Shown here: one piece after another, positions 1-64,000 of the stretch
How the letters are laid out: each line of letters begins with the position of its first letter
Position numbering within the stretch: the stretch's first letter is position 1
Assembly: GCF_001509405.1 (NCBI RefSeq)
Contig: NZ_CP011502.1
Location: 1,860,001-1,924,000 of the forward strand
DNA: 64,000 nt
Reading direction: 5' to 3'
DNA from: Aeromicrobium erythreum
GTDB lineage: Bacteria; Actinomycetota; Actinomycetes; Propionibacteriales; Nocardioidaceae
The notes under the pieces: generated by a model
The model's database searches: none
What the model saw: the letters and a program-made list of their open reading frames with translations, nothing else
Told to the model about the DNA's origin: nothing
Program-made: the position numbers and the translations under genes

Positions 1-295
1 CGGCGCTGGTGAGGTGAGCGCCGACCGCGAAGACCAGGAAGTGGGGGAGTCCGCCGACCATCAGCAGGGCGAGCGTGCTCGTCCGCTCCTGCCGCGCCCG
101 ACGCAGCGCGCCGGGCACCCACGGCGCCAGCAGGACGAGGGGAGTGGCGAAGCGGAGCAGGGCCAGGTCGAGGGTCGTGAGTCCCGACGTCCCGAGCGCC
201 CGCGTCGTGAGCGCGAACGACGACCACAGCAGGACGGTGGCGAGCAGGGCGGCGGGGCCTGCGGCGGCGCGCACGGTCGGGATGGTCCTGGTCAC
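1..295 (-). CDS. DMT/EamA-family exporter, N-terminal part (runs off the left edge)
   Basis: Reading the minus strand from a GTG at 295 gives about 98 codons of hydrophobic protein starting VTRTIPTVRAAAGPAALLAT, with a first membrane helix containing LLWSSFALTTRALG. This is typical of the first helix of EamA/RhaT drug-metabolite transporters, where a W-S/G-x-x-F motif is common. A second helix follows after a charged turn near residue 60. The 3' end lies outside the window. It is divergent from an Lrp/AsnC regulator 81 nt away, a common arrangement in which the regulator controls an amino-acid or metabolite exporter. The substrate cannot be told from this fragment. Confidence 0.72.
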   Translation of the reverse strand, partial: MTRTIPTVRAAAGPAALLATVLLWSSFALTTRALGTSGLTTLDLALLRFATPLVLLAPWVPGALRRARQERTSTLALLMVGGLPHFLVFAVGAHLTSA

Positions 296-376
296 GCCGC
301 AACAGTAGGACGATCGCCCCGGCATGCGATTGCCATTTCTGCTACCGCACTGCAGCCTCGTGGCAGGATCTGCCAC

Positions 377-841
377 ATGAGCCGCTTCGACGCCATCGAC
401 CGATCGATCCTGCGCGAGCTGCAGCTGGACGGTCGGCTCACCAACCAGGAGCTCGCCGACCGGGTGGGCCTGTCACCGTCGCCCTGCCTGCGCCGGGTGC
501 GGGCCCTGGAGTCGGCGGGGGTGATCAGCGGGTACCGCGCAGTCGTCGCGCAGCAGGAGGTCGGGCTGAGCATCACCGCGTTCGTCAGGCTGCGGCTGTC
601 GTCGCACGCGACCGACACCGTCGAGGCGGTCGAGGCGGAGCTGCGGGGCCTGCCCGAGGTGGTCGAGGCGTACGTCCTGGCGGGCGACCACGACTACCTG
701 CTGAAGGTGGTCGCCGAGTCGTTCGCGAGCTACGAGCAGCTGCTGCGCGACAGGATCCGCGACATCCCGTCGCTCGCGTCGATCGAGACGACCTTCGCGT
801 TCGGCGTCACGAAGGATCCGTCGCCCGTCCCGGTTCCGTAG
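377..841 (+). CDS. Lrp/AsnC-family transcriptional regulator
   Basis: This 154-residue protein is a standard-length Lrp/AsnC regulator. The N-terminal helix-turn-helix covers roughly residues 5-50 (RLTNQELADRVGLSPSPCLR contains the recognition helix). A RAM/AsnC ligand-binding domain follows from about residue 65, with VVEAYVLAGDHDYLLKVV as its characteristic core. The frame stays open far upstream, but the ATG at 377 gives the canonical N-terminus (MSRFDAIDRSIL). It probably binds an amino acid and regulates the divergently transcribed exporter at 1-295. That target is inferred from position only. Confidence 0.9.
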   Translation: MSRFDAIDRSILRELQLDGRLTNQELADRVGLSPSPCLRRVRALESAGVISGYRAVVAQQEVGLSITAFVRLRLSSHATDTVEAVEAELRGLPEVVEAYVLAGDHDYLLKVVAESFASYEQLLRDRIRDIPSLASIETTFAFGVTKDPSPVPVP

Positions 842-919
842 GGGAGGGGAGGAAGGGAGTCGTCCTTCGGAGCACGCTGCGTGGCCGCCGCGCGCCGAGC
901 AGGCCGGACGCGACGTGCC

Positions 920-925
920 TAGGGT
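920..925 (+). promoter_or_regulatory. Leaderless -10 box (TAGGGT)
   Basis: TAGGGT ends 7 nt before the ATG at 933, so transcription would begin at or next to the start codon. There is no Shine-Dalgarno sequence before that ATG. This spacing recurs before many genes of the window and helps decide starts. Confidence 0.6.
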
Positions 926-932
926 CGAGGAC

Positions 933-2012
933 ATGGGAGAGACGACGCGGACCGCGCTGGTGGCAGGAGCCACCGGCATCGCAGGCTCGGCACTGTGCCG
1001 GGAGCTGGTCGAGCAGGGCTGGGAGGTGCTCGGCCTGTCGCGCAGCGGTCGCGCGCCGGTGGACGGCGTGCTCGGGGTGGCGGCGGACCTGACCGACGAG
1101 GCGTCGCTGCGCGAGTCGCTCGCGCCCCACGCCCCGACCCACGTCTTCGTGACGGCCTGGATGCGACAGGAGGACGAGGCCGCGAACATCCGCGTGAACG
1201 GACGCATGGTGCGCGACCTCCTGGCCGCCGTCGACGCGGCGGGCAGCGTGCAGCACGTCGCGCTGGTGACGGGTCTCAAGCACTACCTCGGTCCGTTCGA
1301 GGCGTACGGGAAGGGGGAGGTGCCGGACACCCCGTTCCGCGAGGACGAGCCGCGGCTGCCGTACCCGAACTTCTACTACGCCCAGGAGGACGAGCTGTTC
1401 GCCGCTGCGGAGCGGGCGGGCTTCACGTGGTCGGTGCACCGCGCCCACACGGTGATCGGCGCCGCAGTGGGCAACGCGATGAACATGGGGCAGACGCTCG
1501 CGGTCCAGGCCGCGATCTGCCGTGAGCAGGGGAGACCGATGGTCTTCCCTGGGTCGCGGACCCAGTGGGACGGTCTGACCGACATGACCGACGCGGGCCT
1601 GTTGGCCCAGCACCTGGCGTGGGCCGCCACGACACCGGCCGCTGCCGACACGGCGTTCAACGTCGTCAACGGCGACGTCTTCCGCTGGCGATGGCTGTGG
1701 CCGCTGCTGGCCGCACGTCTGGGCGTCGACGCCGAGGGCTCCGAGGGCGAGCCGCGGCCGCTGGAGGAGCAGATGGCCGACGCCGCAGCGACGTGGTCAC
1801 GCATCGCCGAACGTGACGGCCTGGTGGAGGCCGACGTGGACCGCGTGGCCTCCTGGTGGCACACCGACGGCGACCTCGGACGCGACATGGAGTGCCTGGC
1901 CGACATGACCCGCAGTCGTGTCCTCGGGTTCACGGGGTACCAGCCGACGCTCCAGGCGTTCCTCGACCTGTTCGACCGTCTCGAGCAGGCCCGCGTCGTC
2001 CCGCGGCCCTGA
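933..2012 (+). CDS. PRISE-type SDR family NAD(P)-dependent reductase
   Basis: This 359-residue protein has the dinucleotide-binding motif GATGIAGS near residue 13 and the NFYYAQED motif near residue 150. The latter matches the NFYYxxED signature of PRISE enzymes (progesterone 5-beta-reductase/iridoid synthase-like), which replaces the usual YxxxK of short-chain dehydrogenases. Family members reduce activated C=C bonds of enones; the natural substrate here is unknown. The start at 933 is preferred over an in-frame GTG at 915 because a TAGGGT -10 box lies just upstream. It stands alone and is convergent with the next small gene. Confidence 0.85.
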   Translation: MGETTRTALVAGATGIAGSALCRELVEQGWEVLGLSRSGRAPVDGVLGVAADLTDEASLRESLAPHAPTHVFVTAWMRQEDEAANIRVNGRMVRDLLAAVDAAGSVQHVALVTGLKHYLGPFEAYGKGEVPDTPFREDEPRLPYPNFYYAQEDELFAAAERAGFTWSVHRAHTVIGAAVGNAMNMGQTLAVQAAICREQGRPMVFPGSRTQWDGLTDMTDAGLLAQHLAWAATTPAAADTAFNVVNGDVFRWRWLWPLLAARLGVDAEGSEGEPRPLEEQMADAAATWSRIAERDGLVEADVDRVASWWHTDGDLGRDMECLADMTRSRVLGFTGYQPTLQAFLDLFDRLEQARVVPRP

Positions 2013-2017
2013 GGTGC

Positions 2018-2212
2018 TCAGGGACGTGTCAAGCAGACCGCGCCCGACAGCATCAGCGCGATCGACGCTGCGACGAGCACCTTCTCCGACGTCACCCAAC
2101 CCGCGGCGCCCGTCAGGGCCAACCGGGTCGCGGGCCCGACGAACGCGATCATGCCCGCCAGCATCGCGACGGCTCCCAGCATCCCCAGCACCGACATCGC
2201 GCCCGCTCCCAT
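2018..2212 (-). CDS. Small membrane protein, function unknown
   Basis: A 64-residue protein with two predicted membrane helices, about residues 6-26 (MSVLGMLGAVAMLAGMIAFV) and 44-60 (VLVAASIALMLSGAVCL), separated by a short loop. I do not recognise a family. The frame extends upstream but the extra N-terminus is Arg/Ser/Cys-rich and does not look coding, so the start at 2212 (or the Met five codons later) is chosen. Its stop lies 6 nt from that of the convergent reductase gene. Confidence 0.5.
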   Translation of the reverse strand: MGAGAMSVLGMLGAVAMLAGMIAFVGPATRLALTGAAGWVTSEKVLVAASIALMLSGAVCLTRP

Positions 2213-2363
2213 CCGTCGCCCTGACGACCCGGTCTGCGTGGCGGCTCCTCCGCACCCGCATCTCGAGGGTCGCAGTGAAGGACGCACTTGGCTCGACGAA
2301 CGTCGGCCAGAGAGGTTCTGCAGAGGTCTTGCGGTCAGGGGGAGGCACAACGATCGACACTAC

Positions 2364-2383
2364 TTGACATAATGTGCATTATC
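2364..2383. promoter_or_regulatory. AT-rich inverted repeat with an overlapping -35-like TTGACA
   Basis: ATAATG and CATTAT (2369-2374 and 2377-2382) form a 6-bp inverted repeat around a TG centre. A consensus TTGACA overlaps it at 2364-2369. On the minus strand the right arm reads GATAAT, a plausible -10 box. The site lies about 160 nt upstream of the small membrane gene (2018-2212) and just beyond the 3' end of the hydrolase. It could be a MarR/TetR-type operator; that is a guess from symmetry and local AT richness. Confidence 0.35.
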
Positions 2384-2412
2384 GGATCGATATCGTGTGC
2401 TCCAGAAGGGGC

Positions 2413-3213
2413 TCAGGAGCCGGCGCGCACGGCGACGTCGTGACGGTGCACGTGCTCCGCCAGCAGCGCGCTCCAGGCGCGGACGTCGTCGGGCGTCGTC
2501 GCGACGACGAGCGAGCTCGACGGCCACAGGTCGTGCAGCGTCCGCGCGGTGCTCAACGGGTGCGCCGGGTCGTCGGTCCAGGCCAGCAGCTGGGTCGGGA
2601 CGTCGAGCGTCGCCAGCGCCGCGGTGGACGGCAGGTCCGAACGCGCAGCGCCACGCAGGACGGTGGGCAGCAGCGTCTCGTCGACGTCAGGCACCGTGTC
2701 AGGGCGGCCGTGCGTCGCCGGCGGCGGGACGGCGTCGGCGGCCAGTGCGACGAACGCGTCGACGCCCGACGACTCGACGAGCCGCGCCGACGCCTCGTAC
2801 TCAGCAGCCTTGGCCCGGCGGGACGCCCAGGCCGTCGGCGGGATCATGAGCGTGAGCGAGGCGAACCGTGCCGGGTCCCTGAGCGCGGCGTGCAGCAGCG
2901 TCGCGGTCCCCATGGACCCGCCGAGCCCGTGGACCTGCTCCCCCGGGAAGAAGCTTTCGATCACGTGTTCGAGGTCGTCGGCGAGCCGTGGCCACGTGTA
3001 CTCGTCGACGACCGTCCGGCCGGTGGAGCGTCCGTGGCCTCGCGCGTCGTAGCGCAGCAGGCGCACCCCCGGCACACGGGCGGCGACGTCGAGCCCCAGC
3101 AGCGCGTCGCGGCGCCTGCTCGACGTGAGGCCGTGGAGCACGACCACCGCCGGACCGTCGTCGCCCTGCACGTCGACGTCGAGGACGGCTCCAGGCACGG
3201 ACACGGACGACAT
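2413..3213 (-). CDS. Alpha/beta-fold hydrolase
   Basis: This 266-residue protein has the oxyanion-hole segment VVVLHGLTSS near residue 24, the strand motif RYDARGHGRS near residue 54, and the nucleophile elbow GGSMG near residue 97. A likely acidic residue sits in WTDDPAHP. The usual catalytic histidine near the C-terminus is not evident: the expected position reads TTPDDVRAW. It may be an atypical or inactive member. The start at 3213 (MSSVSVPG) is chosen over an upstream in-frame Met whose extension looks non-coding. It is divergent from the condensation/GNAT gene. Confidence 0.75.
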   Translation of the reverse strand: MSSVSVPGAVLDVDVQGDDGPAVVVLHGLTSSRRRDALLGLDVAARVPGVRLLRYDARGHGRSTGRTVVDEYTWPRLADDLEHVIESFFPGEQVHGLGGSMGTATLLHAALRDPARFASLTLMIPPTAWASRRAKAAEYEASARLVESSGVDAFVALAADAVPPPATHGRPDTVPDVDETLLPTVLRGAARSDLPSTAALATLDVPTQLLAWTDDPAHPLSTARTLHDLWPSSSLVVATTPDDVRAWSALLAEHVHRHDVAVRAGS

Positions 3214-3343
3214 GGCGGGCGGCTCCTCGGTCTCGGGACCTCCCAGACTACGACGGCGCAAGGCCCCGACGGCCCTCCGAGCGCCCGTTGTGAGCGACGA
3301 GACACGCAGTGGCCGACGGGGCGCGCGACGTCGGGGCCGGCCC

Positions 3344-3349
3344 TAGAGT
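3344..3349 (+). promoter_or_regulatory. Leaderless -10 box (TAGAGT)
   Basis: TAGAGT ends 7 nt before the ATG at 3357, with no Shine-Dalgarno between. It supports 3357 as the real start rather than the longer open frame from 3309. Confidence 0.5.
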
Positions 3350-3356
3350 GACGACC

Positions 3357-5102
3357 ATGCGGCTCACCCACGTGGCCCACCTGCGACTCCCGTTCGGTCG
3401 CGTGATGGGGTACGACCTCACCGTCGGCGCCACGGGCGAGCGCCTCCCGGTCTCCTTCGACCAGGAGCGTCACGTCGGTCAGGGCGACCGCCCCGGCTCG
3501 TGGATGGCGATCACCGTCCGGCTCCCCGACGTCGACCTCGACCGGCTCGCCGAGGCCTGGCTCGCCGTCGTGCGACGGCACGGCACTCTGCACACCGTCT
3601 TCTCCCTCGACGACGACGGCGACGTCGAGCTGCACGAGGTCGAGGTCGGGCCGGGGTCCTGGCGCGAGCACCCGATGGCACCCGGCACCCGCCTGAGCGA
3701 CGCGATCCGCGGGGTGCTCGACGAGCACTGCCGGCCCCTGTCGAGGCCGTCGCACCGGCTGTGCGTCGTGCAGTCGCACGACCGGCCCACCGTCGTCATC
3801 GGGTCCGACCACGCGCACGTCGACATGTGGTCGCTGCTCGTGGTCGTGCGCGACCTCCTGCGCGAGCTCGGGCACACCGCGTCGGAGGTGCTCCCCCGCG
3901 CGTTCTCGAGCCACACGGAGTCGCTGCTCGGCCGCGAGCGACCCCCGCAGGACGTCCGCGACCGGTGGGCCGAGGTGCTCGGCGCCTGCGGCGACACCAT
4001 GCCCCGCTTCCCCCTCCCCCTCGGCGACGTCACCACGCCGGTGCTCGAACGGGTCGAGGTGCGCGACGTGCTCGACGTCGACGCGATGGCCTGGCTCGAG
4101 CGCGCGGCGCGGGCCCAGGGCGTCTCGACCCTGGCGCTGGTGACGTCGGTGCTGACCCGGGTCACGCGGTCGCTGGCCGACGCGCCGTTCCGCGCCGTCT
4201 TCCCGGTCCACAGTCGCTACGAGGAGATCTGGCACGACGCGGTCGGGTGGTTCATCACGAACGCGGTGATCGACTCCCCCGACCCCGACCCGACCGCCTG
4301 CGCTGCTGCCGTGAAGGAGGCGATCCGGCTCGGGTCGTGGCCGCTCGCCGACGTGTTCGCCCCGTACGGCGGCATGCCCCAGTCCCCCGGCATGTTCGCG
4401 TTCTCGTGGCTCGACCTGCGCCGGCTGCCGGTGCACGTCGACCACGTGGGCCTCGAGGCGCAGTACGTCAGCGCAGCTGGGCGCACCGACGGGGTCATGG
4501 TGTGGTTCGTGCTCGACGAGGGCGGCGTGCACCTGCGCTGCCGCTACCCCGACACCGCGGAGGCGCGCGGGTCGGTCGGCGGCTGGCTCGACGCCGTCGT
4601 CGACGGCGTCCGTCGAGCCGCTCGCGACGCCGGGACCACCCTCGAGGTCGACGGCGAGCGACTGCGCGTCGAGCGGGCGGAGCGGGCCGACGTGCCCGCC
4701 ATCGTGGCGCTGCTCGCCGACGACCCGATCGGCGCCTCCCGCGAGCACGGCACGGCGTCGGTCTACCAGGAGGCGTTCGACTCCCTGGTGCGCGACCCGT
4801 CGCAGCTCGTGGTGGTGGTGCGCGACGGCGACGAGGTCGTCGCGACGGCCCAGCTGACCATCCTGCCCGGCCTCTCGCGCGGAGGGACGACGCGCATGCA
4901 GGTGGAGGGGGTCCGCGTGGCGCCCCGCTGGCGCAGCCGCGGCCTGGGCGGCGCGTTCATGGCGTGGGCGCACGAGCACGGTCGCGCCCGCGGCGCGCGA
5001 CTCTCCCAGCTCACCAGCGACACCTCGCGCGACGCGGCCCACCGGTTCTACGAGCGGCTCGGCTACGAGCCGAGCCACGTCGGCTTCAAACGACCCCTCT
5101 GA
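3357..5102 (+). CDS. Condensation-domain-like acyltransferase fused to a GNAT N-acetyltransferase
   Basis: The 581-residue protein joins two acyl-transfer folds. Residues 1 to about 420 resemble the condensation/CoA-dependent acyltransferase fold: SDHAHVDMWS near residue 150 retains the HxxxD catalytic core, though the glycine of the classical HHxxxDG is replaced. Residues from about 430 to the end are a GNAT domain with the acetyl-CoA loop RSRGLGGAF and a terminal HRFYERLGYE strand. No adenylation or carrier domain lies nearby, so this is not a local NRPS module. It probably acylates a small molecule or lipid using a thioester donor. It overlaps the convergent exporter gene by 17 nt. Confidence 0.75.
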   Translation: MRLTHVAHLRLPFGRVMGYDLTVGATGERLPVSFDQERHVGQGDRPGSWMAITVRLPDVDLDRLAEAWLAVVRRHGTLHTVFSLDDDGDVELHEVEVGPGSWREHPMAPGTRLSDAIRGVLDEHCRPLSRPSHRLCVVQSHDRPTVVIGSDHAHVDMWSLLVVVRDLLRELGHTASEVLPRAFSSHTESLLGRERPPQDVRDRWAEVLGACGDTMPRFPLPLGDVTTPVLERVEVRDVLDVDAMAWLERAARAQGVSTLALVTSVLTRVTRSLADAPFRAVFPVHSRYEEIWHDAVGWFITNAVIDSPDPDPTACAAAVKEAIRLGSWPLADVFAPYGGMPQSPGMFAFSWLDLRRLPVHVDHVGLEAQYVSAAGRTDGVMVWFVLDEGGVHLRCRYPDTAEARGSVGGWLDAVVDGVRRAARDAGTTLEVDGERLRVERAERADVPAIVALLADDPIGASREHGTASVYQEAFDSLVRDPSQLVVVVRDGDEVVATAQLTILPGLSRGGTTRMQVEGVRVAPRWRSRGLGGAFMAWAHEHGRARGARLSQLTSDTSRDAAHRFYERLGYEPSHVGFKRPL

Positions 5103-6024
5103 CGGCCGCAGGCTCGCGGGCTCCCGTGGCCAGCAGCGCGAGGCCGGCGGCGAGCACCAGCAGGCCGACGCCGGCGACGAGGCCGAGGCGCTCGTCGAGC
5201 AGGCCGACCCCGAGCAGCGTCGCGCACAGCGGCTCGGCGAGGGTCAGGGTGGCGACCTCGGGCGCCGGCAGCCGGGCGAGCCCCCAGCCGAACAGCAGGT
5301 ACGCCACGGTCGTGGTCACGACGCCGAGCCACACCACCAGGACGAGGCCGGCGGGCGTCAGGAGCCACGCGCCAGCCAGGACGGCCAGCACGGGCAGGCT
5401 CACGACGCCCGCGACGCCGAAGAGCACCCCCATGGTGCGCGCCGCGGACCAGCCCCGACCGAGGAGCTCCTTCGCGGCGAGCGTGTAGAGCGCGTACGAG
5501 CCGCCCGCCCCGACCGACCAGAGCACCGCGGCGCCGGTGGAGGCGCCCCCGTCGAGCAGGCCGGCCACGCACACGACGCCCAGGAGTGCGAGCACGGTGG
5601 CCACGCACCACCGCAGCGTCGGTGCCCGCCGCGACAGCAGCGCGTCGAGCACCCCCGTGACGACCGGTGCCGACCCGAGCGCCACCACGGTGCCCACGGC
5701 GACGCCGTTGCGCTCGGTGCCCTCGAAGAACGTCGGCTGGTAGGCGACGACGCCGGTCGCGCCGACGGCGACGAGTGCGGCGGGAGGCAGCCGGCCGAGG
5801 AGCGAGGCGCCCCTCCCCTCCGCCGTCGTGGAGGCCCGCGACGACGACGGCACGCGCGCGAGCCGGACGGCGACGGCACCGAGCAGCACGCCGCCGAGCG
5901 CGATGCGGGCGAGGCCGACCGCCACGGGCGAGGCGTCGACCTCGGCGAGGGCCTGGGCGGTGCCGGTCGTGGCGAAGCAGAGCGACGCGAGCAGCACCGC
6001 CCCGACCGCACGTGCGTCCCTCAT
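5086..6024 (-). CDS. EamA/DMT-family transporter
   Basis: This 312-residue protein has about ten hydrophobic helices in two EamA repeats. The first repeat begins with LLASLCFATTGTAQAL and the second contains ALYTLAAKELLGRG. The ATG at 6024 overlaps the stop of the upstream UvrA2-type gene as ATGA, so the two are translationally coupled and co-transcribed. That pairing suggests export of a compound against whose toxicity the ATPase also protects, but no substrate is visible in the sequence. The C-terminus overlaps the convergent GNAT fusion by 17 nt. Confidence 0.85.
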   Translation of the reverse strand: MRDARAVGAVLLASLCFATTGTAQALAEVDASPVAVGLARIALGGVLLGAVAVRLARVPSSSRASTTAEGRGASLLGRLPPAALVAVGATGVVAYQPTFFEGTERNGVAVGTVVALGSAPVVTGVLDALLSRRAPTLRWCVATVLALLGVVCVAGLLDGGASTGAAVLWSVGAGGSYALYTLAAKELLGRGWSAARTMGVLFGVAGVVSLPVLAVLAGAWLLTPAGLVLVVWLGVVTTTVAYLLFGWGLARLPAPEVATLTLAEPLCATLLGVGLLDERLGLVAGVGLLVLAAGLALLATGAREPAAVRGVV

Positions 6025-8381
6025 CCGGACGTGCCGAGGTAGGCCGCCAGGTGCTGCGCGGTGAGCCCGCTGCCCGACGACACGAGCTGCGCGGGCGTGC
6101 CCTCGAAGACGATGCGCCCGCCGTCGTGGCCGGCGCCGGGGCCGAGGTCGATCACCCAGTCGGCGTGAGCCATCACCGCCTGGTGGTGCTCCACGACGAC
6201 CACCGAGCGTCCCTCGTCGACGATGCGGTCGAGCAGGGCCAGCAGGTTCTCGACGTCGGCGAGGTGGAGTCCGGTCGTCGGCTCGTCGAGCACGAGCACC
6301 TCGGCCGACTCCGACAGCTGCGCCGCCAGCCGGAGCCGCTGACGCTCGCCGCCGGACAGCGACGACAGCGGTTGCCCGAGCGTCAGGTAGCCGAGCCCGA
6401 CGTCGACGAGCCGCGCCACGACCTTCTGCGCCGCCGGCACGCGCGACTCGCCCTCGGCGAAGAAGCTGGCGGCCTCGGCCGCCGAGAGCTCGAGCACCTC
6501 GGCGATGTTCCTGCCGCCGAGGGTGTGCACGAGCACCGACGGCTGGAAGCGACGTCCCTCGCACTCCTCGCAGGGTGACTCGACGGTCGCCATGACACCG
6601 AGCTCGGTGATGACGACGCCCACGCCGCCGCAGGTGGTGCACGCTCCCTCGGAGTTCGAGCTGAACAGCGCCGGCTTGACCCCGTTGGCCTTCGCGAACG
6701 CCTTCCGCACCGGTTCGAGCAGGCCCGTCCAGGTGGCCGGGTTGCTGCGCCGCGAACCCTTCACGGGCGACTGGTCGACGACGACGACGCCCTCGTGCGC
6801 GGCGATCGACCCGTGCACCAGGGAGCTCTTGCCCGAGCCGGCCACGCCCGTCACCGCGCAGAGCACGCCGAGAGGCACGTCGACGTCGACGTCGCGCAGG
6901 TTGTGGCTGGAGGCGCCGCGCACCTCGAGCCGTCCGGTGGGCGCGCGGACCTCGTCCTTCAGGGGCACGCGGTCGTCGAGGTGGCGTCCGGTGACGGTGC
7001 CGCTGGCGAGCAGTCCCGCGACGTCACCCTCGTAGCAGAGCGTGCCGCCCTCGGACCCGGCTCCGGGCCCGAGGTCGACGACGTGGTCGGCGACGCGGAT
7101 CGTCTCCGGCTCGTGCTCGACGACGAGCACCGTGTTGCCCTTGTCGCGCAGCTGCAGGAGCAGGCGGTTCATCCGCTCGACGTCGTGCGGGTGCAGGCCG
7201 ACCGTCGGCTCGTCGAAGACGTAGGTGACGTCGGTGAGGGACGACCCGAGGTGCCGGATCATCTTGGTGCGTTGCGCCTCGCCTCCCGACAGCGTGCCGG
7301 CGGGACGGTCGAGGGACAGGTAGCCGAGACCGATCTCGGTGAACGCGTCGAGGACGTGCTGCAGGCCGGCGACGAGCGGGGCCACGGAGGGCTCGTCGAG
7401 GTCACGCAGCCATGCGGCGAGGTCGCTGACCTGCATCGCGCTGAGGTCGGCGATGTTCTTGCCTCTGATGCGTGACGACAGGGCACCGACGGTGAGTCGG
7501 GTGCCGCCGCAGTCGGGGCAGGTCGTGAACGTGACGGCACGCTCGACGAAGCGCCGGACGTGCGGCTGCAGCGCCTCGACGTCCTTGCTGAGCATCGACT
7601 TCTGCACCTTCGTGAGCACGCCCTCGTAGGTGAGGTTGACGCCGTCGACGCGGATCTTCTCGGGCTCCCCGCGCAGCAGCTTCTCGCGCTGGGCGTCGGT
7701 GAGCTGCCCGACGGGCACGTCCATCGGCAGGCCCGCGCCGGAGAAGATGCGTCCGTACCACCCGTCCATGCTGTAGCCCGGGACGAGCAGCGCCCCGTCG
7801 GAGAGCGACTTGTCGGCGTCGTAGATCGCGGTGAGGTCGAAGTCGCTGACGGCGCCCATGCCCTCGCAGCGCGGGCACATGCCGCCGAGGTAGACCTCCT
7901 TGCGCGCGACGCGTCTCTCCGTGCGACCGCCCCGCTCCGTCGTCATGACACCGCTCGCCGTGCGCGTCGGCACGTTGAACGAGAACGCGGTGGGCGGGCC
8001 GACGTAGGGCTGGCCGATCCGGCTGAACAGGATGCGGAGCATGGTGCTCGCGTCGGTCGCGGTGCCGACCGTCGACCGCGGGTTCGCCCCCAGCCGCTCC
8101 TGGTCGACGATGATCGCCGTCGTCAGCCCGTCCAGGTGGTCGACGTCGGGACGCGACAGCGACGGCATGAACCCCTGCAGGAACGCGCTGTACGTCTCGT
8201 TCACCAGCCGCTGCGACTCCGCCGCGACCGTCCCGAACACCAGCGAGCTCTTCCCCGACCCCGAGACCCCCGTGAACACCGTCAGCCGTCGCTTCGGCAG
8301 GTCGACGCTCACGTCCCTCAGGTTGTTCTCCCGGGCACCCTGCACCCGGATGACGTCGTGCCGGTCAGCGGTGTGAGCCAT
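6021..8381 (-). CDS. UvrA2-type excinuclease ATPase (drug-resistance UvrA-like)
   Basis: This 786-residue protein has two ABC ATPase halves of the UvrA family. Walker A motifs are GVSGSGKSS near residue 38 and GVAGSGKSS in the second half. ABC signatures are TLSGGEAQR and SLSGGERQR, and Walker B segments are [10 protein letters not shown] and [10 protein letters not shown]. Zinc-type CxxC knuckles CPRC, CPDC, CTTC and CEEC are present. It is about 150 residues shorter than canonical UvrA because the chain passes from RSTVGTATD straight on without the UvrB-binding region. That fits UvrA2/DrrC-like proteins linked to resistance to DNA-binding drugs. Its promoter is leaderless and it is coupled to the exporter at 5086-6024. 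Confidence 0.9.
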
Positions 8382-8388
8382 GTCGCTC

Positions 8389-8394
8389 AGGCTA
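8389..8394 (-). promoter_or_regulatory. Leaderless -10 box for the UvrA2-type gene
   Basis: Minus-strand TAGCCT lies 7 nt before the ATG at 8381, with no Shine-Dalgarno. It sits at the very edge of the composite repeat that fills 8400-9085. Confidence 0.55.
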
Positions 8395-8399
8395 GCGAC

Positions 8400-9085
8400 G
8401 GCGGCGGTGGGTGGTCACGTGCTTCGGAGTGTGCTCGGGGGTGTGTTGCTGGTGCGCTGCCACGGGTGGTCTGGTCCTGCTGGTGCGCTGCCTCGGCGTT
8501 CGCTCTGTCTGGTCTCCGAAAGGGCCTCGACCGGGCGGCTGGCGACGGCACTGGTCTGGGGTCTCGGGCTGCGGGTTGGGCACGGGGTTGACGCAAGATT
8601 CTGCGTTCGCGCGTCGGGGTCCAAGGATGCTGCGTTTGTCACGGGATCCCGTCGTGAACGCAGAAGCATTCGGCCTCGCACGCGTGGGTGACGAATCGTG
8701 GGTGCCCTTTGCGTTGGGGTGACGAACGATTCTGCTTTCGGATGAAACGGTCCACCCGAAAGCAGAATCGTTCCGAAGCGACGCTCACCGTCGGTGGATT
8801 CTCAACCGCAAAAACGCTCCTGCGGTTGCAGATCCACCGATAGGACGCGCCAACGCAGAACGGTGGGTCAAGAACGCAGAAACGAAGAATCGTGCGTCAC
8901 CCACAGGCCGAAGCCAGACCCCGAGACCCGAAGACACCCCAGGCCCGCTGCCGGTCGGGGCCCTTTCGGAGACCAGATACAGCGCGAGCCGAGGCAGCGC
9001 ACGAGCAAGCCCACGACCCCCGCAGGCAACGCACCAGCAGGACCAAACCCCCGCAGGCAGCGCACCAGCAGGCACACGACCACGC
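8400..9085. repeat. Composite inverted-repeat element, copy A
   Basis: This 0.7-kb stretch between divergent genes has no credible gene. Its outer parts carry short repeats around GGTGCGCTGCC (left) and GGCAGCGCACCAGCA (right). Inside these are GGTCTCCGAAAGGGCC and its inverse GGCCCTTTCGGAGACC. Inside those are repeated TTCTGCGTTC/GAACGCAGAA motifs and several hairpins. The left and right halves are therefore imperfect inverted copies. Nearly the same sequence occurs at 38860-39515 in the opposite sense. Open frames across it are compositional. I do not recognise the element; it is not a known insertion sequence and encodes no transposase. Confidence 0.8.
8724..8773. repeat. 18-bp perfect hairpin at the centre of repeat copy A
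   Basis: GAACGATTCTGCTTTCGG (8724-8741) pairs perfectly with its inverse at 8756-8773 across a 14-nt loop. It marks the symmetry centre of the element. A second, imperfect hairpin (8791-8810 with 8821-8840) corresponds to the central hairpin of copy B. Confidence 0.8.
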
Positions 9086-9129
9086 CCACCCGCGCGCGTC
9101 CAGCCCCACCCACCTGACATCCTCGTCCG

Positions 9130-9552
9130 GTGACAGCACCCACCTCCCTCCCCCGCCCCGTCGGTCGTCTGCTGCTGGGTGCGTTCCTCGTGGTGGCGGG
9201 GGTGGCGCACGTGGTGGCGAGGCAGGAGTTCCACGCGCAGGTGCCGTCGTGGTTCCCGGTCGACGCCGACGTCACGGTGCTCGTGTCGGGTGCGGTCGAG
9301 CTGGCCTTGGGTGCGGCGGTGCTGCTCGCGCCGCGAGCTCGACGTCCGCTGGTGGGTTGGCTCGTCGCCGGACTCTTCGTGGCGGTCTTCCCCGGCAACG
9401 TCGCCCAGTACGTGGAGGGGGTCGACGCGTTCGGGCTCGACTCCGACGGTGCGCGGCTCACGCGGCTGTTCTTCCAGCCGCTGCTCGTCCTGTGGGCGCT
9501 GTGGAGCACCGGCGCCTGGCCTCGGCAGCGCGACGAGGAGGGTCGGGCATGA
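9130..9552 (+). CDS. DoxX-family membrane protein
   Basis: A 140-residue protein with four predicted membrane helices: about 12-28 (LLLGAFLVVAGVAHVVA), 48-66, 73-90 and 115-130. The arrangement and the GxxFVxAGxxH-like first helix match the DoxX/DoxD superfamily, whose members are small integral membrane proteins often tied to respiratory or redox functions. The GTG at 9130 follows the repeat element directly. The stop overlaps the ATG of the next gene (ATGA), so it is co-translated with an MFS transporter. A specific role is not known. Confidence 0.75.
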   Translation: MTAPTSLPRPVGRLLLGAFLVVAGVAHVVARQEFHAQVPSWFPVDADVTVLVSGAVELALGAAVLLAPRARRPLVGWLVAGLFVAVFPGNVAQYVEGVDAFGLDSDGARLTRLFFQPLLVLWALWSTGAWPRQRDEEGRA

Positions 9553-10721
9553 CGACGACAGCGACGACACCGCTCGTACGGGCCCGCACTGCCGTCGCCG
9601 TCGTCTTCACAGTGAACGGCTTCATGGTCGCGTCGTGGATGTCGCGGCTGCCGCTCGTGCGCGACGAGCTCGGGCTCACCCCCGGCCGTCTGGGGCTGCT
9701 GCTCCTGGCGCTCTCGCTGGGCTCGCTGACCGGTCTCCCCGTGGCGGGACGGCTCGCCGAGCGCTTCGGCGCGCGCGCCGTCGTGACTGCGGGCGTCGTC
9801 GCCGTCGCAGTGGCCCAGGTGTGCGGTGCGCTCGCGGTGGAGCACGCCACCGCGCTCGCCGTGGCGCCGGCGCTCGTCGTCTTCGGCTTCGGCGTGGGCA
9901 CGTGGGACGTCGCCATGAACCTGCACGGCGCTCGCGTCGAGCACGACCTCGGCCGGACGATCATGCCGCGCTTCCACGCCGCGTTCAGCCTCGGCACGGT
10001 CCTGGGTGCAGGCGCGGGAGCCGCTGCCGCAGCCGCCGACCTGGCGCTCTGGGTGCACCTGGGGCTCGTCGCCGCGCCCGCCGTCGTGGTCGTGGTCTGG
10101 GTGGTCCGCGCGTTCCTGCCGGGCGAGGAGGCGAGCGAGGACGACGACGCGCCCGCGGCCGGCTCCGCCTGGCTGGAGCCGCGCACGCTGCTGGTGGGCC
10201 TCATGGTCCTGGCGCTCGCCCTCACGGAGGGGACGGCCAACGACTGGCTCACCGTGGCGCTCGTCGACGGCTACGACCTGCCCGACTGGGCGGGCGCGCT
10301 CGGCTTCGGGCTGTTCGTCACGGCCATGACAGCGGGACGCGTCGTCGGCACGTCGGTGCTCGACCGGTACGGACGTGTCGCCGTCCTGTGGTCGACGATG
10401 ACGCTCGCCGGTGTCGGCGTGCTGCTCACGGTGCTCGCCGGCAACGTCGTCGTCGCGATGGTCGGCGTGGCGCTCTGGGGGCTCGGCGCCTCGCTGGGCT
10501 TCCCGGTCGGCATGAGCGCCGCCGCCGACGACCCCCGACGCGCCGCCGCGCGCGTGAGCGTCGTGTCGACGATCGGCTACACGGCGTTCCTCGCCGGTCC
10601 CCCGCTCATCGGCTTCGTGGCCGACCACGTCGGCACCCTCGACGCGCTGCTCGTCGTGGCGGTGCTCCTCGTGCCGTCAGCCCTCGTCGTCCCTGCTGCG
10701 CGGGAGGCGCGCCGGGCCTAG
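9549..10721 (+). CDS. MFS transporter
   Basis: This 390-residue protein has twelve predicted helices in two six-helix bundles. The loop-2 motif appears as GLPVAGRLAERFGAR near residue 65. A charged central loop (EEASEDDDAPAAG) separates the halves. The second half contains RVVGTSVLDRYGR, the equivalent loop-8 motif. The overall pattern, including GFGVGTWDVAMNLHG, resembles the YbjJ/FucP-like branch found in actinobacteria. The substrate is unknown. It overlaps the DoxX gene by 4 nt. Confidence 0.85.
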   Translation: MTTTATTPLVRARTAVAVVFTVNGFMVASWMSRLPLVRDELGLTPGRLGLLLLALSLGSLTGLPVAGRLAERFGARAVVTAGVVAVAVAQVCGALAVEHATALAVAPALVVFGFGVGTWDVAMNLHGARVEHDLGRTIMPRFHAAFSLGTVLGAGAGAAAAAADLALWVHLGLVAAPAVVVVVWVVRAFLPGEEASEDDDAPAAGSAWLEPRTLLVGLMVLALALTEGTANDWLTVALVDGYDLPDWAGALGFGLFVTAMTAGRVVGTSVLDRYGRVAVLWSTMTLAGVGVLLTVLAGNVVVAMVGVALWGLGASLGFPVGMSAAADDPRRAAARVSVVSTIGYTAFLAGPPLIGFVADHVGTLDALLVVAVLLVPSALVVPAAREARRA

Positions 10722-10724
10722 CCT
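10719..10724 (+). promoter_or_regulatory. Leaderless -10 box (TAGCCT)
   Basis: TAGCCT begins inside the stop codon of the MFS gene and ends 6 nt before the ATG at 10731. The downstream gene thus has its own promoter although it follows closely. Confidence 0.55.
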
Positions 10725-10730
10725 CCGGTC

Positions 10731-11117
10731 ATGGGTACCGAGGAGGCCGCACGCGGCCAGGACGACCGTTCCGTGTTCGACCGGTTCGTGGAGGCGACGC
10801 AGGGCTTCGTCTCCAGGGGACCGTTCTTCCTGCTGTGCGCCGCCATCGTGGTGGCCTGGCTCGTGAGCGTGCCGTTCTGGCCGGACCTGAAGTCGTGGCA
10901 GGTGGCGATCCACACCGTGGCGAGCGTGCAGTCGCTGTTCCTGCTGGCGCTGCTCGAGAACGCCGGGCGTCGGACCGAGGAGGCGTCGCAGGAGAAGCTC
11001 AACGTGCTCGCCGAGGCGATCGCCGACCTCATGGAGTCGCGGGCCCGCGACGACGAGCGCCTGGCCGAGTCGGTCACGCGGCTGCGCGAGGCGGTCGGGC
11101 TGGAGGACCGGCACTGA
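10731..11117 (+). CDS. Low-affinity iron permease family protein
   Basis: A 128-residue protein with two membrane helices, about residues 31-48 (FFLLCAAIVVAWLVSVPFWP) and 60-77 (TVASVQSLFLLALLENAGRR). A cytoplasmic coiled-coil-like tail rich in Glu and Arg follows. The W-x-x-x-I-x-T-x-x-S-V-Q-x-L-F-L-L pattern matches the low-affinity iron permease (FET4-like) family, whose bacterial members are half-length. Iron transport has not been shown for bacterial members in general, so the name is by family only. Confidence 0.75.
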   Translation: MGTEEAARGQDDRSVFDRFVEATQGFVSRGPFFLLCAAIVVAWLVSVPFWPDLKSWQVAIHTVASVQSLFLLALLENAGRRTEEASQEKLNVLAEAIADLMESRARDDERLAESVTRLREAVGLEDRH

Positions 11118-11144
11118 TCCAGACCGCGCGGTCGGGCGCCGACC

Positions 11145-11939
11145 TCAGGCGAGCAGGAACGTCCGCAGGGCGGACACGAAGGCCTCGGGCCGTTCGGAGT
11201 GCACCCAGTGGCCGGCGCCCTTCACCGTGACCAGCCGGGTGCGGGGGAAGAGCCGCCGCATGTGCTCGGCGTGCTGCGGGCCCACGTAGGCCGACCGCTC
11301 CCCCGCCAGCCACAGCACCGGACGGTCGAAGGTCGCGTCGACCTCGGGGAACCCGCCGATCACCTCGAGGTCGCGGCGCAGGAGGTCGAGGTTCGCCTGC
11401 CAGCGGAAGCCGCCTCCCTCCTCGGCCGGGACGCTGCGCAGGTTCTGCAGGAGGAACCCGCGGACGGTGTCGTTGTCGATGCGGGAGCGCAGCTGCTCGT
11501 CGGCGTCGCCGCGACGCACGAGGGTCGCGAGGTCGAGCGACGCGAGGCTGTCGAGCAGGTGGACGAACTCGTCGGCACCCTCGCTGCGGTCGGGGGCGAT
11601 GTCGACGACGACGATCCGGTCGACGAGCTCGGGATGACGCAGCGCGAGCACCATCGCGACCTTGCCGCCCATGGAGTGCCCGACGAGGTGCGTCCGACCG
11701 CCGCCCACCCAGCGTTCCCGCAGGAACGCCGCGACCCGGTCGGCGACGTCGACGTAGTCGACGGTGTCGGTCCAGCGCGAGTGACCGTGGTTCGGCAGGT
11801 CGACGAGGAGGGAGCGCAGCTCGGGCTGCAGCGCCTTCGCCGCCTGCGTGAAGTTGCGGCCCTGGCCGAACAGACCGTGCAGGAACGCGACGCGCTCGCC
11901 GCTCTCCCCCACCTCGCGGGCGTAGATGGCGTCGCTCAC
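11145..11939 (-). CDS. Alpha/beta-fold hydrolase (YbfF/ABHD11-like esterase)
   Basis: This 264-residue protein has the family motifs VAFLHGLFGQGRNF near residue 17, LVDLPNHGHS near residue 45, and the nucleophile elbow GHSMGG near residue 87. An acid lies in the VVDIAP strand and the catalytic histidine in VKGAGHWVHSERPE. The DLPNHGxS and GHSMGGK strings are typical of the YbfF/ABHD11 esterase group acting on acyl-CoA or small esters. The start is a GTG at 11939 with a TAGGCT -10 box 6 nt upstream on the minus strand. Confidence 0.88.
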   Translation of the reverse strand: MSDAIYAREVGESGERVAFLHGLFGQGRNFTQAAKALQPELRSLLVDLPNHGHSRWTDTVDYVDVADRVAAFLRERWVGGGRTHLVGHSMGGKVAMVLALRHPELVDRIVVVDIAPDRSEGADEFVHLLDSLASLDLATLVRRGDADEQLRSRIDNDTVRGFLLQNLRSVPAEEGGGFRWQANLDLLRRDLEVIGGFPEVDATFDRPVLWLAGERSAYVGPQHAEHMRRLFPRTRLVTVKGAGHWVHSERPEAFVSALRTFLLA

Positions 11940-11980
11940 GCGCCCAGCCTAGGACCGCGCGCCCACGGGACCCGACCGGG

Positions 11981-12874
11981 TCAGTCCAGCGCGCGCAGGA
12001 TCGCCTCGGACATCACCCGCATCCAGTGACGTGCCTGGTCGAGGTCGCCGGGATCGAGGAAGTAGTGGTCCTGGCCCGGCACGACGTGGTGCTCGACGGC
12101 GACGCCCGCATCGGACAGGCGCTGTGCGTACGCGTCGCCCTCGGCGCGCAACGCGTCGTGCTGCGCGGTCAGCACGAGTGCGGGCGCCAGGCCGGAGACG
12201 TCGTCGGCGAGGAGCGGCGACGCGTAGGGCTCCGTGCGTCGCGCGGCGTCCTTGAAGTACGTGGCTCGGACGAGCCCGACGATGCGCTCGTCGATCATCG
12301 GCCGCGGGATCGTCGCGGGCTTGACGGTGGTCGAGACGTCGAGCGACGGGACGCCGAGCAGCTGCAGCCGCACGGGCGGCTCGCCGGCGTCGCGCGCCTG
12401 GAGGCAGGCCGACGCGGCCAGGTTGCCGCCGGCGCTGAATCCGCCCACGACGACCCGTGTGCCGTCGACGTCGCGCTCGTGGCCGTGCTCCTGGACCCAC
12501 CGCAGCACGTCGTGCGCCTGCTCCTGCGCCACCGGGTACCGGTGCCGCGGGGCCACGTCGTAGTCGACGTTCACGACGACCGCACCGGTCGTCGCGACCA
12601 CCCACCGGGCGAAGAAGTCGTCCATCGCCGCGTGTCGCATGAGGAACGCGCCGCCGTGCAGGTGCACGTACGCACCTGGGGTCGACGGTGCCGCCCGGCG
12701 GCCCGGACGCGGCCGGTACACGAAGCACCGCACCTGGCCGTGGCGCGTCGGCACCCGCCAGGTGCTCGGGTCGTCGACCTCGTCGCGCACGAGCTGCAGC
12801 GCGTCGCCGTAGCGCACCGTCAGGGGTGCGGTGAGGTTCATCAGGAGCGCGGTCGCGTCGGCGTAGAGGCCCAT
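11981..12874 (-). CDS. HSL-family alpha/beta hydrolase (carboxylesterase)
   Basis: This 297-residue protein has the hormone-sensitive-lipase motif HLHGGAF near residue 74, which forms the oxyanion hole. The nucleophile elbow is GFSAGGN near residue 146. Acid and base lie in the C-terminal segments TAQHDALRAEGD and VPGQDHYFLD. This is the standard catalytic set of family IV esterases. The ATG at 12874 (MGLYADATALL) is chosen because the longer open frame upstream looks non-coding. The start overlaps, head to head, the upstream region of the metal-dependent hydrolase at 12942. Confidence 0.88.
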   Translation of the reverse strand: MGLYADATALLMNLTAPLTVRYGDALQLVRDEVDDPSTWRVPTRHGQVRCFVYRPRPGRRAAPSTPGAYVHLHGGAFLMRHAAMDDFFARWVVATTGAVVVNVDYDVAPRHRYPVAQEQAHDVLRWVQEHGHERDVDGTRVVVGGFSAGGNLAASACLQARDAGEPPVRLQLLGVPSLDVSTTVKPATIPRPMIDERIVGLVRATYFKDAARRTEPYASPLLADDVSGLAPALVLTAQHDALRAEGDAYAQRLSDAGVAVEHHVVPGQDHYFLDPGDLDQARHWMRVMSEAILRALD

Positions 12875-12941
12875 GACCCTCGTTCGTGGCCGGGTGGTGG
12901 ACGGATGGGCGGGCCGTGAGGGACGCGGGCATGATGGAGGG

Positions 12942-13601
12942 GTGAGGATCACCCGACTCGGGCACGCCGCCCTGCTGCTGGAGACCGATCGAGCACGTGT
13001 GCTCGTCGACCCCGGCGCCTTCAGCCTCGACGACGCGTTCACCGCGCGCGACCTCGATGCCGTCGTCGTCACGCACCAGCACCCCGACCACCTGCACCCT
13101 GACCGGGCGCGCGAGCTCGTCGAGGCGAACCCGCAGGCGCTCTTCGTGGCCGACCCCGAGACCGCGGAGCAGCAGGGCGAGCCGTGGCAGGCCCACCGCG
13201 CCGGTCACGTCACCGAGATCGGCGACCTCACCCTCACCGGCGTCGGCGAGCGGCACGCCGTGATCCTCCCGGCGCTGCCCGTCGTCGCGAACGTCGGTCT
13301 CCTCGTGGAGGGACCGTCGGCCGACGGGGGCCGCGTGCGCCTGTTCCACCCGGGCGACTCCTACGCGTCGATCCCGGACGGGGTCGACGTCCTCGCCCTC
13401 CCGCTCAGCGCGCCGTGGGCCCGTATCGCCGACACCGTCGAGTTCCTGCAGACGGTGTCGCCGTCGAACCTGCTGCCGATCCACGACGCGACGATCTCCG
13501 AGGTCGCCTACGGCGTGTACTGGAACCACGTCGTGAACTTCGGTGGGGTCGACGCCGACCGCGCGCACCGACTGACGCCCGGCCAGAGCCTCGACGTCTG
13601 A
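12942..13601 (+). CDS. Metallo-beta-lactamase-fold hydrolase (UPF0173-like)
   Basis: A 219-residue protein beginning VRITRLGHAALLLETD, typical of the UPF0173/L-ascorbate-lactonase-like branch. The metal-binding motif THQHPDHLHPD near residue 45 matches HxHxDH, and later ligands are GERHAV and FHPGDS. A GTG at 12942 is chosen: it fits family N-termini and has CATGAT, a plausible -10 box, 6 nt upstream. An in-frame ATG at 12873 would add a non-conserved extension. It ends 1 nt before the next gene, suggesting co-transcription. Confidence 0.85.
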   Translation: MRITRLGHAALLLETDRARVLVDPGAFSLDDAFTARDLDAVVVTHQHPDHLHPDRARELVEANPQALFVADPETAEQQGEPWQAHRAGHVTEIGDLTLTGVGERHAVILPALPVVANVGLLVEGPSADGGRVRLFHPGDSYASIPDGVDVLALPLSAPWARIADTVEFLQTVSPSNLLPIHDATISEVAYGVYWNHVVNFGGVDADRAHRLTPGQSLDV

Positions 13602-13602
13602 G

Positions 13603-14571
13603 GTGGAGCACCCCGTCCTGCGGGCCGCCACGGTCCCGCTCATGCTGCTGGTCGGCGCCCTCATCACGCTGCAGTCGCGCGTCAACGCCTCGCTCGCCGG
13701 TCAGCTCGGCGACGGCCTCCGGGCGGGCGCCCTGGCCGCGGTCGTCAGCTTCGGCAGCGGCCTGGTCCTGCTGAGCGCCGTCGTGCTGTCGCACCCGCGT
13801 CGGCGCGCCGGCCTGCGTCGCGTCCTCGACGCGTTGCGCGATCCTGCCGACGGCGCCGACCGCCCGCGACTGCGGCCGGTGCACCTGCTCGGCGGGCTGG
13901 GCGGGGCGTTCTTCGTGGCGTCCCAGGGCATCGCCGTCGGCGTCATCGGCGTCGCGCTGTTCATCGTCGCGTTCACGGCGGGCCAGTCGGTGGCCTCGCT
14001 CGTGGTCGACCACGTGGGGCTCGGGCCAGGCGGGCACGAGCCCGTCTCGCGACCGCGGGCGGTGGCTGCCCTGTTCGCCGTGGCCGCCGTGACCGTGAAG
14101 GTCCTCGGCGACCTCGACGGCAGCCACCTCGGCCTGTCGCTGCTCCTTGCCTCGCTCGCCCTCGTGGCCGGGTGCCTGCAGGCGGTGCAGCAGGCCTTCA
14201 ACGGGAAGATCTCCGCGGTCGGCGGACCGCTGGTCACCACCTGGAACAACTTCCTGGTCGGCACGTCGGCGCTGCTGGTGCTGCTCCTCGTCAGCTTCCT
14301 CGCGCCGGGGCACGTCGACGGGTTCCCCTCGCAGTGGTGGTACTACGTCGGAGGCGTGCTCGGCATCGGCTTCATCGCCATCTCCGCCGTCGCCGTGCAG
14401 ATCCACGGCGTGCTGGTCCTCGGGCTCTGCTCGATCGCCGGCCAGGTGGTCGCCGCGGAGGTGATCGAGGTGCTCGATCCTTCCGTCGACGTGTCCTGGC
14501 TGGGCCTGCTGGGCGGCCTGTTGGCGGTCGTCGGCGTGGTCGTCGCGCTGGCGACACGGCGCCGCACCTGA
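13603..14571 (+). CDS. DMT transporter of the YdcZ/DUF606 type
   Basis: This 322-residue protein has about ten helices formed by two DUF606 repeats. The first contains LQSRVNASLAGQLGDGLRAG, the second VQQAFNGKISAVGGPLVTTW. The conserved Q-x-x-x-N pattern early in each repeat is the hallmark of YdcZ-type members of the drug/metabolite transporter superfamily. The GTG at 13603 follows the previous stop by one nucleotide, so it is probably co-transcribed with the hydrolase. The substrate is unknown. Confidence 0.87.
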   Translation: MEHPVLRAATVPLMLLVGALITLQSRVNASLAGQLGDGLRAGALAAVVSFGSGLVLLSAVVLSHPRRRAGLRRVLDALRDPADGADRPRLRPVHLLGGLGGAFFVASQGIAVGVIGVALFIVAFTAGQSVASLVVDHVGLGPGGHEPVSRPRAVAALFAVAAVTVKVLGDLDGSHLGLSLLLASLALVAGCLQAVQQAFNGKISAVGGPLVTTWNNFLVGTSALLVLLLVSFLAPGHVDGFPSQWWYYVGGVLGIGFIAISAVAVQIHGVLVLGLCSIAGQVVAAEVIEVLDPSVDVSWLGLLGGLLAVVGVVVALATRRRT

Positions 14572-14575
14572 GTGC

Positions 14576-14603
14576 TTGTCCTATCTCACTTGTGAGATAG
14601 CCT
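14576..14603 (+). promoter_or_regulatory. Promoter with embedded palindromic operator for the XRE-MurA gene
   Basis: TTGTCC (14576-14581) and TAGCCT (14598-14603) are spaced 16 bp apart, a good -35/-10 pair. A 20-bp inverted repeat, CTATCTCAC-TT-GTGAGATAG (14581-14600), fills the spacer and overlaps both boxes. The GTG start follows the -10 by 6 nt, so the transcript is leaderless. Because the gene product begins with its own helix-turn-helix, autorepression through this site is the natural inference. Confidence 0.75.
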
Positions 14604-14609
14604 GGTGGG

Positions 14610-16145
14610 GTGAGCGCACGAGACGACTACCTGGCCCGTATCGGCACCCTCATCCGCGACGCTCGTCAGCACAGTGGGCTGACGCAGTCGGAGCTGGCGA
14701 CGGAGCTGCGCACCAGCCAGAGCGCGGTGAACCGGATCGAGAAGGGCCAGCAGAACCTGACGCTGGAGATGATCGCCCGGATCGGCACCGCACTCGACTC
14801 CGAGATCGTGAGCGTCGGCACGTCCGGCCCGAGCCACCTGCGGGTCAAGGGCGGCACGCAGCTGTCCGGTGCGATCGACGTGAAGTCGAGCAAGAACGCC
14901 GGGGTCGCCCTGCTCTGCGCCTCCCTGCTCAACGAGGGCACCACGATCCTGCGGAAGGTCGCGCGGATCGAGGAGGTCAACCGCCTGCTCGAGGTGCTGT
15001 CGTCGATCGGCGTCCGCACCCGGTGGCTCGGCGACGAGGGCGACCTCGAGCTCGTCGTGCCCGCCCAGCTCGACCTCGCGGCGATGGACGAGGCCGCGGC
15101 CCGACGCACCCGCAGCATCATCATGTTCCTCGGCCCGCTCATGCACCGGGTCGACCAGTTCGAGCTGCCGTACGCGGGCGGCTGCGACCTCGGCACCCGC
15201 ACCGTCGAGCCGCACATGACGGCCCTGCGCCCCTTCGGCCTGAAGGTCGTCGCCACGGAGGGCAGCTACCACGTCGACGCCGCCCGTGGCGTCGGGCCGG
15301 AGCGGCCGATCGTGCTCACCGAGCGCGGCGACACCGTCACCGAGAACGCGCTGCTCGCGGCGGCCCGCTACGACGGCGTCACCGTCATCCGCAACGCCAG
15401 CCCGAACTACATGGTGCAGGACCTCTGCTTCTTCCTCGAGAAGCTCGGCGTCGGCATCGAGGGCATCGGCACGACGACGCTGCGCGTGACCGGCAAGCCG
15501 CGCATCAACACCGACGTCGACTACGCCCCGAGCGAGGACCCGATCGAGGCGATGAGCCTCATCGCAGCGGCCATCGTCACGCAGTCGAGCATCACCGTGC
15601 GCCGCGTGCCGATCGAGTTCATGGAGATCGAGCTCGCGCTGCTGGAGGAGATGGGCTTCCGCTACGACCGCAGCGCCGAGTACGCCGCCGAGAACGGACA
15701 GACCCGACTGGTCGACATCACGACCTACCCGTCGGACCTGCGCGCGCCGATCGACAAGGTGCACCCGATGCCCTTCCCGGGCCTCAACATCGACAACCTG
15801 CCGTTCTTCGCCGTCATCGCGGCGACCGCGCAGGGCCAGACGCTCCTGCACGACTGGGTCTATGAGAACCGCGCCATCTACCTGACCGAGCTGAACAAGC
15901 TCGGCGCGCGCGTGAAGCTGCTCGACCCGCACCGCGTGCTGGTCGACGGCCCCACGCACTGGAGCGGCACCGAGATCGTGTGCCCGCCGGCACTGCGGCC
16001 CGCCGTCGTCATCCTGCTCGCCATGCTCGCGGCGAAGGGCACGTCGGTCCTGCGCAGCGTCTACGTGATCAACCGCGGCTACGAGGACCTCGCCGAGCGC
16101 CTCAACGCCCTCGGCGCCCAGATCGAGACCTTCCGCGACATCTGA
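14610..16145 (+). CDS. XRE helix-turn-helix fused to a MurA-like UDP-GlcNAc enolpyruvyl transferase
   Basis: The 511-residue protein has an N-terminal XRE domain (about residues 8-65, with SGLTQSELATELRTSQSAVN) followed by a complete EPSP-synthase-fold domain of MurA type (about 75-511). The catalytic loop retains its cysteine (YAGGCDLG, Cys192). The KN pair of the active site is in SSKNAG (Lys95, Asn96), and an Asp lies in GLNIDNLPFF. The chain is about 90 residues longer than plain MurA because of the DNA-binding head. It may be a second MurA or a sugar-nucleotide-sensing regulator; actinobacteria often carry such a paralogue. A palindrome in its promoter suggests autoregulation. Confidence 0.87.
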   Translation: MSARDDYLARIGTLIRDARQHSGLTQSELATELRTSQSAVNRIEKGQQNLTLEMIARIGTALDSEIVSVGTSGPSHLRVKGGTQLSGAIDVKSSKNAGVALLCASLLNEGTTILRKVARIEEVNRLLEVLSSIGVRTRWLGDEGDLELVVPAQLDLAAMDEAAARRTRSIIMFLGPLMHRVDQFELPYAGGCDLGTRTVEPHMTALRPFGLKVVATEGSYHVDAARGVGPERPIVLTERGDTVTENALLAAARYDGVTVIRNASPNYMVQDLCFFLEKLGVGIEGIGTTTLRVTGKPRINTDVDYAPSEDPIEAMSLIAAAIVTQSSITVRRVPIEFMEIELALLEEMGFRYDRSAEYAAENGQTRLVDITTYPSDLRAPIDKVHPMPFPGLNIDNLPFFAVIAATAQGQTLLHDWVYENRAIYLTELNKLGARVKLLDPHRVLVDGPTHWSGTEIVCPPALRPAVVILLAMLAAKGTSVLRSVYVINRGYEDLAERLNALGAQIETFRDI

Positions 16146-16193
16146 GCGTCGGCGTCGGGCGCGCGGCGCGCCCGCGCTGCCCCCGGGTCGGGC

Positions 16194-16199
16194 TAGCGT
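16194..16199 (+). promoter_or_regulatory. -10 box (TAGCGT) of the GDPD gene
   Basis: TAGCGT ends 7 nt before the GTG at 16207. A GTG at 16198 overlaps the box itself and so is a less likely start. Confidence 0.45.
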
Positions 16200-16206
16200 G
16201 GTCGCC

Positions 16207-16992
16207 GTGTCCCCGCACCCGTACCTCGACGCGCCCCTCCCCCTCGCGCTCGCGCACCGGGGAGGAGCCGGACTCCCGGCGAACGACGGCATCGAGAACA
16301 CGCTGACGGCGTTCCGCAACGCCGTGGCCCTCGGCTACGTCTTCCTCGAGACCGACGTCCACGTCTCGGCCGACGGTGTCGTGTACGCCTTCCACGACGA
16401 GCACCTCGGCCGCATGACGGGCGTCGGGACGCCGATCGCCGCGCTGACGTCGGCCGAGATCGACCGCGTGCCGGTGGCCGGACGGGAGCCGGTCCCCCGC
16501 CTCGCCGACCTCCTCGCGACGCTGCCCGACGCCCGATTCAACATCGACGTCAAGGCCGACGGCGCCGTGGAGGCGACGGTGCAGGTCGTGCAGGAGGCGC
16601 GCGCCGAGGACCGCGTGTGCCTCGCGTCGTTCTCCGGGGCCCGCCTCGGCCGCCTCCGCGCGCTCTGCCCCGACGCGGCCCGCTCGGGCGGACCGTTGGA
16701 GATCGCCGCGCTCAAGCTCGGTCCGACGCGCTGGGTCCGCCGGCTCGCGGCACGTCGGGGCGTGCACTGCGTGCAGGTGCCCGTACGGCGGGGCCCGATC
16801 ACGGTCGTCACCCCGCGCTTCGTCCGCCGCGCGCACGAGACGGGTCTGCAGGTGCACGTCTGGACCGTCGATGACCCCGACGAGATGAGAATGTTGCTCG
16901 AGATCGGCGTCGACGGGATCGTCACCGACCGGCCCGACGTCCTGCGCGACGTCCTGGACGAACGAGGGAGCTGGCCCGATGAGCAGCACTGA
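16207..16992 (+). CDS. Glycerophosphodiester phosphodiesterase
   Basis: A 261-residue TIM-barrel protein. LALAHRGGAG near residue 13 carries the catalytic HR. ENTLTAFRNAVALGYVFLET supplies the metal-binding Glu and the E-T-D, and FHDEHLGRMT the second catalytic His. NIDVKAD and the terminal DGIVTDRPD are also typical. GDPD enzymes hydrolyse glycerophosphodiesters to glycerol-3-phosphate and an alcohol. The stop overlaps the next gene by 14 nt, indicating an operon with an MFS permease. Confidence 0.92.
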   Translation: MSPHPYLDAPLPLALAHRGGAGLPANDGIENTLTAFRNAVALGYVFLETDVHVSADGVVYAFHDEHLGRMTGVGTPIAALTSAEIDRVPVAGREPVPRLADLLATLPDARFNIDVKADGAVEATVQVVQEARAEDRVCLASFSGARLGRLRALCPDAARSGGPLEIAALKLGPTRWVRRLAARRGVHCVQVPVRRGPITVVTPRFVRRAHETGLQVHVWTVDDPDEMRMLLEIGVDGIVTDRPDVLRDVLDERGSWPDEQH

Positions 16993-18304
16993 GACCGGCG
17001 ACGTCGTCGCCGGGCGCACCCGCCCCGGCCAGGTCGTCGCCTGGTCGTTGTGGGACTGGGGGTCCGCAGCCTTCAACGCCGTCATCGTCACGTTCGTCTT
17101 CTCGGTCTACCTCACCGACAGCGTCGGCAAGGGGCTGCCGGGCCCCGTCTCGCCGAGCACCTGGCTCGCCTGGTCCATCGCCGCCGCATCGCTGGTCATC
17201 GCCGTGCTCGCGCCGGTCCTCGGCCAACGCTCCGACGGCGGCGGCCGCCGCAAGCGCTCCCTCGCGCTCCTCACCGGCGCGGTGGTCACCTGCATGGCGC
17301 TGATGTTCTTCGTCAAGGACGACTACCACCACCTGTGGCTGGGCCTGCTGCTCCTGGCGGTCGGCACGGTGCTCTTCGAGCTCGCCCAGGTGCCCTACTT
17401 CGCGATGCTGCGCCAGGTGTCCACGCCGGCGACGGTGGGCCGGGTCTCCGGCATCGGCTGGGGGTTCGGCTACCTCGGCGGCATCGTGCTCCTGCTCGTC
17501 GTGTTCCTCGGCTTCATCAGCGGCGACGGCGGCCTGCTGGGCGTGTCGACCGACGAGGGCCTCAACATCCGCGTCGTCGCGGTCGTCTCGGCGGCCTGGT
17601 TCCTCGTGTTCGCCCTCCCCGTGCTGCTGGCCGTGCCGGAGCTGCCGGCGGAGGCCAGTCCGCTCCCCCGGGCCGGCTTCGTCGAGTCCTACCGGGTGCT
17701 GTTCGCCGAGCTGCGCGCCATGTGGCGCGACGACCGCGTGACCCTGCAGTTCCTCCTCGCGAGCGCCCTGTTCCGCGACGGCCTCGCGGGCGTGTTCACC
17801 TTCGGCGGCGTCATCGCCGTGTCGGTGTACGGGTTCACCAGCGACACGGTCATCTACTTCGCGATCGCCGCCAACGTCGCCGCGGCAGGCGGCGCGATCG
17901 TCGCGGGTCGGCTCGACGACCGCCTCGGCCCGCGGCGCGTCATCGTCTTCTCGCTGGTGTCCCTCATCGTCGTCGGCGTGGTGCTCGTCTTCGTGCACGG
18001 CACGGCCGGGTTCTGGGTCTTCGGCCTGCTGCTGTGCCTCTTCGTCGGTCCGGCGCAGTCGGCGTCGCGCACGTACCTCGCACGTCTCACGGCCCCGGGC
18101 AAGGAGGGCCAGAACTTCGGCCTCTACGCGATGACCGGGCGGGCCGCGTCGTTCCTCGCCCCGACCTTCTTCGGCCTGTTCGCCTTCGTCGGCGGCGACG
18201 ACCGCTGGGGCATCCTCGGGCTCATCCTCGTGCTCGGCCTGGGCCTGGTCGCCCTGCTGCTCGTCCCGGCGCAGCTGCGCGACAAGGCACTCGAGATGCG
18301 CTGA
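16979..18304 (+). CDS. UMF1/Atg22-like MFS transporter
   Basis: This 441-residue protein has about twelve helices. The N-terminal segment VVAWSLWDWGSAAFNAVIVT is the signature of the UMF1 (Atg22-like) branch of the major facilitator superfamily. The second half contains FRDGLAGVFTFGGVIA and GPAQSASRTYLARL, which are also conserved there. The substrate is unknown; amino-acid or small-solute efflux is known for eukaryotic Atg22. It starts inside the 3' end of the GDPD gene (14-nt overlap), so the two are co-translated. Confidence 0.88.
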   Translation: MSSTETGDVVAGRTRPGQVVAWSLWDWGSAAFNAVIVTFVFSVYLTDSVGKGLPGPVSPSTWLAWSIAAASLVIAVLAPVLGQRSDGGGRRKRSLALLTGAVVTCMALMFFVKDDYHHLWLGLLLLAVGTVLFELAQVPYFAMLRQVSTPATVGRVSGIGWGFGYLGGIVLLLVVFLGFISGDGGLLGVSTDEGLNIRVVAVVSAAWFLVFALPVLLAVPELPAEASPLPRAGFVESYRVLFAELRAMWRDDRVTLQFLLASALFRDGLAGVFTFGGVIAVSVYGFTSDTVIYFAIAANVAAAGGAIVAGRLDDRLGPRRVIVFSLVSLIVVGVVLVFVHGTAGFWVFGLLLCLFVGPAQSASRTYLARLTAPGKEGQNFGLYAMTGRAASFLAPTFFGLFAFVGGDDRWGILGLILVLGLGLVALLLVPAQLRDKALEMR

Positions 18305-18316
18305 CCCGCTCCTCAG

Positions 18317-18343
18317 GGGAATCTCAAGGGGGTGACCTACGTT
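18317..18343 (+). promoter_or_regulatory. SigR (sigma-R/SigH-type) promoter of rbpA
   Basis: GGGAAT (18317-18322), exactly 18 nt, then GTT (18341-18343). This is the published consensus of the thiol-oxidative-stress sigma factor SigR (GGGAAT-N18-GTT). It leaves a short leader with an AGGAG ribosome-binding site before the ATG at 18367. rbpA is a known SigR target in Streptomyces, which supports the reading. Confidence 0.85.
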
Positions 18344-18366
18344 GTCACCTACGAGAGGAGTGACCC

Positions 18367-18741
18367 ATGGCTGAACGAGCACTGCGGGGGGCCCGGCTGG
18401 GCGCCCAGAGCTTCGAGGACGAGCGCGGGGTCGAGATGGCCCCTCGTCAGGAGATCGAGTACGTCTGCGACGACGGACACAGCTTCCTGGTCGTGATGTC
18501 CGACGAGGCCGAGATCCCCTACGAGTGGGAGGACCCGAAGACGGGTCGCATCGGCCGACTTCGCGACGGCACCGCGCCGGAGAAGAAGGAGGAGAAGGCG
18601 GCACGTACCCACTGGGACATGCTGCTGGAGCGCCGCTCGGAGACCGAGCTGGAGGAGATCCTCACCGAGCGCCTGGAGCTGCTGCGCTCCGGCGAGATCG
18701 GACCGCCCCACCTGCACCGCCGCAAGAAGAAGTCCGCCTGA
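18367..18741 (+). CDS. rbpA: RNA polymerase-binding protein RbpA
   Basis: A 124-residue actinobacteria-specific RNA polymerase partner that stabilises the group 1/2 sigma-RNAP complex and open complexes. The N-terminal tail contains RGARLGAQSFEDE, the core domain YVCDDGHSFLVVMSDEAEIP, the basic linker KKEEKAARTHWDMLLERRS, and the sigma-interaction helix TELEEILTERLELLRSGEIG. Only one Cys remains in the core, so the zinc site of some homologues is absent. The strong AGGAG site and SigR-type promoter upstream point to stress induction. It is convergent with ppm1. Confidence 0.96.
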   Translation: MAERALRGARLGAQSFEDERGVEMAPRQEIEYVCDDGHSFLVVMSDEAEIPYEWEDPKTGRIGRLRDGTAPEKKEEKAARTHWDMLLERRSETELEEILTERLELLRSGEIGPPHLHRRKKKSA

Positions 18742-18742
18742 C

Positions 18743-19552
18743 TCAGCGGGGCTCGCGCCCCACGTCGGACGACGATCCGAGACCCCGGCCCGGTGCCGGG
18801 GTCTCGCCGTGTCCGGGGGCGATCCGCCGGGCGCGGCGGCGGTGTCCGGGGACGAGCCGTGCCAGTCCCCACACCGTGACGCGCCACAGCGCCTCCCGCA
18901 CGATCGACGAGCTCATCTTCGACGTGCCGAGCTCGCGCTCGACGAACGTCACCGGCACCTCGACGACCCGCAGGCCCGCCTCGTGCACCCGACGGGTCAT
19001 GTCGATCTGGAAGCAGTAGCCCTGCGACGCGACGCCGGCCACGTCGATGCGGCGCAGCGTGTCGGCACGGAAGGCGCGGAACCCGGCCGTCGCGTCGTGG
19101 ACGGGCAGCCCGAGCGCGACCCGCGCGTAGAGAGTGCCTCCACGCGAGATCAGCCGGCGGTACCACGGCCAGTTCACGACGGAGCCGCCGGCGACCCAGC
19201 GTGACCCGATGACGAGGTCGGCCGTCCGGGCGGCCTCGACCAGCGAACCCAGCTCCTCGGGCAGGTGCGAGCCGTCGGCGTCCATCTCGACGAGCACGTC
19301 GTAGCCGCGCTCGAGGCCCCAGGCGAAGCCCGCGCGGTAGGCGACGCCGAGCCCGGCCTTGCCGCTACGGTGCATCACGTGCACGCCGGGGTCGGTCGCC
19401 GCGACCTGCTCCGCGAGCTCGCCCGTGCCGTCGGGCGACGCGTCGTCGACGACGAGCACGTCGACGTCGGGCTCCGACGTGCGCAGACGCTGCAGCACCC
19501 CCGGGAGGCTGTCCGCCTCCTCGTAGGTGGGCATGACGACCAGGACCCTCAC
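18743..19552 (-). CDS. ppm1: Polyprenol-phosphate mannosyltransferase (Ppm1/DPM1-type GT2)
   Basis: This 269-residue GT2 glycosyltransferase contains VLVVMPTYEEADSLPGVL at the N-terminus, the nucleotide-binding strand VDVLVVDDASPDGTG, and the metal-binding EMDADGSHLPEE. RWVAGGSVVNWPWYRRLIS and QGYCFQIDM follow, matching dolichol/polyprenol phosphate mannose synthases. It transfers mannose from GDP-mannose to polyprenyl phosphate for lipoglycan and protein mannosylation. Its ATG overlaps the stop of lnt by 4 nt. In M. tuberculosis these two activities are one fused protein. The last 40 codons contain a terminator hairpin that serves convergent rbpA. Confidence 0.93.
   Translation of the reverse strand: MRVLVVMPTYEEADSLPGVLQRLRTSEPDVDVLVVDDASPDGTGELAEQVAATDPGVHVMHRSGKAGLGVAYRAGFAWGLERGYDVLVEMDADGSHLPEELGSLVEAARTADLVIGSRWVAGGSVVNWPWYRRLISRGGTLYARVALGLPVHDATAGFRAFRADTLRRIDVAGVASQGYCFQIDMTRRVHEAGLRVVEVPVTFVERELGTSKMSSSIVREALWRVTVWGLARLVPGHRRRARRIAPGHGETPAPGRGLGSSSDVGREPR
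18779..18805. terminator. Terminator hairpin downstream of rbpA
   Basis: GAGACCCCGGC and GCCGGGGTCTC form a perfect 11-bp stem with a 5-nt loop. It starts 38 nt after the rbpA stop and lies within the C-terminal coding part of convergent ppm1. There is no U-tract, as is usual in high-GC actinobacteria. Confidence 0.7.
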
Positions 19553-21048
19553 GCGTGCTCCCTCCGACGCGACCGGCGCAGGTCACGTGCTCCGAGGACC
19601 CACCCTAGGAGCCCGAGGGTCATCAGCGCGACGGCCGGCCAGCGTCCGGCCCGCGTCGCGGGGGTCTGGCCGGTCGCCGTGCCGACGTCGGCGACGAGCG
19701 TCGCAGGCTGCTCCCGCGGCGCCTCGGCCACGACGCGACCGCTCGCGTCGATGATGCCGCTGATGCCGTTCGTGGACGGCACGACGACCCAGCGTCCGGT
19801 CTCGATGGCGCGCAGGCGGGAGATCTTGAACTGCTGGTCGGGCTGCGACGTGCCGGTGAAGCTGGCGTTGCTCGTCTGGACCACGAGCACCTCGGCGCCG
19901 CCACGGACGGCCTGCTCCACGACGCCGTCGTAGGCGATGTCCCAGCAGATCGTGTCGCCGACGACGACCGACCCGGCGCGCAGGTCGCCGGCCCGTCGAC
20001 CGGGGAGCATGTCGCGCGGGATGTCGCGGTCGACACGCGGCACGAGGTCGCCGAGCTCGCGTCGGAACGGGACGTACTCGCCGTAGGGCACGAGCTTGCG
20101 CTTGACGTACACCTCGCCGGGGCCGTCACCGTCCCAGACGATGCCCGCGTTGTAGGCGGTGCGGTCGGAGAGCCCGTCGAGGATCGCGCCGACGAGGATG
20201 GGCGCGCCGAGCTGCTGCACGAGGGCCTGGATGCGCCCGGCCAGGACGGGGTCGGCGAACGGGTCCACGTCGAGCGCGTTCTCGGGCCAGACGACGAGGT
20301 CCGGGGCGCGCTCGGTGCCGGCGGACACGGCGTCGGCGTAGCGCTGCGTCTCGGCGAGGTGCAGGGCGCCGATCTCGCCGCGCGGCCACGTCAGGAACGC
20401 ACCCGGCGTGTTTCCCTGGATGGCCGCGATCCGCCGCTCCGGGCCTCCCCCGGCGAGCCCCGACGGCAGGAACAGACCCGCGACGACCACCGCGACCACG
20501 ACGCCGACGGCGAGCGAGCGCCGGGCGACCCCGGCGCCGGCGAGCACCACGAGCATCGCCGCGAGCACGAACAGCAGCGCCGACGTCCCCGGCATGCCGA
20601 CGAGACGGGCGTAGGGGGCGAGCGGGGTGTCGATCGCCGTGTGGGCGAGCCGGCCCCACGGGAACCCGCTGAACGGGAAGCCGCTGCGCACCTGCTCCCC
20701 CAGCACCCAGGCAGCAGCGCCCCAGAGCGGCCAGCCCGGCAGCCGCAGGGCTGCGCGCAGCGGCACGGCGATCACCGCCAGCATCACGACCTGCGCGGCG
20801 ACGAGGGCGACGTACGCGCCGCTGCTCACGGCATTCATCCACCAGATGAGCGGACCCATGAAGGCCGCCCCGTAGAGCGCACCGGAGAGGAGCACGGCCG
20901 CGACCCGGACGTCACGCTGACGACGCAGCACCCACACGAGCAGCGCGACGCCGACGATCATCGCGTAGGGCACCGACCACGGGTCGAACGCGGCGGCGCT
21001 CAACAGGCCGGCGACCGCGGCGAGCGGCGCCGCCAGGTACCACCTCAC
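19549..21048 (-). CDS. lnt: Apolipoprotein N-acyltransferase
   Basis: This 499-residue membrane enzyme adds the third acyl chain to lipoproteins. Six or so N-terminal helices span about residues 1-200, with GFPFSGFPWGRLAHTAID in the conserved region. A nitrilase-like periplasmic domain follows from about 215, with catalytic elements VVWPENALDVDPF (Glu), KRKLVPYGEYVPFR (Lys) and GDTICWDIAYDG (Cys). A C-terminal helix closes the protein. The start is GTG at 21048, close behind the stop of the M24 peptidase. It overlaps ppm1 by 4 nt, and the two probably form one transcript. Confidence 0.94.
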   Translation of the reverse strand: MRWYLAAPLAAVAGLLSAAAFDPWSVPYAMIVGVALLVWVLRRQRDVRVAAVLLSGALYGAAFMGPLIWWMNAVSSGAYVALVAAQVVMLAVIAVPLRAALRLPGWPLWGAAAWVLGEQVRSGFPFSGFPWGRLAHTAIDTPLAPYARLVGMPGTSALLFVLAAMLVVLAGAGVARRSLAVGVVVAVVVAGLFLPSGLAGGGPERRIAAIQGNTPGAFLTWPRGEIGALHLAETQRYADAVSAGTERAPDLVVWPENALDVDPFADPVLAGRIQALVQQLGAPILVGAILDGLSDRTAYNAGIVWDGDGPGEVYVKRKLVPYGEYVPFRRELGDLVPRVDRDIPRDMLPGRRAGDLRAGSVVVGDTICWDIAYDGVVEQAVRGGAEVLVVQTSNASFTGTSQPDQQFKISRLRAIETGRWVVVPSTNGISGIIDASGRVVAEAPREQPATLVADVGTATGQTPATRAGRWPAVALMTLGLLGWVLGARDLRRSRRREHA

Positions 21049-21061
21049 GGTCGACGCCGCG

Positions 21062-22138
21062 TCACAGGACGGTCAGGGAGCGGGAGGTGTTGTTCAGCAC
21101 CTCGAGGCCGTCGTCGGTGCAGACGGCGATGTCCTCGATCCGCGCGCCGTAGCGACCCTCGAGGTACACGCCGGGCTCGATCGAGAAGGCCATGCCGGGC
21201 TCGAGGACGAGCTCGTTGCCCTCCACGATGTACGGCTCCTCGTGCGTCTCGGTGCCGATGCCGTGGCCGGTGCGGTGGATGAAGAGGTCTCCGAGCCCGG
21301 CGTCGGCGAGCACCTGACGTCCGACCGCGTCGACCGACTCGGCGGTGACGCCAGGTCGCGCGTGCTCGCGCTGCACCTGCTGCGCCTCCTCCAGCACCGC
21401 GTAGGCGTCGAGGTACTCGCGCGGGGCCGTACCTCCGGCCAGGTAGTTGCGGGTGCAGTCCGAGCAGTAGCCGGCCGCGTTCGTGCCGCCGATGTCGACG
21501 ACGACGGGGTCGCCCTCCTGGATCACGCGGTCCGAGACCTCGTGGTGCGGGGACGCGCCGTTCGGGCCGGAGCCGACGATGACGAAGTCGACCTGCTCGT
21601 GCCCCTCCTCGAGGATGGCGCGGCCGATGTCGGCGCCGACCTCACGCTCCGTGCGGCCGGGTCGCAGCCACTCCCCCATGCGCTGGTGCACGCGGTCGAT
21701 CGCGGCACCGGCGTCGCGCAGGGCGGCCACCTCGTGCGGGTCCTTGCGCATGCGCAGCTCCGCGAGCAGCGGGCCGGCGAGCCGGACGTCGGCGAAGCGT
21801 CGCTGGAAGGCGAGCACCCGCTCGGCCCACATCTGGTTGTCGACCGCGACGACGGCGTCGGCGGGCAGCAGCGAGCCGACGAGGGCGTAGGGGTCGTCGG
21901 TCTCGCCGAACGTCGCGATCTCGACCTCGACGCCCGACGCCTCCGCGGCGGCGCGCTCCAGCGCGGGCGCGACGAGCACCGGGTCGCCGTCGGCGGGCAC
22001 GACGAGGCAGGTCAGCCGCTCCAGCGGCTTGGCGTGGTAGCCGGTCAGGTAGCGCAGGTCGGCGCCCGGGGTGATGAGCAGGGCCCCGACGGACCGGCTG
22101 CGGGCGAGGTCTTGGGCACGGGTCCAACGGGAGGTCAC
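21062..22138 (-). CDS. M24-family Xaa-Pro aminopeptidase/dipeptidase
   Basis: A 358-residue M24 metallopeptidase. The N-terminal creatinase-like domain (about 1-120) precedes the catalytic pita-bread domain. Metal ligands can be seen as DPVVVDIGGTNAAGYCSDCT (first Asp pair), HRTGHGIGTETHEEP (His), MAFSIEPGVYL (Glu) and ARIEDIAVC (Glu). Such enzymes release N-terminal residues preceding proline or cleave Xaa-Pro dipeptides. The GTG at 22138 has a TAGGCT -10 box 6 nt upstream on the minus strand, so it is probably leaderless. lnt follows 13 nt after its stop. Confidence 0.92.
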   Translation of the reverse strand: MTSRWTRAQDLARSRSVGALLITPGADLRYLTGYHAKPLERLTCLVVPADGDPVLVAPALERAAAEASGVEVEIATFGETDDPYALVGSLLPADAVVAVDNQMWAERVLAFQRRFADVRLAGPLLAELRMRKDPHEVAALRDAGAAIDRVHQRMGEWLRPGRTEREVGADIGRAILEEGHEQVDFVIVGSGPNGASPHHEVSDRVIQEGDPVVVDIGGTNAAGYCSDCTRNYLAGGTAPREYLDAYAVLEEAQQVQREHARPGVTAESVDAVGRQVLADAGLGDLFIHRTGHGIGTETHEEPYIVEGNELVLEPGMAFSIEPGVYLEGRYGARIEDIAVCTDDGLEVLNNTSRSLTVL

Positions 22139-22245
22139 GCGTCGAGCCTACGTCGTGGAGCCCGCCGCAGCCGTCGACAGGTGCCGTGGCGGCGCGTCTC
22201 CCCTAGGGTGTACGGATCACATCACGAGTGGATCGGGGGATCCCC

Positions 22246-23799
22246 ATGCGCAAGATCGTCGCTGCCACCGCAGCGGTCGTCCTGTCCGCAGGCCTCGTCT
22301 CCGCGTCACCGGCCGTCGCCGGTGGCTCGAAGCCGGAGGTCGACACGACGAGGCTGACGCAGGCCGTCCAGGTCAACGGGGTGCTCCAGCACCTGCGTCA
22401 GCTGCAGACCATCGCGAACCGCAACGGCGGCAACCGCGCGTCGGGGCTGCCGGGCTACGAGGCGTCGTCGGACTACGTCGCCAAGACGCTGCGAGCGGCC
22501 GGCTACCGGGTCCGCAAGCAGACCTTCACCTTCCCGTTCTTCGCGGAGAACAGCCCGGCGACGCTCGTGCAGCGCACGCCTGAGGAGAAGACGCTCGAGA
22601 CCGGGGTCTTCACCTACTCCGGCTCCGGCTCGGTCACCGGGCCGGTCGTCCCCACGAAGGACGTCGTCATCCCGGCCTCGCCCACGCCGAGCAGCACGTC
22701 GGGCTGCGAGGAGGCCGACTTCGAGCCGGCTCCCACGGAGCCCTCGGTCGCGCTCGTGCAGCGCGGCACCTGCGACTTCGGCCTCAAGGCGTCGAACGCC
22801 CAGGCCGCCGGCTACGACGCCGTGATCATCTTCAACGAGGGCAACCCCGACCGCACCGAGCTGGCCACCGGGACGCTCGGCTCGCCGGTCGACCTGCCGG
22901 TCGTGGGCCTGTCGTACGACGACGCCGTGGCGCTCGTCGACGACGTCCGCGCGGGTGGCGCCACGGCCACGGTCACGACCGACACGGTCACCGACCTGGA
23001 GCGCGAGACGCACAACCTCATCGCCGACTGGCCGCGTCGCACGAAGCACGACGACCAGGTCGTCGTGGTCGGCGCGCACCTCGACTCGGTGCCCGAGGGG
23101 CCCGGCATCAACGACAACGGCACCGGCGTCGCCGGCACGCTGGAGATCGCGAAGCAGCTGGCGAAGACCGGCTACACGAAGAAGCTGCAGCGTCCGGTCC
23201 GGTTCGCGTTCTGGGGAGCGGAGGAGCTGGGCCTGCTCGGCTCGCAGCACTACGTCGACACGCTGTCGGACGGCGCACGCTCGAAGATCTACGCGAACCT
23301 GAACTTCGACATGCTCGGCTCGCCGAACTACGTGCGGCTGGTCTACGACGGGGACGGCTCGTCGTTCGGCACCGCCGGTCCCGCGGGCTCGGCCCAGATC
23401 GAGAAGGTCTTCACCGACTACTTCGGCCGCGCCCGGCTCGCGACCGACCCGACCGAGTTCGACGGTCGCTCCGACTACGGCCCGTTCATCCAGTACGGCA
23501 TCCCGGCCGGCGGCCTGTTCAGCGGTGCCGACGACGTGAAGACCGAGCGTCAGGCGAGCATCTACGGCGGGACGGCGGGCGAGATCCTCGACCCGAACTA
23601 CCACACGCCGCAGGACGACATCACCCGCGTGAACACCACGGTGCTCGGCCAGCTCACCGACGGCGCGGCCCACGCCGTCGCCACCCTGGGCCTGTCGAAG
23701 AAGGGTCTGTACGGCGACGGCGCCCGCACCAAGGTGCGCACCAACGCCACCGCCAAGAAGGCCCCGAAGGTCACGGAGGGCCCCGCAGCCCAGCGCTGA
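22246..23799 (+). CDS. Secreted M28-family aminopeptidase with PA domain
   Basis: This 517-residue protein starts with a clear Sec signal peptide (MRKIVAATAAVVLSAGLVSA, cleavage after SPAVA near residue 27). A protease-associated domain follows (about 140-240, with VALVQRGTCDFGLKASNAQA). The M28 zinc domain has ligands in GAHLDSVPEGPGINDNGTG, EELGLLGS, RSDYGPF and NYHTPQDD. Such enzymes are secreted aminopeptidases resembling Streptomyces SGAP. A -10 box TAGGGT lies at 22204-22209 with a 36-nt leader and a GGGGGA ribosome-binding site, unlike the leaderless genes nearby. It is followed by a strong terminator. Confidence 0.93.
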   Translation: MRKIVAATAAVVLSAGLVSASPAVAGGSKPEVDTTRLTQAVQVNGVLQHLRQLQTIANRNGGNRASGLPGYEASSDYVAKTLRAAGYRVRKQTFTFPFFAENSPATLVQRTPEEKTLETGVFTYSGSGSVTGPVVPTKDVVIPASPTPSSTSGCEEADFEPAPTEPSVALVQRGTCDFGLKASNAQAAGYDAVIIFNEGNPDRTELATGTLGSPVDLPVVGLSYDDAVALVDDVRAGGATATVTTDTVTDLERETHNLIADWPRRTKHDDQVVVVGAHLDSVPEGPGINDNGTGVAGTLEIAKQLAKTGYTKKLQRPVRFAFWGAEELGLLGSQHYVDTLSDGARSKIYANLNFDMLGSPNYVRLVYDGDGSSFGTAGPAGSAQIEKVFTDYFGRARLATDPTEFDGRSDYGPFIQYGIPAGGLFSGADDVKTERQASIYGGTAGEILDPNYHTPQDDITRVNTTVLGQLTDGAAHAVATLGLSKKGLYGDGARTKVRTNATAKKAPKVTEGPAAQR

Positions 23800-23818
23800 C
23801 GAGCAGTCCCCACGTTTC

Positions 23819-23865
23819 GGAACACCATCGCCCATCTGGCCCCGCCGGATGGGCGATGGTGTTCC
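23819..23865. terminator. 18-bp perfect terminator hairpin after the M28 peptidase gene
   Basis: GGAACACCATCGCCCATC (23819-23836) pairs perfectly with 23848-23865 across an 11-nt loop, starting 20 nt after the stop. It is much longer than most terminators and is the first of several palindromes in this gap. Confidence 0.8.
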
Positions 23866-23872
23866 AGGTCGC

Positions 23873-23902
23873 GGAGATTCCCAGGTCGACCTGGGAATCT
23901 CC
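23873..23902. repeat. 30-bp perfect palindrome
   Basis: GGAGATTCCCAGGTC is followed immediately by its exact inverse complement, GACCTGGGAATCTCC, with no spacer. As DNA it could be a dimer binding site or extrude a cruciform. A further short inverted repeat (GTGCACGG...CCGTGCAC) follows within 50 nt. The gap to 24073 holds no gene. Confidence 0.8.
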
Positions 23903-24073
23903 ACCGCGCACGGGGAACCGACGCGTGCACGGCTTGCTTTCCGTGCACCGGTGAGAATCCCGTGCGGCGACGGCGGGGACGCTGGTCTTCGACGCGCGAA
24001 CGTCGACGCCGACTGATCGGAGGCGCTCGGCCGATCCTGGACTCTGCGCCCATCCGCCAGCCTGACGACGGCC

Positions 24074-24079
24074 TAGGCT
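24074..24079 (+). promoter_or_regulatory. Leaderless -10 box (TAGGCT)
   Basis: TAGGCT ends 6 nt before the GTG at 24086, fixing the start of the exonuclease gene. Confidence 0.6.
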
Positions 24080-24085
24080 GAGCGC

Positions 24086-25048
24086 GTGACCACCGGACGC
24101 CTGCTCCTGCTCGACTCCGCGAGCCTGTACTTCCGCGCCTTCTACGGCGTGCCCGACTCGTTCAAGGCGCCGGACGGGACGGTCGTCAACGCGCTGCGTG
24201 GTCTGCTCGACTTCGTCTCGACGCTGGTCGACCAGCATCGTCCCGACGCGGTCGTGGCGTGCTGGGACGACGACTGGCGCCCGCAGTGGCGGGTCGACCT
24301 GCTGCCGTCGTACAAGACGCACCGCGTCGCGCAGGCCGGCGAGGACGGCCTGGGCGAGGCGAGCAGCGACGGCGCGGGCGGCACCGGCGCGGCCGAGGAG
24401 TCGCCCGAGCTGCTCACGCCGCAGGTGCCGCTCATCGCCGAGGCGCTCGGCATCCTCGCGATCCCGGTCGTCGGCCGCGAAGGTGCGGAGGCCGACGACG
24501 TCATCGGCAGCCTCGCGCAGGCCTGGGACGGGCCCGTCGACATCGTCACCGGCGACCGCGACCTCTTCCAGCTCGTCGACGACGACGCCGGCGTCAGGGT
24601 CCTCTACACGGCCCGTGGGGTGTCCTCGGCCGACGTGGTCGACGCGGCCTGGATCCGCGCCAAGTACGGCGTGGAGCCGCAGCAGTACGCCGACTTCGCG
24701 ACCATGCGGGGCGACACGTCCGACGGCATCCCGGGCGTCCCGGGGATCGGCGAGAAGACCGCGGCCCTCCTGCTCGATGCCTACGGCGACCTCGACGGCA
24801 TCCTCACGGCGGCGCACGACCCCGACTCGGCCGTGAAGCCGCGGGTGCGCGCCTCGCTCGTCGAGAACGAGGAGCTCGTCGGGGTGATGCGCCAGGTCGT
24901 GCGCGTGCGCGACGACGTGTGCGGCACCGACGTCGTCCGCGCCCTCGCCCCGCTCGCGCCGGAGCAGCGTGACGCGCTGGAGGCGTTCGGCACCACGTGG
25001 GGGCTCGGCGGTGTCGTCGAGCGCCTGACGGCCGCGCTCAGCCGCTGA
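24086..25048 (+). CDS. Stand-alone 5'-3' exonuclease (PolA N-terminal-like)
   Basis: A 320-residue protein matching the 5'-nuclease domain of DNA polymerase I, without the polymerase. LLLLDSASLYFRAFYGVP at the N-terminus, AEADDVIGSLAQAWDGPV and IVTGDRDLFQLVDD carry metal-binding acidic residues. A helix-hairpin-helix follows at DGIPGVPGIGEKTAALLLD. It removes flaps and RNA primers or degrades 5' ends. Neighbouring helY matches the mycobacterial order Rv2090 to Rv2092. It overlaps convergent helY by 11 nt at its 3' end. Confidence 0.93.
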   Translation: MTTGRLLLLDSASLYFRAFYGVPDSFKAPDGTVVNALRGLLDFVSTLVDQHRPDAVVACWDDDWRPQWRVDLLPSYKTHRVAQAGEDGLGEASSDGAGGTGAAEESPELLTPQVPLIAEALGILAIPVVGREGAEADDVIGSLAQAWDGPVDIVTGDRDLFQLVDDDAGVRVLYTARGVSSADVVDAAWIRAKYGVEPQQYADFATMRGDTSDGIPGVPGIGEKTAALLLDAYGDLDGILTAAHDPDSAVKPRVRASLVENEELVGVMRQVVRVRDDVCGTDVVRALAPLAPEQRDALEAFGTTWGLGGVVERLTAALSR

Positions 25049-27815
25049 GCGAGGAGTACGACACCACGCCGCGCCGCAGACCGTCGAGGCTCTGGCGGGC
25101 GGTGGTCCGCAGCGGGCCGGGCCCGGCCGCGTCGGCCACCTGGGCGACGAGGTCGATGAGCTGCTTCATGGCGCGCACGAAGTCGCCGGCCGCCATGCCC
25201 GTGGTCCGCAGGACGTCGTCGAGCGACGCGCCCCCGACCCAGGCCGCCGCCGTCTCCGCGAACCCGAAGTCGGGCGTGCTCAGGAACTTCACCCGGTGCT
25301 GGCGCTCGAGCGCCTGCAGGTCGGTGCAGAGCAACGCCATCTCCTCGGAGACGTCGAGCGTCGTGCGGTCGGGGAAGCGCGGCGCCGGCGGGTCGTCCTT
25401 GCGGCTCTCGAAGGTGAGCCCCGACAGGACGGCCGCGAGCTGGGCGGGGTCGAGCCCGTCCCACACCCCCCGCCGCAGACACTCGCTGACCAGCAGGTCG
25501 AGCTCGCTGTAGAGCCGCTGCAGGCGCCGACCGTCCGGTGTGACGGTGTCCCCGTCGAGGTAGCCGAGCTCGTCGAGCACGTCGCAGACGCGGTCGAACT
25601 GACGGGCGACGGTGTTCGTGCGCTGCTCGATGCGTCGGCGCTGCTGCTCGGTGTCGCGCTCGAGCTTCGTGTACCGCTCGGCCCACCGGGCGTGCGCCTC
25701 GCGGTCGGGACAGGCGTGGCAGGGGTGCGCCTTGAGCGCGGCACGCAGCTCGGCCACACGCGGGTCGGTGCGCTCGTCGGTGACCCGCTCGGTGGGCCGG
25801 TCGGGACGGTAGGGCGTGTCGGTCTGCCAGCGCAGCCCCTCGGCCCGGCTGCGCAGCGAGGACGCGAGGTCGCGGCGGGCCTGCGCGTTGCGGGCGTTGA
25901 ACGACTTGGGGATCCGCATCCGCGTGATCGGCTCGACGGGCACCGGGAAGTCGACCGGGCCCAGACGACGCGAGTGGCGGCTCGCGGTGAGCACGAGCGG
26001 CCGTGGCGCCTCGGCCGCACCGACGACACCCGGGTCGAGGACGACGGCGAGTCCCGCGAACTTGCCACCGGGCACGTTGATGACGTCGCCCGTGCGCAGC
26101 CTCGCCATCGACGCGACCGCGTCCTGACGTCGGTCGGCCTTGCGCTGACGTGCCCCCGACGACTCGATCTCGCCCAGCTCGCGCCGCAGCCGTGCGTACT
26201 CCAGGAAGTCGCCGAGGTGGCACTGCGCGGCTTCGCGGTACCCCTCGAGCGCGTCGTCGGCCTTGCGGATCTGACGCACCATCCCGACGACGGCACGGTC
26301 AGCCTGGAACTGCGCGAACGACTGCTCCAGCAGCTCGCGCGCGGGCCGGCGCCCCATCTGGTCGACGAGGTTGACCGCCATGTTGTACGACGGGCGGAAG
26401 GAGGAGTTGAGCGGGTAGGTCCGCGTGGAGGCGAGGCCGGCGACCTGCTTGGGGTCGAGCTGCGGCTGCCACAGCACCACGCCGTGACCCTCCACGTCGA
26501 TGCCGCGACGCCCCGCGCGGCCGGTGAGCTGGGTGTACTCCCCCGGCGTCACGTTGACGTGCGCCTCGCCGTTCCACTTGGTGAGCCGCTCGATGACGAC
26601 CGACCGGGCGGGCATGTTGATGCCGAGCGCCAGCGTCTCGGTGGCGAACACGACCTTGACGAGGCCGTCGCTGAACAGCTGCTCGACGACCTCCTTGAAC
26701 GCGGGCAGCATGCCGGCGTGGTGGGCGGCGACACCGCGACCGAGCCCCTCGCGCAGCTCGTGGAAGCCCAGCACGTGCAGGTCCTCGTCGGGCAGGTGCG
26801 CGCACGCCTCGTCGACGCGGTCCTCGATCTCGCGACGCTCGTCGGGGGTGGTCAGCATGACGCGGGCGTCGAGCAGCTGCTGGACGGCCGCGGCGCAGCC
26901 CGCTCGGCTGAACACGAACACGATCGCGGGCAGCAGACCCTCGGCCTCGAGCTTCTCGACCACCTCGACGCGGCTCGGCGTGCGGTGCCGGCTCTGCGGG
27001 CGCCGGTGGCCCTTCGGCGGCCGCCCGCGACCGCCTCCCTTGCGGGCACGGTCGAGCTGCCAGTCCTGGCGGGCCATGCTCTCGAGCTGACGGTTGACGC
27101 GCACCGCCTCGTTCCCGGACCCGGGCGCCGACTCCGCCGCATCGTCCTCGAACAGCGGGAACATCTTGCGGCCCACGAGCACGTGCTGGTGCAGCGGCAC
27201 GGGCCTGCGCTCCTCGACGATCGTCGTGGTCGACCCGCGCACCTCGCTCAGCCAGTCACCGAACTCCTCGGCGTTGGAGACCGTCGCCGACAGCGAGACG
27301 ACGCTGACCGACTCGGGCAGGCCGATGATGACCTCCTCCCACACGGCACCGCGGAAGCGGTCGGCGAGGTAGTGCACCTCGTCCATGACCACGTAGCCGA
27401 GGCCGTCGAGGGTGCGCGAGCCCGCGTAGAGCATGTTGCGCAGCACCTCGGTCGTCATGACGACGACGGGCGCCTCGCCGTTGACGGTGCTGTCGCCGGT
27501 CAGGAGTCCCACCCGGTCGGCACCGTAGCGCTCGACGAGGTCGTGGAACTTCTGGTTGGAGAGTGCCTTGATGGGCGTCGTGTAGAAGCACTTGCGCCCG
27601 GTGGCGAGCGCGAGGTGCACGGCGAACTCGCCCACGATCGTCTTGCCCGACCCGGTGGGCGCCGCCACGAGCACGCCGCGGCCCGCCTCGACCTCCTGGC
27701 ACGCCTCTACCTGGAAGGGGTCGAGCGTGAACCCGTGCAGCCCGCGGAACTCCGCGAGGTGGGGGTGACGTCTCGTGGCCGAGGCCTGGGCGAACTTCTC
27801 GGCCGGGCTCGTCAT
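25038..27815 (-). CDS. helY: Ski2/Mtr4-like DEVH helicase HelY
   Basis: A 925-residue superfamily 2 helicase. Motif I is VAAPTGSGKT near residue 54 and motif II is MDEVHYLAD. Motif III appears as LSATVSN; ETLALGINMPARSVVIE and QLTGRAGRRG are motifs V and VI. A C-terminal DSHCT-type helical domain ends the protein. Members unwind RNA or DNA; HelY of mycobacteria sits at the same place upstream of tatC. A TAGGCT -10 box at 27822-27827 precedes the ATG by 6 nt, so this gene has its own leaderless promoter. Confidence 0.94.
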   Translation of the reverse strand: MTSPAEKFAQASATRRHPHLAEFRGLHGFTLDPFQVEACQEVEAGRGVLVAAPTGSGKTIVGEFAVHLALATGRKCFYTTPIKALSNQKFHDLVERYGADRVGLLTGDSTVNGEAPVVVMTTEVLRNMLYAGSRTLDGLGYVVMDEVHYLADRFRGAVWEEVIIGLPESVSVVSLSATVSNAEEFGDWLSEVRGSTTTIVEERRPVPLHQHVLVGRKMFPLFEDDAAESAPGSGNEAVRVNRQLESMARQDWQLDRARKGGGRGRPPKGHRRPQSRHRTPSRVEVVEKLEAEGLLPAIVFVFSRAGCAAAVQQLLDARVMLTTPDERREIEDRVDEACAHLPDEDLHVLGFHELREGLGRGVAAHHAGMLPAFKEVVEQLFSDGLVKVVFATETLALGINMPARSVVIERLTKWNGEAHVNVTPGEYTQLTGRAGRRGIDVEGHGVVLWQPQLDPKQVAGLASTRTYPLNSSFRPSYNMAVNLVDQMGRRPARELLEQSFAQFQADRAVVGMVRQIRKADDALEGYREAAQCHLGDFLEYARLRRELGEIESSGARQRKADRRQDAVASMARLRTGDVINVPGGKFAGLAVVLDPGVVGAAEAPRPLVLTASRHSRRLGPVDFPVPVEPITRMRIPKSFNARNAQARRDLASSLRSRAEGLRWQTDTPYRPDRPTERVTDERTDPRVAELRAALKAHPCHACPDREAHARWAERYTKLERDTEQQRRRIEQRTNTVARQFDRVCDVLDELGYLDGDTVTPDGRRLQRLYSELDLLVSECLRRGVWDGLDPAQLAAVLSGLTFESRKDDPPAPRFPDRTTLDVSEEMALLCTDLQALERQHRVKFLSTPDFGFAETAAAWVGGASLDDVLRTTGMAAGDFVRAMKQLIDLVAQVADAAGPGPLRTTARQSLDGLRRGVVSYSSLSG

Positions 27816-27821
27816 GCCCCC

Positions 27822-27827
27822 AGCCTA
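27822..27827 (-). promoter_or_regulatory. Leaderless -10 box of helY
   Basis: Minus-strand TAGGCT stands 6 nt before the ATG at 27815. Confidence 0.55.
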
Positions 27828-27834
27828 CGGACCC

Positions 27835-28704
27835 TCAGGGCACGAGCACGCGCAACGCGCGCTCGAGCACCGTCACGGTGAGCGGCAGCGGGCCCAGACG
27901 CTCGCCGTCGCCGTACGCGACGACGTCGGGACACGCGAGGTGCACGCGACGCACGCGGTGCCGCTCGAACTCCGGCAGGTCGACGTGCGTGCCGCGGTAC
28001 AGCTGCGGGAACACCCGCACGAGCCTCGCCTTGCTGACCGGTCGGATCACGCACACGTCGAGCAGGCCGTCGTCCATGAGCGCGCCCTCGGCGATGCGCA
28101 GTCCGCCGCCGAACGACGGACCGTTCCCGACGGCCACCAGCATCGCCTCGGTGTCGAGGCGCGTGCCGTCGAGGTCGAGGGTGAACGCCAGCGGCTGGAA
28201 CGTCCGCAGCTCGGCGAGGATCGCGAGGTTGTAGCGCTGGTTCCCGCGCGGCCACCTCATGGCGTTGGCGCGCTCGTTGACCTTCGAGTCGAACCCCGAC
28301 GCCACCACGGTGACGACGTGACCCCGGTCGGTGCTCGCGAGGTCGACGACACGGGTGCGTCCGCGGAGCACGACGTCGAGCGCCGCGTCCGGGTCGCCGA
28401 CGGGCAGGCCCAGCGCGCGGGCGGTGTCGTTGCCCGTCCCTGCGGGCAGCAGGCCGACCGTGACGTCGCGCTCCGCCACGGCCGGCAGCACGTCGTGCAG
28501 CAGCCCGTCGCCGCCGACGACGAGCACCAGCTCGGTGCCCGCCGCGACGTCGCGCGCGACCGCCTCCCGCGCCTGGGCCCCGTCGCTGCTGTGGATCCGG
28601 GCCACCTGGTGCCCCGCGCCGGTGAGTCGCGCCGCGGCGGCTGCGGCGATCCGCTCGCCCTGGCGGCGGCCGGAGACCGGGTTCACCACCAACGTCACGA
28701 GCAT
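27835..28704 (-). CDS. Diacylglycerol kinase-family lipid kinase
   Basis: A 289-residue DagK/YegS-type lipid kinase. The N-terminal catalytic domain begins VTLVVNPVSGRRQGERI and contains the nucleotide-binding VLVVGGDGLLHDVL and LLPAGTGNDTAR. The C-terminal beta-sandwich has GNGPSFGGGLRIAEGALMDD, including a conserved acidic cluster, and ends with VVAYGDGERLGPLP. It phosphorylates diacylglycerol or a related lipid, linking to phospholipid turnover. The ATG has a TAGGCT -10 box 7 nt upstream. It lies between tatC and helY, facing the same way. Confidence 0.92.
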   Translation of the reverse strand: MLVTLVVNPVSGRRQGERIAAAAAARLTGAGHQVARIHSSDGAQAREAVARDVAAGTELVLVVGGDGLLHDVLPAVAERDVTVGLLPAGTGNDTARALGLPVGDPDAALDVVLRGRTRVVDLASTDRGHVVTVVASGFDSKVNERANAMRWPRGNQRYNLAILAELRTFQPLAFTLDLDGTRLDTEAMLVAVGNGPSFGGGLRIAEGALMDDGLLDVCVIRPVSKARLVRVFPQLYRGTHVDLPEFERHRVRRVHLACPDVVAYGDGERLGPLPLTVTVLERALRVLVP

Positions 28705-28737
28705 GGCGGACAGCCTAGGGGGTCCCCCGTCCGTCGT

Positions 28738-29595
28738 TCAGTCGTCGACCGACGACGGACCCTCGAGCTCGGACGGCCCGTCCAGCGGCGACGCGTCGTC
28801 GTCCGCCGTCTCGTCGACCCGCTCGCGTCCACGCTTGCGGTCGGTGAGCTTCGCGATCACCTCGGAGATGAGGTAGAGGATCGTCATCGGCACCGCGAGG
28901 AACAGCATGGTCAGCGGGTCCGTCGTGGGCGTGGCAATGGCGGCGAACACGAAGATGCCGATGATCGTCCACGGCCGGGCCGACGCGAGCTGCTTCGCCG
29001 AGACCAGTCCGAGCCGGTTGAGCAGCACGACGACCAGCGGGATCTCGGCCGCGACGCCGAACACCAGCATCATCTTGACGATGAAGTCGAAGTACTCGGC
29101 GCCGGTGACGAGCGAGCCGAAGCCGTCGGGCACGAACCCGATGAGGATCTCCATCGCCTTCGGCAGCACCACGTAGGCCAGCGCCGCGCCGCCGATGAAC
29201 AGCGGCGCGCCGGTACCGGCGAGCAGCAGCGCCCAGCGCTTCTCGTGGCGGTGCAGGGCGGGCAGCACGAACGCCCAGATCTGCCACAGCCAGAACGGGC
29301 TCGACGCGAGCAGCCCGAACACCAGCGAGATCTTGAGCTGGTACTGGAACGCGCCGCCGACGCCGGTGATGATCAGCTGCGTGTCGATGCCCTCGCGCTC
29401 GAGCAGCGGACGCATCTCGTTGTACGGGTGCGTGAGGAAGTTCAGGATCGGGGCGTAGAAGACCAGCCCGAGGATCGTGAACACGGCGATCGCGAGGACC
29501 GCGCGCGTGAGTCGGGAGCGGAGCTCCCGCAGGTGCTCCACGAGGGGCATGGTGCCGCCCGCGGCCCCGGACGGCGCGCCGCTCAGCGACGCCAA
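28738..29595 (-). CDS. tatC: Twin-arginine translocase subunit TatC
   Basis: This 285-residue protein has six membrane helices. It contains the TatC signature MPLVEHLRELRSRLTRAV at the N-terminus, FVLPALHRHEKRWAL and FGVAAEIPLVVVLLNRLGLV, and an acidic C-terminal tail. With TatA it moves folded proteins carrying twin-arginine signals across the membrane. Two starts are possible: TTG at 29595, 3 nt after the tatA stop, or ATG at 29550 (MPLVEHL). I give the longer one because mycobacterial TatC also carries an N-terminal extension, but the shorter is nearly as likely. Confidence 0.93.
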   Translation of the reverse strand: MASLSGAPSGAAGGTMPLVEHLRELRSRLTRAVLAIAVFTILGLVFYAPILNFLTHPYNEMRPLLEREGIDTQLIITGVGGAFQYQLKISLVFGLLASSPFWLWQIWAFVLPALHRHEKRWALLLAGTGAPLFIGGAALAYVVLPKAMEILIGFVPDGFGSLVTGAEYFDFIVKMMLVFGVAAEIPLVVVLLNRLGLVSAKQLASARPWTIIGIFVFAAIATPTTDPLTMLFLAVPMTILYLISEVIAKLTDRKRGRERVDETADDDASPLDGPSELEGPSSVDD

Positions 29596-29598
29596 GAC

Positions 29599-29862
29599 TT
29601 ACGCCTGCTCGGACGTGCCGTCGCGGCGCAGCTGCTCGGAGCGGGTGGTTGCCTCGGTCCGCGCGCCGGAGTCGTCGACGACCTCGCCGTCGAGGTCGTG
29701 GGACGGCTTCTCGTCGTCCTTGAGCTCCTTGACCTCGGACTTGAAGATGCGGAGCGCGCGTCCGGAGCCACGGGCGAGCTCAGGGAGCTTGCGGCCTCCG
29801 AACAGCAGCAGGACCACGCCGAGGATGAGAAGGATCTCCGTGGGGCCGATCTGCCTGAACAT
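29599..29862 (-). CDS. tatA: Sec-independent translocase protein TatA
   Basis: An 87-residue TatA. The short N-terminus leads into one membrane helix (TEILLILGVVLLLFGGRKLP), then the conserved FGGRKLPELARGSGRALRIF amphipathic helix and a charged tail. It forms the pore-like oligomer of the Tat system together with TatC, encoded immediately downstream. The ATG at 29862 lies 25 nt after the pafC stop. No separate TatB is seen in the window. Confidence 0.95.
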   Translation of the reverse strand: MFRQIGPTEILLILGVVLLLFGGRKLPELARGSGRALRIFKSEVKELKDDEKPSHDLDGEVVDDSGARTEATTRSEQLRRDGTSEQA

Positions 29863-29887
29863 GGTGTCTCTTTCGTCGGGTGCGGTC

Positions 29888-30853
29888 TCATCCATCGTAC
29901 GCCGCAAGTGCTGAACGGGCGGTGTCCAGCACCTGTACGCGCAGTGCGTCCGGCTCGACGACGTGCACGGTGCCGCCGTTGCGCAGCACGAGCCGACGCA
30001 GCCACGCCTCGTCGCCACCGTACAGGCGCACGCGACGTCGGCCGGCGACGTCGCCCAGCTCCTCGACGGTGTAGTACTCGGTGAGCCAGTGCGCGGCGGG
30101 GTCGAGGTCGAGGACGGCCGAGGGGGTCTGCTCACCCACCTCGAAGAGGTCGTCGCCCAGGTCGCGCGACGTCGCGTCGTGCCGCTGGGCGCGACGACCG
30201 GTGTCGTCGGCGCGGACGACACGGTCGAGGCGGAAGAAGCGCACGTCGTCGGCGCGCAGGCAGTACGCCTCGAGGTAGGTGTGGCCCTGGCGCGTGAAGA
30301 GCCGCTGCGGGTCGACCTGGCGCGTCGTGACGTCGTCGCGGGAGTCGGTCGCGTAGTCGATCTCGAGACGGTGCCCGTCGGCGAGCGCCGCGGCCACGGT
30401 GTCGCGCACGGCAGGGTCGACGTCGGCGACGTGCACGTCGACCGCCTCGACGGCACCCTCGGCGGCCACCGCCGTCTCGAGCTTCGCGAGCGCCGCGTCG
30501 ACGATGGGCAGCTGCGAACCCGACGCCGACGCCCGCAGGGTGCGCAGGGCAGCCACGAGCGCCACGCCCTCGTCGGCCGTGAGCCGCAGGGGCCGGCTGA
30601 GGAACTCGGCGTCGCGGATGTGGATGACGTCGTCGACCTCCAGCGCGGCGAGGTCGACGTCGATCAGCTCACCGGCGTACTCCCCCACGCCCGTGAACAT
30701 GAGCAGGCGGAGGTCGTCGCGGATCTGCTTGGGCGTCACCCCGAACTCGCGGGCCACCTCGCGCACGGGCACGCCGTCGTTGCCCTGCAGGTACGGCACG
30801 AGCGCCAGCATCCGCACGACCTGCTGCGCGGAGCGGTTCGCGGGCCGCGTCAC
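29888..30853 (-). CDS. pafC: WYL-domain regulator PafC
   Basis: A 321-residue transcription factor. The N-terminal winged helix-turn-helix (about 5-60) includes VPYLQGNDGVPVREVAREFG. The WYL domain lies from about residue 150, with RQVDPQRLFTRQGHTYLEAY and FRLDRVVRADDTG, and a WCX extension ends the protein. In mycobacteria PafB and PafC form a heterodimer that activates the LexA-independent DNA-damage response. The GTG at 30853 overlaps the pafB stop (GTGA), so the two are coupled. Confidence 0.93.
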   Translation of the reverse strand: MTRPANRSAQQVVRMLALVPYLQGNDGVPVREVAREFGVTPKQIRDDLRLLMFTGVGEYAGELIDVDLAALEVDDVIHIRDAEFLSRPLRLTADEGVALVAALRTLRASASGSQLPIVDAALAKLETAVAAEGAVEAVDVHVADVDPAVRDTVAAALADGHRLEIDYATDSRDDVTTRQVDPQRLFTRQGHTYLEAYCLRADDVRFFRLDRVVRADDTGRRAQRHDATSRDLGDDLFEVGEQTPSAVLDLDPAAHWLTEYYTVEELGDVAGRRRVRLYGGDEAWLRRLVLRNGGTVHVVEPDALRVQVLDTARSALAAYDG

Positions 30854-31836
30854 GCGCCCACCCCCGGGCTCGGCAGTCCGGTGTCCGCCAGCACCGCGCG
30901 CAGCCGGGCGACGACCTGGTCGCGCAGGTCGGGCGGGTCGAGCACGACGACGTCGGGCCCGTACGACGCGATCTCGGCCGCGAGGTCCCACCCCGTGGAG
31001 AACGGGACCACGAGGACGTCGCGGCCGTCGGGGCCGGCCTCGACGTGCGTGGCGGTGCGTCGCAGTGCGTTCGCGCGGCGCTCGGCCACGCTCAGCCGGG
31101 CGACGCGGTCGGACGGGCGCGGGAAGAGTGCGGTGGCGGCCGCCGAGACGACCTCCTCCGGCGGGCGGCGGAACGCTCCCGGCTCGCCGTCCAGCTCGAG
31201 GTCGCCCACCACGCGCGAGAGGCGGAACATGCGCGGTGCGTCGCGGTCGACGTCGTGGCCGACCAGGTACCAGCGACCGCGCCACGAGAGGATCCGCCAC
31301 GGCTCGACGTGCCGCTGCGACGGCTCGTCGGCGCCGGGGCGACGGTAGGCGAAGCGCACGGGGACGCTGCGGGCCGCCGCGTCGAGCGCGACCTCGAAGG
31401 CCGGCTCGTGGGCCGACAGCTTCGGCTCGGCCATGCGGAGCACGTCGGTGTCGACGTCGACGCCGGCGGCCTTGAGCTTCACGAGCGCCGAGGTGGAGCT
31501 CGAGGCGAGCCCGGCGTGCTCCCACACCTGCGCGGCGAGGCCCAGCACCGCAGCCTCCTCGCGGGTCAGGTCGAGGTCGGGCAGCTCTGCGGTGTCGCGG
31601 CGGATGCGGTAGCCGGGCTCGTCGTCGAAGTACTTGTCGTTGGTGCCGGTCTCCACGGCGATGCCCAGCTCGCGCAGCTCTTCCTTGTCGCGCTCGAACT
31701 TGCGCTCGAACGCGACCTGGTTGGACTCGCGGTAGTCGGCGATCGCCTGGCGGATCTGGTCCTTCGACAGGTACTGACGGGTGACGAGGAGGGTGAAGAT
31801 GAGGTTCATCAACCTCTCGGTCTTGCGGTCGGCCAC
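30850..31836 (-). CDS. pafB: WYL-domain regulator PafB
   Basis: A 328-residue paralogue of PafC. RKTERLMNLIFTLLVTRQYL begins the winged helix-turn-helix. The WYL domain contains RHVEPWRILSWRGRWYLVGH and MFRLSRVVGDLE, and a C-terminal extension ends with LRDQVVARLRAVLADTG. It acts with PafC as the activator of DNA-damage genes. The start is GTG at 31836 with CATGCT, a plausible -10 box, 6 nt upstream, indicating a leaderless pafB-pafC-tatA-tatC transcript. Confidence 0.94.
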   Translation of the reverse strand: MADRKTERLMNLIFTLLVTRQYLSKDQIRQAIADYRESNQVAFERKFERDKEELRELGIAVETGTNDKYFDDEPGYRIRRDTAELPDLDLTREEAAVLGLAAQVWEHAGLASSSTSALVKLKAAGVDVDTDVLRMAEPKLSAHEPAFEVALDAAARSVPVRFAYRRPGADEPSQRHVEPWRILSWRGRWYLVGHDVDRDAPRMFRLSRVVGDLELDGEPGAFRRPPEEVVSAAATALFPRPSDRVARLSVAERRANALRRTATHVEAGPDGRDVLVVPFSTGWDLAAEIASYGPDVVVLDPPDLRDQVVARLRAVLADTGLPSPGVGA

Positions 31837-31856
31837 GCCCCCAGCATGTCAGACGG

Positions 31857-32780
31857 TCAGGACGCGTCCAGGATGTCGATCGCGAAGGCCAGGGTGTCGC
31901 CCGCCTTGATGTCGCTGCCGGCCGGCGGCTTGTCGCCGTAGGCGCTGTCGGCGGGGCAGACCAGCACGACGCGGCTGCCGATGGTCTGGCCCGGGAGCTC
32001 GTCCTTCCAGCAGGCGATGACCTGGTCGAGCGAGAACGACGCCGGCGCACCGCGGCCCCAGCTGCTGTCGAAGACCTTGCCGTCGGGGTAGACCTGGCCG
32101 ACGTACTGCGCGGTGATCTCCGCGCCCTTCTTGACCTTCTCGCCGTCGCCCTTGATCGCGACGTACGCGGCGGCGCGCTTCGGGTCCTTCGTGACGTCTT
32201 TGCCGTCCTTGAAGCCGCTCGGCTGGCCGTCCTTCAGCACGATCGACGGCACGCTGCTCGGCAGCTTCTCGGCCGTGCCCTTGGCCTCGGTGCCGACCTT
32301 GCCGACGATGTCGAACAGGAAGACCATCGTGTCGTCCTTCTTCACGCCGAGGGTCTGCTCGGCCTGCGTCTGGGCCTGGCCGTCCTTGAAGCCGTCCTTC
32401 GGCGGGATCGCCACGAGCACGCGGCTGCCGACCTTCTGGCCGGTGAGTCCCTTGACGAAGCCCGCCAGCACGCTCTCGGTCGACAGCTTCGTGGTGAGCG
32501 GGCGCTCGGCCTTGAAGGAGTTGTCGAACTGCTTGCCGGTGCGCCCGTTGACCGCGACGTAGTTCAGCTTCACGGTGTCGCCGTCCTTCACCTCGGCGCC
32601 GCTGCCCTCCTTGACGACACGCGTCTCGGTGGCCGACGCGGTGAAGTCGTCGGGGACCGTGACGGAGGGGCTCTTGGCCGAGCTGACCTTCACGTCGTCG
32701 AGTCCGTCGGACCCGGCACCGCAGCCGGCGAGCACGAGCGCGAGGACGGAGGTCAGGGCGAGGGCGAGATGGCGACGCAC
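31857..32780 (-). CDS. FKBP-type peptidyl-prolyl isomerase lipoprotein
   Basis: A 307-residue secreted lipoprotein. The signal MRRHLALALTSVLALVLAGC ends in a lipobox with Cys20. Two FKBP domains follow: about 60-170, with VKDGDTVKLNYVAVNGRTGK, and about 200-305, with KKGAEITAQYVGQVYPDGKV and SDIKAGDTLAFAIDILDAS. The second repeat looks the more canonical and probably holds the active site. Such proteins help extracytoplasmic folding. The gene sits between pafB and pafA, as in many actinobacteria. Confidence 0.92.
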   Translation of the reverse strand: MRRHLALALTSVLALVLAGCGAGSDGLDDVKVSSAKSPSVTVPDDFTASATETRVVKEGSGAEVKDGDTVKLNYVAVNGRTGKQFDNSFKAERPLTTKLSTESVLAGFVKGLTGQKVGSRVLVAIPPKDGFKDGQAQTQAEQTLGVKKDDTMVFLFDIVGKVGTEAKGTAEKLPSSVPSIVLKDGQPSGFKDGKDVTKDPKRAAAYVAIKGDGEKVKKGAEITAQYVGQVYPDGKVFDSSWGRGAPASFSLDQVIACWKDELPGQTIGSRVVLVCPADSAYGDKPPAGSDIKAGDTLAFAIDILDAS

Positions 32781-32888
32781 GGAATCACTTTCGTCGAGGT
32801 GATGGCCTCCGTCACGCTATCGGCACCGACCAAGAGCAGCCTGAACGACCGCCCAGAACACGCTGCGGACGTCGGGCGACGCCCGTGC

Positions 32889-34250
32889 TCACATGCCGTC
32901 GATGAGTCTCTGGACCCGGTCGTCGGCGGCGCGGAACGGGTCCTTGCAGAGCACGGTGCGCTGCGCCTGGTCGTTGAGCTTGAGGTGCACCCAGTCGACC
33001 GTGAAGTCGCGGCGACGCTCCTGCGCACGCTTGATGAAGTCGCCGCGCAGCTTCGCGCGCGTGGTCTGCGGCGGGACCGACTTGGCGGCGAAGACGTCGC
33101 GGTCGTTCGTCACCCGGGCGACGGCGCCCCGGTTCTGCAGCAGGTAGAAGATGCCGCGGTCGCGGCGGATGTCGTGGTACGCGAGGTCGAGCTGCGCGAT
33201 GCGCGGGTCGGCCCAGCTGAGACCGTGCGCGGTGCGGTAGCGGTCGAGCATGCGGAACTTGATGACCCAGTCGATCTCGCGCTCCACGAGCGTGAGGTCC
33301 TCGGACTCCACGGCCTTGAGCGTCCGCTCCCAGAGGTCCATCGTCCGGTCGATCGTCGGGGTGTGCAGACCGTGCCGGTCGACGAACTCCGCCGCCTTCG
33401 CGAAGTACTCGGCCTGGATCTCCAACGCCGACAGCTCGCGGCCGTTGGCCAGCTGGACCGTGCGACGCCCGGTCATGTCGTGGGAGATCTCGCGGATCGC
33501 GCGGATCGGGTTCTCGAGGGTCATGTCGCGCATGACCACGCCGGCCTCGATCATCCGCAGCACGAGGTCGGTCGTGGCGACCTTGAGCAGCGTCGTGGTC
33601 TCGCTCATGTTCGAGTCGCCGACGATGACGTGCAGGCGCCGGAACCGCTCGGCGTCGGCGTGCGGCTCGTCGCGCGTGTTGATGATGGGCCGCGAGCGGG
33701 TCGTGGCGCTCGAGACGCCCTCCCAGATGTGCTCCGCACGCTGGCTGACCGAGAAGATCGTGCCGCGCGGCGTCTGCTGCACCTTGCCCGCGCCGCAGAT
33801 GATCTGCCGCGAGACGAGGAACGGGATCAGCACGTCGGCGATCCGGTTGAACTCCCCGCCTCGACCGACCAGGTAGTTCTCGTGGCACCCGTAGGAGTTG
33901 CCGGCGGAGTCGGTGTTGTTCTTAAACAGGTAGATGTCGCCGTCGACGCCGTCGTCGGCGAGGCGCTGCTGGGCGTCGATCATCAGGCCCTCGAGGATCC
34001 GCTCCCCCGCGCGGTCGTGGGTGACGAGGTCGACGAGGTCGTCGCACTCGGGCGTGGCGTACTCGGGGTGGCTGCCGACGTCGAGGTACAGCCGCGCGCC
34101 GTTGCGCAGGAACACGTTGCTGCTGCGTCCCCACGACACGACCCGTCGGAAGAGGTAGCGCGCGACCTCGTCGGGCGACAGACGGCGCTGTCCCTTGAAC
34201 GAGCAGGTGACGCCGTACTCGTTCTCGATCCCGAAGATCCGCCGGTCCAT
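32889..34250 (-). CDS. pafA: Pup--protein ligase PafA
   Basis: A 453-residue carboxylate-amine ligase that couples the C-terminal glutamate of Pup to lysines of target proteins using ATP. It starts [20 protein letters not shown], whose FGIENEYG carries the magnesium-binding Glu of the family. [20 protein letters not shown] holds the catalytic Asp region, and [18 protein letters not shown] and [10 protein letters not shown] are shared with Dop. It is about 47 residues shorter than the Dop of this window. A leaderless TACGCT box precedes the ATG by 6 nt. It is separated from prcA by two unrelated genes. Confidence 0.96.
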
Positions 34251-34256
34251 GTCGTC

Positions 34257-34262
34257 AGCGTA
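34257..34262 (-). promoter_or_regulatory. Leaderless -10 box of pafA
   Basis: Minus-strand TACGCT lies 6 nt before the ATG at 34250. Confidence 0.55.
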
Positions 34263-34314
34263 GTCCTGAGTACCAGCCGATGGGGTTCGAAGCGCCGCGG
34301 ACGCGAGGCAGCCG

Positions 34315-34320
34315 TAGGGT
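34315..34320 (+). promoter_or_regulatory. Leaderless -10 box of the aldo/keto reductase gene
   Basis: TAGGGT ends 7 nt before the ATG at 34328 and favours that start over an in-frame upstream ATG at 34280. Confidence 0.55.
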
Positions 34321-34327
34321 CGTCGCC

Positions 34328-35308
34328 ATGGAGCACAGGACTCTCGGAAGGACCGGCCGCGACGTGTCGGTCGTCGGTCTCGGCACGTGGCAGCTCGGAG
34401 CGGACTGGGGCGACGTGAGCAGCGATGACGCCGCCGCCGTCCTGGAGGCGGCCGTGGAGTCCGGCGTGACCTTCCTCGACACCGCCGACGTGTACGGCGA
34501 CGGTCGCAGCGAGCAGGCGATCGCCGCGTTCCGGCGCGCGCACCCCGACCTGGATCTCACGGTGGCCACGAAGATGGGCCGCCGCCTGGACCAGGTGCCG
34601 GAGAACTACGTGATCGAGAACTTCCGGGCGTGGACGGAGCGCTCCCGCCGCAACCTCGACGTCGACACGCTCGACCTCGTGCAGCTGCACTGCCCCCCGA
34701 CGGCCGTCGTCGAGGACGACGAGGTCTACGACGCGCTCGACACGCTGGTCGACGAGGGCGTGCTCGCCGCGTACGGCGTCAGCGTCGAGACGTGCGACCA
34801 GGCCCTCGCGGCGATCGCCCGCCCGAACGTCGCGTCGATCCAGATCATCCTCAACGCGTTCCGGCTCAAGCCGCTCGACGCGGTGCTCCCCGCTGCCCGC
34901 GAGGCCGGCGTCGGCATCATCGCGCGCGTCCCGCTCGCGAGCGGTCTGCTGAGCGGCCGCTACACGCGCGACACGACGTTCGCGTCCGACGACCACCGGA
35001 CCTACAACCGCCACGGCGAGGCGTTCGACGTGGGCGAGACGTTCTCCGGCGTCGACTTCGAGGTCGGCGTGCAGGCCGCGCAGGAGTTCGCCGCGCTGCT
35101 GCCCGACGACGTGACCCCGGCGCAGGCCGCCCTCGCCTGGGTCGTCGCGCAGGACGGCGTGAGCACCGTCATCCCCGGCGCCCGGAACCCCGAGCAGGCA
35201 CGGGGCAACGCGTCGGCCGCCGACGTCACCCTCGACGCCTCCGTGCTGGAGGGCGTGCAGCGGATCTACGACGAGCACCTGCGCGAGGCGGTCCACCCCC
35301 GCTGGTGA
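34328..35308 (+). CDS. Aldo/keto reductase
   Basis: A 326-residue TIM-barrel oxidoreductase. [17 protein letters not shown] contains the catalytic Asp and Tyr, VATKMGRR the Lys, and [16 protein letters not shown] replaces the usual catalytic-His strand. NADPH-binding elements near the C-terminus include [17 protein letters not shown]. It reduces aldehydes or ketones; the substrate is unknown. It is divergent from pafA and convergent with the secreted hydrolase, and its stop codon lies inside a shared terminator hairpin. Confidence 0.92.
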
Positions 35309-35324
35309 GCACCAGCGGGGGTGG
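35293..35324. terminator. Bidirectional terminator hairpin
   Basis: CCACCCCCGCTGGT pairs with ACCAGCGGGGGTGG (14 bp, loop GAGC). The stem includes the end of the aldo/keto reductase gene and stands 15 nt from the stop of the convergent hydrolase. Confidence 0.8.
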
Positions 35325-35338
35325 ACGGTCTGGTCGGC

Positions 35339-36958
35339 TCAGAGCCCGGGCAGCGGCGCCGGCAGCACCGGTGCGGGTGCCCGTCGAGTGGTCGGCTCGT
35401 CGGTGAACGGCGCACGGTCCTGCTCGCAGGTCGAGCGATCGCGTGGCGCCTCCCCGTCGACGAGGTACCGGGCGATCGCAGCGTCGGCGCACGTGCTCAC
35501 CGCGAGGGTCGTGTGGCCGTAGCCCTCGACCGTCAGCACGCGAGCGTCGTCGAACTTCTCGGCGAACGGCCGGGTGTTCGCGTACGGGGTCGCCGGGTCG
35601 AAGCGCGTACCGATCACGAGCACGGTGGCGTCGGTCGTCTGCGTCCACGGTCCGGTGAAGGCGTCGCGATCGCGCAGGCCGATCTGCGGGCACTGGACAC
35701 CGACCCAGCTGCGGAAGCGTCCGAACCGAGGCGCGACCCGGTCCTCGCGGTCGGCGAGCGCGGGGTACGCGGCGGGCGGGAGAACCGAGCGGGAGTCGAC
35801 GCAGAGCTGGGCGAGCGAGCTGCCGAGTGAGGTGTACCGCTCCTGCGTGGGGGCCAGCTGACGCTGCAGGGTCGTCGGCGCCTCGCCACCGCCCTCCGCG
35901 AGCAGCACCAGGAAGTCCGAGAGGCCAGAGAACGCGCTCGGCGAGTAGAGCTGGAGGAAGATCGAGGAGATGGCCAGCGGGAAGGTGAACTCGACCGGCG
36001 TGCCCTGGACGTCGATCGTCACGGGTCGCGTCCGTAGCCGCTCGAGCACCTCGTCGACGACCTCTGCGGGATCACCCAGCGCGTTCAACGAGCAACGCTC
36101 CCCGGCGAGGCGGCACTGCTCCAGGAACTCGTCGAACACCTCCTCCGCCGCCGGACCTTGCGCGAGGCGAGCGCCGACGGAGCGCGGGTCGCGGTTCGCG
36201 CCGGAGTAGGCCTCGACGTCGACCGTGCCGTCGAGCACCATCGAGCCGACCCGGTCGGGGAACAACCGAGCGTACGTCGCGCCGAGGTAGGTACCGTAGG
36301 AGTAGCCCTGGTAGGCGAGGGTGTCGTCGCCGACGGCGCGCCGCAACAGCTCGAGGTCACGGGCCACGTTCGCGGTCGACGCGTGACGGATGACGTCACC
36401 GGCCTCCGCACGGCAGGCGCGCGAGATCCGTGCCGTCTGGCGCACGAAGGCGCGCTCCTCGGACCGCGTGACCGGGAAGGCCGGAAGGCCCTCGAGCGCG
36501 GCCGCCTCCGCGTCCGCGTCGTCGAAGCAGCGCGCGGGATCGGAGAGGCCGACCCCGCGCGGGTCGAACCCGACGAGGTCGTAGTGCTCGCGCACCTCGG
36601 GGGTGACGAGGACGTCGAAGACCTGCTGCAGGGTCGAGACCCCCTCACCGCCGGGGCCTCCGAAGTTGAGGAAGAGGCTCCCCTTGCGCGACGACGGCCG
36701 GCTCGCCGGAAGACGGGTGAGCGCAACGGTCGTCGTGGCGCCACGGGGGCGGTCGTAGTCGGTCGGCACCTGCACGCTCGCGCACTCGAAGCCAGCGGGC
36801 GCACCTTCGTCGCACGCCTGCCAGTCGATGGTGGGCGTGGCGATGCGATCGAGGCGTTGCTGCTCGTCGAAGGCGCGTGCCTGGGCCGTGGTGGTGGTCG
36901 CGGTCAGCAGCCCGGCGGCCAGTACGGCCGCCGTGACGGACGACAGGAGTCGTCGCAT
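35339..36958 (-). CDS. Secreted alpha/beta hydrolase with TAP-like C-terminal domain (tripeptidyl aminopeptidase type)
   Basis: A 539-residue exported serine hydrolase. A signal peptide covers about the first 28 residues (cleavage near TTTTAQARA). The oxyanion region is SLFLNFGGPGGEGVS, the nucleophile elbow YQGYSYGTYLG near residue 220. The acid is in VIGTRFDPATPYANT and the His in VEGYGHTTLA. The C-terminal TAP-like domain and Cys-rich loops match Streptomyces tripeptidyl aminopeptidases such as SlpD/E. It likely trims extracellular peptides. It is a later-looking insertion between pafA and prcA. Confidence 0.92.
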   Translation of the reverse strand: MRRLLSSVTAAVLAAGLLTATTTTAQARAFDEQQRLDRIATPTIDWQACDEGAPAGFECASVQVPTDYDRPRGATTTVALTRLPASRPSSRKGSLFLNFGGPGGEGVSTLQQVFDVLVTPEVREHYDLVGFDPRGVGLSDPARCFDDADAEAAALEGLPAFPVTRSEERAFVRQTARISRACRAEAGDVIRHASTANVARDLELLRRAVGDDTLAYQGYSYGTYLGATYARLFPDRVGSMVLDGTVDVEAYSGANRDPRSVGARLAQGPAAEEVFDEFLEQCRLAGERCSLNALGDPAEVVDEVLERLRTRPVTIDVQGTPVEFTFPLAISSIFLQLYSPSAFSGLSDFLVLLAEGGGEAPTTLQRQLAPTQERYTSLGSSLAQLCVDSRSVLPPAAYPALADREDRVAPRFGRFRSWVGVQCPQIGLRDRDAFTGPWTQTTDATVLVIGTRFDPATPYANTRPFAEKFDDARVLTVEGYGHTTLAVSTCADAAIARYLVDGEAPRDRSTCEQDRAPFTDEPTTRRAPAPVLPAPLPGL

Positions 36959-37067
36959 GGTTCCCCCCGAAGGATCGATGACGTGACGTCACCGACGCTA
37001 GGCGTGGGGGGTCGTCCCGCGCATCGGCCGCGAGGCCGAGTCGTCGTCGGCCGTGCGACGGAGGCGC

Positions 37068-37763
37068 TCAGGTCGACAGCGCGGACGCGACGGTCGCGTC
37101 GGGCAGTCGCTTGAACTTCCGGGGCTGGCTTCGGGTGCGGTCGAGCACGGCCACCTCGAGGTCGGCCGCCGTGATGTCGCGGGCGGGCGTGCTGTCCTGG
37201 CCGAGCGCGGCGGCCGCGAGCCGCAGCGCCTCCTCCAGCCCGAGACCCTCGGTGTAGTGCTCGGTGAGGTGCGCGTCGACCTGCTCGCTCTGTCCGCCCA
37301 TCACGCCGTGGCCACGGACGTCGGCGACCGAGCCGTCATAGGTGAGGCGGTACACCTGGTCGTGGGCGGCGTCGTCGCCCACCTCGGCCACGAAGATCTC
37401 CACCTCGTACGGCTTCTCGCCGCCGGAGGAGAAGATCGTGCCGAGCGTCTGCGCGTACGCGTTGGCCAGCCCGCGACCGGTGACGTCGCGCCGGTCGTAG
37501 GCGTAGCCGCGCATGTCGGCGAGCCGGACGCCCGCGATGCGCAGGTTCTCGAACTCGTTGTAGCGACCGACCGCCGCGAAGCCGATGCGGTCGTAGATCT
37601 CGCTGATCTTGTGCAGCGCCTGCGAGGGGTTCTCGGCGACGAGCAGGATGCCGTCGGCGTACTGGACCACGACGACGCTGCGGCCACGGGCGATGCCCTT
37701 GCGCGCGAAGTCGGCCCGGTCCTTCATGAGCTGCTCGGGCGAGACGTAGAACGGTGCGGTCAT
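37068..37763 (-). CDS. prcA: 20S proteasome alpha subunit PrcA
   Basis: A 231-residue alpha-type proteasome subunit. [20 protein letters not shown] is the typical actinobacterial N-terminus gating the pore, and [20 protein letters not shown] starts the core fold. [20 protein letters not shown] and [20 protein letters not shown] follow. It lacks a catalytic Thr, as expected. It forms the outer rings around PrcB and docks the ARC ATPase. It is 11 nt downstream of prcB and is the last gene of the pup-prcB-prcA unit. Confidence 0.96.
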
Positions 37764-37774
37764 GCGGGGACTCC

Positions 37775-38605
37775 TCAGGTGAGGGGGGCCGAGGGGCCGT
37801 CGGGACGGGTCATGCGGCCGCCGATCACGGCGTCGGCGACGGCGGCGGTCTGCGCCTCGTCCCACGCCCGGTAGCCGTCGGCGGTGATGACGCTGACCAG
37901 CGGGAAGATGCGCCGCGTGAGGTCCGGGCCGCCGGTGGCGGTGTCGTCGTCGGCCGCGTCGTAGAGCGCCTGGATGACGGCGGTGACCGCCGAGCGCTCG
38001 TCCATGCCCTCGGCGTACAGCTTCTTGAGCGAGCCGCGCGCGAACGTCGAGCCGGAGCCGACGGAGTGGAACGTGCGCTCCTCGTTCTTGTTGCCGGTGA
38101 CGTCGAAGGCGAAGATGCGCCCGCACTGCTGGTCGAGGTCGTAGGCGGCGAACAGCGGCACGACGGCGAGGCCCTGCATGGCCATGCCGAGGTTGCCGCG
38201 GATGAGGGTGGCGAGCCGGTTGGCCTTGCCGTCGGTCGACAGCGTCGCACCCTCGATCTTCTCGTAGTGCTCGAGCTCGACCTGGAAGAGCCGGGTCATC
38301 TCGATCGCGATGCCGGCCGTGCCGGCGATGCCGACGCACGAGTACTCATCGGTCGGGAAGACCTTCTGGATGTCGCGCTGCGCGATGACGTTGCCCATCG
38401 TCGCCCGGCGGTCGCCGGCCATGACGACTCCGTCGGCGAACGTGGCGGCCACGATGGTGGTGCCGTGCGCGACGCCGGCGAGCTCACCGGTGGCGGCCCC
38501 TGCCGCGCCCGGCATCATCTCCGGCGCCTGCGAGGCGAGCAGGTCGGCGAACGACGACCCGCCCACCGAGCGGTACCCGTCGGGCAGCATCGCTGGGCCG
38601 TTCAC
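37775..38605 (-). CDS. prcB: 20S proteasome beta subunit PrcB
   Basis: A 276-residue catalytic subunit. A 48-residue propeptide precedes the mature N-terminus at Thr49 in [17 protein letters not shown], where self-cleavage exposes the nucleophile. [20 protein letters not shown], the Lys-containing [20 protein letters not shown] and the late [16 protein letters not shown] are family elements. The GTG at 38605 overlaps the pup stop (GTGA). An internal ATG five codons on is an alternative. Confidence 0.96.
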
Positions 38606-38802
38606 TGGCCGCCCTTCTGCACGAAGCTGCGGACGAACTCCTCGGCGTTCTCCTCGAGGACGTCGTCGATGTCGCCCAGGATCGCGTCGACGTCGTCGTC
38701 GAGCTTCTCCTTGCGCTCGGTGTCCTGGGGCGCGGTGGTCTCGGCGGTCTCCGCCTGCTCGTCGTCGGACCTGCGGGGCGTCCTGTGCTGCTGCTCGGCC
38801 AT
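38602..38802 (-). CDS. pup: Prokaryotic ubiquitin-like protein Pup
   Basis: A 66-residue intrinsically disordered modifier. The C-terminal half contains [20 protein letters not shown], which forms the helix bound by the ATPase coiled coil, and the end is [10 protein letters not shown]. The final GGQ means the Gln must be deamidated to Glu by Dop before PafA can ligate it. Its leaderless promoter (TAGGGT at 38809-38814) stands next to the composite repeat that separates it from dop. Confidence 0.97.
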
Positions 38803-38808
38803 GGGTTC

Positions 38809-38814
38809 ACCCTA
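38809..38814 (-). promoter_or_regulatory. Leaderless -10 box of pup
   Basis: Minus-strand TAGGGT stands 6 nt before the ATG at 38802. It gives pup-prcB-prcA a promoter independent of dop. Confidence 0.6.
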
Positions 38815-38859
38815 GCCCCCTGGGGCCCACGCGCCGCTCGGGTTTCCTCGTGGTGCGGG

Positions 38860-39515
38860 TGCGTCGTGCGCTGGGCGTGGGCCTTGCCGGTGCGCTGCCT
38901 GCGGTGGTCGTGTGGTTGCCGGTGCGCTGCCTGCGGTGGTCGTGACCTTGCTGGTGCGCTGCCTCGGCTGGCGCTGGGGCGGCCTCCGAAAGGGCCTCGG
39001 CCGGCAGCGGGCCTGGACGCGGTTCCGGGTCTCGGGGTCTGGCCTAGGCCCGCCCTCGACGCAAGATTCTTCGTTCCTGCGTTCTTGACCCACCGATCGG
39101 CGTTCGCGCGTCCTATCGGTGGATCTGCAACCGCAGGAGCCGTTCTGCGGTTGAAGATCCACCGATAGCGGGCTGCCGGCGCAGATGTCTCTGCGTTCGC
39201 GACGGGATCCCGTGACAAACGCAGAATCCTTGGACCCCGACGCGGGAACGCAGAATCTTGCGTCAACCCCATGCCCAACCCGCAGCCCGAGACCCCAGAC
39301 CAGCCCTGGTGCCAGCCGCCCGGTCGAGGCCCTTTCGGAGACCAGACACAGCGATCGCCGAGGCAGCGCAGCAGCACGACGAGACCCCCTGCGGCAGCGC
39401 ACCAGGAAGCACGGGCCCCTGCGGCAGCGCACCAGCAAGGTCACGACCACCGCAGGCAGCGCACCAGCAAGGTCACGACCACCGCACCAGCAAGGTCAGA
39501 CCTCCCGCAGCGCAC
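38860..39515. repeat. Composite inverted-repeat element, copy B (between pup and dop)
   Basis: About 0.7 kb without a credible gene, closely similar to copy A (8400-9085) in the opposite sense. The right half (39185-39400) is almost the inverse complement of 8480-8665, and the left half of 8800-9080. Its flanks contain minisatellite-like units of about 32 nt; a perfect tandem pair at 39424-39455 and 39456-39487 begins GCAGCGCACCAGCAAGGTCA. Internal motifs are GGCCTCCGAAAGGGCCTCG, its inverse, and repeated GAACGCAGAA. It lies between the dop stop and the pup promoter. Confidence 0.85.
39113..39168. repeat. 24-bp central hairpin of repeat copy B
   Basis: CTATCGGTGGATCTGCAACC (start of the 39113-39136 arm) pairs with 39145-39168 over 24 bp with a single mismatch and an 8-nt loop. 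The same hairpin, with more mismatches, is at 8791-8840 in copy A. Confidence 0.82.
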
Positions 39516-39526
39516 ACGTCGAAGGG

Positions 39527-41029
39527 TCAGCGCCCCGTGATGGTGCGGAAGAAGGCCGTCGCGTCGACGCTGTCCTCGAACAGCGCGCCGACGTGCTCGG
39601 CGGTCCCGCGCAGCGGCTCCATGGTGGGGATGCGCTGCAGCGACTCGTAGCCGGGCAGGTCGAGGATGACGGAGTCCCAGGAGGCGGCGGCGACCTCGGA
39701 GGCGAAGGTGCTGAGGCAGCGGCCGCGGAAGTAGGCGCGCGTGTCGTGCGGGGGCTCGCCGATGGCGCGGAGCACCTCGGCGTCGTCGACGATCCGCTCG
39801 ATGCGGCCGGAGTGGACGAGGCGGTGGTAGATCCCGCGCTCGGGTCGCACGTCGTGGTACTGCAGGTCGACGAGGTGCAGCTTCGCGTGGTCCCAGTCGA
39901 GCCCGTCGCGGTCGCGGTAGGACTCGAGCAGCGACAGCTTCGCGACCCAGTCGAGCTCGCGCACGCACTCCATCGGGTCGCGGCCGAGCCGGGTCAGCAC
40001 GCTGTCCCAACGGGCGAGGACGTCGTCGGTCTGCTCGTCGGACCCCTCGCGGGCGACGAACGCGCGCGCCTGCTCGAGGTAGTGCCACTGCAGGTCCAGG
40101 CCGGTCATCGTGCTGCCGTCCTGCAGCTCGACGAGCGCGGTGAGGGTCGGGTCGTGCGAGATGGTGTGCAGCGCGACCACGGGCTGGGCGAGCGCCGGCG
40201 CGGGCGACAGGAACCCGGCCTCCAGCATCGCCAGCACGAGCGACGTGGTGCCGTGCTTGAGGTAGATGGACGTCTCCGCGAGGTTCGCGTCGCCGACGAT
40301 GACGTGCAGCCGGCGGTACTTCTTCGGGTCGGCGTGCGGCTCGTCGCGGGTGTTGATGATCGGCCGCTTCAGCGTGGTCTCGAGCCCGACGCCGACCTCC
40401 ATGTAGTCGGCGCGCTGCGACAGCTGGAAGGCGTGGACGCTGCCGTCCTGCTCCTGCCCGACCCGTCCCGCGCCACAGACGACGGGGCGGGACACGAAGA
40501 AGGGCGTCAGCTGCGCGACGATCGCGTCGAACGGGACGGCCCGGTCGACGAGGTAGTTCTCGTGCGACCCGTACGACGCGCCCTTGTTGTCGATGTTGTT
40601 CTTGTAGAGCACGATCGAGCCAGCGCCCGGCACCTGCGCGGCGAGCTCGGCGCCTCGACGCATGACCTGCTCGCCGGCCTTCTCCCAGACGACGACGTCA
40701 CGGGGCGAGGTGACCTCCGGCGAGGAGTACTCGGGGTGCGCGTGGTCGACGTAGAGCCGGGCGCCGTTGGTGAGGATGATGTTGGCGAGCCCGAGGTCCT
40801 CGTCGGTGAGCTGCGTCGGGTCGGCGCGGTCGCGGCTGAGGTCGAAGCCGCGCGCGTCGCGCAGCGGGCTCTCCTCCTCGAAGTCCCACCGGGCGCGACG
40901 CGTCAGGCCGTGCGCGGCGGCGTAGCTGTTCACCACGTGCGTCGACGCGACCATGGGGTTCGCGCTGGGCTGCCCCTGCACCGCGATCCCGTACTCGACC
41001 TCGCTGCCCTGGACCCGACGCACCGTCAT
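39527..41029 (-). CDS. dop: Pup deamidase/depupylase Dop
   Basis: A 500-residue homologue of PafA that deamidates the C-terminal Gln of Pup and removes Pup from substrates. It begins [20 protein letters not shown], whose GSEVEYGI contains the Mg-binding Glu. [20 protein letters not shown] has the His/Asp catalytic region, and [20 protein letters not shown] and [20 protein letters not shown] follow. The Dop-specific insertion after [11 protein letters not shown], a disordered loop, separates it from PafA. A leaderless TACGCT box (41036-41041) precedes the ATG. Confidence 0.96.
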
Positions 41030-41035
41030 GGGCCC

Positions 41036-41041
41036 AGCGTA
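41036..41041 (-). promoter_or_regulatory. Leaderless -10 box of dop
   Basis: Minus-strand TACGCT lies 6 nt before the ATG at 41029. Confidence 0.55.
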
Positions 41042-41169
41042 GGGGTGTCGTCCTCGTGGCGTCGGCCGCCCGCATCCTGACGGACCGGGTGCCGGAGCGT
41101 CACGCCGACTTCGCCGCGAGGTCACCTGGGCGTGGCCCGACGGACGTCGGCGGCCCCGACGCTCGACGC

Positions 41170-42345
41170 ATGAGGATCGTGATCGTCGCAGAGTCCTTCC
41201 TCCCCCAGACCAACGGTGTCGTGCACTCGGTGCTGAGGGTCCTCGACCACCTCGCGTCGCGAGGCGACGAGGTGCTGGTGGTCGTCCCCGACGCCGCCGG
41301 CGAGGTGCCGGCAGAGGTGGCCGGCGCCCGCGTCGTAACCATGCCGGCCTGGGCCTTCCCCGGCTACCCGGACGTGCGGGTCGCCACGGGTCGGGTCTCC
41401 CCCGTCACCGCGATCCTGCGCGACTTCGACCCCGACGTCGTGCACCTGGCGTCTCCGTTCGCGCTCGGCTGGCGTGCCGCCCTCGCCGCGAACGCGCTCG
41501 ACATCCCCGTCGTCGCCGTCTACCAGACCGACGTGCCGACGTACGCGGGCCGCTACGGCATCCGCGGCGTCGAGAACCTGCTGTGGAAGCGGGTCCGTGA
41601 CGTGCACGGGCGCGCCGACCTCAATCTCGTCCCGTCCACGGCCACCCTCGACACGCTCCAGGCGCAGGGCGTCGAGCGCCTGGTCCTGTGGCGGCGCGGT
41701 GTCGACACGGAGCGCTTCTCCCCCGCCCGCCGTGACGACGCCTGGCGCCGCGCCGTGGCACCCGGCGGCGAGCGGCTCGTCGGGTACGTCGGCAGGCTCG
41801 CGCCGGAGAAGCAGGCGCAGGACCTCGCGGCCCTCGCCGGCGTCCCGGGCACCCGCCTCGTGGTCGTGGGCGACGGACCGGAGCGGGCGCGGCTCGAGCG
41901 CCTGCTGCCCGGTGCCCTCTTCACCGGCATGCTGCACGGCACCGAGCTCGCGACCGCGATGGCGAGCCTCGACGTCCTGGTGAGCACGAGCGAGACGGAG
42001 ACGTTCTGCCAGGTCGTCCAGGAGGGGCTCGCGAGCGGCGTGCCCGTCGTGGCGGCCGGGGTGGGCGGGCCGGTCGACCTCGTCGACCACAGCCGCACGG
42101 GCTGGCTGTACCCCGCGGGCGACATGGGCGCGATGGCCGGCTTCGTGCGCGACCTGACCGGCGACGACGCCAAGCGGGCGGCGTTCGGCCGTGCCGCGCG
42201 CCGGGCCGTCGACGGACGCGGCTGGCAGGCCGTGTGCTCCCAGCTCGTCGGCCACTACGCCACGGCGATCGAGCGGCACGCGGGCGTCGGCCCCCAGGAC
42301 ATCGGGCTCCTGCACTGGACCACGCGCCGCATGGTCAAGGGTTGA
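41170..42345 (+). CDS. GT4-family glycosyltransferase (alpha-mannosyltransferase type)
   Basis: This 391-residue protein has the GT-B fold. The N-terminal domain begins [20 protein letters not shown], the usual start of GDP-mannose-dependent mannosyltransferases of the MgtA/PimB group. The C-terminal nucleotide-binding domain contains [28 protein letters not shown], and the E-x7-E motif in [18 protein letters not shown]. It probably adds mannose to a glycolipid or lipoglycan, which fits the Ppm1 pathway at 18743, but the acceptor is not evident. The ATG at 41170 is chosen because the upstream extension is not conserved-looking. Confidence 0.9.
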
Positions 42346-42382
42346 GCAGCAGCGCGACCGGGGCGGGGCCGCGGGCCCCCGC

Positions 42383-42811
42383 TCACTCCTCCCCGGCGAT
42401 GCTCTTCGCGAGGTGCACGCTGTCGTCGTAGTCGGCGTAGAACCCGAACGCCGGCTCGTCGGCGTAGCCGCTGGAGGTGTACAGGGCGATGGCCTCCGGC
42501 TGCTGGTCGCCCGTCTCGAGCACGAGGCGCCGGACACCGGCCTCCGCGGCGGTGCGCTCGAGCTCCGCGAGCACGAGCCGCGCGAGACCGCGCCGTCGGT
42601 GCGTCTCGCGGACGAACATCCGCTTGATCTCGGCGTCGGACGCACCCTGCGGCCCACCGCGTCGCCACCCGCCCATGGCCGCGGGCCGGCCGTCGACGTC
42701 GAGCACGACGAACAGGCCGGCCGGCGGCACGAACTGCTCCGCGTCGATGGGCGAGACGTCGCCCTCTCCCCCGTAGCGACGGCCGTACTCGGCCTGCACC
42801 TCCGCGGTCAT
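42383..42811 (-). CDS. GNAT-family N-acetyltransferase
   Basis: A GNAT domain with a central MFVRETHRRRGLARLVLAEL, which holds the acetyl-CoA loop RRRGLA, and LVLETGDQQPEAIALYTSSG near the C-terminus. The first ATG is at 42811, giving 142 residues. However, the same frame codes upstream for HLRVARYDDPDVVA, which looks like the missing first beta-strand and helix of the fold. A CTG at 42910 overlapping the arc stop (CTGA) would give 175 residues, and no ATG, GTG or TTG lies between. The substrate is unknown. Confidence 0.85.
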   Translation of the reverse strand: MTAEVQAEYGRRYGGEGDVSPIDAEQFVPPAGLFVVLDVDGRPAAMGGWRRGGPQGASDAEIKRMFVRETHRRRGLARLVLAELERTAAEAGVRRLVLETGDQQPEAIALYTSSGYADEPAFGFYADYDDSVHLAKSIAGEE

Positions 42812-42906
42812 CGCGACGACGTCGGGGTCGTCGTAGCGCGCGACGCGCAGGTGCGGCCGCCCCGAGGGGACGGCCGCACCCGACGCGCTCGCGGTGAGGT
42901 CGCCGC

Positions 42907-44619
42907 TCAGAGGTACTGCCCCGTGTTCGCGACCGTGTCGATCGACCGACCGGGCTCGTTGCCACCCTTGCCCGTGATGAGCGTGCGGATGAAGACGATC
43001 CGCTCGCCCTTCTTGCCCGAGATCCGGGCCCAGTCGTCCGGGTTGGTCGTGTTCGGGAGGTCCTCGTTCTCCTTGAACTCATCGAGGCACGCCTGCAGCA
43101 TGTGCTGGACCCGCAGACCCTTCTGCCCGGTCTCGAGCAGGTCCTTGATCGCCATCTTCTTGGCGCGGTCGACGATGTTCTGGATCATCGCGCCGGAGTT
43201 GAAGTCCTTGAAGTACAGGACCTCCTTGTCGCCGTTGGCGTACGTGACCTCGAGGAACTGGTTGTCCTCGGACTCGGTGTACATGGCCTCGACGGTGCGC
43301 TGGATCATGCCCTGCGTCGTCGCGGCACGGTCGCCGCCCCACTCGGCGAGGTCGTCGGGGTGCAGCGGCAGCGTCGGCGTCAGGTACTTGCTGAAGATGT
43401 CGCGCGCCGACTCCGCGTCGGGGCGCTCGATCTTGATCTTCACGTCGAGACGACCGGGACGCAGAATGGCCGGGTCGATCATGTCCTCACGGTTGGAGGC
43501 ACCGATCACCAGGACGTTCTCGAGGCCCTCGACGCCGTCGATCTCGCTCAGCAGCTGCGGCACGATCGTGTTCTCGACGTCGGAGGAGACGCCCGACCCG
43601 CGCGTGCGGAACAGGGAGTCCATCTCGTCGAAGAACACGATGACCGGCGTGCCCTCGCTGGCCTTCTCGCGAGCCCGCTGGAACACGAGACGGATGTGCC
43701 GCTCGGTCTCGCCGACGTACTTGTTGAGCAGCTCGGGGCCCTTGATGTTGAGGAAGTACGAGCGTCCCTCCTCGCCGGTGCGCTCGGAGACCTTCTTGGC
43801 CAGGCTCGCCGCGACCGCCTTGGCGATCATCGTCTTGCCGCACCCTGGCGGACCGTAGAGCAGGACGCCCTTCGGCGGCTTGAGCTCGTGCTCGACGAAC
43901 ACGTCGGGGTGCAGGTAGGGCAGCTCGACGGCGTCCTTGATGGAGTCGATCTGTCCACGGAGGCCACCGATCGACTCGTAGTCGACGTCGGGCACCTCCT
44001 CCAGGACGAGCTCCTCGACCTCGCTCTTCGGGATGCGCTCGTAGACCCAGCCGGCGCGGCTGTCGAGCAGCAGCGAGTCACCGGCACGCAGCTTCAGCCC
44101 GACGAGGGAGTCGGCCAGCTTGACGACCTTCTCGTCGTCGGTGTTGCCCAGCACGAGGGCGCGCTCGCCGTCGGCCAGGATCTCCTTGAGCATGACCACC
44201 TCGCCGGTGGTCTCGAACTCCAGCGCGGCCACGACGTTCATCGCCTCGTTGAGGATGACCTCCTGGCCGCGGCGCAGCTCGTCGCGGTCGACGGCCGGGC
44301 TGACGGTGACCCGCAGCTTGCGGCCGCCGGTGAACACGTCGACCGTGTCGTCGTCGTTGCGCTGCAGGAACGTGCCGAAGCCCGTCGGCGGCTGCGCCAG
44401 GCGGTCGACCTCCTCCTTGAGCGCGACGATCTGGTCGCGCGCGTCCCGCAGCGTGGTGCTCAGCCGCTCGTTCTGCGACGTGGTGGAGGCCAGTCGGGCC
44501 TCGAGATCGGAGAGCCGGGAGTCGAGTGACCCCTCCGAGCCCAGGCGTCGCCTGAGGTGCTCGACCTCGGCGCGCAGATATGCCAGCTCGTGGTCGGCGC
44601 CACGGGGGTTCTCGTTCAC
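42907..44619 (-). CDS. arc: Proteasome-associated AAA ATPase (ARC/Mpa)
   Basis: A 570-residue AAA+ unfoldase that captures pupylated proteins and feeds them to the 20S core. An N-terminal coiled coil (about 10-75, [20 protein letters not shown]) binds Pup. Tandem OB domains follow. The AAA module has [19 protein letters not shown] (Walker A), [18 protein letters not shown] (Walker B) and an arginine-finger region near [14 protein letters not shown]. The C-terminus ends GQYL, the penultimate-Tyr motif that opens the proteasome gate. The GTG at 44619 is preferred because AGGAGG lies 8 nt upstream; a minus-strand TAGGGT at 44648-44653 is a likely -10. Confidence 0.96.
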
Positions 44620-44717
44620 GATCGCCACCTCCTGCTCGTCGAGTTCGACCCTAACGGAGATCAGGTTGCACGAAAGGTCGTCTCGGCGCGCGTCGGATGA
44701 CGATCGTGTTGCGGGGT

Positions 44718-44787
44718 GTCCTCCGCCCACGGCCCGGAACCCCCGCCAGGCCGTCCTCCGCCCACGGCCCGGAACCCCCGCCAGGCC
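44718..44787. repeat. Two perfect tandem copies of a 35-bp unit
   Basis: Positions 44718-44752 and 44753-44787 are identical 35-mers beginning GTCCTCCGCCCACGGCCCGG. They lie in the gap between the trmI stop and the arc promoter. Slippage or a recent duplication is the simplest explanation; each unit contains inverted GG/CC blocks that might act in termination. Confidence 0.85.
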
Positions 44788-44804
44788 CTGCTCCCCCGGG
44801 CGGG

Positions 44805-45692
44805 TCAGAGCTCGGTGCCGGCCGGCCGGGGCCCGGTGTAGTCGGGGCCGTAGGCGCCCGGCGCGGGTCGGCGGGTCTTCTCCAGGGCCGGGTGCCCCGG
44901 CGCCATGCGTCGCGCGGTGACGAGGAACGCCGTGTGGCCGACCATCTTGTGGTCAGGACGCACGGCGAGGCCCTCGAGGTGCCACGAGCGCTGCATGGTC
45001 TCCCACGCGTGCGGCTCGGTGAACCCGCCCTCGGCGCGCAGCGTCTCGACGAAGCGCGACAGCTGGGTCGTCGTGGCGACGTAGGCGCAGACGATGCCGC
45101 CGGGCACCAGCCGCTCCGCCGCCAGCGGGACGCACGACCACGGGTCGACCATGTCGAGGACGAGCCGGTCGATCTCCGACTCCGCCATGACCTCGCGCAC
45201 GTCGCCGACGGTGAGCGTCCACTCCGGGTGGTCGGTGCCGACGAGCTGCTCGACGTTCCTGCGGGCCGTCTCGGCGAACTCCTCGCGGATCTCGTAGGAC
45301 CCCAGGTGGCCGTCCGGGCCGACCGCGCGCAGTAGGTAGGCGGTCAGGCTGCCCGAGCCCGCGCCGGCCTCGACGACCCGCGCGCCGGGGTAGATGTCGG
45401 CCATCGTGACGATGTGCGCCGCGTCCTTGGGGTAGATGATCGCCGCGCCGCGCGGCATCGAGACCACGTACTCCGACAGCAGCGGCCGGAACACCTGGTA
45501 CTGCCCCTCGAGCGTGGAGGTGACGATGATGCCCTCGGGCTCGCCGATGATGTCGTCGTGGCGGAGCTGGCCCTTCTTGGTGGAGAACTCCCGCCCGGCC
45601 TCGAGCCGGATGTTGTGCTTGCGACCCTTGGCGTCGGAGAGCCGGACCCACTCGCCCTCGACGAACGGTCCGCTGCGCATCCAGGTGGTCAT
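44805..45692 (-). CDS. trmI: tRNA (adenine-N1)-methyltransferase TrmI
   Basis: A 295-residue Rossmann-fold methyltransferase that makes m1A58 in the T-loop of tRNA. The N-terminal beta-domain includes [20 protein letters not shown]. The AdoMet motif is [20 protein letters not shown] and later motifs are [20 protein letters not shown]. The C-terminus carries a proline-rich tail not needed for the fold. In mycobacteria (Rv2118c) the gene lies next to arc/mpa in the same order. It overlaps the M50 protease by 4 nt (ATGA). Confidence 0.95.
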
Positions 45693-46642
45693 GATTCCCT
45701 TCGGTAGGCGGCGTCGACGTCCGACGCCAGGAGGACGCCCACCGGCCGCTCCTCGTCGTCGACGAGCAGGTACACCTCGGCCGGGCGCGCGGTCATCGCG
45801 CGCAGCAGGGCGGTGCCCTGCGTCCGGACGCTGAGGCGGGGCCAGTGGGGCGAGACGTCGTCGGTGAGCGGACGGCCGAGCTCGTCGGCGCGCAGTCCGT
45901 TCATGCGGGTGCCGCGGTCGGCACCGCGCAGCGCGCCGGTGGCACCCACCCAGAGGAACGAGGCGACGAACGCGACGAGGACGACGTCGAGCCACCAACG
46001 GGCGCTCCACGTCTCGCCCTGCGCGGCGCGCCAGAGGACAAAGGCACTGATGCCGACGGCCGCGATCCGCCCGATCCACGCAGTCACGACGACGCCGAGG
46101 CGCTCGGACCGCGTGGCCATCCAGATCAGCGCGCGCAGCACGCGGCCGCCGTCGAGCGGGAGGCCGGGCAGCATGTTGAAGGCCGCGACGAGCAGGTTCA
46201 CCCACCCGATGGACCACCAGAGGTCGCGCGCGACGCCGTCGCTGCCGTCGGCGAGCGCGTGCGCCAGGAGCCCGATGCCGAGCGAGGCCAGGGGTCCGAC
46301 GATCGACGTCAGCAGCTCCTGAAAGGGCGTGCGGCTCTCCCCCTCGATCGCCGTCTCCCCGCCGAGCAGGTGCAACGTGACCGACGGGACCCGCATGCCG
46401 AACGCGCGCGCGACGCCCAGGTGAGCGAGCTCGTGCACGAGCACCGACACGTAGAGCGCCAGGACGAAGCTCGCGGCCAGCAGGTAGGCGCTCGTCCGGG
46501 CCTCGGCCTGGAAGCGCGGCGCGAACAGCACCACGAGGACGACACCCATCACCAGGAGCGAGGGCCGAGCCACCAGGTCGGCACCGCCCAGCCGGCCGAA
46601 GCGGATCGTGCCACGCGGCGGCGGGTTCGACGGGACGCTCAC
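45689..46642 (-). CDS. Site-2 protease family (M50) membrane metalloprotease
   Basis: A 317-residue M50 protease. The zinc motif is LVHELAHLGVARAFG (HExxH) in the second helix, and the third ligand region is AFNMLPGLPLDGGRVLRALI. Six or so helices span residues 35-240. A C-terminal soluble part resembles a single CBS unit (VYLLVDDEERPVGVLLASDV). It may cleave regulatory membrane proteins. The GTG at 46642 has TAGGTT 7 nt upstream. It is coupled to trmI. Confidence 0.92.
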   Translation of the reverse strand: MSVPSNPPPRGTIRFGRLGGADLVARPSLLVMGVVLVVLFAPRFQAEARTSAYLLAASFVLALYVSVLVHELAHLGVARAFGMRVPSVTLHLLGGETAIEGESRTPFQELLTSIVGPLASLGIGLLAHALADGSDGVARDLWWSIGWVNLLVAAFNMLPGLPLDGGRVLRALIWMATRSERLGVVVTAWIGRIAAVGISAFVLWRAAQGETWSARWWLDVVLVAFVASFLWVGATGALRGADRGTRMNGLRADELGRPLTDDVSPHWPRLSVRTQGTALLRAMTARPAEVYLLVDDEERPVGVLLASDVDAAYRRES

Positions 46643-46679
46643 GCCACCCAACCTAGCGGTGCGAGCCGCGCCCGCGTGC

Positions 46680-47327
46680 TCAGGCGCCCGACCACAGGGC
46701 TGCGACACCCGCGGGGTCGAGGCCCGCCAGGGTGGTGCGCAGCCGCCGACGGGGTCCGTCGGGGACGCTGACCATGTGGGGCACGGCCAGCACGACGCAC
46801 CCGGCGGCGTCGGCCGAGGCCGCACCGGTGGCGGAGTCCTCGATCGCGAGGCATGACGCGGCGTCGACGCCGAGCGCCCGTGCGGCAGCGAGATAGGGCT
46901 CGGGGTGCGGCTTGCCGTGGGTGACGCTGTCGCCCGTGACGACGGCGTCGAACGGCAGGAGGTCGACGACCGGCTGCGCGATCTCGCGGTACGACATCGT
47001 GACCAGCGCCTGGGGCACGCCGGCATCGGCCAGCGCGTGCACCAGCTCGCGCGCGCCCGGGCGCCACGGCAGGTCGCGACGCATCGCGACGACGATCTCC
47101 TCGACCAGGTGGGCGACGATCTGCTCCGGCGTGAGCCCTGAGTCGATCCGCGCCTCGATGATGCGCGCGGACTCCATGAGGTCGTTGCCGACGAGACCGA
47201 GACCGTCCTCCTCGGTCCAGGTCGCGCCGTACTGCGCGGCGAGCGCGGTCTCGGCGGCCATCCAGAGCGGCTCGGTGTCGACGATCGTGCCGTCGAGGTC
47301 CCAGAGGACGGCGGCGGGTGTGGTCAC
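46680..47327 (-). CDS. HAD-family hydrolase (beta-phosphoglucomutase/phosphatase type)
   Basis: A 215-residue HAD subfamily IA protein. Motif I is VLWDLDGTIVDTEPLW, where the two Asp are the nucleophile and general acid. Motif II Ser/Thr lies in ALVTMSYREIA, motif III Lys in THGKPHPEPYLAAARALG, and motif IV in CLAIEDSATGAASADAAG. An alpha-helical cap sits between residues 15 and 85. It dephosphorylates a small phospho-metabolite; the substrate is unknown. The GTG at 47327 has TAGGCT 6 nt upstream. Confidence 0.92.
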   Translation of the reverse strand: MTTPAAVLWDLDGTIVDTEPLWMAAETALAAQYGATWTEEDGLGLVGNDLMESARIIEARIDSGLTPEQIVAHLVEEIVVAMRRDLPWRPGARELVHALADAGVPQALVTMSYREIAQPVVDLLPFDAVVTGDSVTHGKPHPEPYLAAARALGVDAASCLAIEDSATGAASADAAGCVVLAVPHMVSVPDGPRRRLRTTLAGLDPAGVAALWSGA

Positions 47328-47401
47328 CGGACGAGCCTAGGAGACGTGCCACCGCCCCTCGGACACGGCCTGTCGGTGCCGGCGCCTAGGTTGGGAGCGA
47401 C

Positions 47402-48694
47402 ATGACCGAGCTCACGCCCCGGACCGGTGGCGCGCTGCCGGTCCGGGGGTGGGCCCGCGGACCGCTGCGTCCGTTCCGCCACCCCCAGTACCGCCCACTC
47501 ATCGGCGCGGCGGCCTTCGAGCTGCTCGGCGAGGGCGTCTGGGTCATCGCGGTCGTGTGGCAGGTGATCGCCCTCGGCGGCGGTCCCGGGGCGCTCTCGC
47601 TGGCCGTCACGGGCTACGCGCTCGGCATGGTCGCCACGGTGCTCGTCGGCGGCGTCGCGGCCGACCGGGTGCCGCAGCGGCGCATCCTCATGGCCACGGC
47701 GACCACCCGCATGGTCGTCCTGGCCGTCGTCGCGGCGCTGGCGCTCGCCGGGGGGCTGGAGATCTGGCACCTGACCGTCGGCGGCGCCGTGCTCGGCATG
47801 GCGGTCGGGTTCTACTTCCCGGCCTACAGCGCGCTGCTGCCCTCGGTGGTCGAGGCCGACGACCTCCTCGCGGCCAACGGCGTCGAGGGGTTCCTGCGGC
47901 CGACGCTCCAGCACGCCGGAGGTCCCGCGCTGGGCAGCCTCGTGGTGGCCACGGCCTCCCCCGCGTGGGCGCTCCTGGTGGTCGCCGTGTGCCAGCTGTG
48001 CTGCCTGCTCACCCTGCTGCTCCTGCGGCCCGTCCCGCTGCGCCGCGACGCCGCGGCCCTCGGCGACCATCCGCTGCGTGGCGCGATCGCCGACCTGCGC
48101 GGCGGACTGCACTACATGGTCAGGACGCCCTGGTTCCTCGCGACGTTGCTCTTCGCCTGTCTCATGCTGCTGCTCGTCGTCGGTCCGATGGACGTGCTCA
48201 TCCCGTTCGTGGTCAAGGACGGCGGGGGCGACGCGACGGGCCACGCGTGGATCCTGGCGGCCTACGGCGCGGGCAGCGCCCTCGCCTCGCTCGGCATGAG
48301 CATGCTGCGGATGCCGCGGCGCTACCTCACCGTCATGGTGCTCATGTGGGGCGTCGGCTGCCTGCCGTTCGTGGTCGTCGGCTTCACGTCGTCGGTGCCC
48401 GCGATCGCCGTGGCCCTGTTCGTCGTCGGCGTCCTGCTCTCCGCGCCCATGGTGATCTGGGGCACGTTGCTGCAGCGTCGGGTGCCGCCGGACCTGCTCG
48501 GACGAGCGTCGAGCCTCGACTTCTTCGTCTCGCTGCTGCTGGTGCCCGCGTCCGTCGCTCTCGCCGGTCCCGCAGGCGAGCTGGTCGGCGTGCGCGAGGT
48601 GTTCCTCGTCGCCTCGGTGGTCCCGGTGGTCGTCGCGGTCCTGGCCATCGTGGGGGCGCGGATGCCGGCCGACGAGGTCGCGCACCCGCTGTGA
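47402..48694 (+). CDS. MFS transporter (tetracycline/multidrug-efflux-like)
   Basis: A 430-residue protein with about twelve helices. [20 protein letters not shown] precedes the first helix, and [20 protein letters not shown] holds the loop-2 motif. A second half with [20 protein letters not shown] follows, as in the MFS_3/enterobactin-exporter-like branch used for drug or siderophore efflux. TAGGTT at 47387-47392 lies 9 nt before the ATG. It is divergent from the HAD gene and upstream of metH with a gap of 178 nt. Confidence 0.88.
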
Positions 48695-48730
48695 GCGTGA
48701 CCTCCCGCGTCGCCTTGCGTTCTCGTGGGA

Positions 48731-48822
48731 TGATGGTGCACGAATCTCCGCGAAGGTCCACGCGAGCCCGCCGCCGGCTGGGGGTTCCCACCATCACCAG
48801 GACGTCAACGCTCCGTGCACCA
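48731..48822 (+). promoter_or_regulatory. Structured leader region of metH with alternative helices
   Basis: TGATGGTG (48731-48738) can pair with CACCATCA (48789-48796). The overlapping TGGTGCACG (48734-48742) can instead pair with CGTGCACCA (48814-48822). The two helices share bases and exclude each other, as in attenuators or riboswitches. I see no known B12, SAM or SAH riboswitch consensus. The GTGCAC cores are self-complementary, which raises the chance of coincidence. Confidence 0.35.
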
Positions 48823-48872
48823 GGACGGGGGACGTCGTCCGTTCGTGTCGATCGTGGAGGACTGAGGCGACA

Positions 48873-52622
<3,750 letters not shown>

Positions 52623-52661
52623 GGAGCGGCCCTGCACACCCTCCCCCGTAGGGTGGTGGAC

Positions 52662-53507
52662 GTGCAGTCGATCCCCCCGTTGAACGACCCCTGGATGGTG
52701 GCCGCGTTCGAGGGCTGGAACGACGCCGGCGACGCTGCGTCGTCGGTCGTCGACCACCTCGTCGACGAGTGGGACGCGCAGGTGCTCGCCGAGCTCGACC
52801 CGGAGGACTACTACGACTTCCAGGTGACCCGGCCGATCGTCCACCCCGACGAGGACGGTGCGCGGGTGCTGCACTGGCCCACGCCGACCCTGTGGCACGC
52901 GCGCCCACGCTCCTCCGAGCGCGACGTGCTGCTGTTCAAGGCGCCCGAGCCGAACTTCCGCTGGAAGCACTTCTGCTCCACGGTGCTGGGGCTTGCGCGG
53001 CTCGCCGGGGTGACCGAGGTGGTCACGCTCGGCGCGCTGCTCGCGGACACGCCGCACACCCGACCGGTGCCGGTCAGCGGCTCGACGAGCGACCCGACCC
53101 TGGCCGAGCGGCTCTCGCTGCGGCCCTCCAGCTACGTCGGACCGGTCGGCATCAACGCGGTGCTCGGCGAGGTCGCGTCGGCCGACGGACTGCCCGCCAT
53201 CTCGTTGTGGGCCGCCGTGCCGCACTACGTGGCCGAGCCGCCGTGCCCGAAGGCCACGCTGGCCCTCCTCGGGTCGCTCGAGGACGCCGTCGGCGTGCCG
53301 CTCCCCCAGGGCGCGCTCGAGGAGATGGCCCAGGCCTGGCAGCACGGCGCCGACGACCTCATGGCGCAGGACCCGGAGATCGCCGAGTACGTGTCGGAGC
53401 TCGAGGAGGAGCACACGACCGACGAGCTGCCCGAGGCCAGCGGCGACGCGATCGCGCGCGAGTTCGAGCGCTACCTGCGCCGGCGCAACGTCGACGGCGG
53501 TCCGTGA
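52662..53507 (+). CDS. PAC2-family protein
   Basis: A 281-residue member of the PAC2 (proteasome assembly chaperone 2-like) family. PWMVAAFEGWNDAGDAASSV, RPIVHPDEDGARVLHWPTPT, FKAPEPNFRWKHFCSTVLGL and SLWAAVPHYVAEPPCPKATL are typical. The biochemical role in actinobacteria is not settled; co-occurrence with proteasome genes prompted the name. The GTG at 52662 lies 7 nt after a TAGGGT -10 box (52649-52654); two in-frame upstream GTGs overlap that box. The stop overlaps the next gene (GTGA). Confidence 0.92.
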   Translation: MQSIPPLNDPWMVAAFEGWNDAGDAASSVVDHLVDEWDAQVLAELDPEDYYDFQVTRPIVHPDEDGARVLHWPTPTLWHARPRSSERDVLLFKAPEPNFRWKHFCSTVLGLARLAGVTEVVTLGALLADTPHTRPVPVSGSTSDPTLAERLSLRPSSYVGPVGINAVLGEVASADGLPAISLWAAVPHYVAEPPCPKATLALLGSLEDAVGVPLPQGALEEMAQAWQHGADDLMAQDPEIAEYVSELEEEHTTDELPEASGDAIAREFERYLRRRNVDGGP

Positions 53508-54205
53508 GCGACGACGCCACCCTGCGTCGGGTCCGGCAGCTGCTCGTGCTCGCCGACGACCCGGGAGCGACGCCTGCCGAGGCTCAGGCCTGCCGCGACA
53601 AGGCCGAGGCGCTGATGGCCCGCTACGGCATCGACGCCGCGCTGCTCGCCGCCGAGGGGCACCGCACGAGCGGGGTCGTCGACGCCTACCTGCGGCTCGA
53701 CGGGCCCTACCTGCGCGACAAGGCGACGCTCGCAGTGCACGTCGCCCACGCGCTGCGCTGCCAGTCGGTGCTGGTGGGCGGCGAGCGGACCACCACGGTG
53801 CACGTCTTCGGCTTCGAGGCCGACGTGCGGGGCACCGAGATCCTCGTGACGAGCCTGCTGCTGCAGGCAGCACACGAGCTGGCCCGGGTGACGGTGCCAC
53901 CCGGCGAGCACACCGCGGCCTTCCGCCGCTCGTGGTGGCAGGGCTTCGCGCAGGCGGTCTACGTGAGGCTGCGCAGCGTCGAGGACGAGGCCCGCGCCGA
54001 CGCCCAGGCGGAGCGTTCGCAGGAGCAGCCGTCGGTCGAGCTCGTCCTGGCCGACCGCAGCGCGGAGGTCGAGTCGGCGATGCACGCCCGGTACGGCGGC
54101 CTGCGGCGCGCTCCGCGGCGCCGGCTCAGCGGTGGCGGGCTCGCCGACGGCTACGCCAGCGGCAGGCGAGCCGACCTGGGGCGCGGCACGTCGCTGCAGG
54201 GCTGA
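53504..54205 (+). CDS. DUF2786 domain-containing protein
   Basis: A 233-residue protein. The N-terminal DUF2786 segment (about 5-45) contains RVRQLLVLADDPGATPAEAQ and KAEALMARYGIDAALL, the characteristic helical pair. A domain of unknown function follows with HALRCQSVLVGG and FGFEADVRGTEILVTSLLLQ, and SWWQGFAQAVYVRL. The C-terminus is Arg/Gly-rich. It is translationally coupled to the PAC2 gene by a 4-nt overlap. No enzymatic motif was recognised. Confidence 0.85.
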   Translation: MSDDATLRRVRQLLVLADDPGATPAEAQACRDKAEALMARYGIDAALLAAEGHRTSGVVDAYLRLDGPYLRDKATLAVHVAHALRCQSVLVGGERTTTVHVFGFEADVRGTEILVTSLLLQAAHELARVTVPPGEHTAAFRRSWWQGFAQAVYVRLRSVEDEARADAQAERSQEQPSVELVLADRSAEVESAMHARYGGLRRAPRRRLSGGGLADGYASGRRADLGRGTSLQG

Positions 54206-54240
54206 CGCCTCGCACGGCGAACCACCGCGCGGGGCGTCAG
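54202..54240. terminator. Terminator-like inverted repeat between convergent genes
   Basis: CTGACGCC (54202-54209) and GGCGTCAG (54233-54240) form a stem that includes the stop codons of both the DUF2786 gene and mshC. The loop is long (23 nt) but can fold further. Confidence 0.5.
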
Positions 54241-55451
54241 AGTAGGACGCCGAGCAGGAGGTCGAGCGCGGCCCGCACGCGCGCGGACGCGTCGGTGTCG
54301 GACCCGTCGGCCGCGGCCCAGGCGTCGACGGCCGCGAGGGCGCGCGGAGCGTCGAGGTCGTCGGAGAGGGCCGCCAGCACGTCGCGCACGACGTCGTCGG
54401 CCGGCGCAGACGTGGGCCGCTCGACGGCCGTGCGCCAGCGCGCGAGACGCTCCTCGGCGGACGTGAGGTCGGCGTCGAACCACTCCCAGTCGCTGCGGTA
54501 GTGGTGGGCGAGCAGGGCGAGCCGGATGGCCATGGGGTCGGTGCCGGACTCGCGCAGCCGCGACACGAGGACGAGGTTGCCCTTGCTCTTCGACATCTTC
54601 TCGCCCTCGAAGCCGACCATGCCGGCGTGCACGAAGGCGCGGGCGAACTCCTCGCCGGTGGCGACGCGCGCCTCCGACGCGGACATCTCGTGGTGCGGGA
54701 ACGCGAGGTCGGAGCCGCCGCCCTGCACGTCGAAGTCGGTGCCGAGGTGCTCGAGCGCGATCGCCGCGCACTCCACGTGCCAGCCGGGGCGCCCAGGACC
54801 CAGCGGCGACTCCCAGGAGGGTTCGCCCTCGCGGGGCGCCTGCCACACGAGGCAGTCGAGCGGGTGCCGCTTGCCGGACCGGTCGGGATCGCCGCCACGC
54901 TCGCCGAACACGCGGCGCATCGTGTCGTCGTCCAGCCCCGACACCGAGCCGAACGCGGCGTCGGCGTGCACGTCGAAGTAGAGGTCGTCGTCGACCCGGT
55001 AGACGGCGTCGCCGAGACGCTCGACCAGGGCGGTGACGAGGTCGATCGACTCCACCGCGCCGACGTAGTGCTGGGGCGCCAGCACGCGCAGGGCGGACAT
55101 GTCGGTGCGGAACAGCTCGGTCTCGCGCTCGGCGAGCTCCTGCCAGTCGACGCCCGTCGCCGTCGCCCGCTCGAGCAGCGGGTCGTCGACGTCGGTGACG
55201 TTCTGGGTGTACGAGACGTCGAGCCCTCGCGCCAGCCACTGGCGCTGCAGCAGGTCGAACGTCAGGTAGGTCGAGGCGTGTCCCAGGTGGGTGGCGTCGT
55301 AGGGCGTGATGCCGCAGACGTAGAGCCGCGCGACGTGCTCGGGCGCGGACTCCACGAGTGCCGACGCACGCGTGTCGTGGATCCGCAGCGGCGGGACGTC
55401 GACCCCGGAGAGCTCGATCGTGGGGACCTCGGGACCCGTCCAGGCGCGCAT
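54237..55451 (-). CDS. mshC: Cysteine:glucosaminyl-inositol ligase MshC (mycothiol synthesis)
   Basis: A 404-residue class I aminoacyl-tRNA-synthetase-like ligase that joins cysteine to GlcN-Ins. [20 protein letters not shown] contains the zinc Cys and the HxGH motif, [15 protein letters not shown] the second zinc Cys, and [20 protein letters not shown] the KMSKS loop. Cysteinyl-tRNA synthetase is longer and lacks the MshC-type [12 protein letters not shown] start seen here. Mycothiol links to the SigR thiol-stress promoter of rbpA. A TACGCT box (55459-55464) precedes the ATG by 7 nt. Confidence 0.96.
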
Positions 55452-55572
55452 GGGTCCGAGCGTATCCGCCGGCCGCTGGGGGTCGCGCGGCGAGTCGTCG
55501 GCCGTCCCGTTCGAGTTGCCGCACCCCCGGCCGCTGGTCACGCTGGAGGCAGCCCTGACAGGAGGATCCGAC

Positions 55573-55842
55573 ATGACCACCACCCCCGAGCACGCTCGCG
55601 ACCTGAGCGGACAGGCCTCCGGACCGCAGCCGGTGACCGACTGGACCGACCTCGGTCGCGAGATGTGGGAGTACCTCACCGGACGTGGCGCCGCCGTCAA
55701 CTACGAGCTGCGCGACCTCGACGTCGAGGTGCCGCGCGACACCGGCCCCGACGCCCCTCGCGCGCTGTGGCGCTTCAACGGCACGGTGCGCGTGACCACG
55801 AGCGACGACGACCTGCCGGGCGCCGACCCGGCGCGCCGCTGA
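55573..55842 (+). CDS. Small hypothetical protein upstream of the FHA gene
   Basis: An 89-residue acidic protein starting [20 protein letters not shown] with a central [20 protein letters not shown] and a C-terminal [17 protein letters not shown] textbook AGGAGG site lies 7 nt before the ATG, which is unusual in this mostly leaderless window. It ends 1 nt before the FHA-domain gene, so both are surely co-expressed. No family was recognised; it may be a partner or ligand of the FHA protein. Confidence 0.75.
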
Positions 55843-55843
55843 C

Positions 55844-56677
55844 ATGCCCGGCCTCGCCGCGGACGTCACCGTGGAGCTGCTGCGTGACAGCGGCGCCGTG
55901 GCGTCGGCGCGCGTCACGTCGGCGGGTCACCGCGTCGTCCTGCACAGCCGTGACCTCGACGTCCTCGTCGCAGGCCGCAGCGGGGGCGACCTGCGCACCG
56001 TCGCCGCCCGGCTGGCCGACGACGGGTGGACGCTCGACGTCGCCGACGACGACGGCCCGATCCTGCGGCTGGGTGCGGTGCCGACGCACGTGTGGCACCG
56101 GCTGGCCACCGGCTCGCGGCACGTGCAGGTGCTGCGCTGGCGTGCTGCCGCCCGGCTGAAGACGCGCGCCCTGACGAGCGGCAGTGACGCCCTCGACGTC
56201 CCGCCTCCGGTCGCCTGGCCGGACCTGCCCACCGCGCCGTGGGCACGTCGTCGGGTGACGACCACCCACGACCCGTACGGTGGCGGCCACCCGCGCCTCT
56301 ACCTCTCCGACACGCGCGTCCCCGCCATGGCGCGTGAGGTGCGCGTGCACCACCTCGCGCTCGGCGAGACGTCGATCGGCGCCGGCGAGGGCTGCGACCT
56401 CGTGCTCGACGACACGAGCGACCTGCAGGCCGTCGTCACCCGCACGGACGACGACGAGTACGTGATCGGGGCCCGCGGCCGCGCGACGCCGACGTTCGTC
56501 AACGGTCGCGAGCTTCCGGTGCAGACGTTGCGCACGGGCGCGCGGATCGAAGTCGGGCCGTGGCGCCTGACCTACGTGCGCGACGAGTTCGCCGACCACG
56601 GTCGTCCGTTCGGCGGGCGCCAGGGCGGCGAGATCGGCCGCCAGCGCCCCCAGGAGCCCCCGCGGTACCAGCGCTGA
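55844..56677 (+). CDS. FHA-domain-containing protein
   Basis: A 277-residue protein. The N-terminal 150 residues are of unknown fold. The C-terminal FHA-like domain (about 165-260) contains LALGETSIGAGEGCDLVLDD, where the usual G-R-S/R of FHA is replaced by GAGEGC, and ATPTFVNGRELPVQTLRTGA plus IEVGPWRLTY. FHA domains bind phosphothreonine; the altered G-x-x-C core makes that uncertain here. It is followed by a strong terminator and preceded by the coupled 89-residue gene. Confidence 0.82.
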   Translation: MPGLAADVTVELLRDSGAVASARVTSAGHRVVLHSRDLDVLVAGRSGGDLRTVAARLADDGWTLDVADDDGPILRLGAVPTHVWHRLATGSRHVQVLRWRAAARLKTRALTSGSDALDVPPPVAWPDLPTAPWARRRVTTTHDPYGGGHPRLYLSDTRVPAMAREVRVHHLALGETSIGAGEGCDLVLDDTSDLQAVVTRTDDDEYVIGARGRATPTFVNGRELPVQTLRTGARIEVGPWRLTYVRDEFADHGRPFGGRQGGEIGRQRPQEPPRYQR

Positions 56678-56708
56678 CCCGACGACGGCGCAGGACGACG
56701 GGACGGCC

Positions 56709-56740
56709 ACGCGCCCCGCGGTGACCACCGCGGGGCGCGT
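56709..56740. terminator. 14-bp perfect terminator hairpin
   Basis: ACGCGCCCCGCGGT pairs with ACCGCGGGGCGCGT across the loop GACC, 31 nt after the FHA gene stop and 38 nt before the corA start. Confidence 0.82.
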
Positions 56741-56778
56741 CGCGCGTGCGGGGACCGTCGGTGGTTCAGAATGTGTGC

Positions 56779-57738
56779 GTGATCGTCGACTGCGCCACCT
56801 ACCGCGACGGCGTCCGTCAGGACACCGCCCACGACGAGCAGTCGCTCCGCGCGGCGCTGGACGCCCTGGAGGACCACGAGTTCATCTGGATCGGCATGGC
56901 CAACCCACGCGTCGACGAGCTGTCGCGGGTCGCGTCGGCGCTCTCGCTGCACCCGCTGGCCGTCGAGGACGCGCTGGAGGCGCACCAGCGGCCGAAGGTC
57001 GAGCGCTACTCCGACCACCTGTTCGCGTCGCTGCGCAGCGTCACGTACAGCGACGACGACATCCGCACGCACGAGGTCAACGTCTTCCTCGGCGAGAAGT
57101 TCCTGCTGACGGTCCGCCACGGCGGCGAGTCGCTGCGCGAGGCTCGGCGGCGGGCCGAGTCGGTCGACGGCGCGATGTCGCACGGTCCCACGGCGGCCTT
57201 CCACGCCGTGATCGACACGATCGTCGACCACTACGAGGACGTCGCCCGCGAGCTCGAGCAGGACGTGGAGGAGGTCGAGACGTCGGTGTTCTCCGACGAG
57301 CGCACCAGCGACTCGACGCGCATCTACCGGCTCAAGCGCGAGACGCTGGAGTTCCGGCGCGCGGTGCTGCCGCTGCGTGAGCCGGTGCACCGCTTCGCGA
57401 CGGTGGCGGTGCCCGAGGAGGCGCGCCCCTACTTCCGCGACATCGCCGACCACCTCGCCCGGGCGTCGGAGGCGATCGACGCGATCGACCACCTCCTCGA
57501 CAACGCGCTGAACGCGCACCTCGCGCAGCTGTCGGTCCAGCAGAACGAAGACATGCGCAAGCTGACCGCCGGCGCGACGATCTTCGCCGTCCCCACCGCC
57601 ATCGCCGGCATCTACGGCATGAACTTCCGGTACATGCCCGAGCTCTCCTGGCACCTCGGCTACCCGCTGTGCCTCGCCGTGATCGGCAGCCTCTGCCTCT
57701 ACATCTACTGGCGCTTCAAGCGGTCGGGGTGGCTCTGA
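56779..57738 (+). CDS. corA: CorA-family magnesium/cobalt transporter
   Basis: A 319-residue CorA protein. A large cytoplasmic domain (about 1-250) includes PLAVEDALEAHQRPKVERYS. The two C-terminal helices follow, the first ending in IAGIYGMNFRYMPELSW with the GMN selectivity motif. It forms pentameric Mg2+ channels. The GTG at 56779 is chosen because the resulting N-terminus (MIVDCATYRDG) matches actinobacterial CorA proteins and CAGAAT, a plausible -10 box, lies 6 nt upstream. Its stop overlaps the next ATG (TGATG). A near-copy of its last 38 codons occurs at 58107. Confidence 0.94.
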   Translation: MIVDCATYRDGVRQDTAHDEQSLRAALDALEDHEFIWIGMANPRVDELSRVASALSLHPLAVEDALEAHQRPKVERYSDHLFASLRSVTYSDDDIRTHEVNVFLGEKFLLTVRHGGESLREARRRAESVDGAMSHGPTAAFHAVIDTIVDHYEDVARELEQDVEEVETSVFSDERTSDSTRIYRLKRETLEFRRAVLPLREPVHRFATVAVPEEARPYFRDIADHLARASEAIDAIDHLLDNALNAHLAQLSVQQNEDMRKLTAGATIFAVPTAIAGIYGMNFRYMPELSWHLGYPLCLAVIGSLCLYIYWRFKRSGWL

Positions 57739-58052
57739 TGAACCGCACGAGGCCCCTGCCCGAACGGTCCAGGTCCACAACCTTCCGCGCTGCCCTGTGG
57801 CCGGGCCTCCTTGTCGGCCCGGTCCTCAGCTGCGGCACCCTGGCGTTGCTCGACGTCTTGGATCCAGACCAAGGCATCCCCTACCGTGCCGCGCTGCTGT
57901 GCAGCGCGGCAGTTCCTGCCGCCTTCGCCCTCGTCGGTCTCCCCACTCGATACCGCGATGCAGCCGCAGGAGCTGCGGCTGGCTTCCTCGCGTCCGGTCT
58001 GCTGCTGGGACTGTTGTTCCTCGGCCTCGATCACCTCTACGGGAGCTTCTAG
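57738..58052 (+). CDS. Small membrane protein, function unknown
   Basis: A 104-residue protein with three predicted membrane helices: about 20-38 (LWPGLLVGPVLSCGTLALLD), 52-66 and 75-96 (AAAGAAAGFLASGLLLGLLF). I do not recognise a family. The ATG overlaps the corA stop, so it is probably translated with corA. It lies between corA and a decayed copy of the corA 3' end, so it may have arrived or been duplicated together with that fragment. Confidence 0.6.
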   Translation: MNRTRPLPERSRSTTFRAALWPGLLVGPVLSCGTLALLDVLDPDQGIPYRAALLCSAAVPAAFALVGLPTRYRDAAAGAAAGFLASGLLLGLLFLGLDHLYGSF

Positions 58053-58106
58053 GAAAGGGAGTGGGGCAAGGCGGTCCGCCGGGCGCCGGCAGGAGCCCAC
58101 ACCGAC

Positions 58107-58220
58107 GTCCGTTACGTGCCCCAGCTCTCGTGGCACCTCGGCTACCCGATCTGCCTGGCCGTGATCGGCAGCCTCTGCCTCTACGTCTACTGGCGCTTCA
58201 GGCGGTCGGGGTGGCTGTAA
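58107..58220 (+). pseudogene. Duplicated 3' fragment of corA
   Basis: 38 codons ending in TAA translate to VRYVPQLSWHLGYPICLAVI and then GSLCLYVYWRFRRSGWL. This matches the last 38 codons of corA at about 31 of 38 residues, with further silent differences. It has no start, no GMN motif and no upstream domain. It is the remnant of a second corA-like gene or of a tandem duplication whose middle was replaced by the small gene at 57738. Confidence 0.85.
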
Positions 58221-58277
58221 ACCGCCATCAACGGCGACATCGTGACGACGTGACACCCGTTTCCCGGGCGGGAACCG

Positions 58278-58715
58278 TCACAGAGGCCGCAGGACAACAG
58301 GGCCGAGCGAGGTCAATGGGCGCAGCGAGGCGAGCAGCTGCTCGTGCAGGTCGCCGGCAGCCCTGACGGTGACCGAGGTCCCCTCGTCGCACACCGAGGC
58401 CAGCTCCGCGCTCCGCGCGTCCCAGACGTCTGAGGAGTACGCGAAGGGTGCCAGGAGCTCATAGGCCTCCCACTGGGCGGCGTCCTGGGCGTCCCGCCAC
58501 CCCGTGGAGGCGTATCCACGGGACTCCGGCGACAGCACCTGGGCCGCGTGTCGCACGGCGACCGGCCAGTCGCGCGCAACGTCCCAGGGGACGTCGGTCT
58601 GGAAGCGGTCGGCCATCGGCCGGACGACGCGAAGGACGGCCCTGACGACATCGGCTCGCGCGTCGTCGGAGAGCCCGGCGGTCTCGACCGCCCACTCGTC
58701 GCGTCGCCGTAGCAT
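58278..58715 (-). CDS. Hypothetical protein
   Basis: A 145-residue soluble protein (MLRRRDEWAVETAGLSDDAR at the N-terminus, with DVWDARSAELASVCDEGTSV further on). I recognise no family or catalytic motif. The ATG at 58715 has minus-strand TAGCCT 7 nt upstream, the same leaderless arrangement as many genes here. The same frame runs upstream through the SDR remnant, but that is accidental. It appears to be an intact chromosomal gene next to the island boundary. Confidence 0.6.
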   Translation of the reverse strand: MLRRRDEWAVETAGLSDDARADVVRAVLRVVRPMADRFQTDVPWDVARDWPVAVRHAAQVLSPESRGYASTGWRDAQDAAQWEAYELLAPFAYSSDVWDARSAELASVCDEGTSVTVRAAGDLHEQLLASLRPLTSLGPVVLRPL

Positions 58716-58744
58716 GCGCCGCAGGCTATCGAAGGTGCACGCCC

Positions 58745-59205
58745 TCAGTCGCCCTTCGGGTCCAGCGTCGGGCGGACTGAGATGGTCTCGAACTGCGCCT
58801 CGGGCGGGGCGTCGACGGCGACGCGCACCGCTGCGGCGATGGTGGCCGGCTGGATCATCCGTTCCGGGTGCCCGCCGTCGCCGCGCTCCAGCACCTGACG
58901 GCCCATCGCCGTGTCGACGATGCCCGGATGCACCGACACGACGCGCGCCGTGCTCACGCTCCTCCTCGCGCAGGCAGTCGGCGAAGGTGCGCAGCGCGAA
59001 CTTGCTGCCCGAGTACACCGCGTTGCCGGGCGTCGAGAACAGCCCGGCGCCGGAGTTCACGAGCACGACCGTCGCTCCCCCGTCGCGCAGCGTGGGCAGC
59101 AGCCGCGACGTCAGGTGGGCGACGCCGAAGACGTTGACCTCGAACACCGAGCGCCAGTCCTCGCGCGTCACCTCGCCAACCGTGGCGTCGGCGACCGTTA
59201 ACACG
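58745..59205 (-). pseudogene. Short-chain dehydrogenase remnant, 5'-truncated and frameshifted
   Basis: The minus strand codes for an SDR core: DWRSVFEVNVFGVAHLTSRL, VLVNSGAGLFSTPGNAVYSG with YSGSK holding the catalytic Tyr and Lys, then a break, then ARVVSVHPGIVDTAMGRQVL to the stop at 58745. The two parts are in different frames; one base is missing in a GC run near 58941-58950. The Rossmann glycine motif and everything before VLTVADATVGEV are absent: homology stops at about 59205, where the low-GC island begins. Confidence 0.85.
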
Positions 59206-59371
59206 TCATGACGCGGCGGTGAGCTTCTCGCAGGTCGTCGGTACACGCCGTGGGATTTAGTCGCGCACGAACAATCGCAAGCACATCAACACGGGGCGTG
59301 GCGAGAATGTTCGTCCGAGGGTGGGTGCCCGACGGTCGGAGACGCTCAAAGACGATCCGATAGGACGATTT

Positions 59372-61723
59372 TCAGCGATCGAAGATCGCACTGACCTCCC
59401 TATCGTCAGATTGATCTCCCCTATCCCTCCACTCTTCGGCCCGGTGTTCGGCAATCTCATCCGCACGCCCGGCCAACTCGGTCTGAATGCTTTCGAAGAG
59501 CCCTTCGTCGTAGCGCACGCCAAGGAACTCCGCTAGCTCTCGGGCTTGCTCCAGTTCGTCTAGATCGAGATATTCCAGCGAGTTGTCGAGCAGATCGTTA
59601 AACCATGACTCGAACTCCCATGAGTGACGTCCTAGGTAGTCGCTCCCATTGGCGTCCTCCGCTGACAACCGGTTGAGCAGGTCCCACTTTTCTGCGCTGG
59701 GTGGCAACTCGTCTAACAGATCGCGGGCCGCCGTCCAGACCCCTTCTGGCACTGACTCTTTACCTACTGCTTCAAGAAGATCAACAACTTCAGCACAGGC
59801 GAGCTCGTCAAAGTCTTCCGTGCTCTTCGCCCACCGCTCTGCTTCAGCGGTCGTGAGCTCGTTGAGCGCGGTAGAGAGCGACTCCCGACAAACTGCGGAG
59901 ACAGAAGCGGCACGTTGCAGAGCGAGCAGACGGACCGCGGGACTTGAGTACGACCAACCCACCCTCGACTGAAGCCCAACGAACCTCAATCCAAAGTTCG
60001 GAGCGGGACGATCAAAAAGTTTGAGGAGTGCGTCGCCGACGAGTCGATCAAAATTGTCGATTTCGCCGGGCCTCAGGCGATCTCGGACACTGTCGAGGAC
60101 CCACACTGCCTGCTCGAAGTACGAAAGCGACCCGATCAACGCAGTCCTACGCGATTGCTCTTCGACAAGAAGTCCGGCAACGAAATCCGCAATCGAAGGG
60201 TTGCGCAGTCGAACTAGTAGCTCTCCGGTACCTGCGCCGTCCCGGCTAGTAGCGATAAAGGAGTCATCAAGGACCCTCAACATTCGCTCGAGGTCCCCTG
60301 GTCGACTCGCATCGCATAATTCGCTTGACGCGGCCGCGTTGATCAACTCGTAGGCGACGCTTTCAGAAACGGCTCCAGGAAGGCAAGCGAGTAGCATCAC
60401 GAGCGCTTGCCCCTTCGACTCGACCTGCGACTCGAAAGGTGCTCGCCAAACCGAGTCCGGATTGTCAAAGACAGCCTTGATGTAAGCGGCGAAATCTGCT
60501 GGTACCCCCGCTCGAAGGCTCGGGTCCGTGTAGGTGGCGAACTCGATGAGCCGAGGATTGTAGTTCGGGTGGTCAATCAGTCGAAGATACGCCTGGCCCT
60601 CACGTAATTGGGTGAGCGCCTCAGAGTCGTGGAGGTGAGGTGAGTGAAAGATGTGGTTGTAAAGGATCCGGGCTCGTTCGACTCGCGTGTACTCGTCCAA
60701 CTCGATGATCAGCCGGTCGAGGTGAACGTCGACGCGTTCAAGTTCCTCATAGTCAGCCAGCGCCTGTCGAAGGATGTACTCCCGGGTCGTCATCACGAAC
60801 AGTGAATTCTCATTCTGCCGACAAGAACGTATGAACGACGCCAATCTCTTGTCTTCGTTCTTGTCCAACCGGTTGCTGAGAAAGTTGCTACCTAGGAAAT
60901 CGTCGTAGTAGAAAATCTGCTTCTTCTCGCGATCGAGAACTCTATGCGCCTCATCGATGTCTGCCGACACCAAAACTGGCTCGAAGCCTCTACTGGCGGC
61001 CTGGGCAACGAGCAACCGCGCAATGGTTGTCTTTCCAACACCTGGGGGCCCACTGATGACAAGAACCTTGTTCGCATCAAGCATCTCCGACGCTCGATGG
61101 AACACGCCTGTCTCCACGTACCGAGACATCGTGGCTTCAACTTCAGACGCCAACTCGCGACTCCGTTCCCAGATACCCGCATGCAGTTGGGCGCTTAACT
61201 GACCGGCACCCGCGATCCAGAGCTTGACGTGCCCCCTCTCAACATCGGGGTTCCGGTTGAGGGCCAACTCAATGTCCTCTCGACCCCAGATGTCGCTCTC
61301 GCTCTTGATCCACGGCGACAACTTTGACTTCAGTTCAGCCTTGTTCGCGCTAGTCAACGACATCGTCGTCCAAAACTCGTAGTGTTTCGGCCTGGAAGAC
61401 AACACATCGAGCTTCTTCTTCTCGTCGTTCGCCGAGGACCTCAACTGCGGGAACGTGCTGCCGAGCATGTGCTTGCACTGGACCACTTCAAGTCCCGCGG
61501 GACCAAGGCGACGTACGTCAACGCCTCGATCGCGGCCGCGAGCGAACACCTCCCACCGCACGTTGCCATCCCTCTCTGCCTGGAGGATGGCGCAAACGAG
61601 GAGTTCAAAGTCGTGATCTGAGAGCATTGAGTAACTTCGCACGAAGTCGACTGTAGAGAGTCTGGGGATCTCTCGGTCCTGTCGTTCACGCGCACTCTCC
61701 CCCAAAGGCACCAGACTCGGCAT
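59372..61723 (-). CDS. Restriction-endonuclease-like/STAND (nSTAND3-type) NTPase, candidate defence protein
   Basis: A 783-residue protein. The N-terminal domain (about 30-130) resembles Mrr-type PD-(D/E)XK nucleases: DHDFELLVCAILQAERDG, GRDRGVDVRRLG and LEVVQCKHM supply the D...QxK set. The NTPase (about 200-420) has VLVISGPPGVGKTTIARLLV (Walker A) and KKQIFYYDDFLGSNF (Walker B). YYDDFLG is typical of nSTAND3. A long helical C-terminal region (about 430-783) could be the sensor. Such nuclease-STAND fusions are known or suspected anti-phage systems. The ATG at 61723 is chosen; the frame is open to 61912. Confidence 0.85.
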   Translation of the reverse strand: MPSLVPLGESARERQDREIPRLSTVDFVRSYSMLSDHDFELLVCAILQAERDGNVRWEVFARGRDRGVDVRRLGPAGLEVVQCKHMLGSTFPQLRSSANDEKKKLDVLSSRPKHYEFWTTMSLTSANKAELKSKLSPWIKSESDIWGREDIELALNRNPDVERGHVKLWIAGAGQLSAQLHAGIWERSRELASEVEATMSRYVETGVFHRASEMLDANKVLVISGPPGVGKTTIARLLVAQAASRGFEPVLVSADIDEAHRVLDREKKQIFYYDDFLGSNFLSNRLDKNEDKRLASFIRSCRQNENSLFVMTTREYILRQALADYEELERVDVHLDRLIIELDEYTRVERARILYNHIFHSPHLHDSEALTQLREGQAYLRLIDHPNYNPRLIEFATYTDPSLRAGVPADFAAYIKAVFDNPDSVWRAPFESQVESKGQALVMLLACLPGAVSESVAYELINAAASSELCDASRPGDLERMLRVLDDSFIATSRDGAGTGELLVRLRNPSIADFVAGLLVEEQSRRTALIGSLSYFEQAVWVLDSVRDRLRPGEIDNFDRLVGDALLKLFDRPAPNFGLRFVGLQSRVGWSYSSPAVRLLALQRAASVSAVCRESLSTALNELTTAEAERWAKSTEDFDELACAEVVDLLEAVGKESVPEGVWTAARDLLDELPPSAEKWDLLNRLSAEDANGSDYLGRHSWEFESWFNDLLDNSLEYLDLDELEQARELAEFLGVRYDEGLFESIQTELAGRADEIAEHRAEEWRDRGDQSDDREVSAIFDR

Positions 61724-61812
61724 TGCTCGTTCGCGGGCGTTGAAGGGTCGCCAGCGGGCAACTCTCCCTACACTGAGCGTGCCGATGTCCACAGGCGCGG
61801 GGACGAAGACTG

Positions 61813-62406
61813 ATGACGAGTACGAAGCAGTCCGCACTACTTGCTGCCACGAGCACTTTGCTTGGGGCCGCCCTCGGCGTTGGGGCGACACTCTTCGTCG
61901 GCCAGGTGTCAATCTCTGCCGATCGTGATCGCGAAGTTCGCGAGTCTCGACACGCGGCGTACACCGCGCTCGCTGCGACGCTGCCCAAGTACATCGACGA
62001 GTCAGTGAAATTCTATGAAACCCGCGATCAGCATTGCCAGTTCGAAGTCACCGTGAAGGGAAAATCTGGGCCTACGTGCATGATGTACGTACTTACTGGC
62101 GACTTCATGACAGCGCGAAGTGCCTGGCTGGACGCGGTGACTGCGGTCCGCATTTTTGGGAGCGATGACGCGGTGAAGGCGATCAATCGACTCGATGAAT
62201 TGATGGACAGCGGAAACACGCGCTACGCGAGGCCCTGGGGTGCATACGTTGACGAGATGTTCAAGGAACCGTCAGCCGAGGAGGAAGAGGACGTAACAGA
62301 GGTCCAAGATGAAGCTAGCGAGTTGATGCAGGACTTCGACCTTCTCACCTGTGTCGAATTGAACGGCAATCTCAGCCGGAGCCAGTGCGCTGAACGGTTC
62401 GGATAA
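61813..62406 (+). CDS. Membrane-anchored hypothetical protein, divergent from the STAND gene
   Basis: A 197-residue protein with one N-terminal membrane helix (about 7-31, LLAATSTLLGAALGVGATLF) followed by DRDREVRESRHAAYTALAAT, likely a cytoplasmic or periplasmic helical domain, and an acidic stretch EEEEDVTEV before the C-terminus. It contains four cysteines in pairs (C around QHCQ and PTCMM, then LLTCVE and SQCAE). No family was recognised. It starts 90 nt from the STAND gene on the opposite strand, so the two may share regulation and could work together. Confidence 0.65.
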   Translation: MTSTKQSALLAATSTLLGAALGVGATLFVGQVSISADRDREVRESRHAAYTALAATLPKYIDESVKFYETRDQHCQFEVTVKGKSGPTCMMYVLTGDFMTARSAWLDAVTAVRIFGSDDAVKAINRLDELMDSGNTRYARPWGAYVDEMFKEPSAEEEEDVTEVQDEASELMQDFDLLTCVELNGNLSRSQCAERFG

Positions 62407-62691
62407 GACCACTCCGGTCCGCTAGCGCGGCAACCCGAACCTCCCGTCAGCGAGCCTCCGAGCTTGAGATACCGCGCACCCTCAAAGGTACTTCCGTGAG
62501 TACGAGCGGCTACCTGTGTCGCGTGTTTGTGCACGACGCGAAGACTCCAGTAACGGGAAGTCCGACCAAGATCATTGGGGTCATCCACAGGTCCATTTCG
62601 CGTCCCCCTCGCCGTGACGACGGCGGTCGCGGTGGAACCAAGAAGAACCGCCCCGCGCTGGTCCCCTCGATTTGGATCGCCTCCGCACGGT

Positions 62692-64000
62692 TCAGGTGGG
62701 ATGGAGGAACTGTCCTGCGTCATCGATAGTCCTTGGTTCCTGGCGGCCGACCCTATGGGTGAGCAACTCGTTGAGGGCCACATCCAGCTCGAAGACGATC
62801 TTCTGCTCTATGGGAAGACGTCCGGGGTAGACCATCCACCGTCCGATGGCGACGAGCAGGCGACATCGCTCAGCCGAGGTGCTCTCAACCCTCATCTCGC
62901 TGACCGTCTTCCCGGTCTCGTCAATGACGTACGTGCGATCCGCAGGTAGTTCGTGCGCGGACTTCAGCGCCTTTTTCGCCCGCCGCAGGGACTGGAAGAC
63001 CCGTTCCTCTTCCTCGTCCTCTAGGTCGTCCAGAAGAGCCGCTTGGACGGCCTCCAGATCTACCTCAGCGCGCGTGATGGCCTCTGCCTTGGTGCTGGTC
63101 GAGTCGGACCACCTTCCTGCCACGACCGAGCGGTCGCCGTAGAGGTCGAGGAAAGTCTGCTCGATGTACGAGTCGGCGGCAGAGACCTGGACCGAGGCGG
63201 CTGGCGTGCCCCGTTCATGCTTGGCTCGACCGCACTTGTAGCCGTTGTTGTTCGGCCTCGACGGACCACCGTTGCTCCGGTAGAGCCTGAAGCCACACTC
63301 CGAGCACGTGAGTGCGGGACCGTAGCCCTCCTGGCGGCTCCACGATCGCTTCTCCGGGCGCTTCATGTAGTCGCGGAGCTCGCTCCACTCGGCCATCGTG
63401 AGCAGGGCCGCTTCGGGGTCCACCTGGGGCACGCCGTGACTGTTCACCACCCCGTCCCCGCTCGGGGTCATGCCGGCGAGCCGGGCGTTGCGGAGCAGCA
63501 CCGAGAAGCCCGCCTCCTTGATCGGGAGATCCTCGACAACCCTCGCCTGGGGCTCGCCGCCCATCACGCGACGGATCGCGTCTCGAAGGATCGCCGCGGG
63601 CGACTGCTCGCCTCGACCGGGAGCATCCCAGTCGGGCCGGATCACCAGGCCACGACCGTTCGGGTTGTCGACGGACTTGAAGCCGAAGGGGGCAGCGCCC
63701 ACCGCGTGCCGACCCTCGTTGGCGAACGCGACCAGGGACTCCCGACGACGCTCTCCGGTGATGTTTGGTTCGAGCTCAGCGATGGCCGCGAGCACAACGA
63801 GGATGAACTTGCCGATCGGTCCCGACGTGTCGATGTTCTGCTCGATGGAGACGATCGAGGCTCCGGCTTCCTCGATGTGCTCCACGAGGTCGAGCAGGTC
63901 CCGCACGTTCCGGGCGGCTCGGTCGATCTTGGTGACGAGCACGCGGTCGCCCGGGCGCAGGTCGCCGAGCAAGCGCTTGCCTGCCGGTCGAGCGCCGAAC
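62692..64000 (-). CDS. Large serine recombinase (integrase), 5' end outside the window
   Basis: The visible 435 codons begin FGARPAGKRLLGDLRPGDRV and continue with LVTKIDRAARNVRDLLDLVE, IDTSGPIGKFILVVLAAIAE and GERRRESLVAFANEGRHAVG, the resolvase core after the catalytic serine. A recombinase domain follows. The zinc ribbon has LTCSECGFRLYRSNGG and GYKCGRA, then a coiled coil around residues 320-350 ends the chain. Such enzymes integrate phages and integrative elements at att sites. The catalytic Ser lies beyond position 64000. Confidence 0.92.
   Translation of the reverse strand, partial: FGARPAGKRLLGDLRPGDRVLVTKIDRAARNVRDLLDLVEHIEEAGASIVSIEQNIDTSGPIGKFILVVLAAIAELEPNITGERRRESLVAFANEGRHAVGAAPFGFKSVDNPNGRGLVIRPDWDAPGRGEQSPAAILRDAIRRVMGGEPQARVVEDLPIKEAGFSVLLRNARLAGMTPSGDGVVNSHGVPQVDPEAALLTMAEWSELRDYMKRPEKRSWSRQEGYGPALTCSECGFRLYRSNGGPSRPNNNGYKCGRAKHERGTPAASVQVSAADSYIEQTFLDLYGDRSVVAGRWSDSTSTKAEAITRAEVDLEAVQAALLDDLEDEEEERVFQSLRRAKKALKSAHELPADRTYVIDETGKTVSEMRVESTSAERCRLLVAIGRWMVYPGRLPIEQKIVFELDVALNELLTHRVGRQEPRTIDDAGQFLHPT

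What the first reader, a model, noticed from the sequence alone, without database searches (positions are those of the whole stretch)
59206..64000. Low-GC island with a nuclease-STAND defence candidate next to a serine integrase
Seen: the sequence becomes AT-richer at about 59205 and carries a REase-like/STAND NTPase (D...QxK plus GPPGVGKTT and YYDDFLG), a divergent membrane-anchored protein and a serine recombinase. Known: nSTAND NTPases with effector domains act against phages, and defence genes travel on recombinase islands. Inferred: this is an anti-phage island whose C-terminal helical region recognises a phage product and activates the nuclease. The exact domain combination and the partner gene may be undescribed.
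Basis: partly seen in the sequence, partly recalled or inferred. Interest (0 to 1): 0.8.

Follow-up and report, generated by a model that had tools for sequence, protein, structure and literature searches.

The report
Nuclease–STAND defence gene, decayed island
A foreign DNA island in an actinobacterial chromosome carries an intact gene for a nuclease joined to an NLR-like molecular switch, a widespread but apparently untested type of candidate anti-phage protein; its neighbouring 'integrase' is a dead remnant and its 'partner gene' is an orphan.

Summary
The observation largely holds. Window 59189-64000+ is a low-GC insert carrying an intact 783-aa protein: Mrr-like PD-(D/E)XK nuclease, nSTAND3 NTPase and variable helical C-terminus. 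The island reading needs correcting: the serine recombinase is a pseudogene (early stop plus frameshift), and the divergent membrane protein is an orphan, so there is no conserved gene pair. The domain combination is already catalogued as PADLOC candidate PDC-S73 (E=2e-129), with homologues at 80 fetched genome loci and in 44 plasmid records, some beside Gabija/OLD, Wadjet, pAgo, AbiE or RM genes or integrases. The nuclease model fits the PD-(D/E)XK fold, with Avs4 among the top matches; the whole model resembles Avs5, which has the same nSTAND3 switch but a SIR2 effector. The C-terminal domain diverges about twice as fast as the rest, as expected of a sensor. I read it as an effector-swapped Avs-like sensor: ligand binding, NTPase oligomerisation, nuclease clustering, collateral DNA damage. 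A possibly new detail is a conserved C-terminal tail motif ([ILV]xx[LM]Fxx[LIM]) at the end of the otherwise unconserved sensor. No activity has been shown.

The parts
59189..64000 (.). Low-GC acquired island, continuing about 170 bp past the window to genome 1924170
   Evidence: GC 53-69% against about 72%; absent from sibling genome G028, where corA and the SDR gene are neighbours
59372..61723 (-). Intact REase-nSTAND3 gene, 783 aa (homologues suggest a start at the GTG of residue 28)
61154..61633 (-). Residues 31-190: Mrr-like PD-(D/E)XK nuclease domain plus linker; D65, D69, Q82, K84, E101 conserved in about 99% of 86 homologues
60647..61120 (-). Residues 202-359: nSTAND3 NTPase (PF20720), GPPGVGKTT and DDFLG
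   Evidence: E=1.3e-53
60104..60403 (-). Residues 441-540: conserved region after the NTPase (winged-helix-like, an inference), with the NPSxxD motif
59429..60103 (-). Residues 541-765: fast-diverging helical C-terminal domain, presumed sensor
   Evidence: 27% mean identity in pairs whose NTPase averages 59%; helical in the model
59378..59413 (-). Residues 771-782: conserved C-terminal tail helix (V-S-A-I-F-D-R here)
   Evidence: F781 in 90% of homologues; motif 51/86 against 0.3 in shuffles; blocks of pLDDT about 84-85 after a block of 47
61813..62406 (+). 197-aa protein with N-terminal hydrophobic segment; orphan
   Evidence: no match in 391 other genomes of the order, in plasmids, or above cut-off in Pfam/PADLOC/NCBIfam
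62692..64000 (-). Serine recombinase pseudogene (5' end beyond the window at genome 1924139)
   Evidence: early stop and frameshift against the intact homologue in L153
58740..59188 (-). Partial second copy of an SDR gene, cut at the island's left edge; intact copy at genome 1924756-1925448
   Evidence: 96% identical duplicate
58105..58219 (+). Second copy of the corA 3' end; third copy at genome 1924171-1924288
   Evidence: 91-96% identity between copies
56746..57738 (+). Intact corA, the gene whose 3' end is repeated

Best explanation
The gene encodes a single-protein, Avs-like immune sensor. In the resting state the nSTAND3 NTPase is held inactive, perhaps helped by the C-terminal tail helix. 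A phage or foreign-replicon product binds the fast-evolving C-terminal helical domain. Nucleotide-bound NTPases then oligomerise, as in Avs5 or NLR resistosomes, which brings the N-terminal PD-(D/E)XK domains together and switches on DNA cleavage, probably collateral and abortive. Shown here by computation: domain make-up, intact catalytic and Walker residues, the predicted folds, sensor-like divergence, defence and mobile contexts, the tail motif. Inferred: ligand, oligomer, collateral cleavage, tail function. The serine recombinase (dead) and the 197-aa gene (orphan) are island baggage and not parts of the mechanism.
For: nSTAND3 E=1.3e-53. PADLOC PDC-S73 in 11/11 homologues, Mrr_cat in 9/11. 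Catalytic D, Q, K about 99% conserved in 86 homologues; the same D/Q/K triad as the SPARDA DREN nuclease, which works only when clustered on filaments (PMC12205087), and a PADLOC APAZ-effector model matches residues 30-190 at E=4.9e-27. The N-terminal model fits PD-(D/E)XK nucleases, top rows Avs4 Z 11.3 (rmsd 10.9, 164 aligned) and AF1548 Z 11.0 (rmsd 2.9, 115 aligned). The whole model finds Avs5 filaments (E 5.8e-7 and 7.1e-6) and NLR/CED-4 assemblies (Z about 16-17, residues 173-564). Avs5 carries the same nSTAND3 family (PMC12931631). The C-terminal domain diverges twice as fast as the core. Strong GajA, Wadjet, pAgo, AbiE and type I RM matches among neighbours, against only generic helicase/AAA-type matches in 64 control ORFs.
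Against: No activity, ligand or phage protection is known for this family in the papers searched. The Avs5 match has low TM-scores (about 0.3), so relative domain placement is uncertain. The nuclease region has no Pfam match above cut-off in this particular protein (Mrr_cat E=0.015). Neighbour tallies count families and not loci, and the control ORFs come from a high-GC genome with a crude gene caller.
Confidence: 0.7

Rival explanations
1. It is an NTP-dependent restriction enzyme that recognises foreign or modified DNA directly, as Mrr or McrBC do, and not a protein-sensing STAND switch.
For: The N-terminal domain belongs to the Mrr/restriction fold, and related plasmid genes are annotated 'restriction endonuclease'.
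Against: The NTPase is nSTAND3, not an McrB-type or helicase motor; no DNA-recognition domain was found; the C-terminal domain diverges like a sensor; no linked methyltransferase was seen in the island.
Confidence: 0.13
2. It defends against plasmids or other mobile elements, or serves inter-element competition, and not mainly phage.
For: 44 plasmid records carry homologues, some next to repABC genes.
Against: Neighbours also include anti-phage families such as Gabija, pAgo and RM; plasmids commonly carry anti-phage genes (general knowledge).
Confidence: 0.1
3. It is a two-gene system in which the divergent membrane-anchored 197-aa protein is the effector or regulator.
For: Divergent neighbour 90 bp away on the same island.
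Against: The 197-aa gene occurs in no other genome of 392 in the order and in no plasmid; no neighbour family recurs at more than 9 homologous loci; the STAND protein has its own effector.
Confidence: 0.04
4. The gene is a decaying passenger without present function in this genome.
For: The island's recombinase is a pseudogene and its left edge looks truncated.
Against: The STAND ORF is full length with every catalytic and Walker residue intact.
Confidence: 0.08

Closest known systems
PADLOC candidate PDC-S73 (PDLC05079)
   Same: Match over residues 31-534 at E=2e-129; all 11 aligned homologues match
   Different: A computed candidate; no paper naming it was found. The C-terminal 250 residues fall outside the match.
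Avs5 (AVAST type 5; SIR2-nSTAND3)
   Same: Same nSTAND3 NTPase family, similar size and tripartite plan, whole-model structural match
   Different: N-terminal effector is a PD-(D/E)XK nuclease and not SIR2
Avs4 (PDB 8dgf)
   Same: N-terminal nuclease domain and following linker give a top structural match, Z 11.3 over 164 residues
   Different: Avs4 is about twice as long (1534-1541 residues in the structure); the rest was not matched here
SPARDA DREN-APAZ nuclease
   Same: Same D/Q/K catalytic set; a PADLOC APAZ-effector model matches residues 30-190
   Different: The match stops at residue 190; the switch here is a STAND NTPase. DREN structures were not found by the sequence search
P4-hotspot STAND proteins with Mrr_cat nuclease (Rousset et al. 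2022, PMC9122126)
   Same: Described as Mrr_cat plus STAND NTPase plus C-terminal repeats
   Different: Sequences not compared here, so family identity is unknown

Membership tests
PADLOC PDC-S73 | Match to the PDC-S73 profile | tested here: met
   E=2.1e-129, residues 31-534; 11/11 homologues
nSTAND3 STAND NTPases (PF20720) | Score above the curated cut-off | tested here: met
   181.3 bits against 27.2
PD-(D/E)XK / Mrr_cat nucleases | Core fold and catalytic residues | tested here: met
   Model pLDDT 91 matches many PD-(D/E)XK nucleases; D69, Q82, K84 conserved. This protein's own Mrr_cat score is below cut-off; 9/11 homologues match at E<=0.001
Avs5 | SIR2-like N-terminal effector | tested here: not met
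   N-terminus is a PD-(D/E)XK nuclease
Avs5 | nSTAND3 NTPase | tested here: met
Avs5 | Activation by a phage protein with filament assembly | not testable with these tools
   needs biochemistry
Avs4 | Nuclease domain related to that of Avs4 | tested here: inconclusive
   Z 11.3 but rmsd 10.9 over 164 residues, tied with AF1548
SPARDA effector (DREN-APAZ) | APAZ domain with a partner Argonaute | not tested
   Matches to PADLOC APAZ-effector models stop at residue 190; island ORFs were not scanned for Argonaute specifically
Functional large serine integrase (the recombinase) | Intact N-terminal catalytic domain in frame | tested here: not met
   Stop codon and frameshift against the L153 homologue

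The most novel reading that the evidence does not exclude
The conserved C-terminal tail ([ILV]xx[LM]Fxx[LIM], or IxxLF-R as here) is a shared control element: a helical latch or docking peptide that most members keep while the sensor before it changes freely. A subset ends in an SSB-like DDLPF tip, so some members may read or borrow a host replication-protein interaction.
Probability: 0.3. Interest if true: 0.6.

Novelty: new member of a known kind. Interest (0 to 1): 0.4.

Why it matters
If the reading holds, nSTAND3 is an exchangeable switch that bacteria fit with either SIR2 (Avs5) or a nuclease (this family). A widespread, catalogued but, as far as the papers searched show, untested family would gain a concrete, testable mechanism, and its conserved tail would give a handle on how such switches are kept off. 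The correction also matters: the dead recombinase and the orphan neighbour should not be cited as parts of a defence system.

Tried and rejected
Conserved partner gene: rejected; the 197-aa gene has no relative in 391 other genomes of the order or in plasmids. Among 617 nearby ORFs at homologous loci, the only family at more than three loci is a roughly 600-710-aa ATPase at 9 loci; from its sequence and the GajA/OLD tallies I take it to be OLD/Gabija-like, but those members were not scanned one by one. corA 3' end as a genus-wide attachment hotspot: not seen; full-length repeats only in this genome. tRNA attachment site or Rfam element in the window: none. Solved structure by sequence: only generic P-loop matches and a chance hit. 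Relatives in viral contigs: none with the single sequence, two with the alignment; two unannotated phage records. nSTAND3 is rare in this phylum sample, 2 of 396 genomes, so the comparison of effectors used Pseudomonas, 19 of 299. I skipped a formal per-locus enrichment test because the tool reports family counts only. The docking site of the tail could not be examined, as no coordinates are returned.

Full report
The window is 1860001-1924000 of a single 3.63-Mb contig. GC drops from about 72% to 53-62% at window 59189-59205 and stays low past the window end, returning to about 70% near genome 1924400. The sibling genome G028 lacks the insert: corA is followed by a short spacer and the SDR gene. 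Here the corA 3' end occurs three times (genome 1917620, 1918105, 1924171) and the SDR gene twice, once cut at the island's left edge and once intact beyond its right edge. Such full-length corA repeats were found in no other genome of the genus sample. I read the right edge as a likely attachment junction, since the recombinase start (1924139) lies about 30 bp from the third corA copy, and the left edge as a later recombination or deletion junction; this is inference.

The recombinase is a pseudogene. Its Pfam match starts at position 48 of the Resolvase domain. The intact homologue in G161 begins MADRGYGRISLDT; the matching stretch here lies in a different frame with an internal stop, followed by a frameshift into the long ORF. 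A sequencing error cannot be excluded for either change, but two independent lesions make decay the simpler view. The 197-aa divergent gene has no relative in 391 other genomes of the order or in plasmids, so there is no conserved pair.

The STAND protein is intact. It has nSTAND3 at E=1.3e-53 and matches PADLOC candidate PDC-S73 over residues 31-534 at E=2e-129. In 86 homologues the nuclease residues D65, D69, Q82, K84 and E101 and the Walker A residues are about 99-100% conserved. Homologues occur in 44 plasmid records and at 80 fetched genome loci from many phyla, including an archaeon and candidate-phyla genomes, mostly as single genes of about 740-790 aa. The family is rare in this order: 2 of 294 genomes.

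Fold. The N-terminal domain alone (pLDDT 91) matches PD-(D/E)XK nucleases; the top rows are Avs4, Z 11.3 (rmsd 10.9 over 164 residues), AF1548, Z 11.0 (2.9 over 115) and LlaBIII, Z 10.1, followed by Card1, MspJI and others. In the whole model (pLDDT 84, pTM 0.72) residues 173-564 match plant NLRs and CED-4 at Z about 16-17, and Foldseek's best whole-chain matches include two Avs5 filament structures (E 5.8e-7 and 7.1e-6) and human SAMD9, at low TM-score. Avs5 is described as SIR2-nSTAND3 (PMC12931631), so this family is an effector-swapped relative in plan, not an Avs5. Rousset et al. (PMC9122126) already mention STAND proteins whose N-terminal effector is Mrr_cat. The catalytic D/Q/K set equals that of the SPARDA DREN nuclease, which has no detectable activity alone and is active when clustered on a filament (PMC12205087).

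Sensor and tail. In 225 homologue pairs with NTPase identity 50-97%, mean identity is 57% (nuclease), 59% (NTPase), 46% (residues 441-540), 27% (residues 541-762) and 36% (tail). Against that background F781 is conserved in 90%. The motif [ILV]xx[LM]Fxx[LIM] lies in the last 45 residues of 51 of 86 proteins, against a mean of 0.3 after shuffling those residues and about 1% of other 45-residue stretches of the C-terminal domain. The window's own tail, VSAIFDR, belongs to a second flavour (IxxLF-R) also seen in Pseudomonas homologues. Confidence of the tail helix in the model is about 84-85 by 10-residue blocks, after a block of 47; this is fair, not high, and does not by itself show docking. 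Seven of 86 proteins end in PF against 0.1 expected, four of them in an acidic DDLPF/DDTLPF-type tip that recalls the SSB C-terminus (the SSB comparison is from general knowledge). For PaAvs5, deletion of C-terminal helices abolishes immunity.

Context. Among neighbours within two genes, eight or nine of 129 match GajA/OLD/AriA models and single or few members match Wadjet, pAgo, AbiE and type I RM at very strong E-values; 64 control ORFs from core chromosome gave only generic helicase, AAA and similar cross-matches. Pfam domains seen among neighbours include integrases, resolvases and transposases, and the G057 homologue abuts a phage-type integrase. The control is imperfect, as noted under evidence against.

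Verdict: an ordinary but intact member of a catalogued, apparently untested defence-candidate family, carried on a decayed island. The mechanism proposed is the best supported one, and the tail is the one feature I would follow up.

Noticed in passing
window 56746-59188; L002 1620-1734, 2105-2219, 8171-8288: The corA 3' end is present three times and an SDR gene twice around the island; copies differ by 4-9%, suggesting import from relatives or repeated recombination at this spot.
   Followed up: partly
window 57738-58052: Small hydrophobic ORF whose ATG overlaps the corA stop codon (ATGA), between the first and second corA 3' copies; the stretch 57735-58104 has no match in the aligned part of sibling G028.
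   Followed up: no
L060, L091, L100, L103 (C-termini); also L080, L087, L088: Members ending in PF, several with an acidic DDLPF-like tip resembling the SSB C-terminal tail.
   Followed up: partly
L024 (Prosthecochloris plasmid pPAES01), 2941-10295: A REase-nSTAND3 gene lies next to a diversity-generating retroelement (Avd, reverse transcriptase, formylglycine-generating-enzyme-type proteins).
   Followed up: no
L040, L042, L046, L049, L056, L059, L068, L075, L082: A roughly 600-710-aa ATPase family sits one to three genes from the STAND gene at 9 loci, mostly just upstream; it looks OLD/Gabija-like.
   Followed up: partly
G866:C1:2428342-2432508 and G908:C54:270835-273763: Two nSTAND3 genes in tandem in Pseudomonas genomes: one of about 760 aa and one of about 1360 aa with a different N-terminus.
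   Followed up: no
L168-L171: nSTAND3 proteins in Pseudomonas with a different REase-like N-terminus (DGGQD...QCKH in L170-L171) and, in L168-L170, tails such as DIFDDVDL or SLFEDVDK.
   Followed up: no
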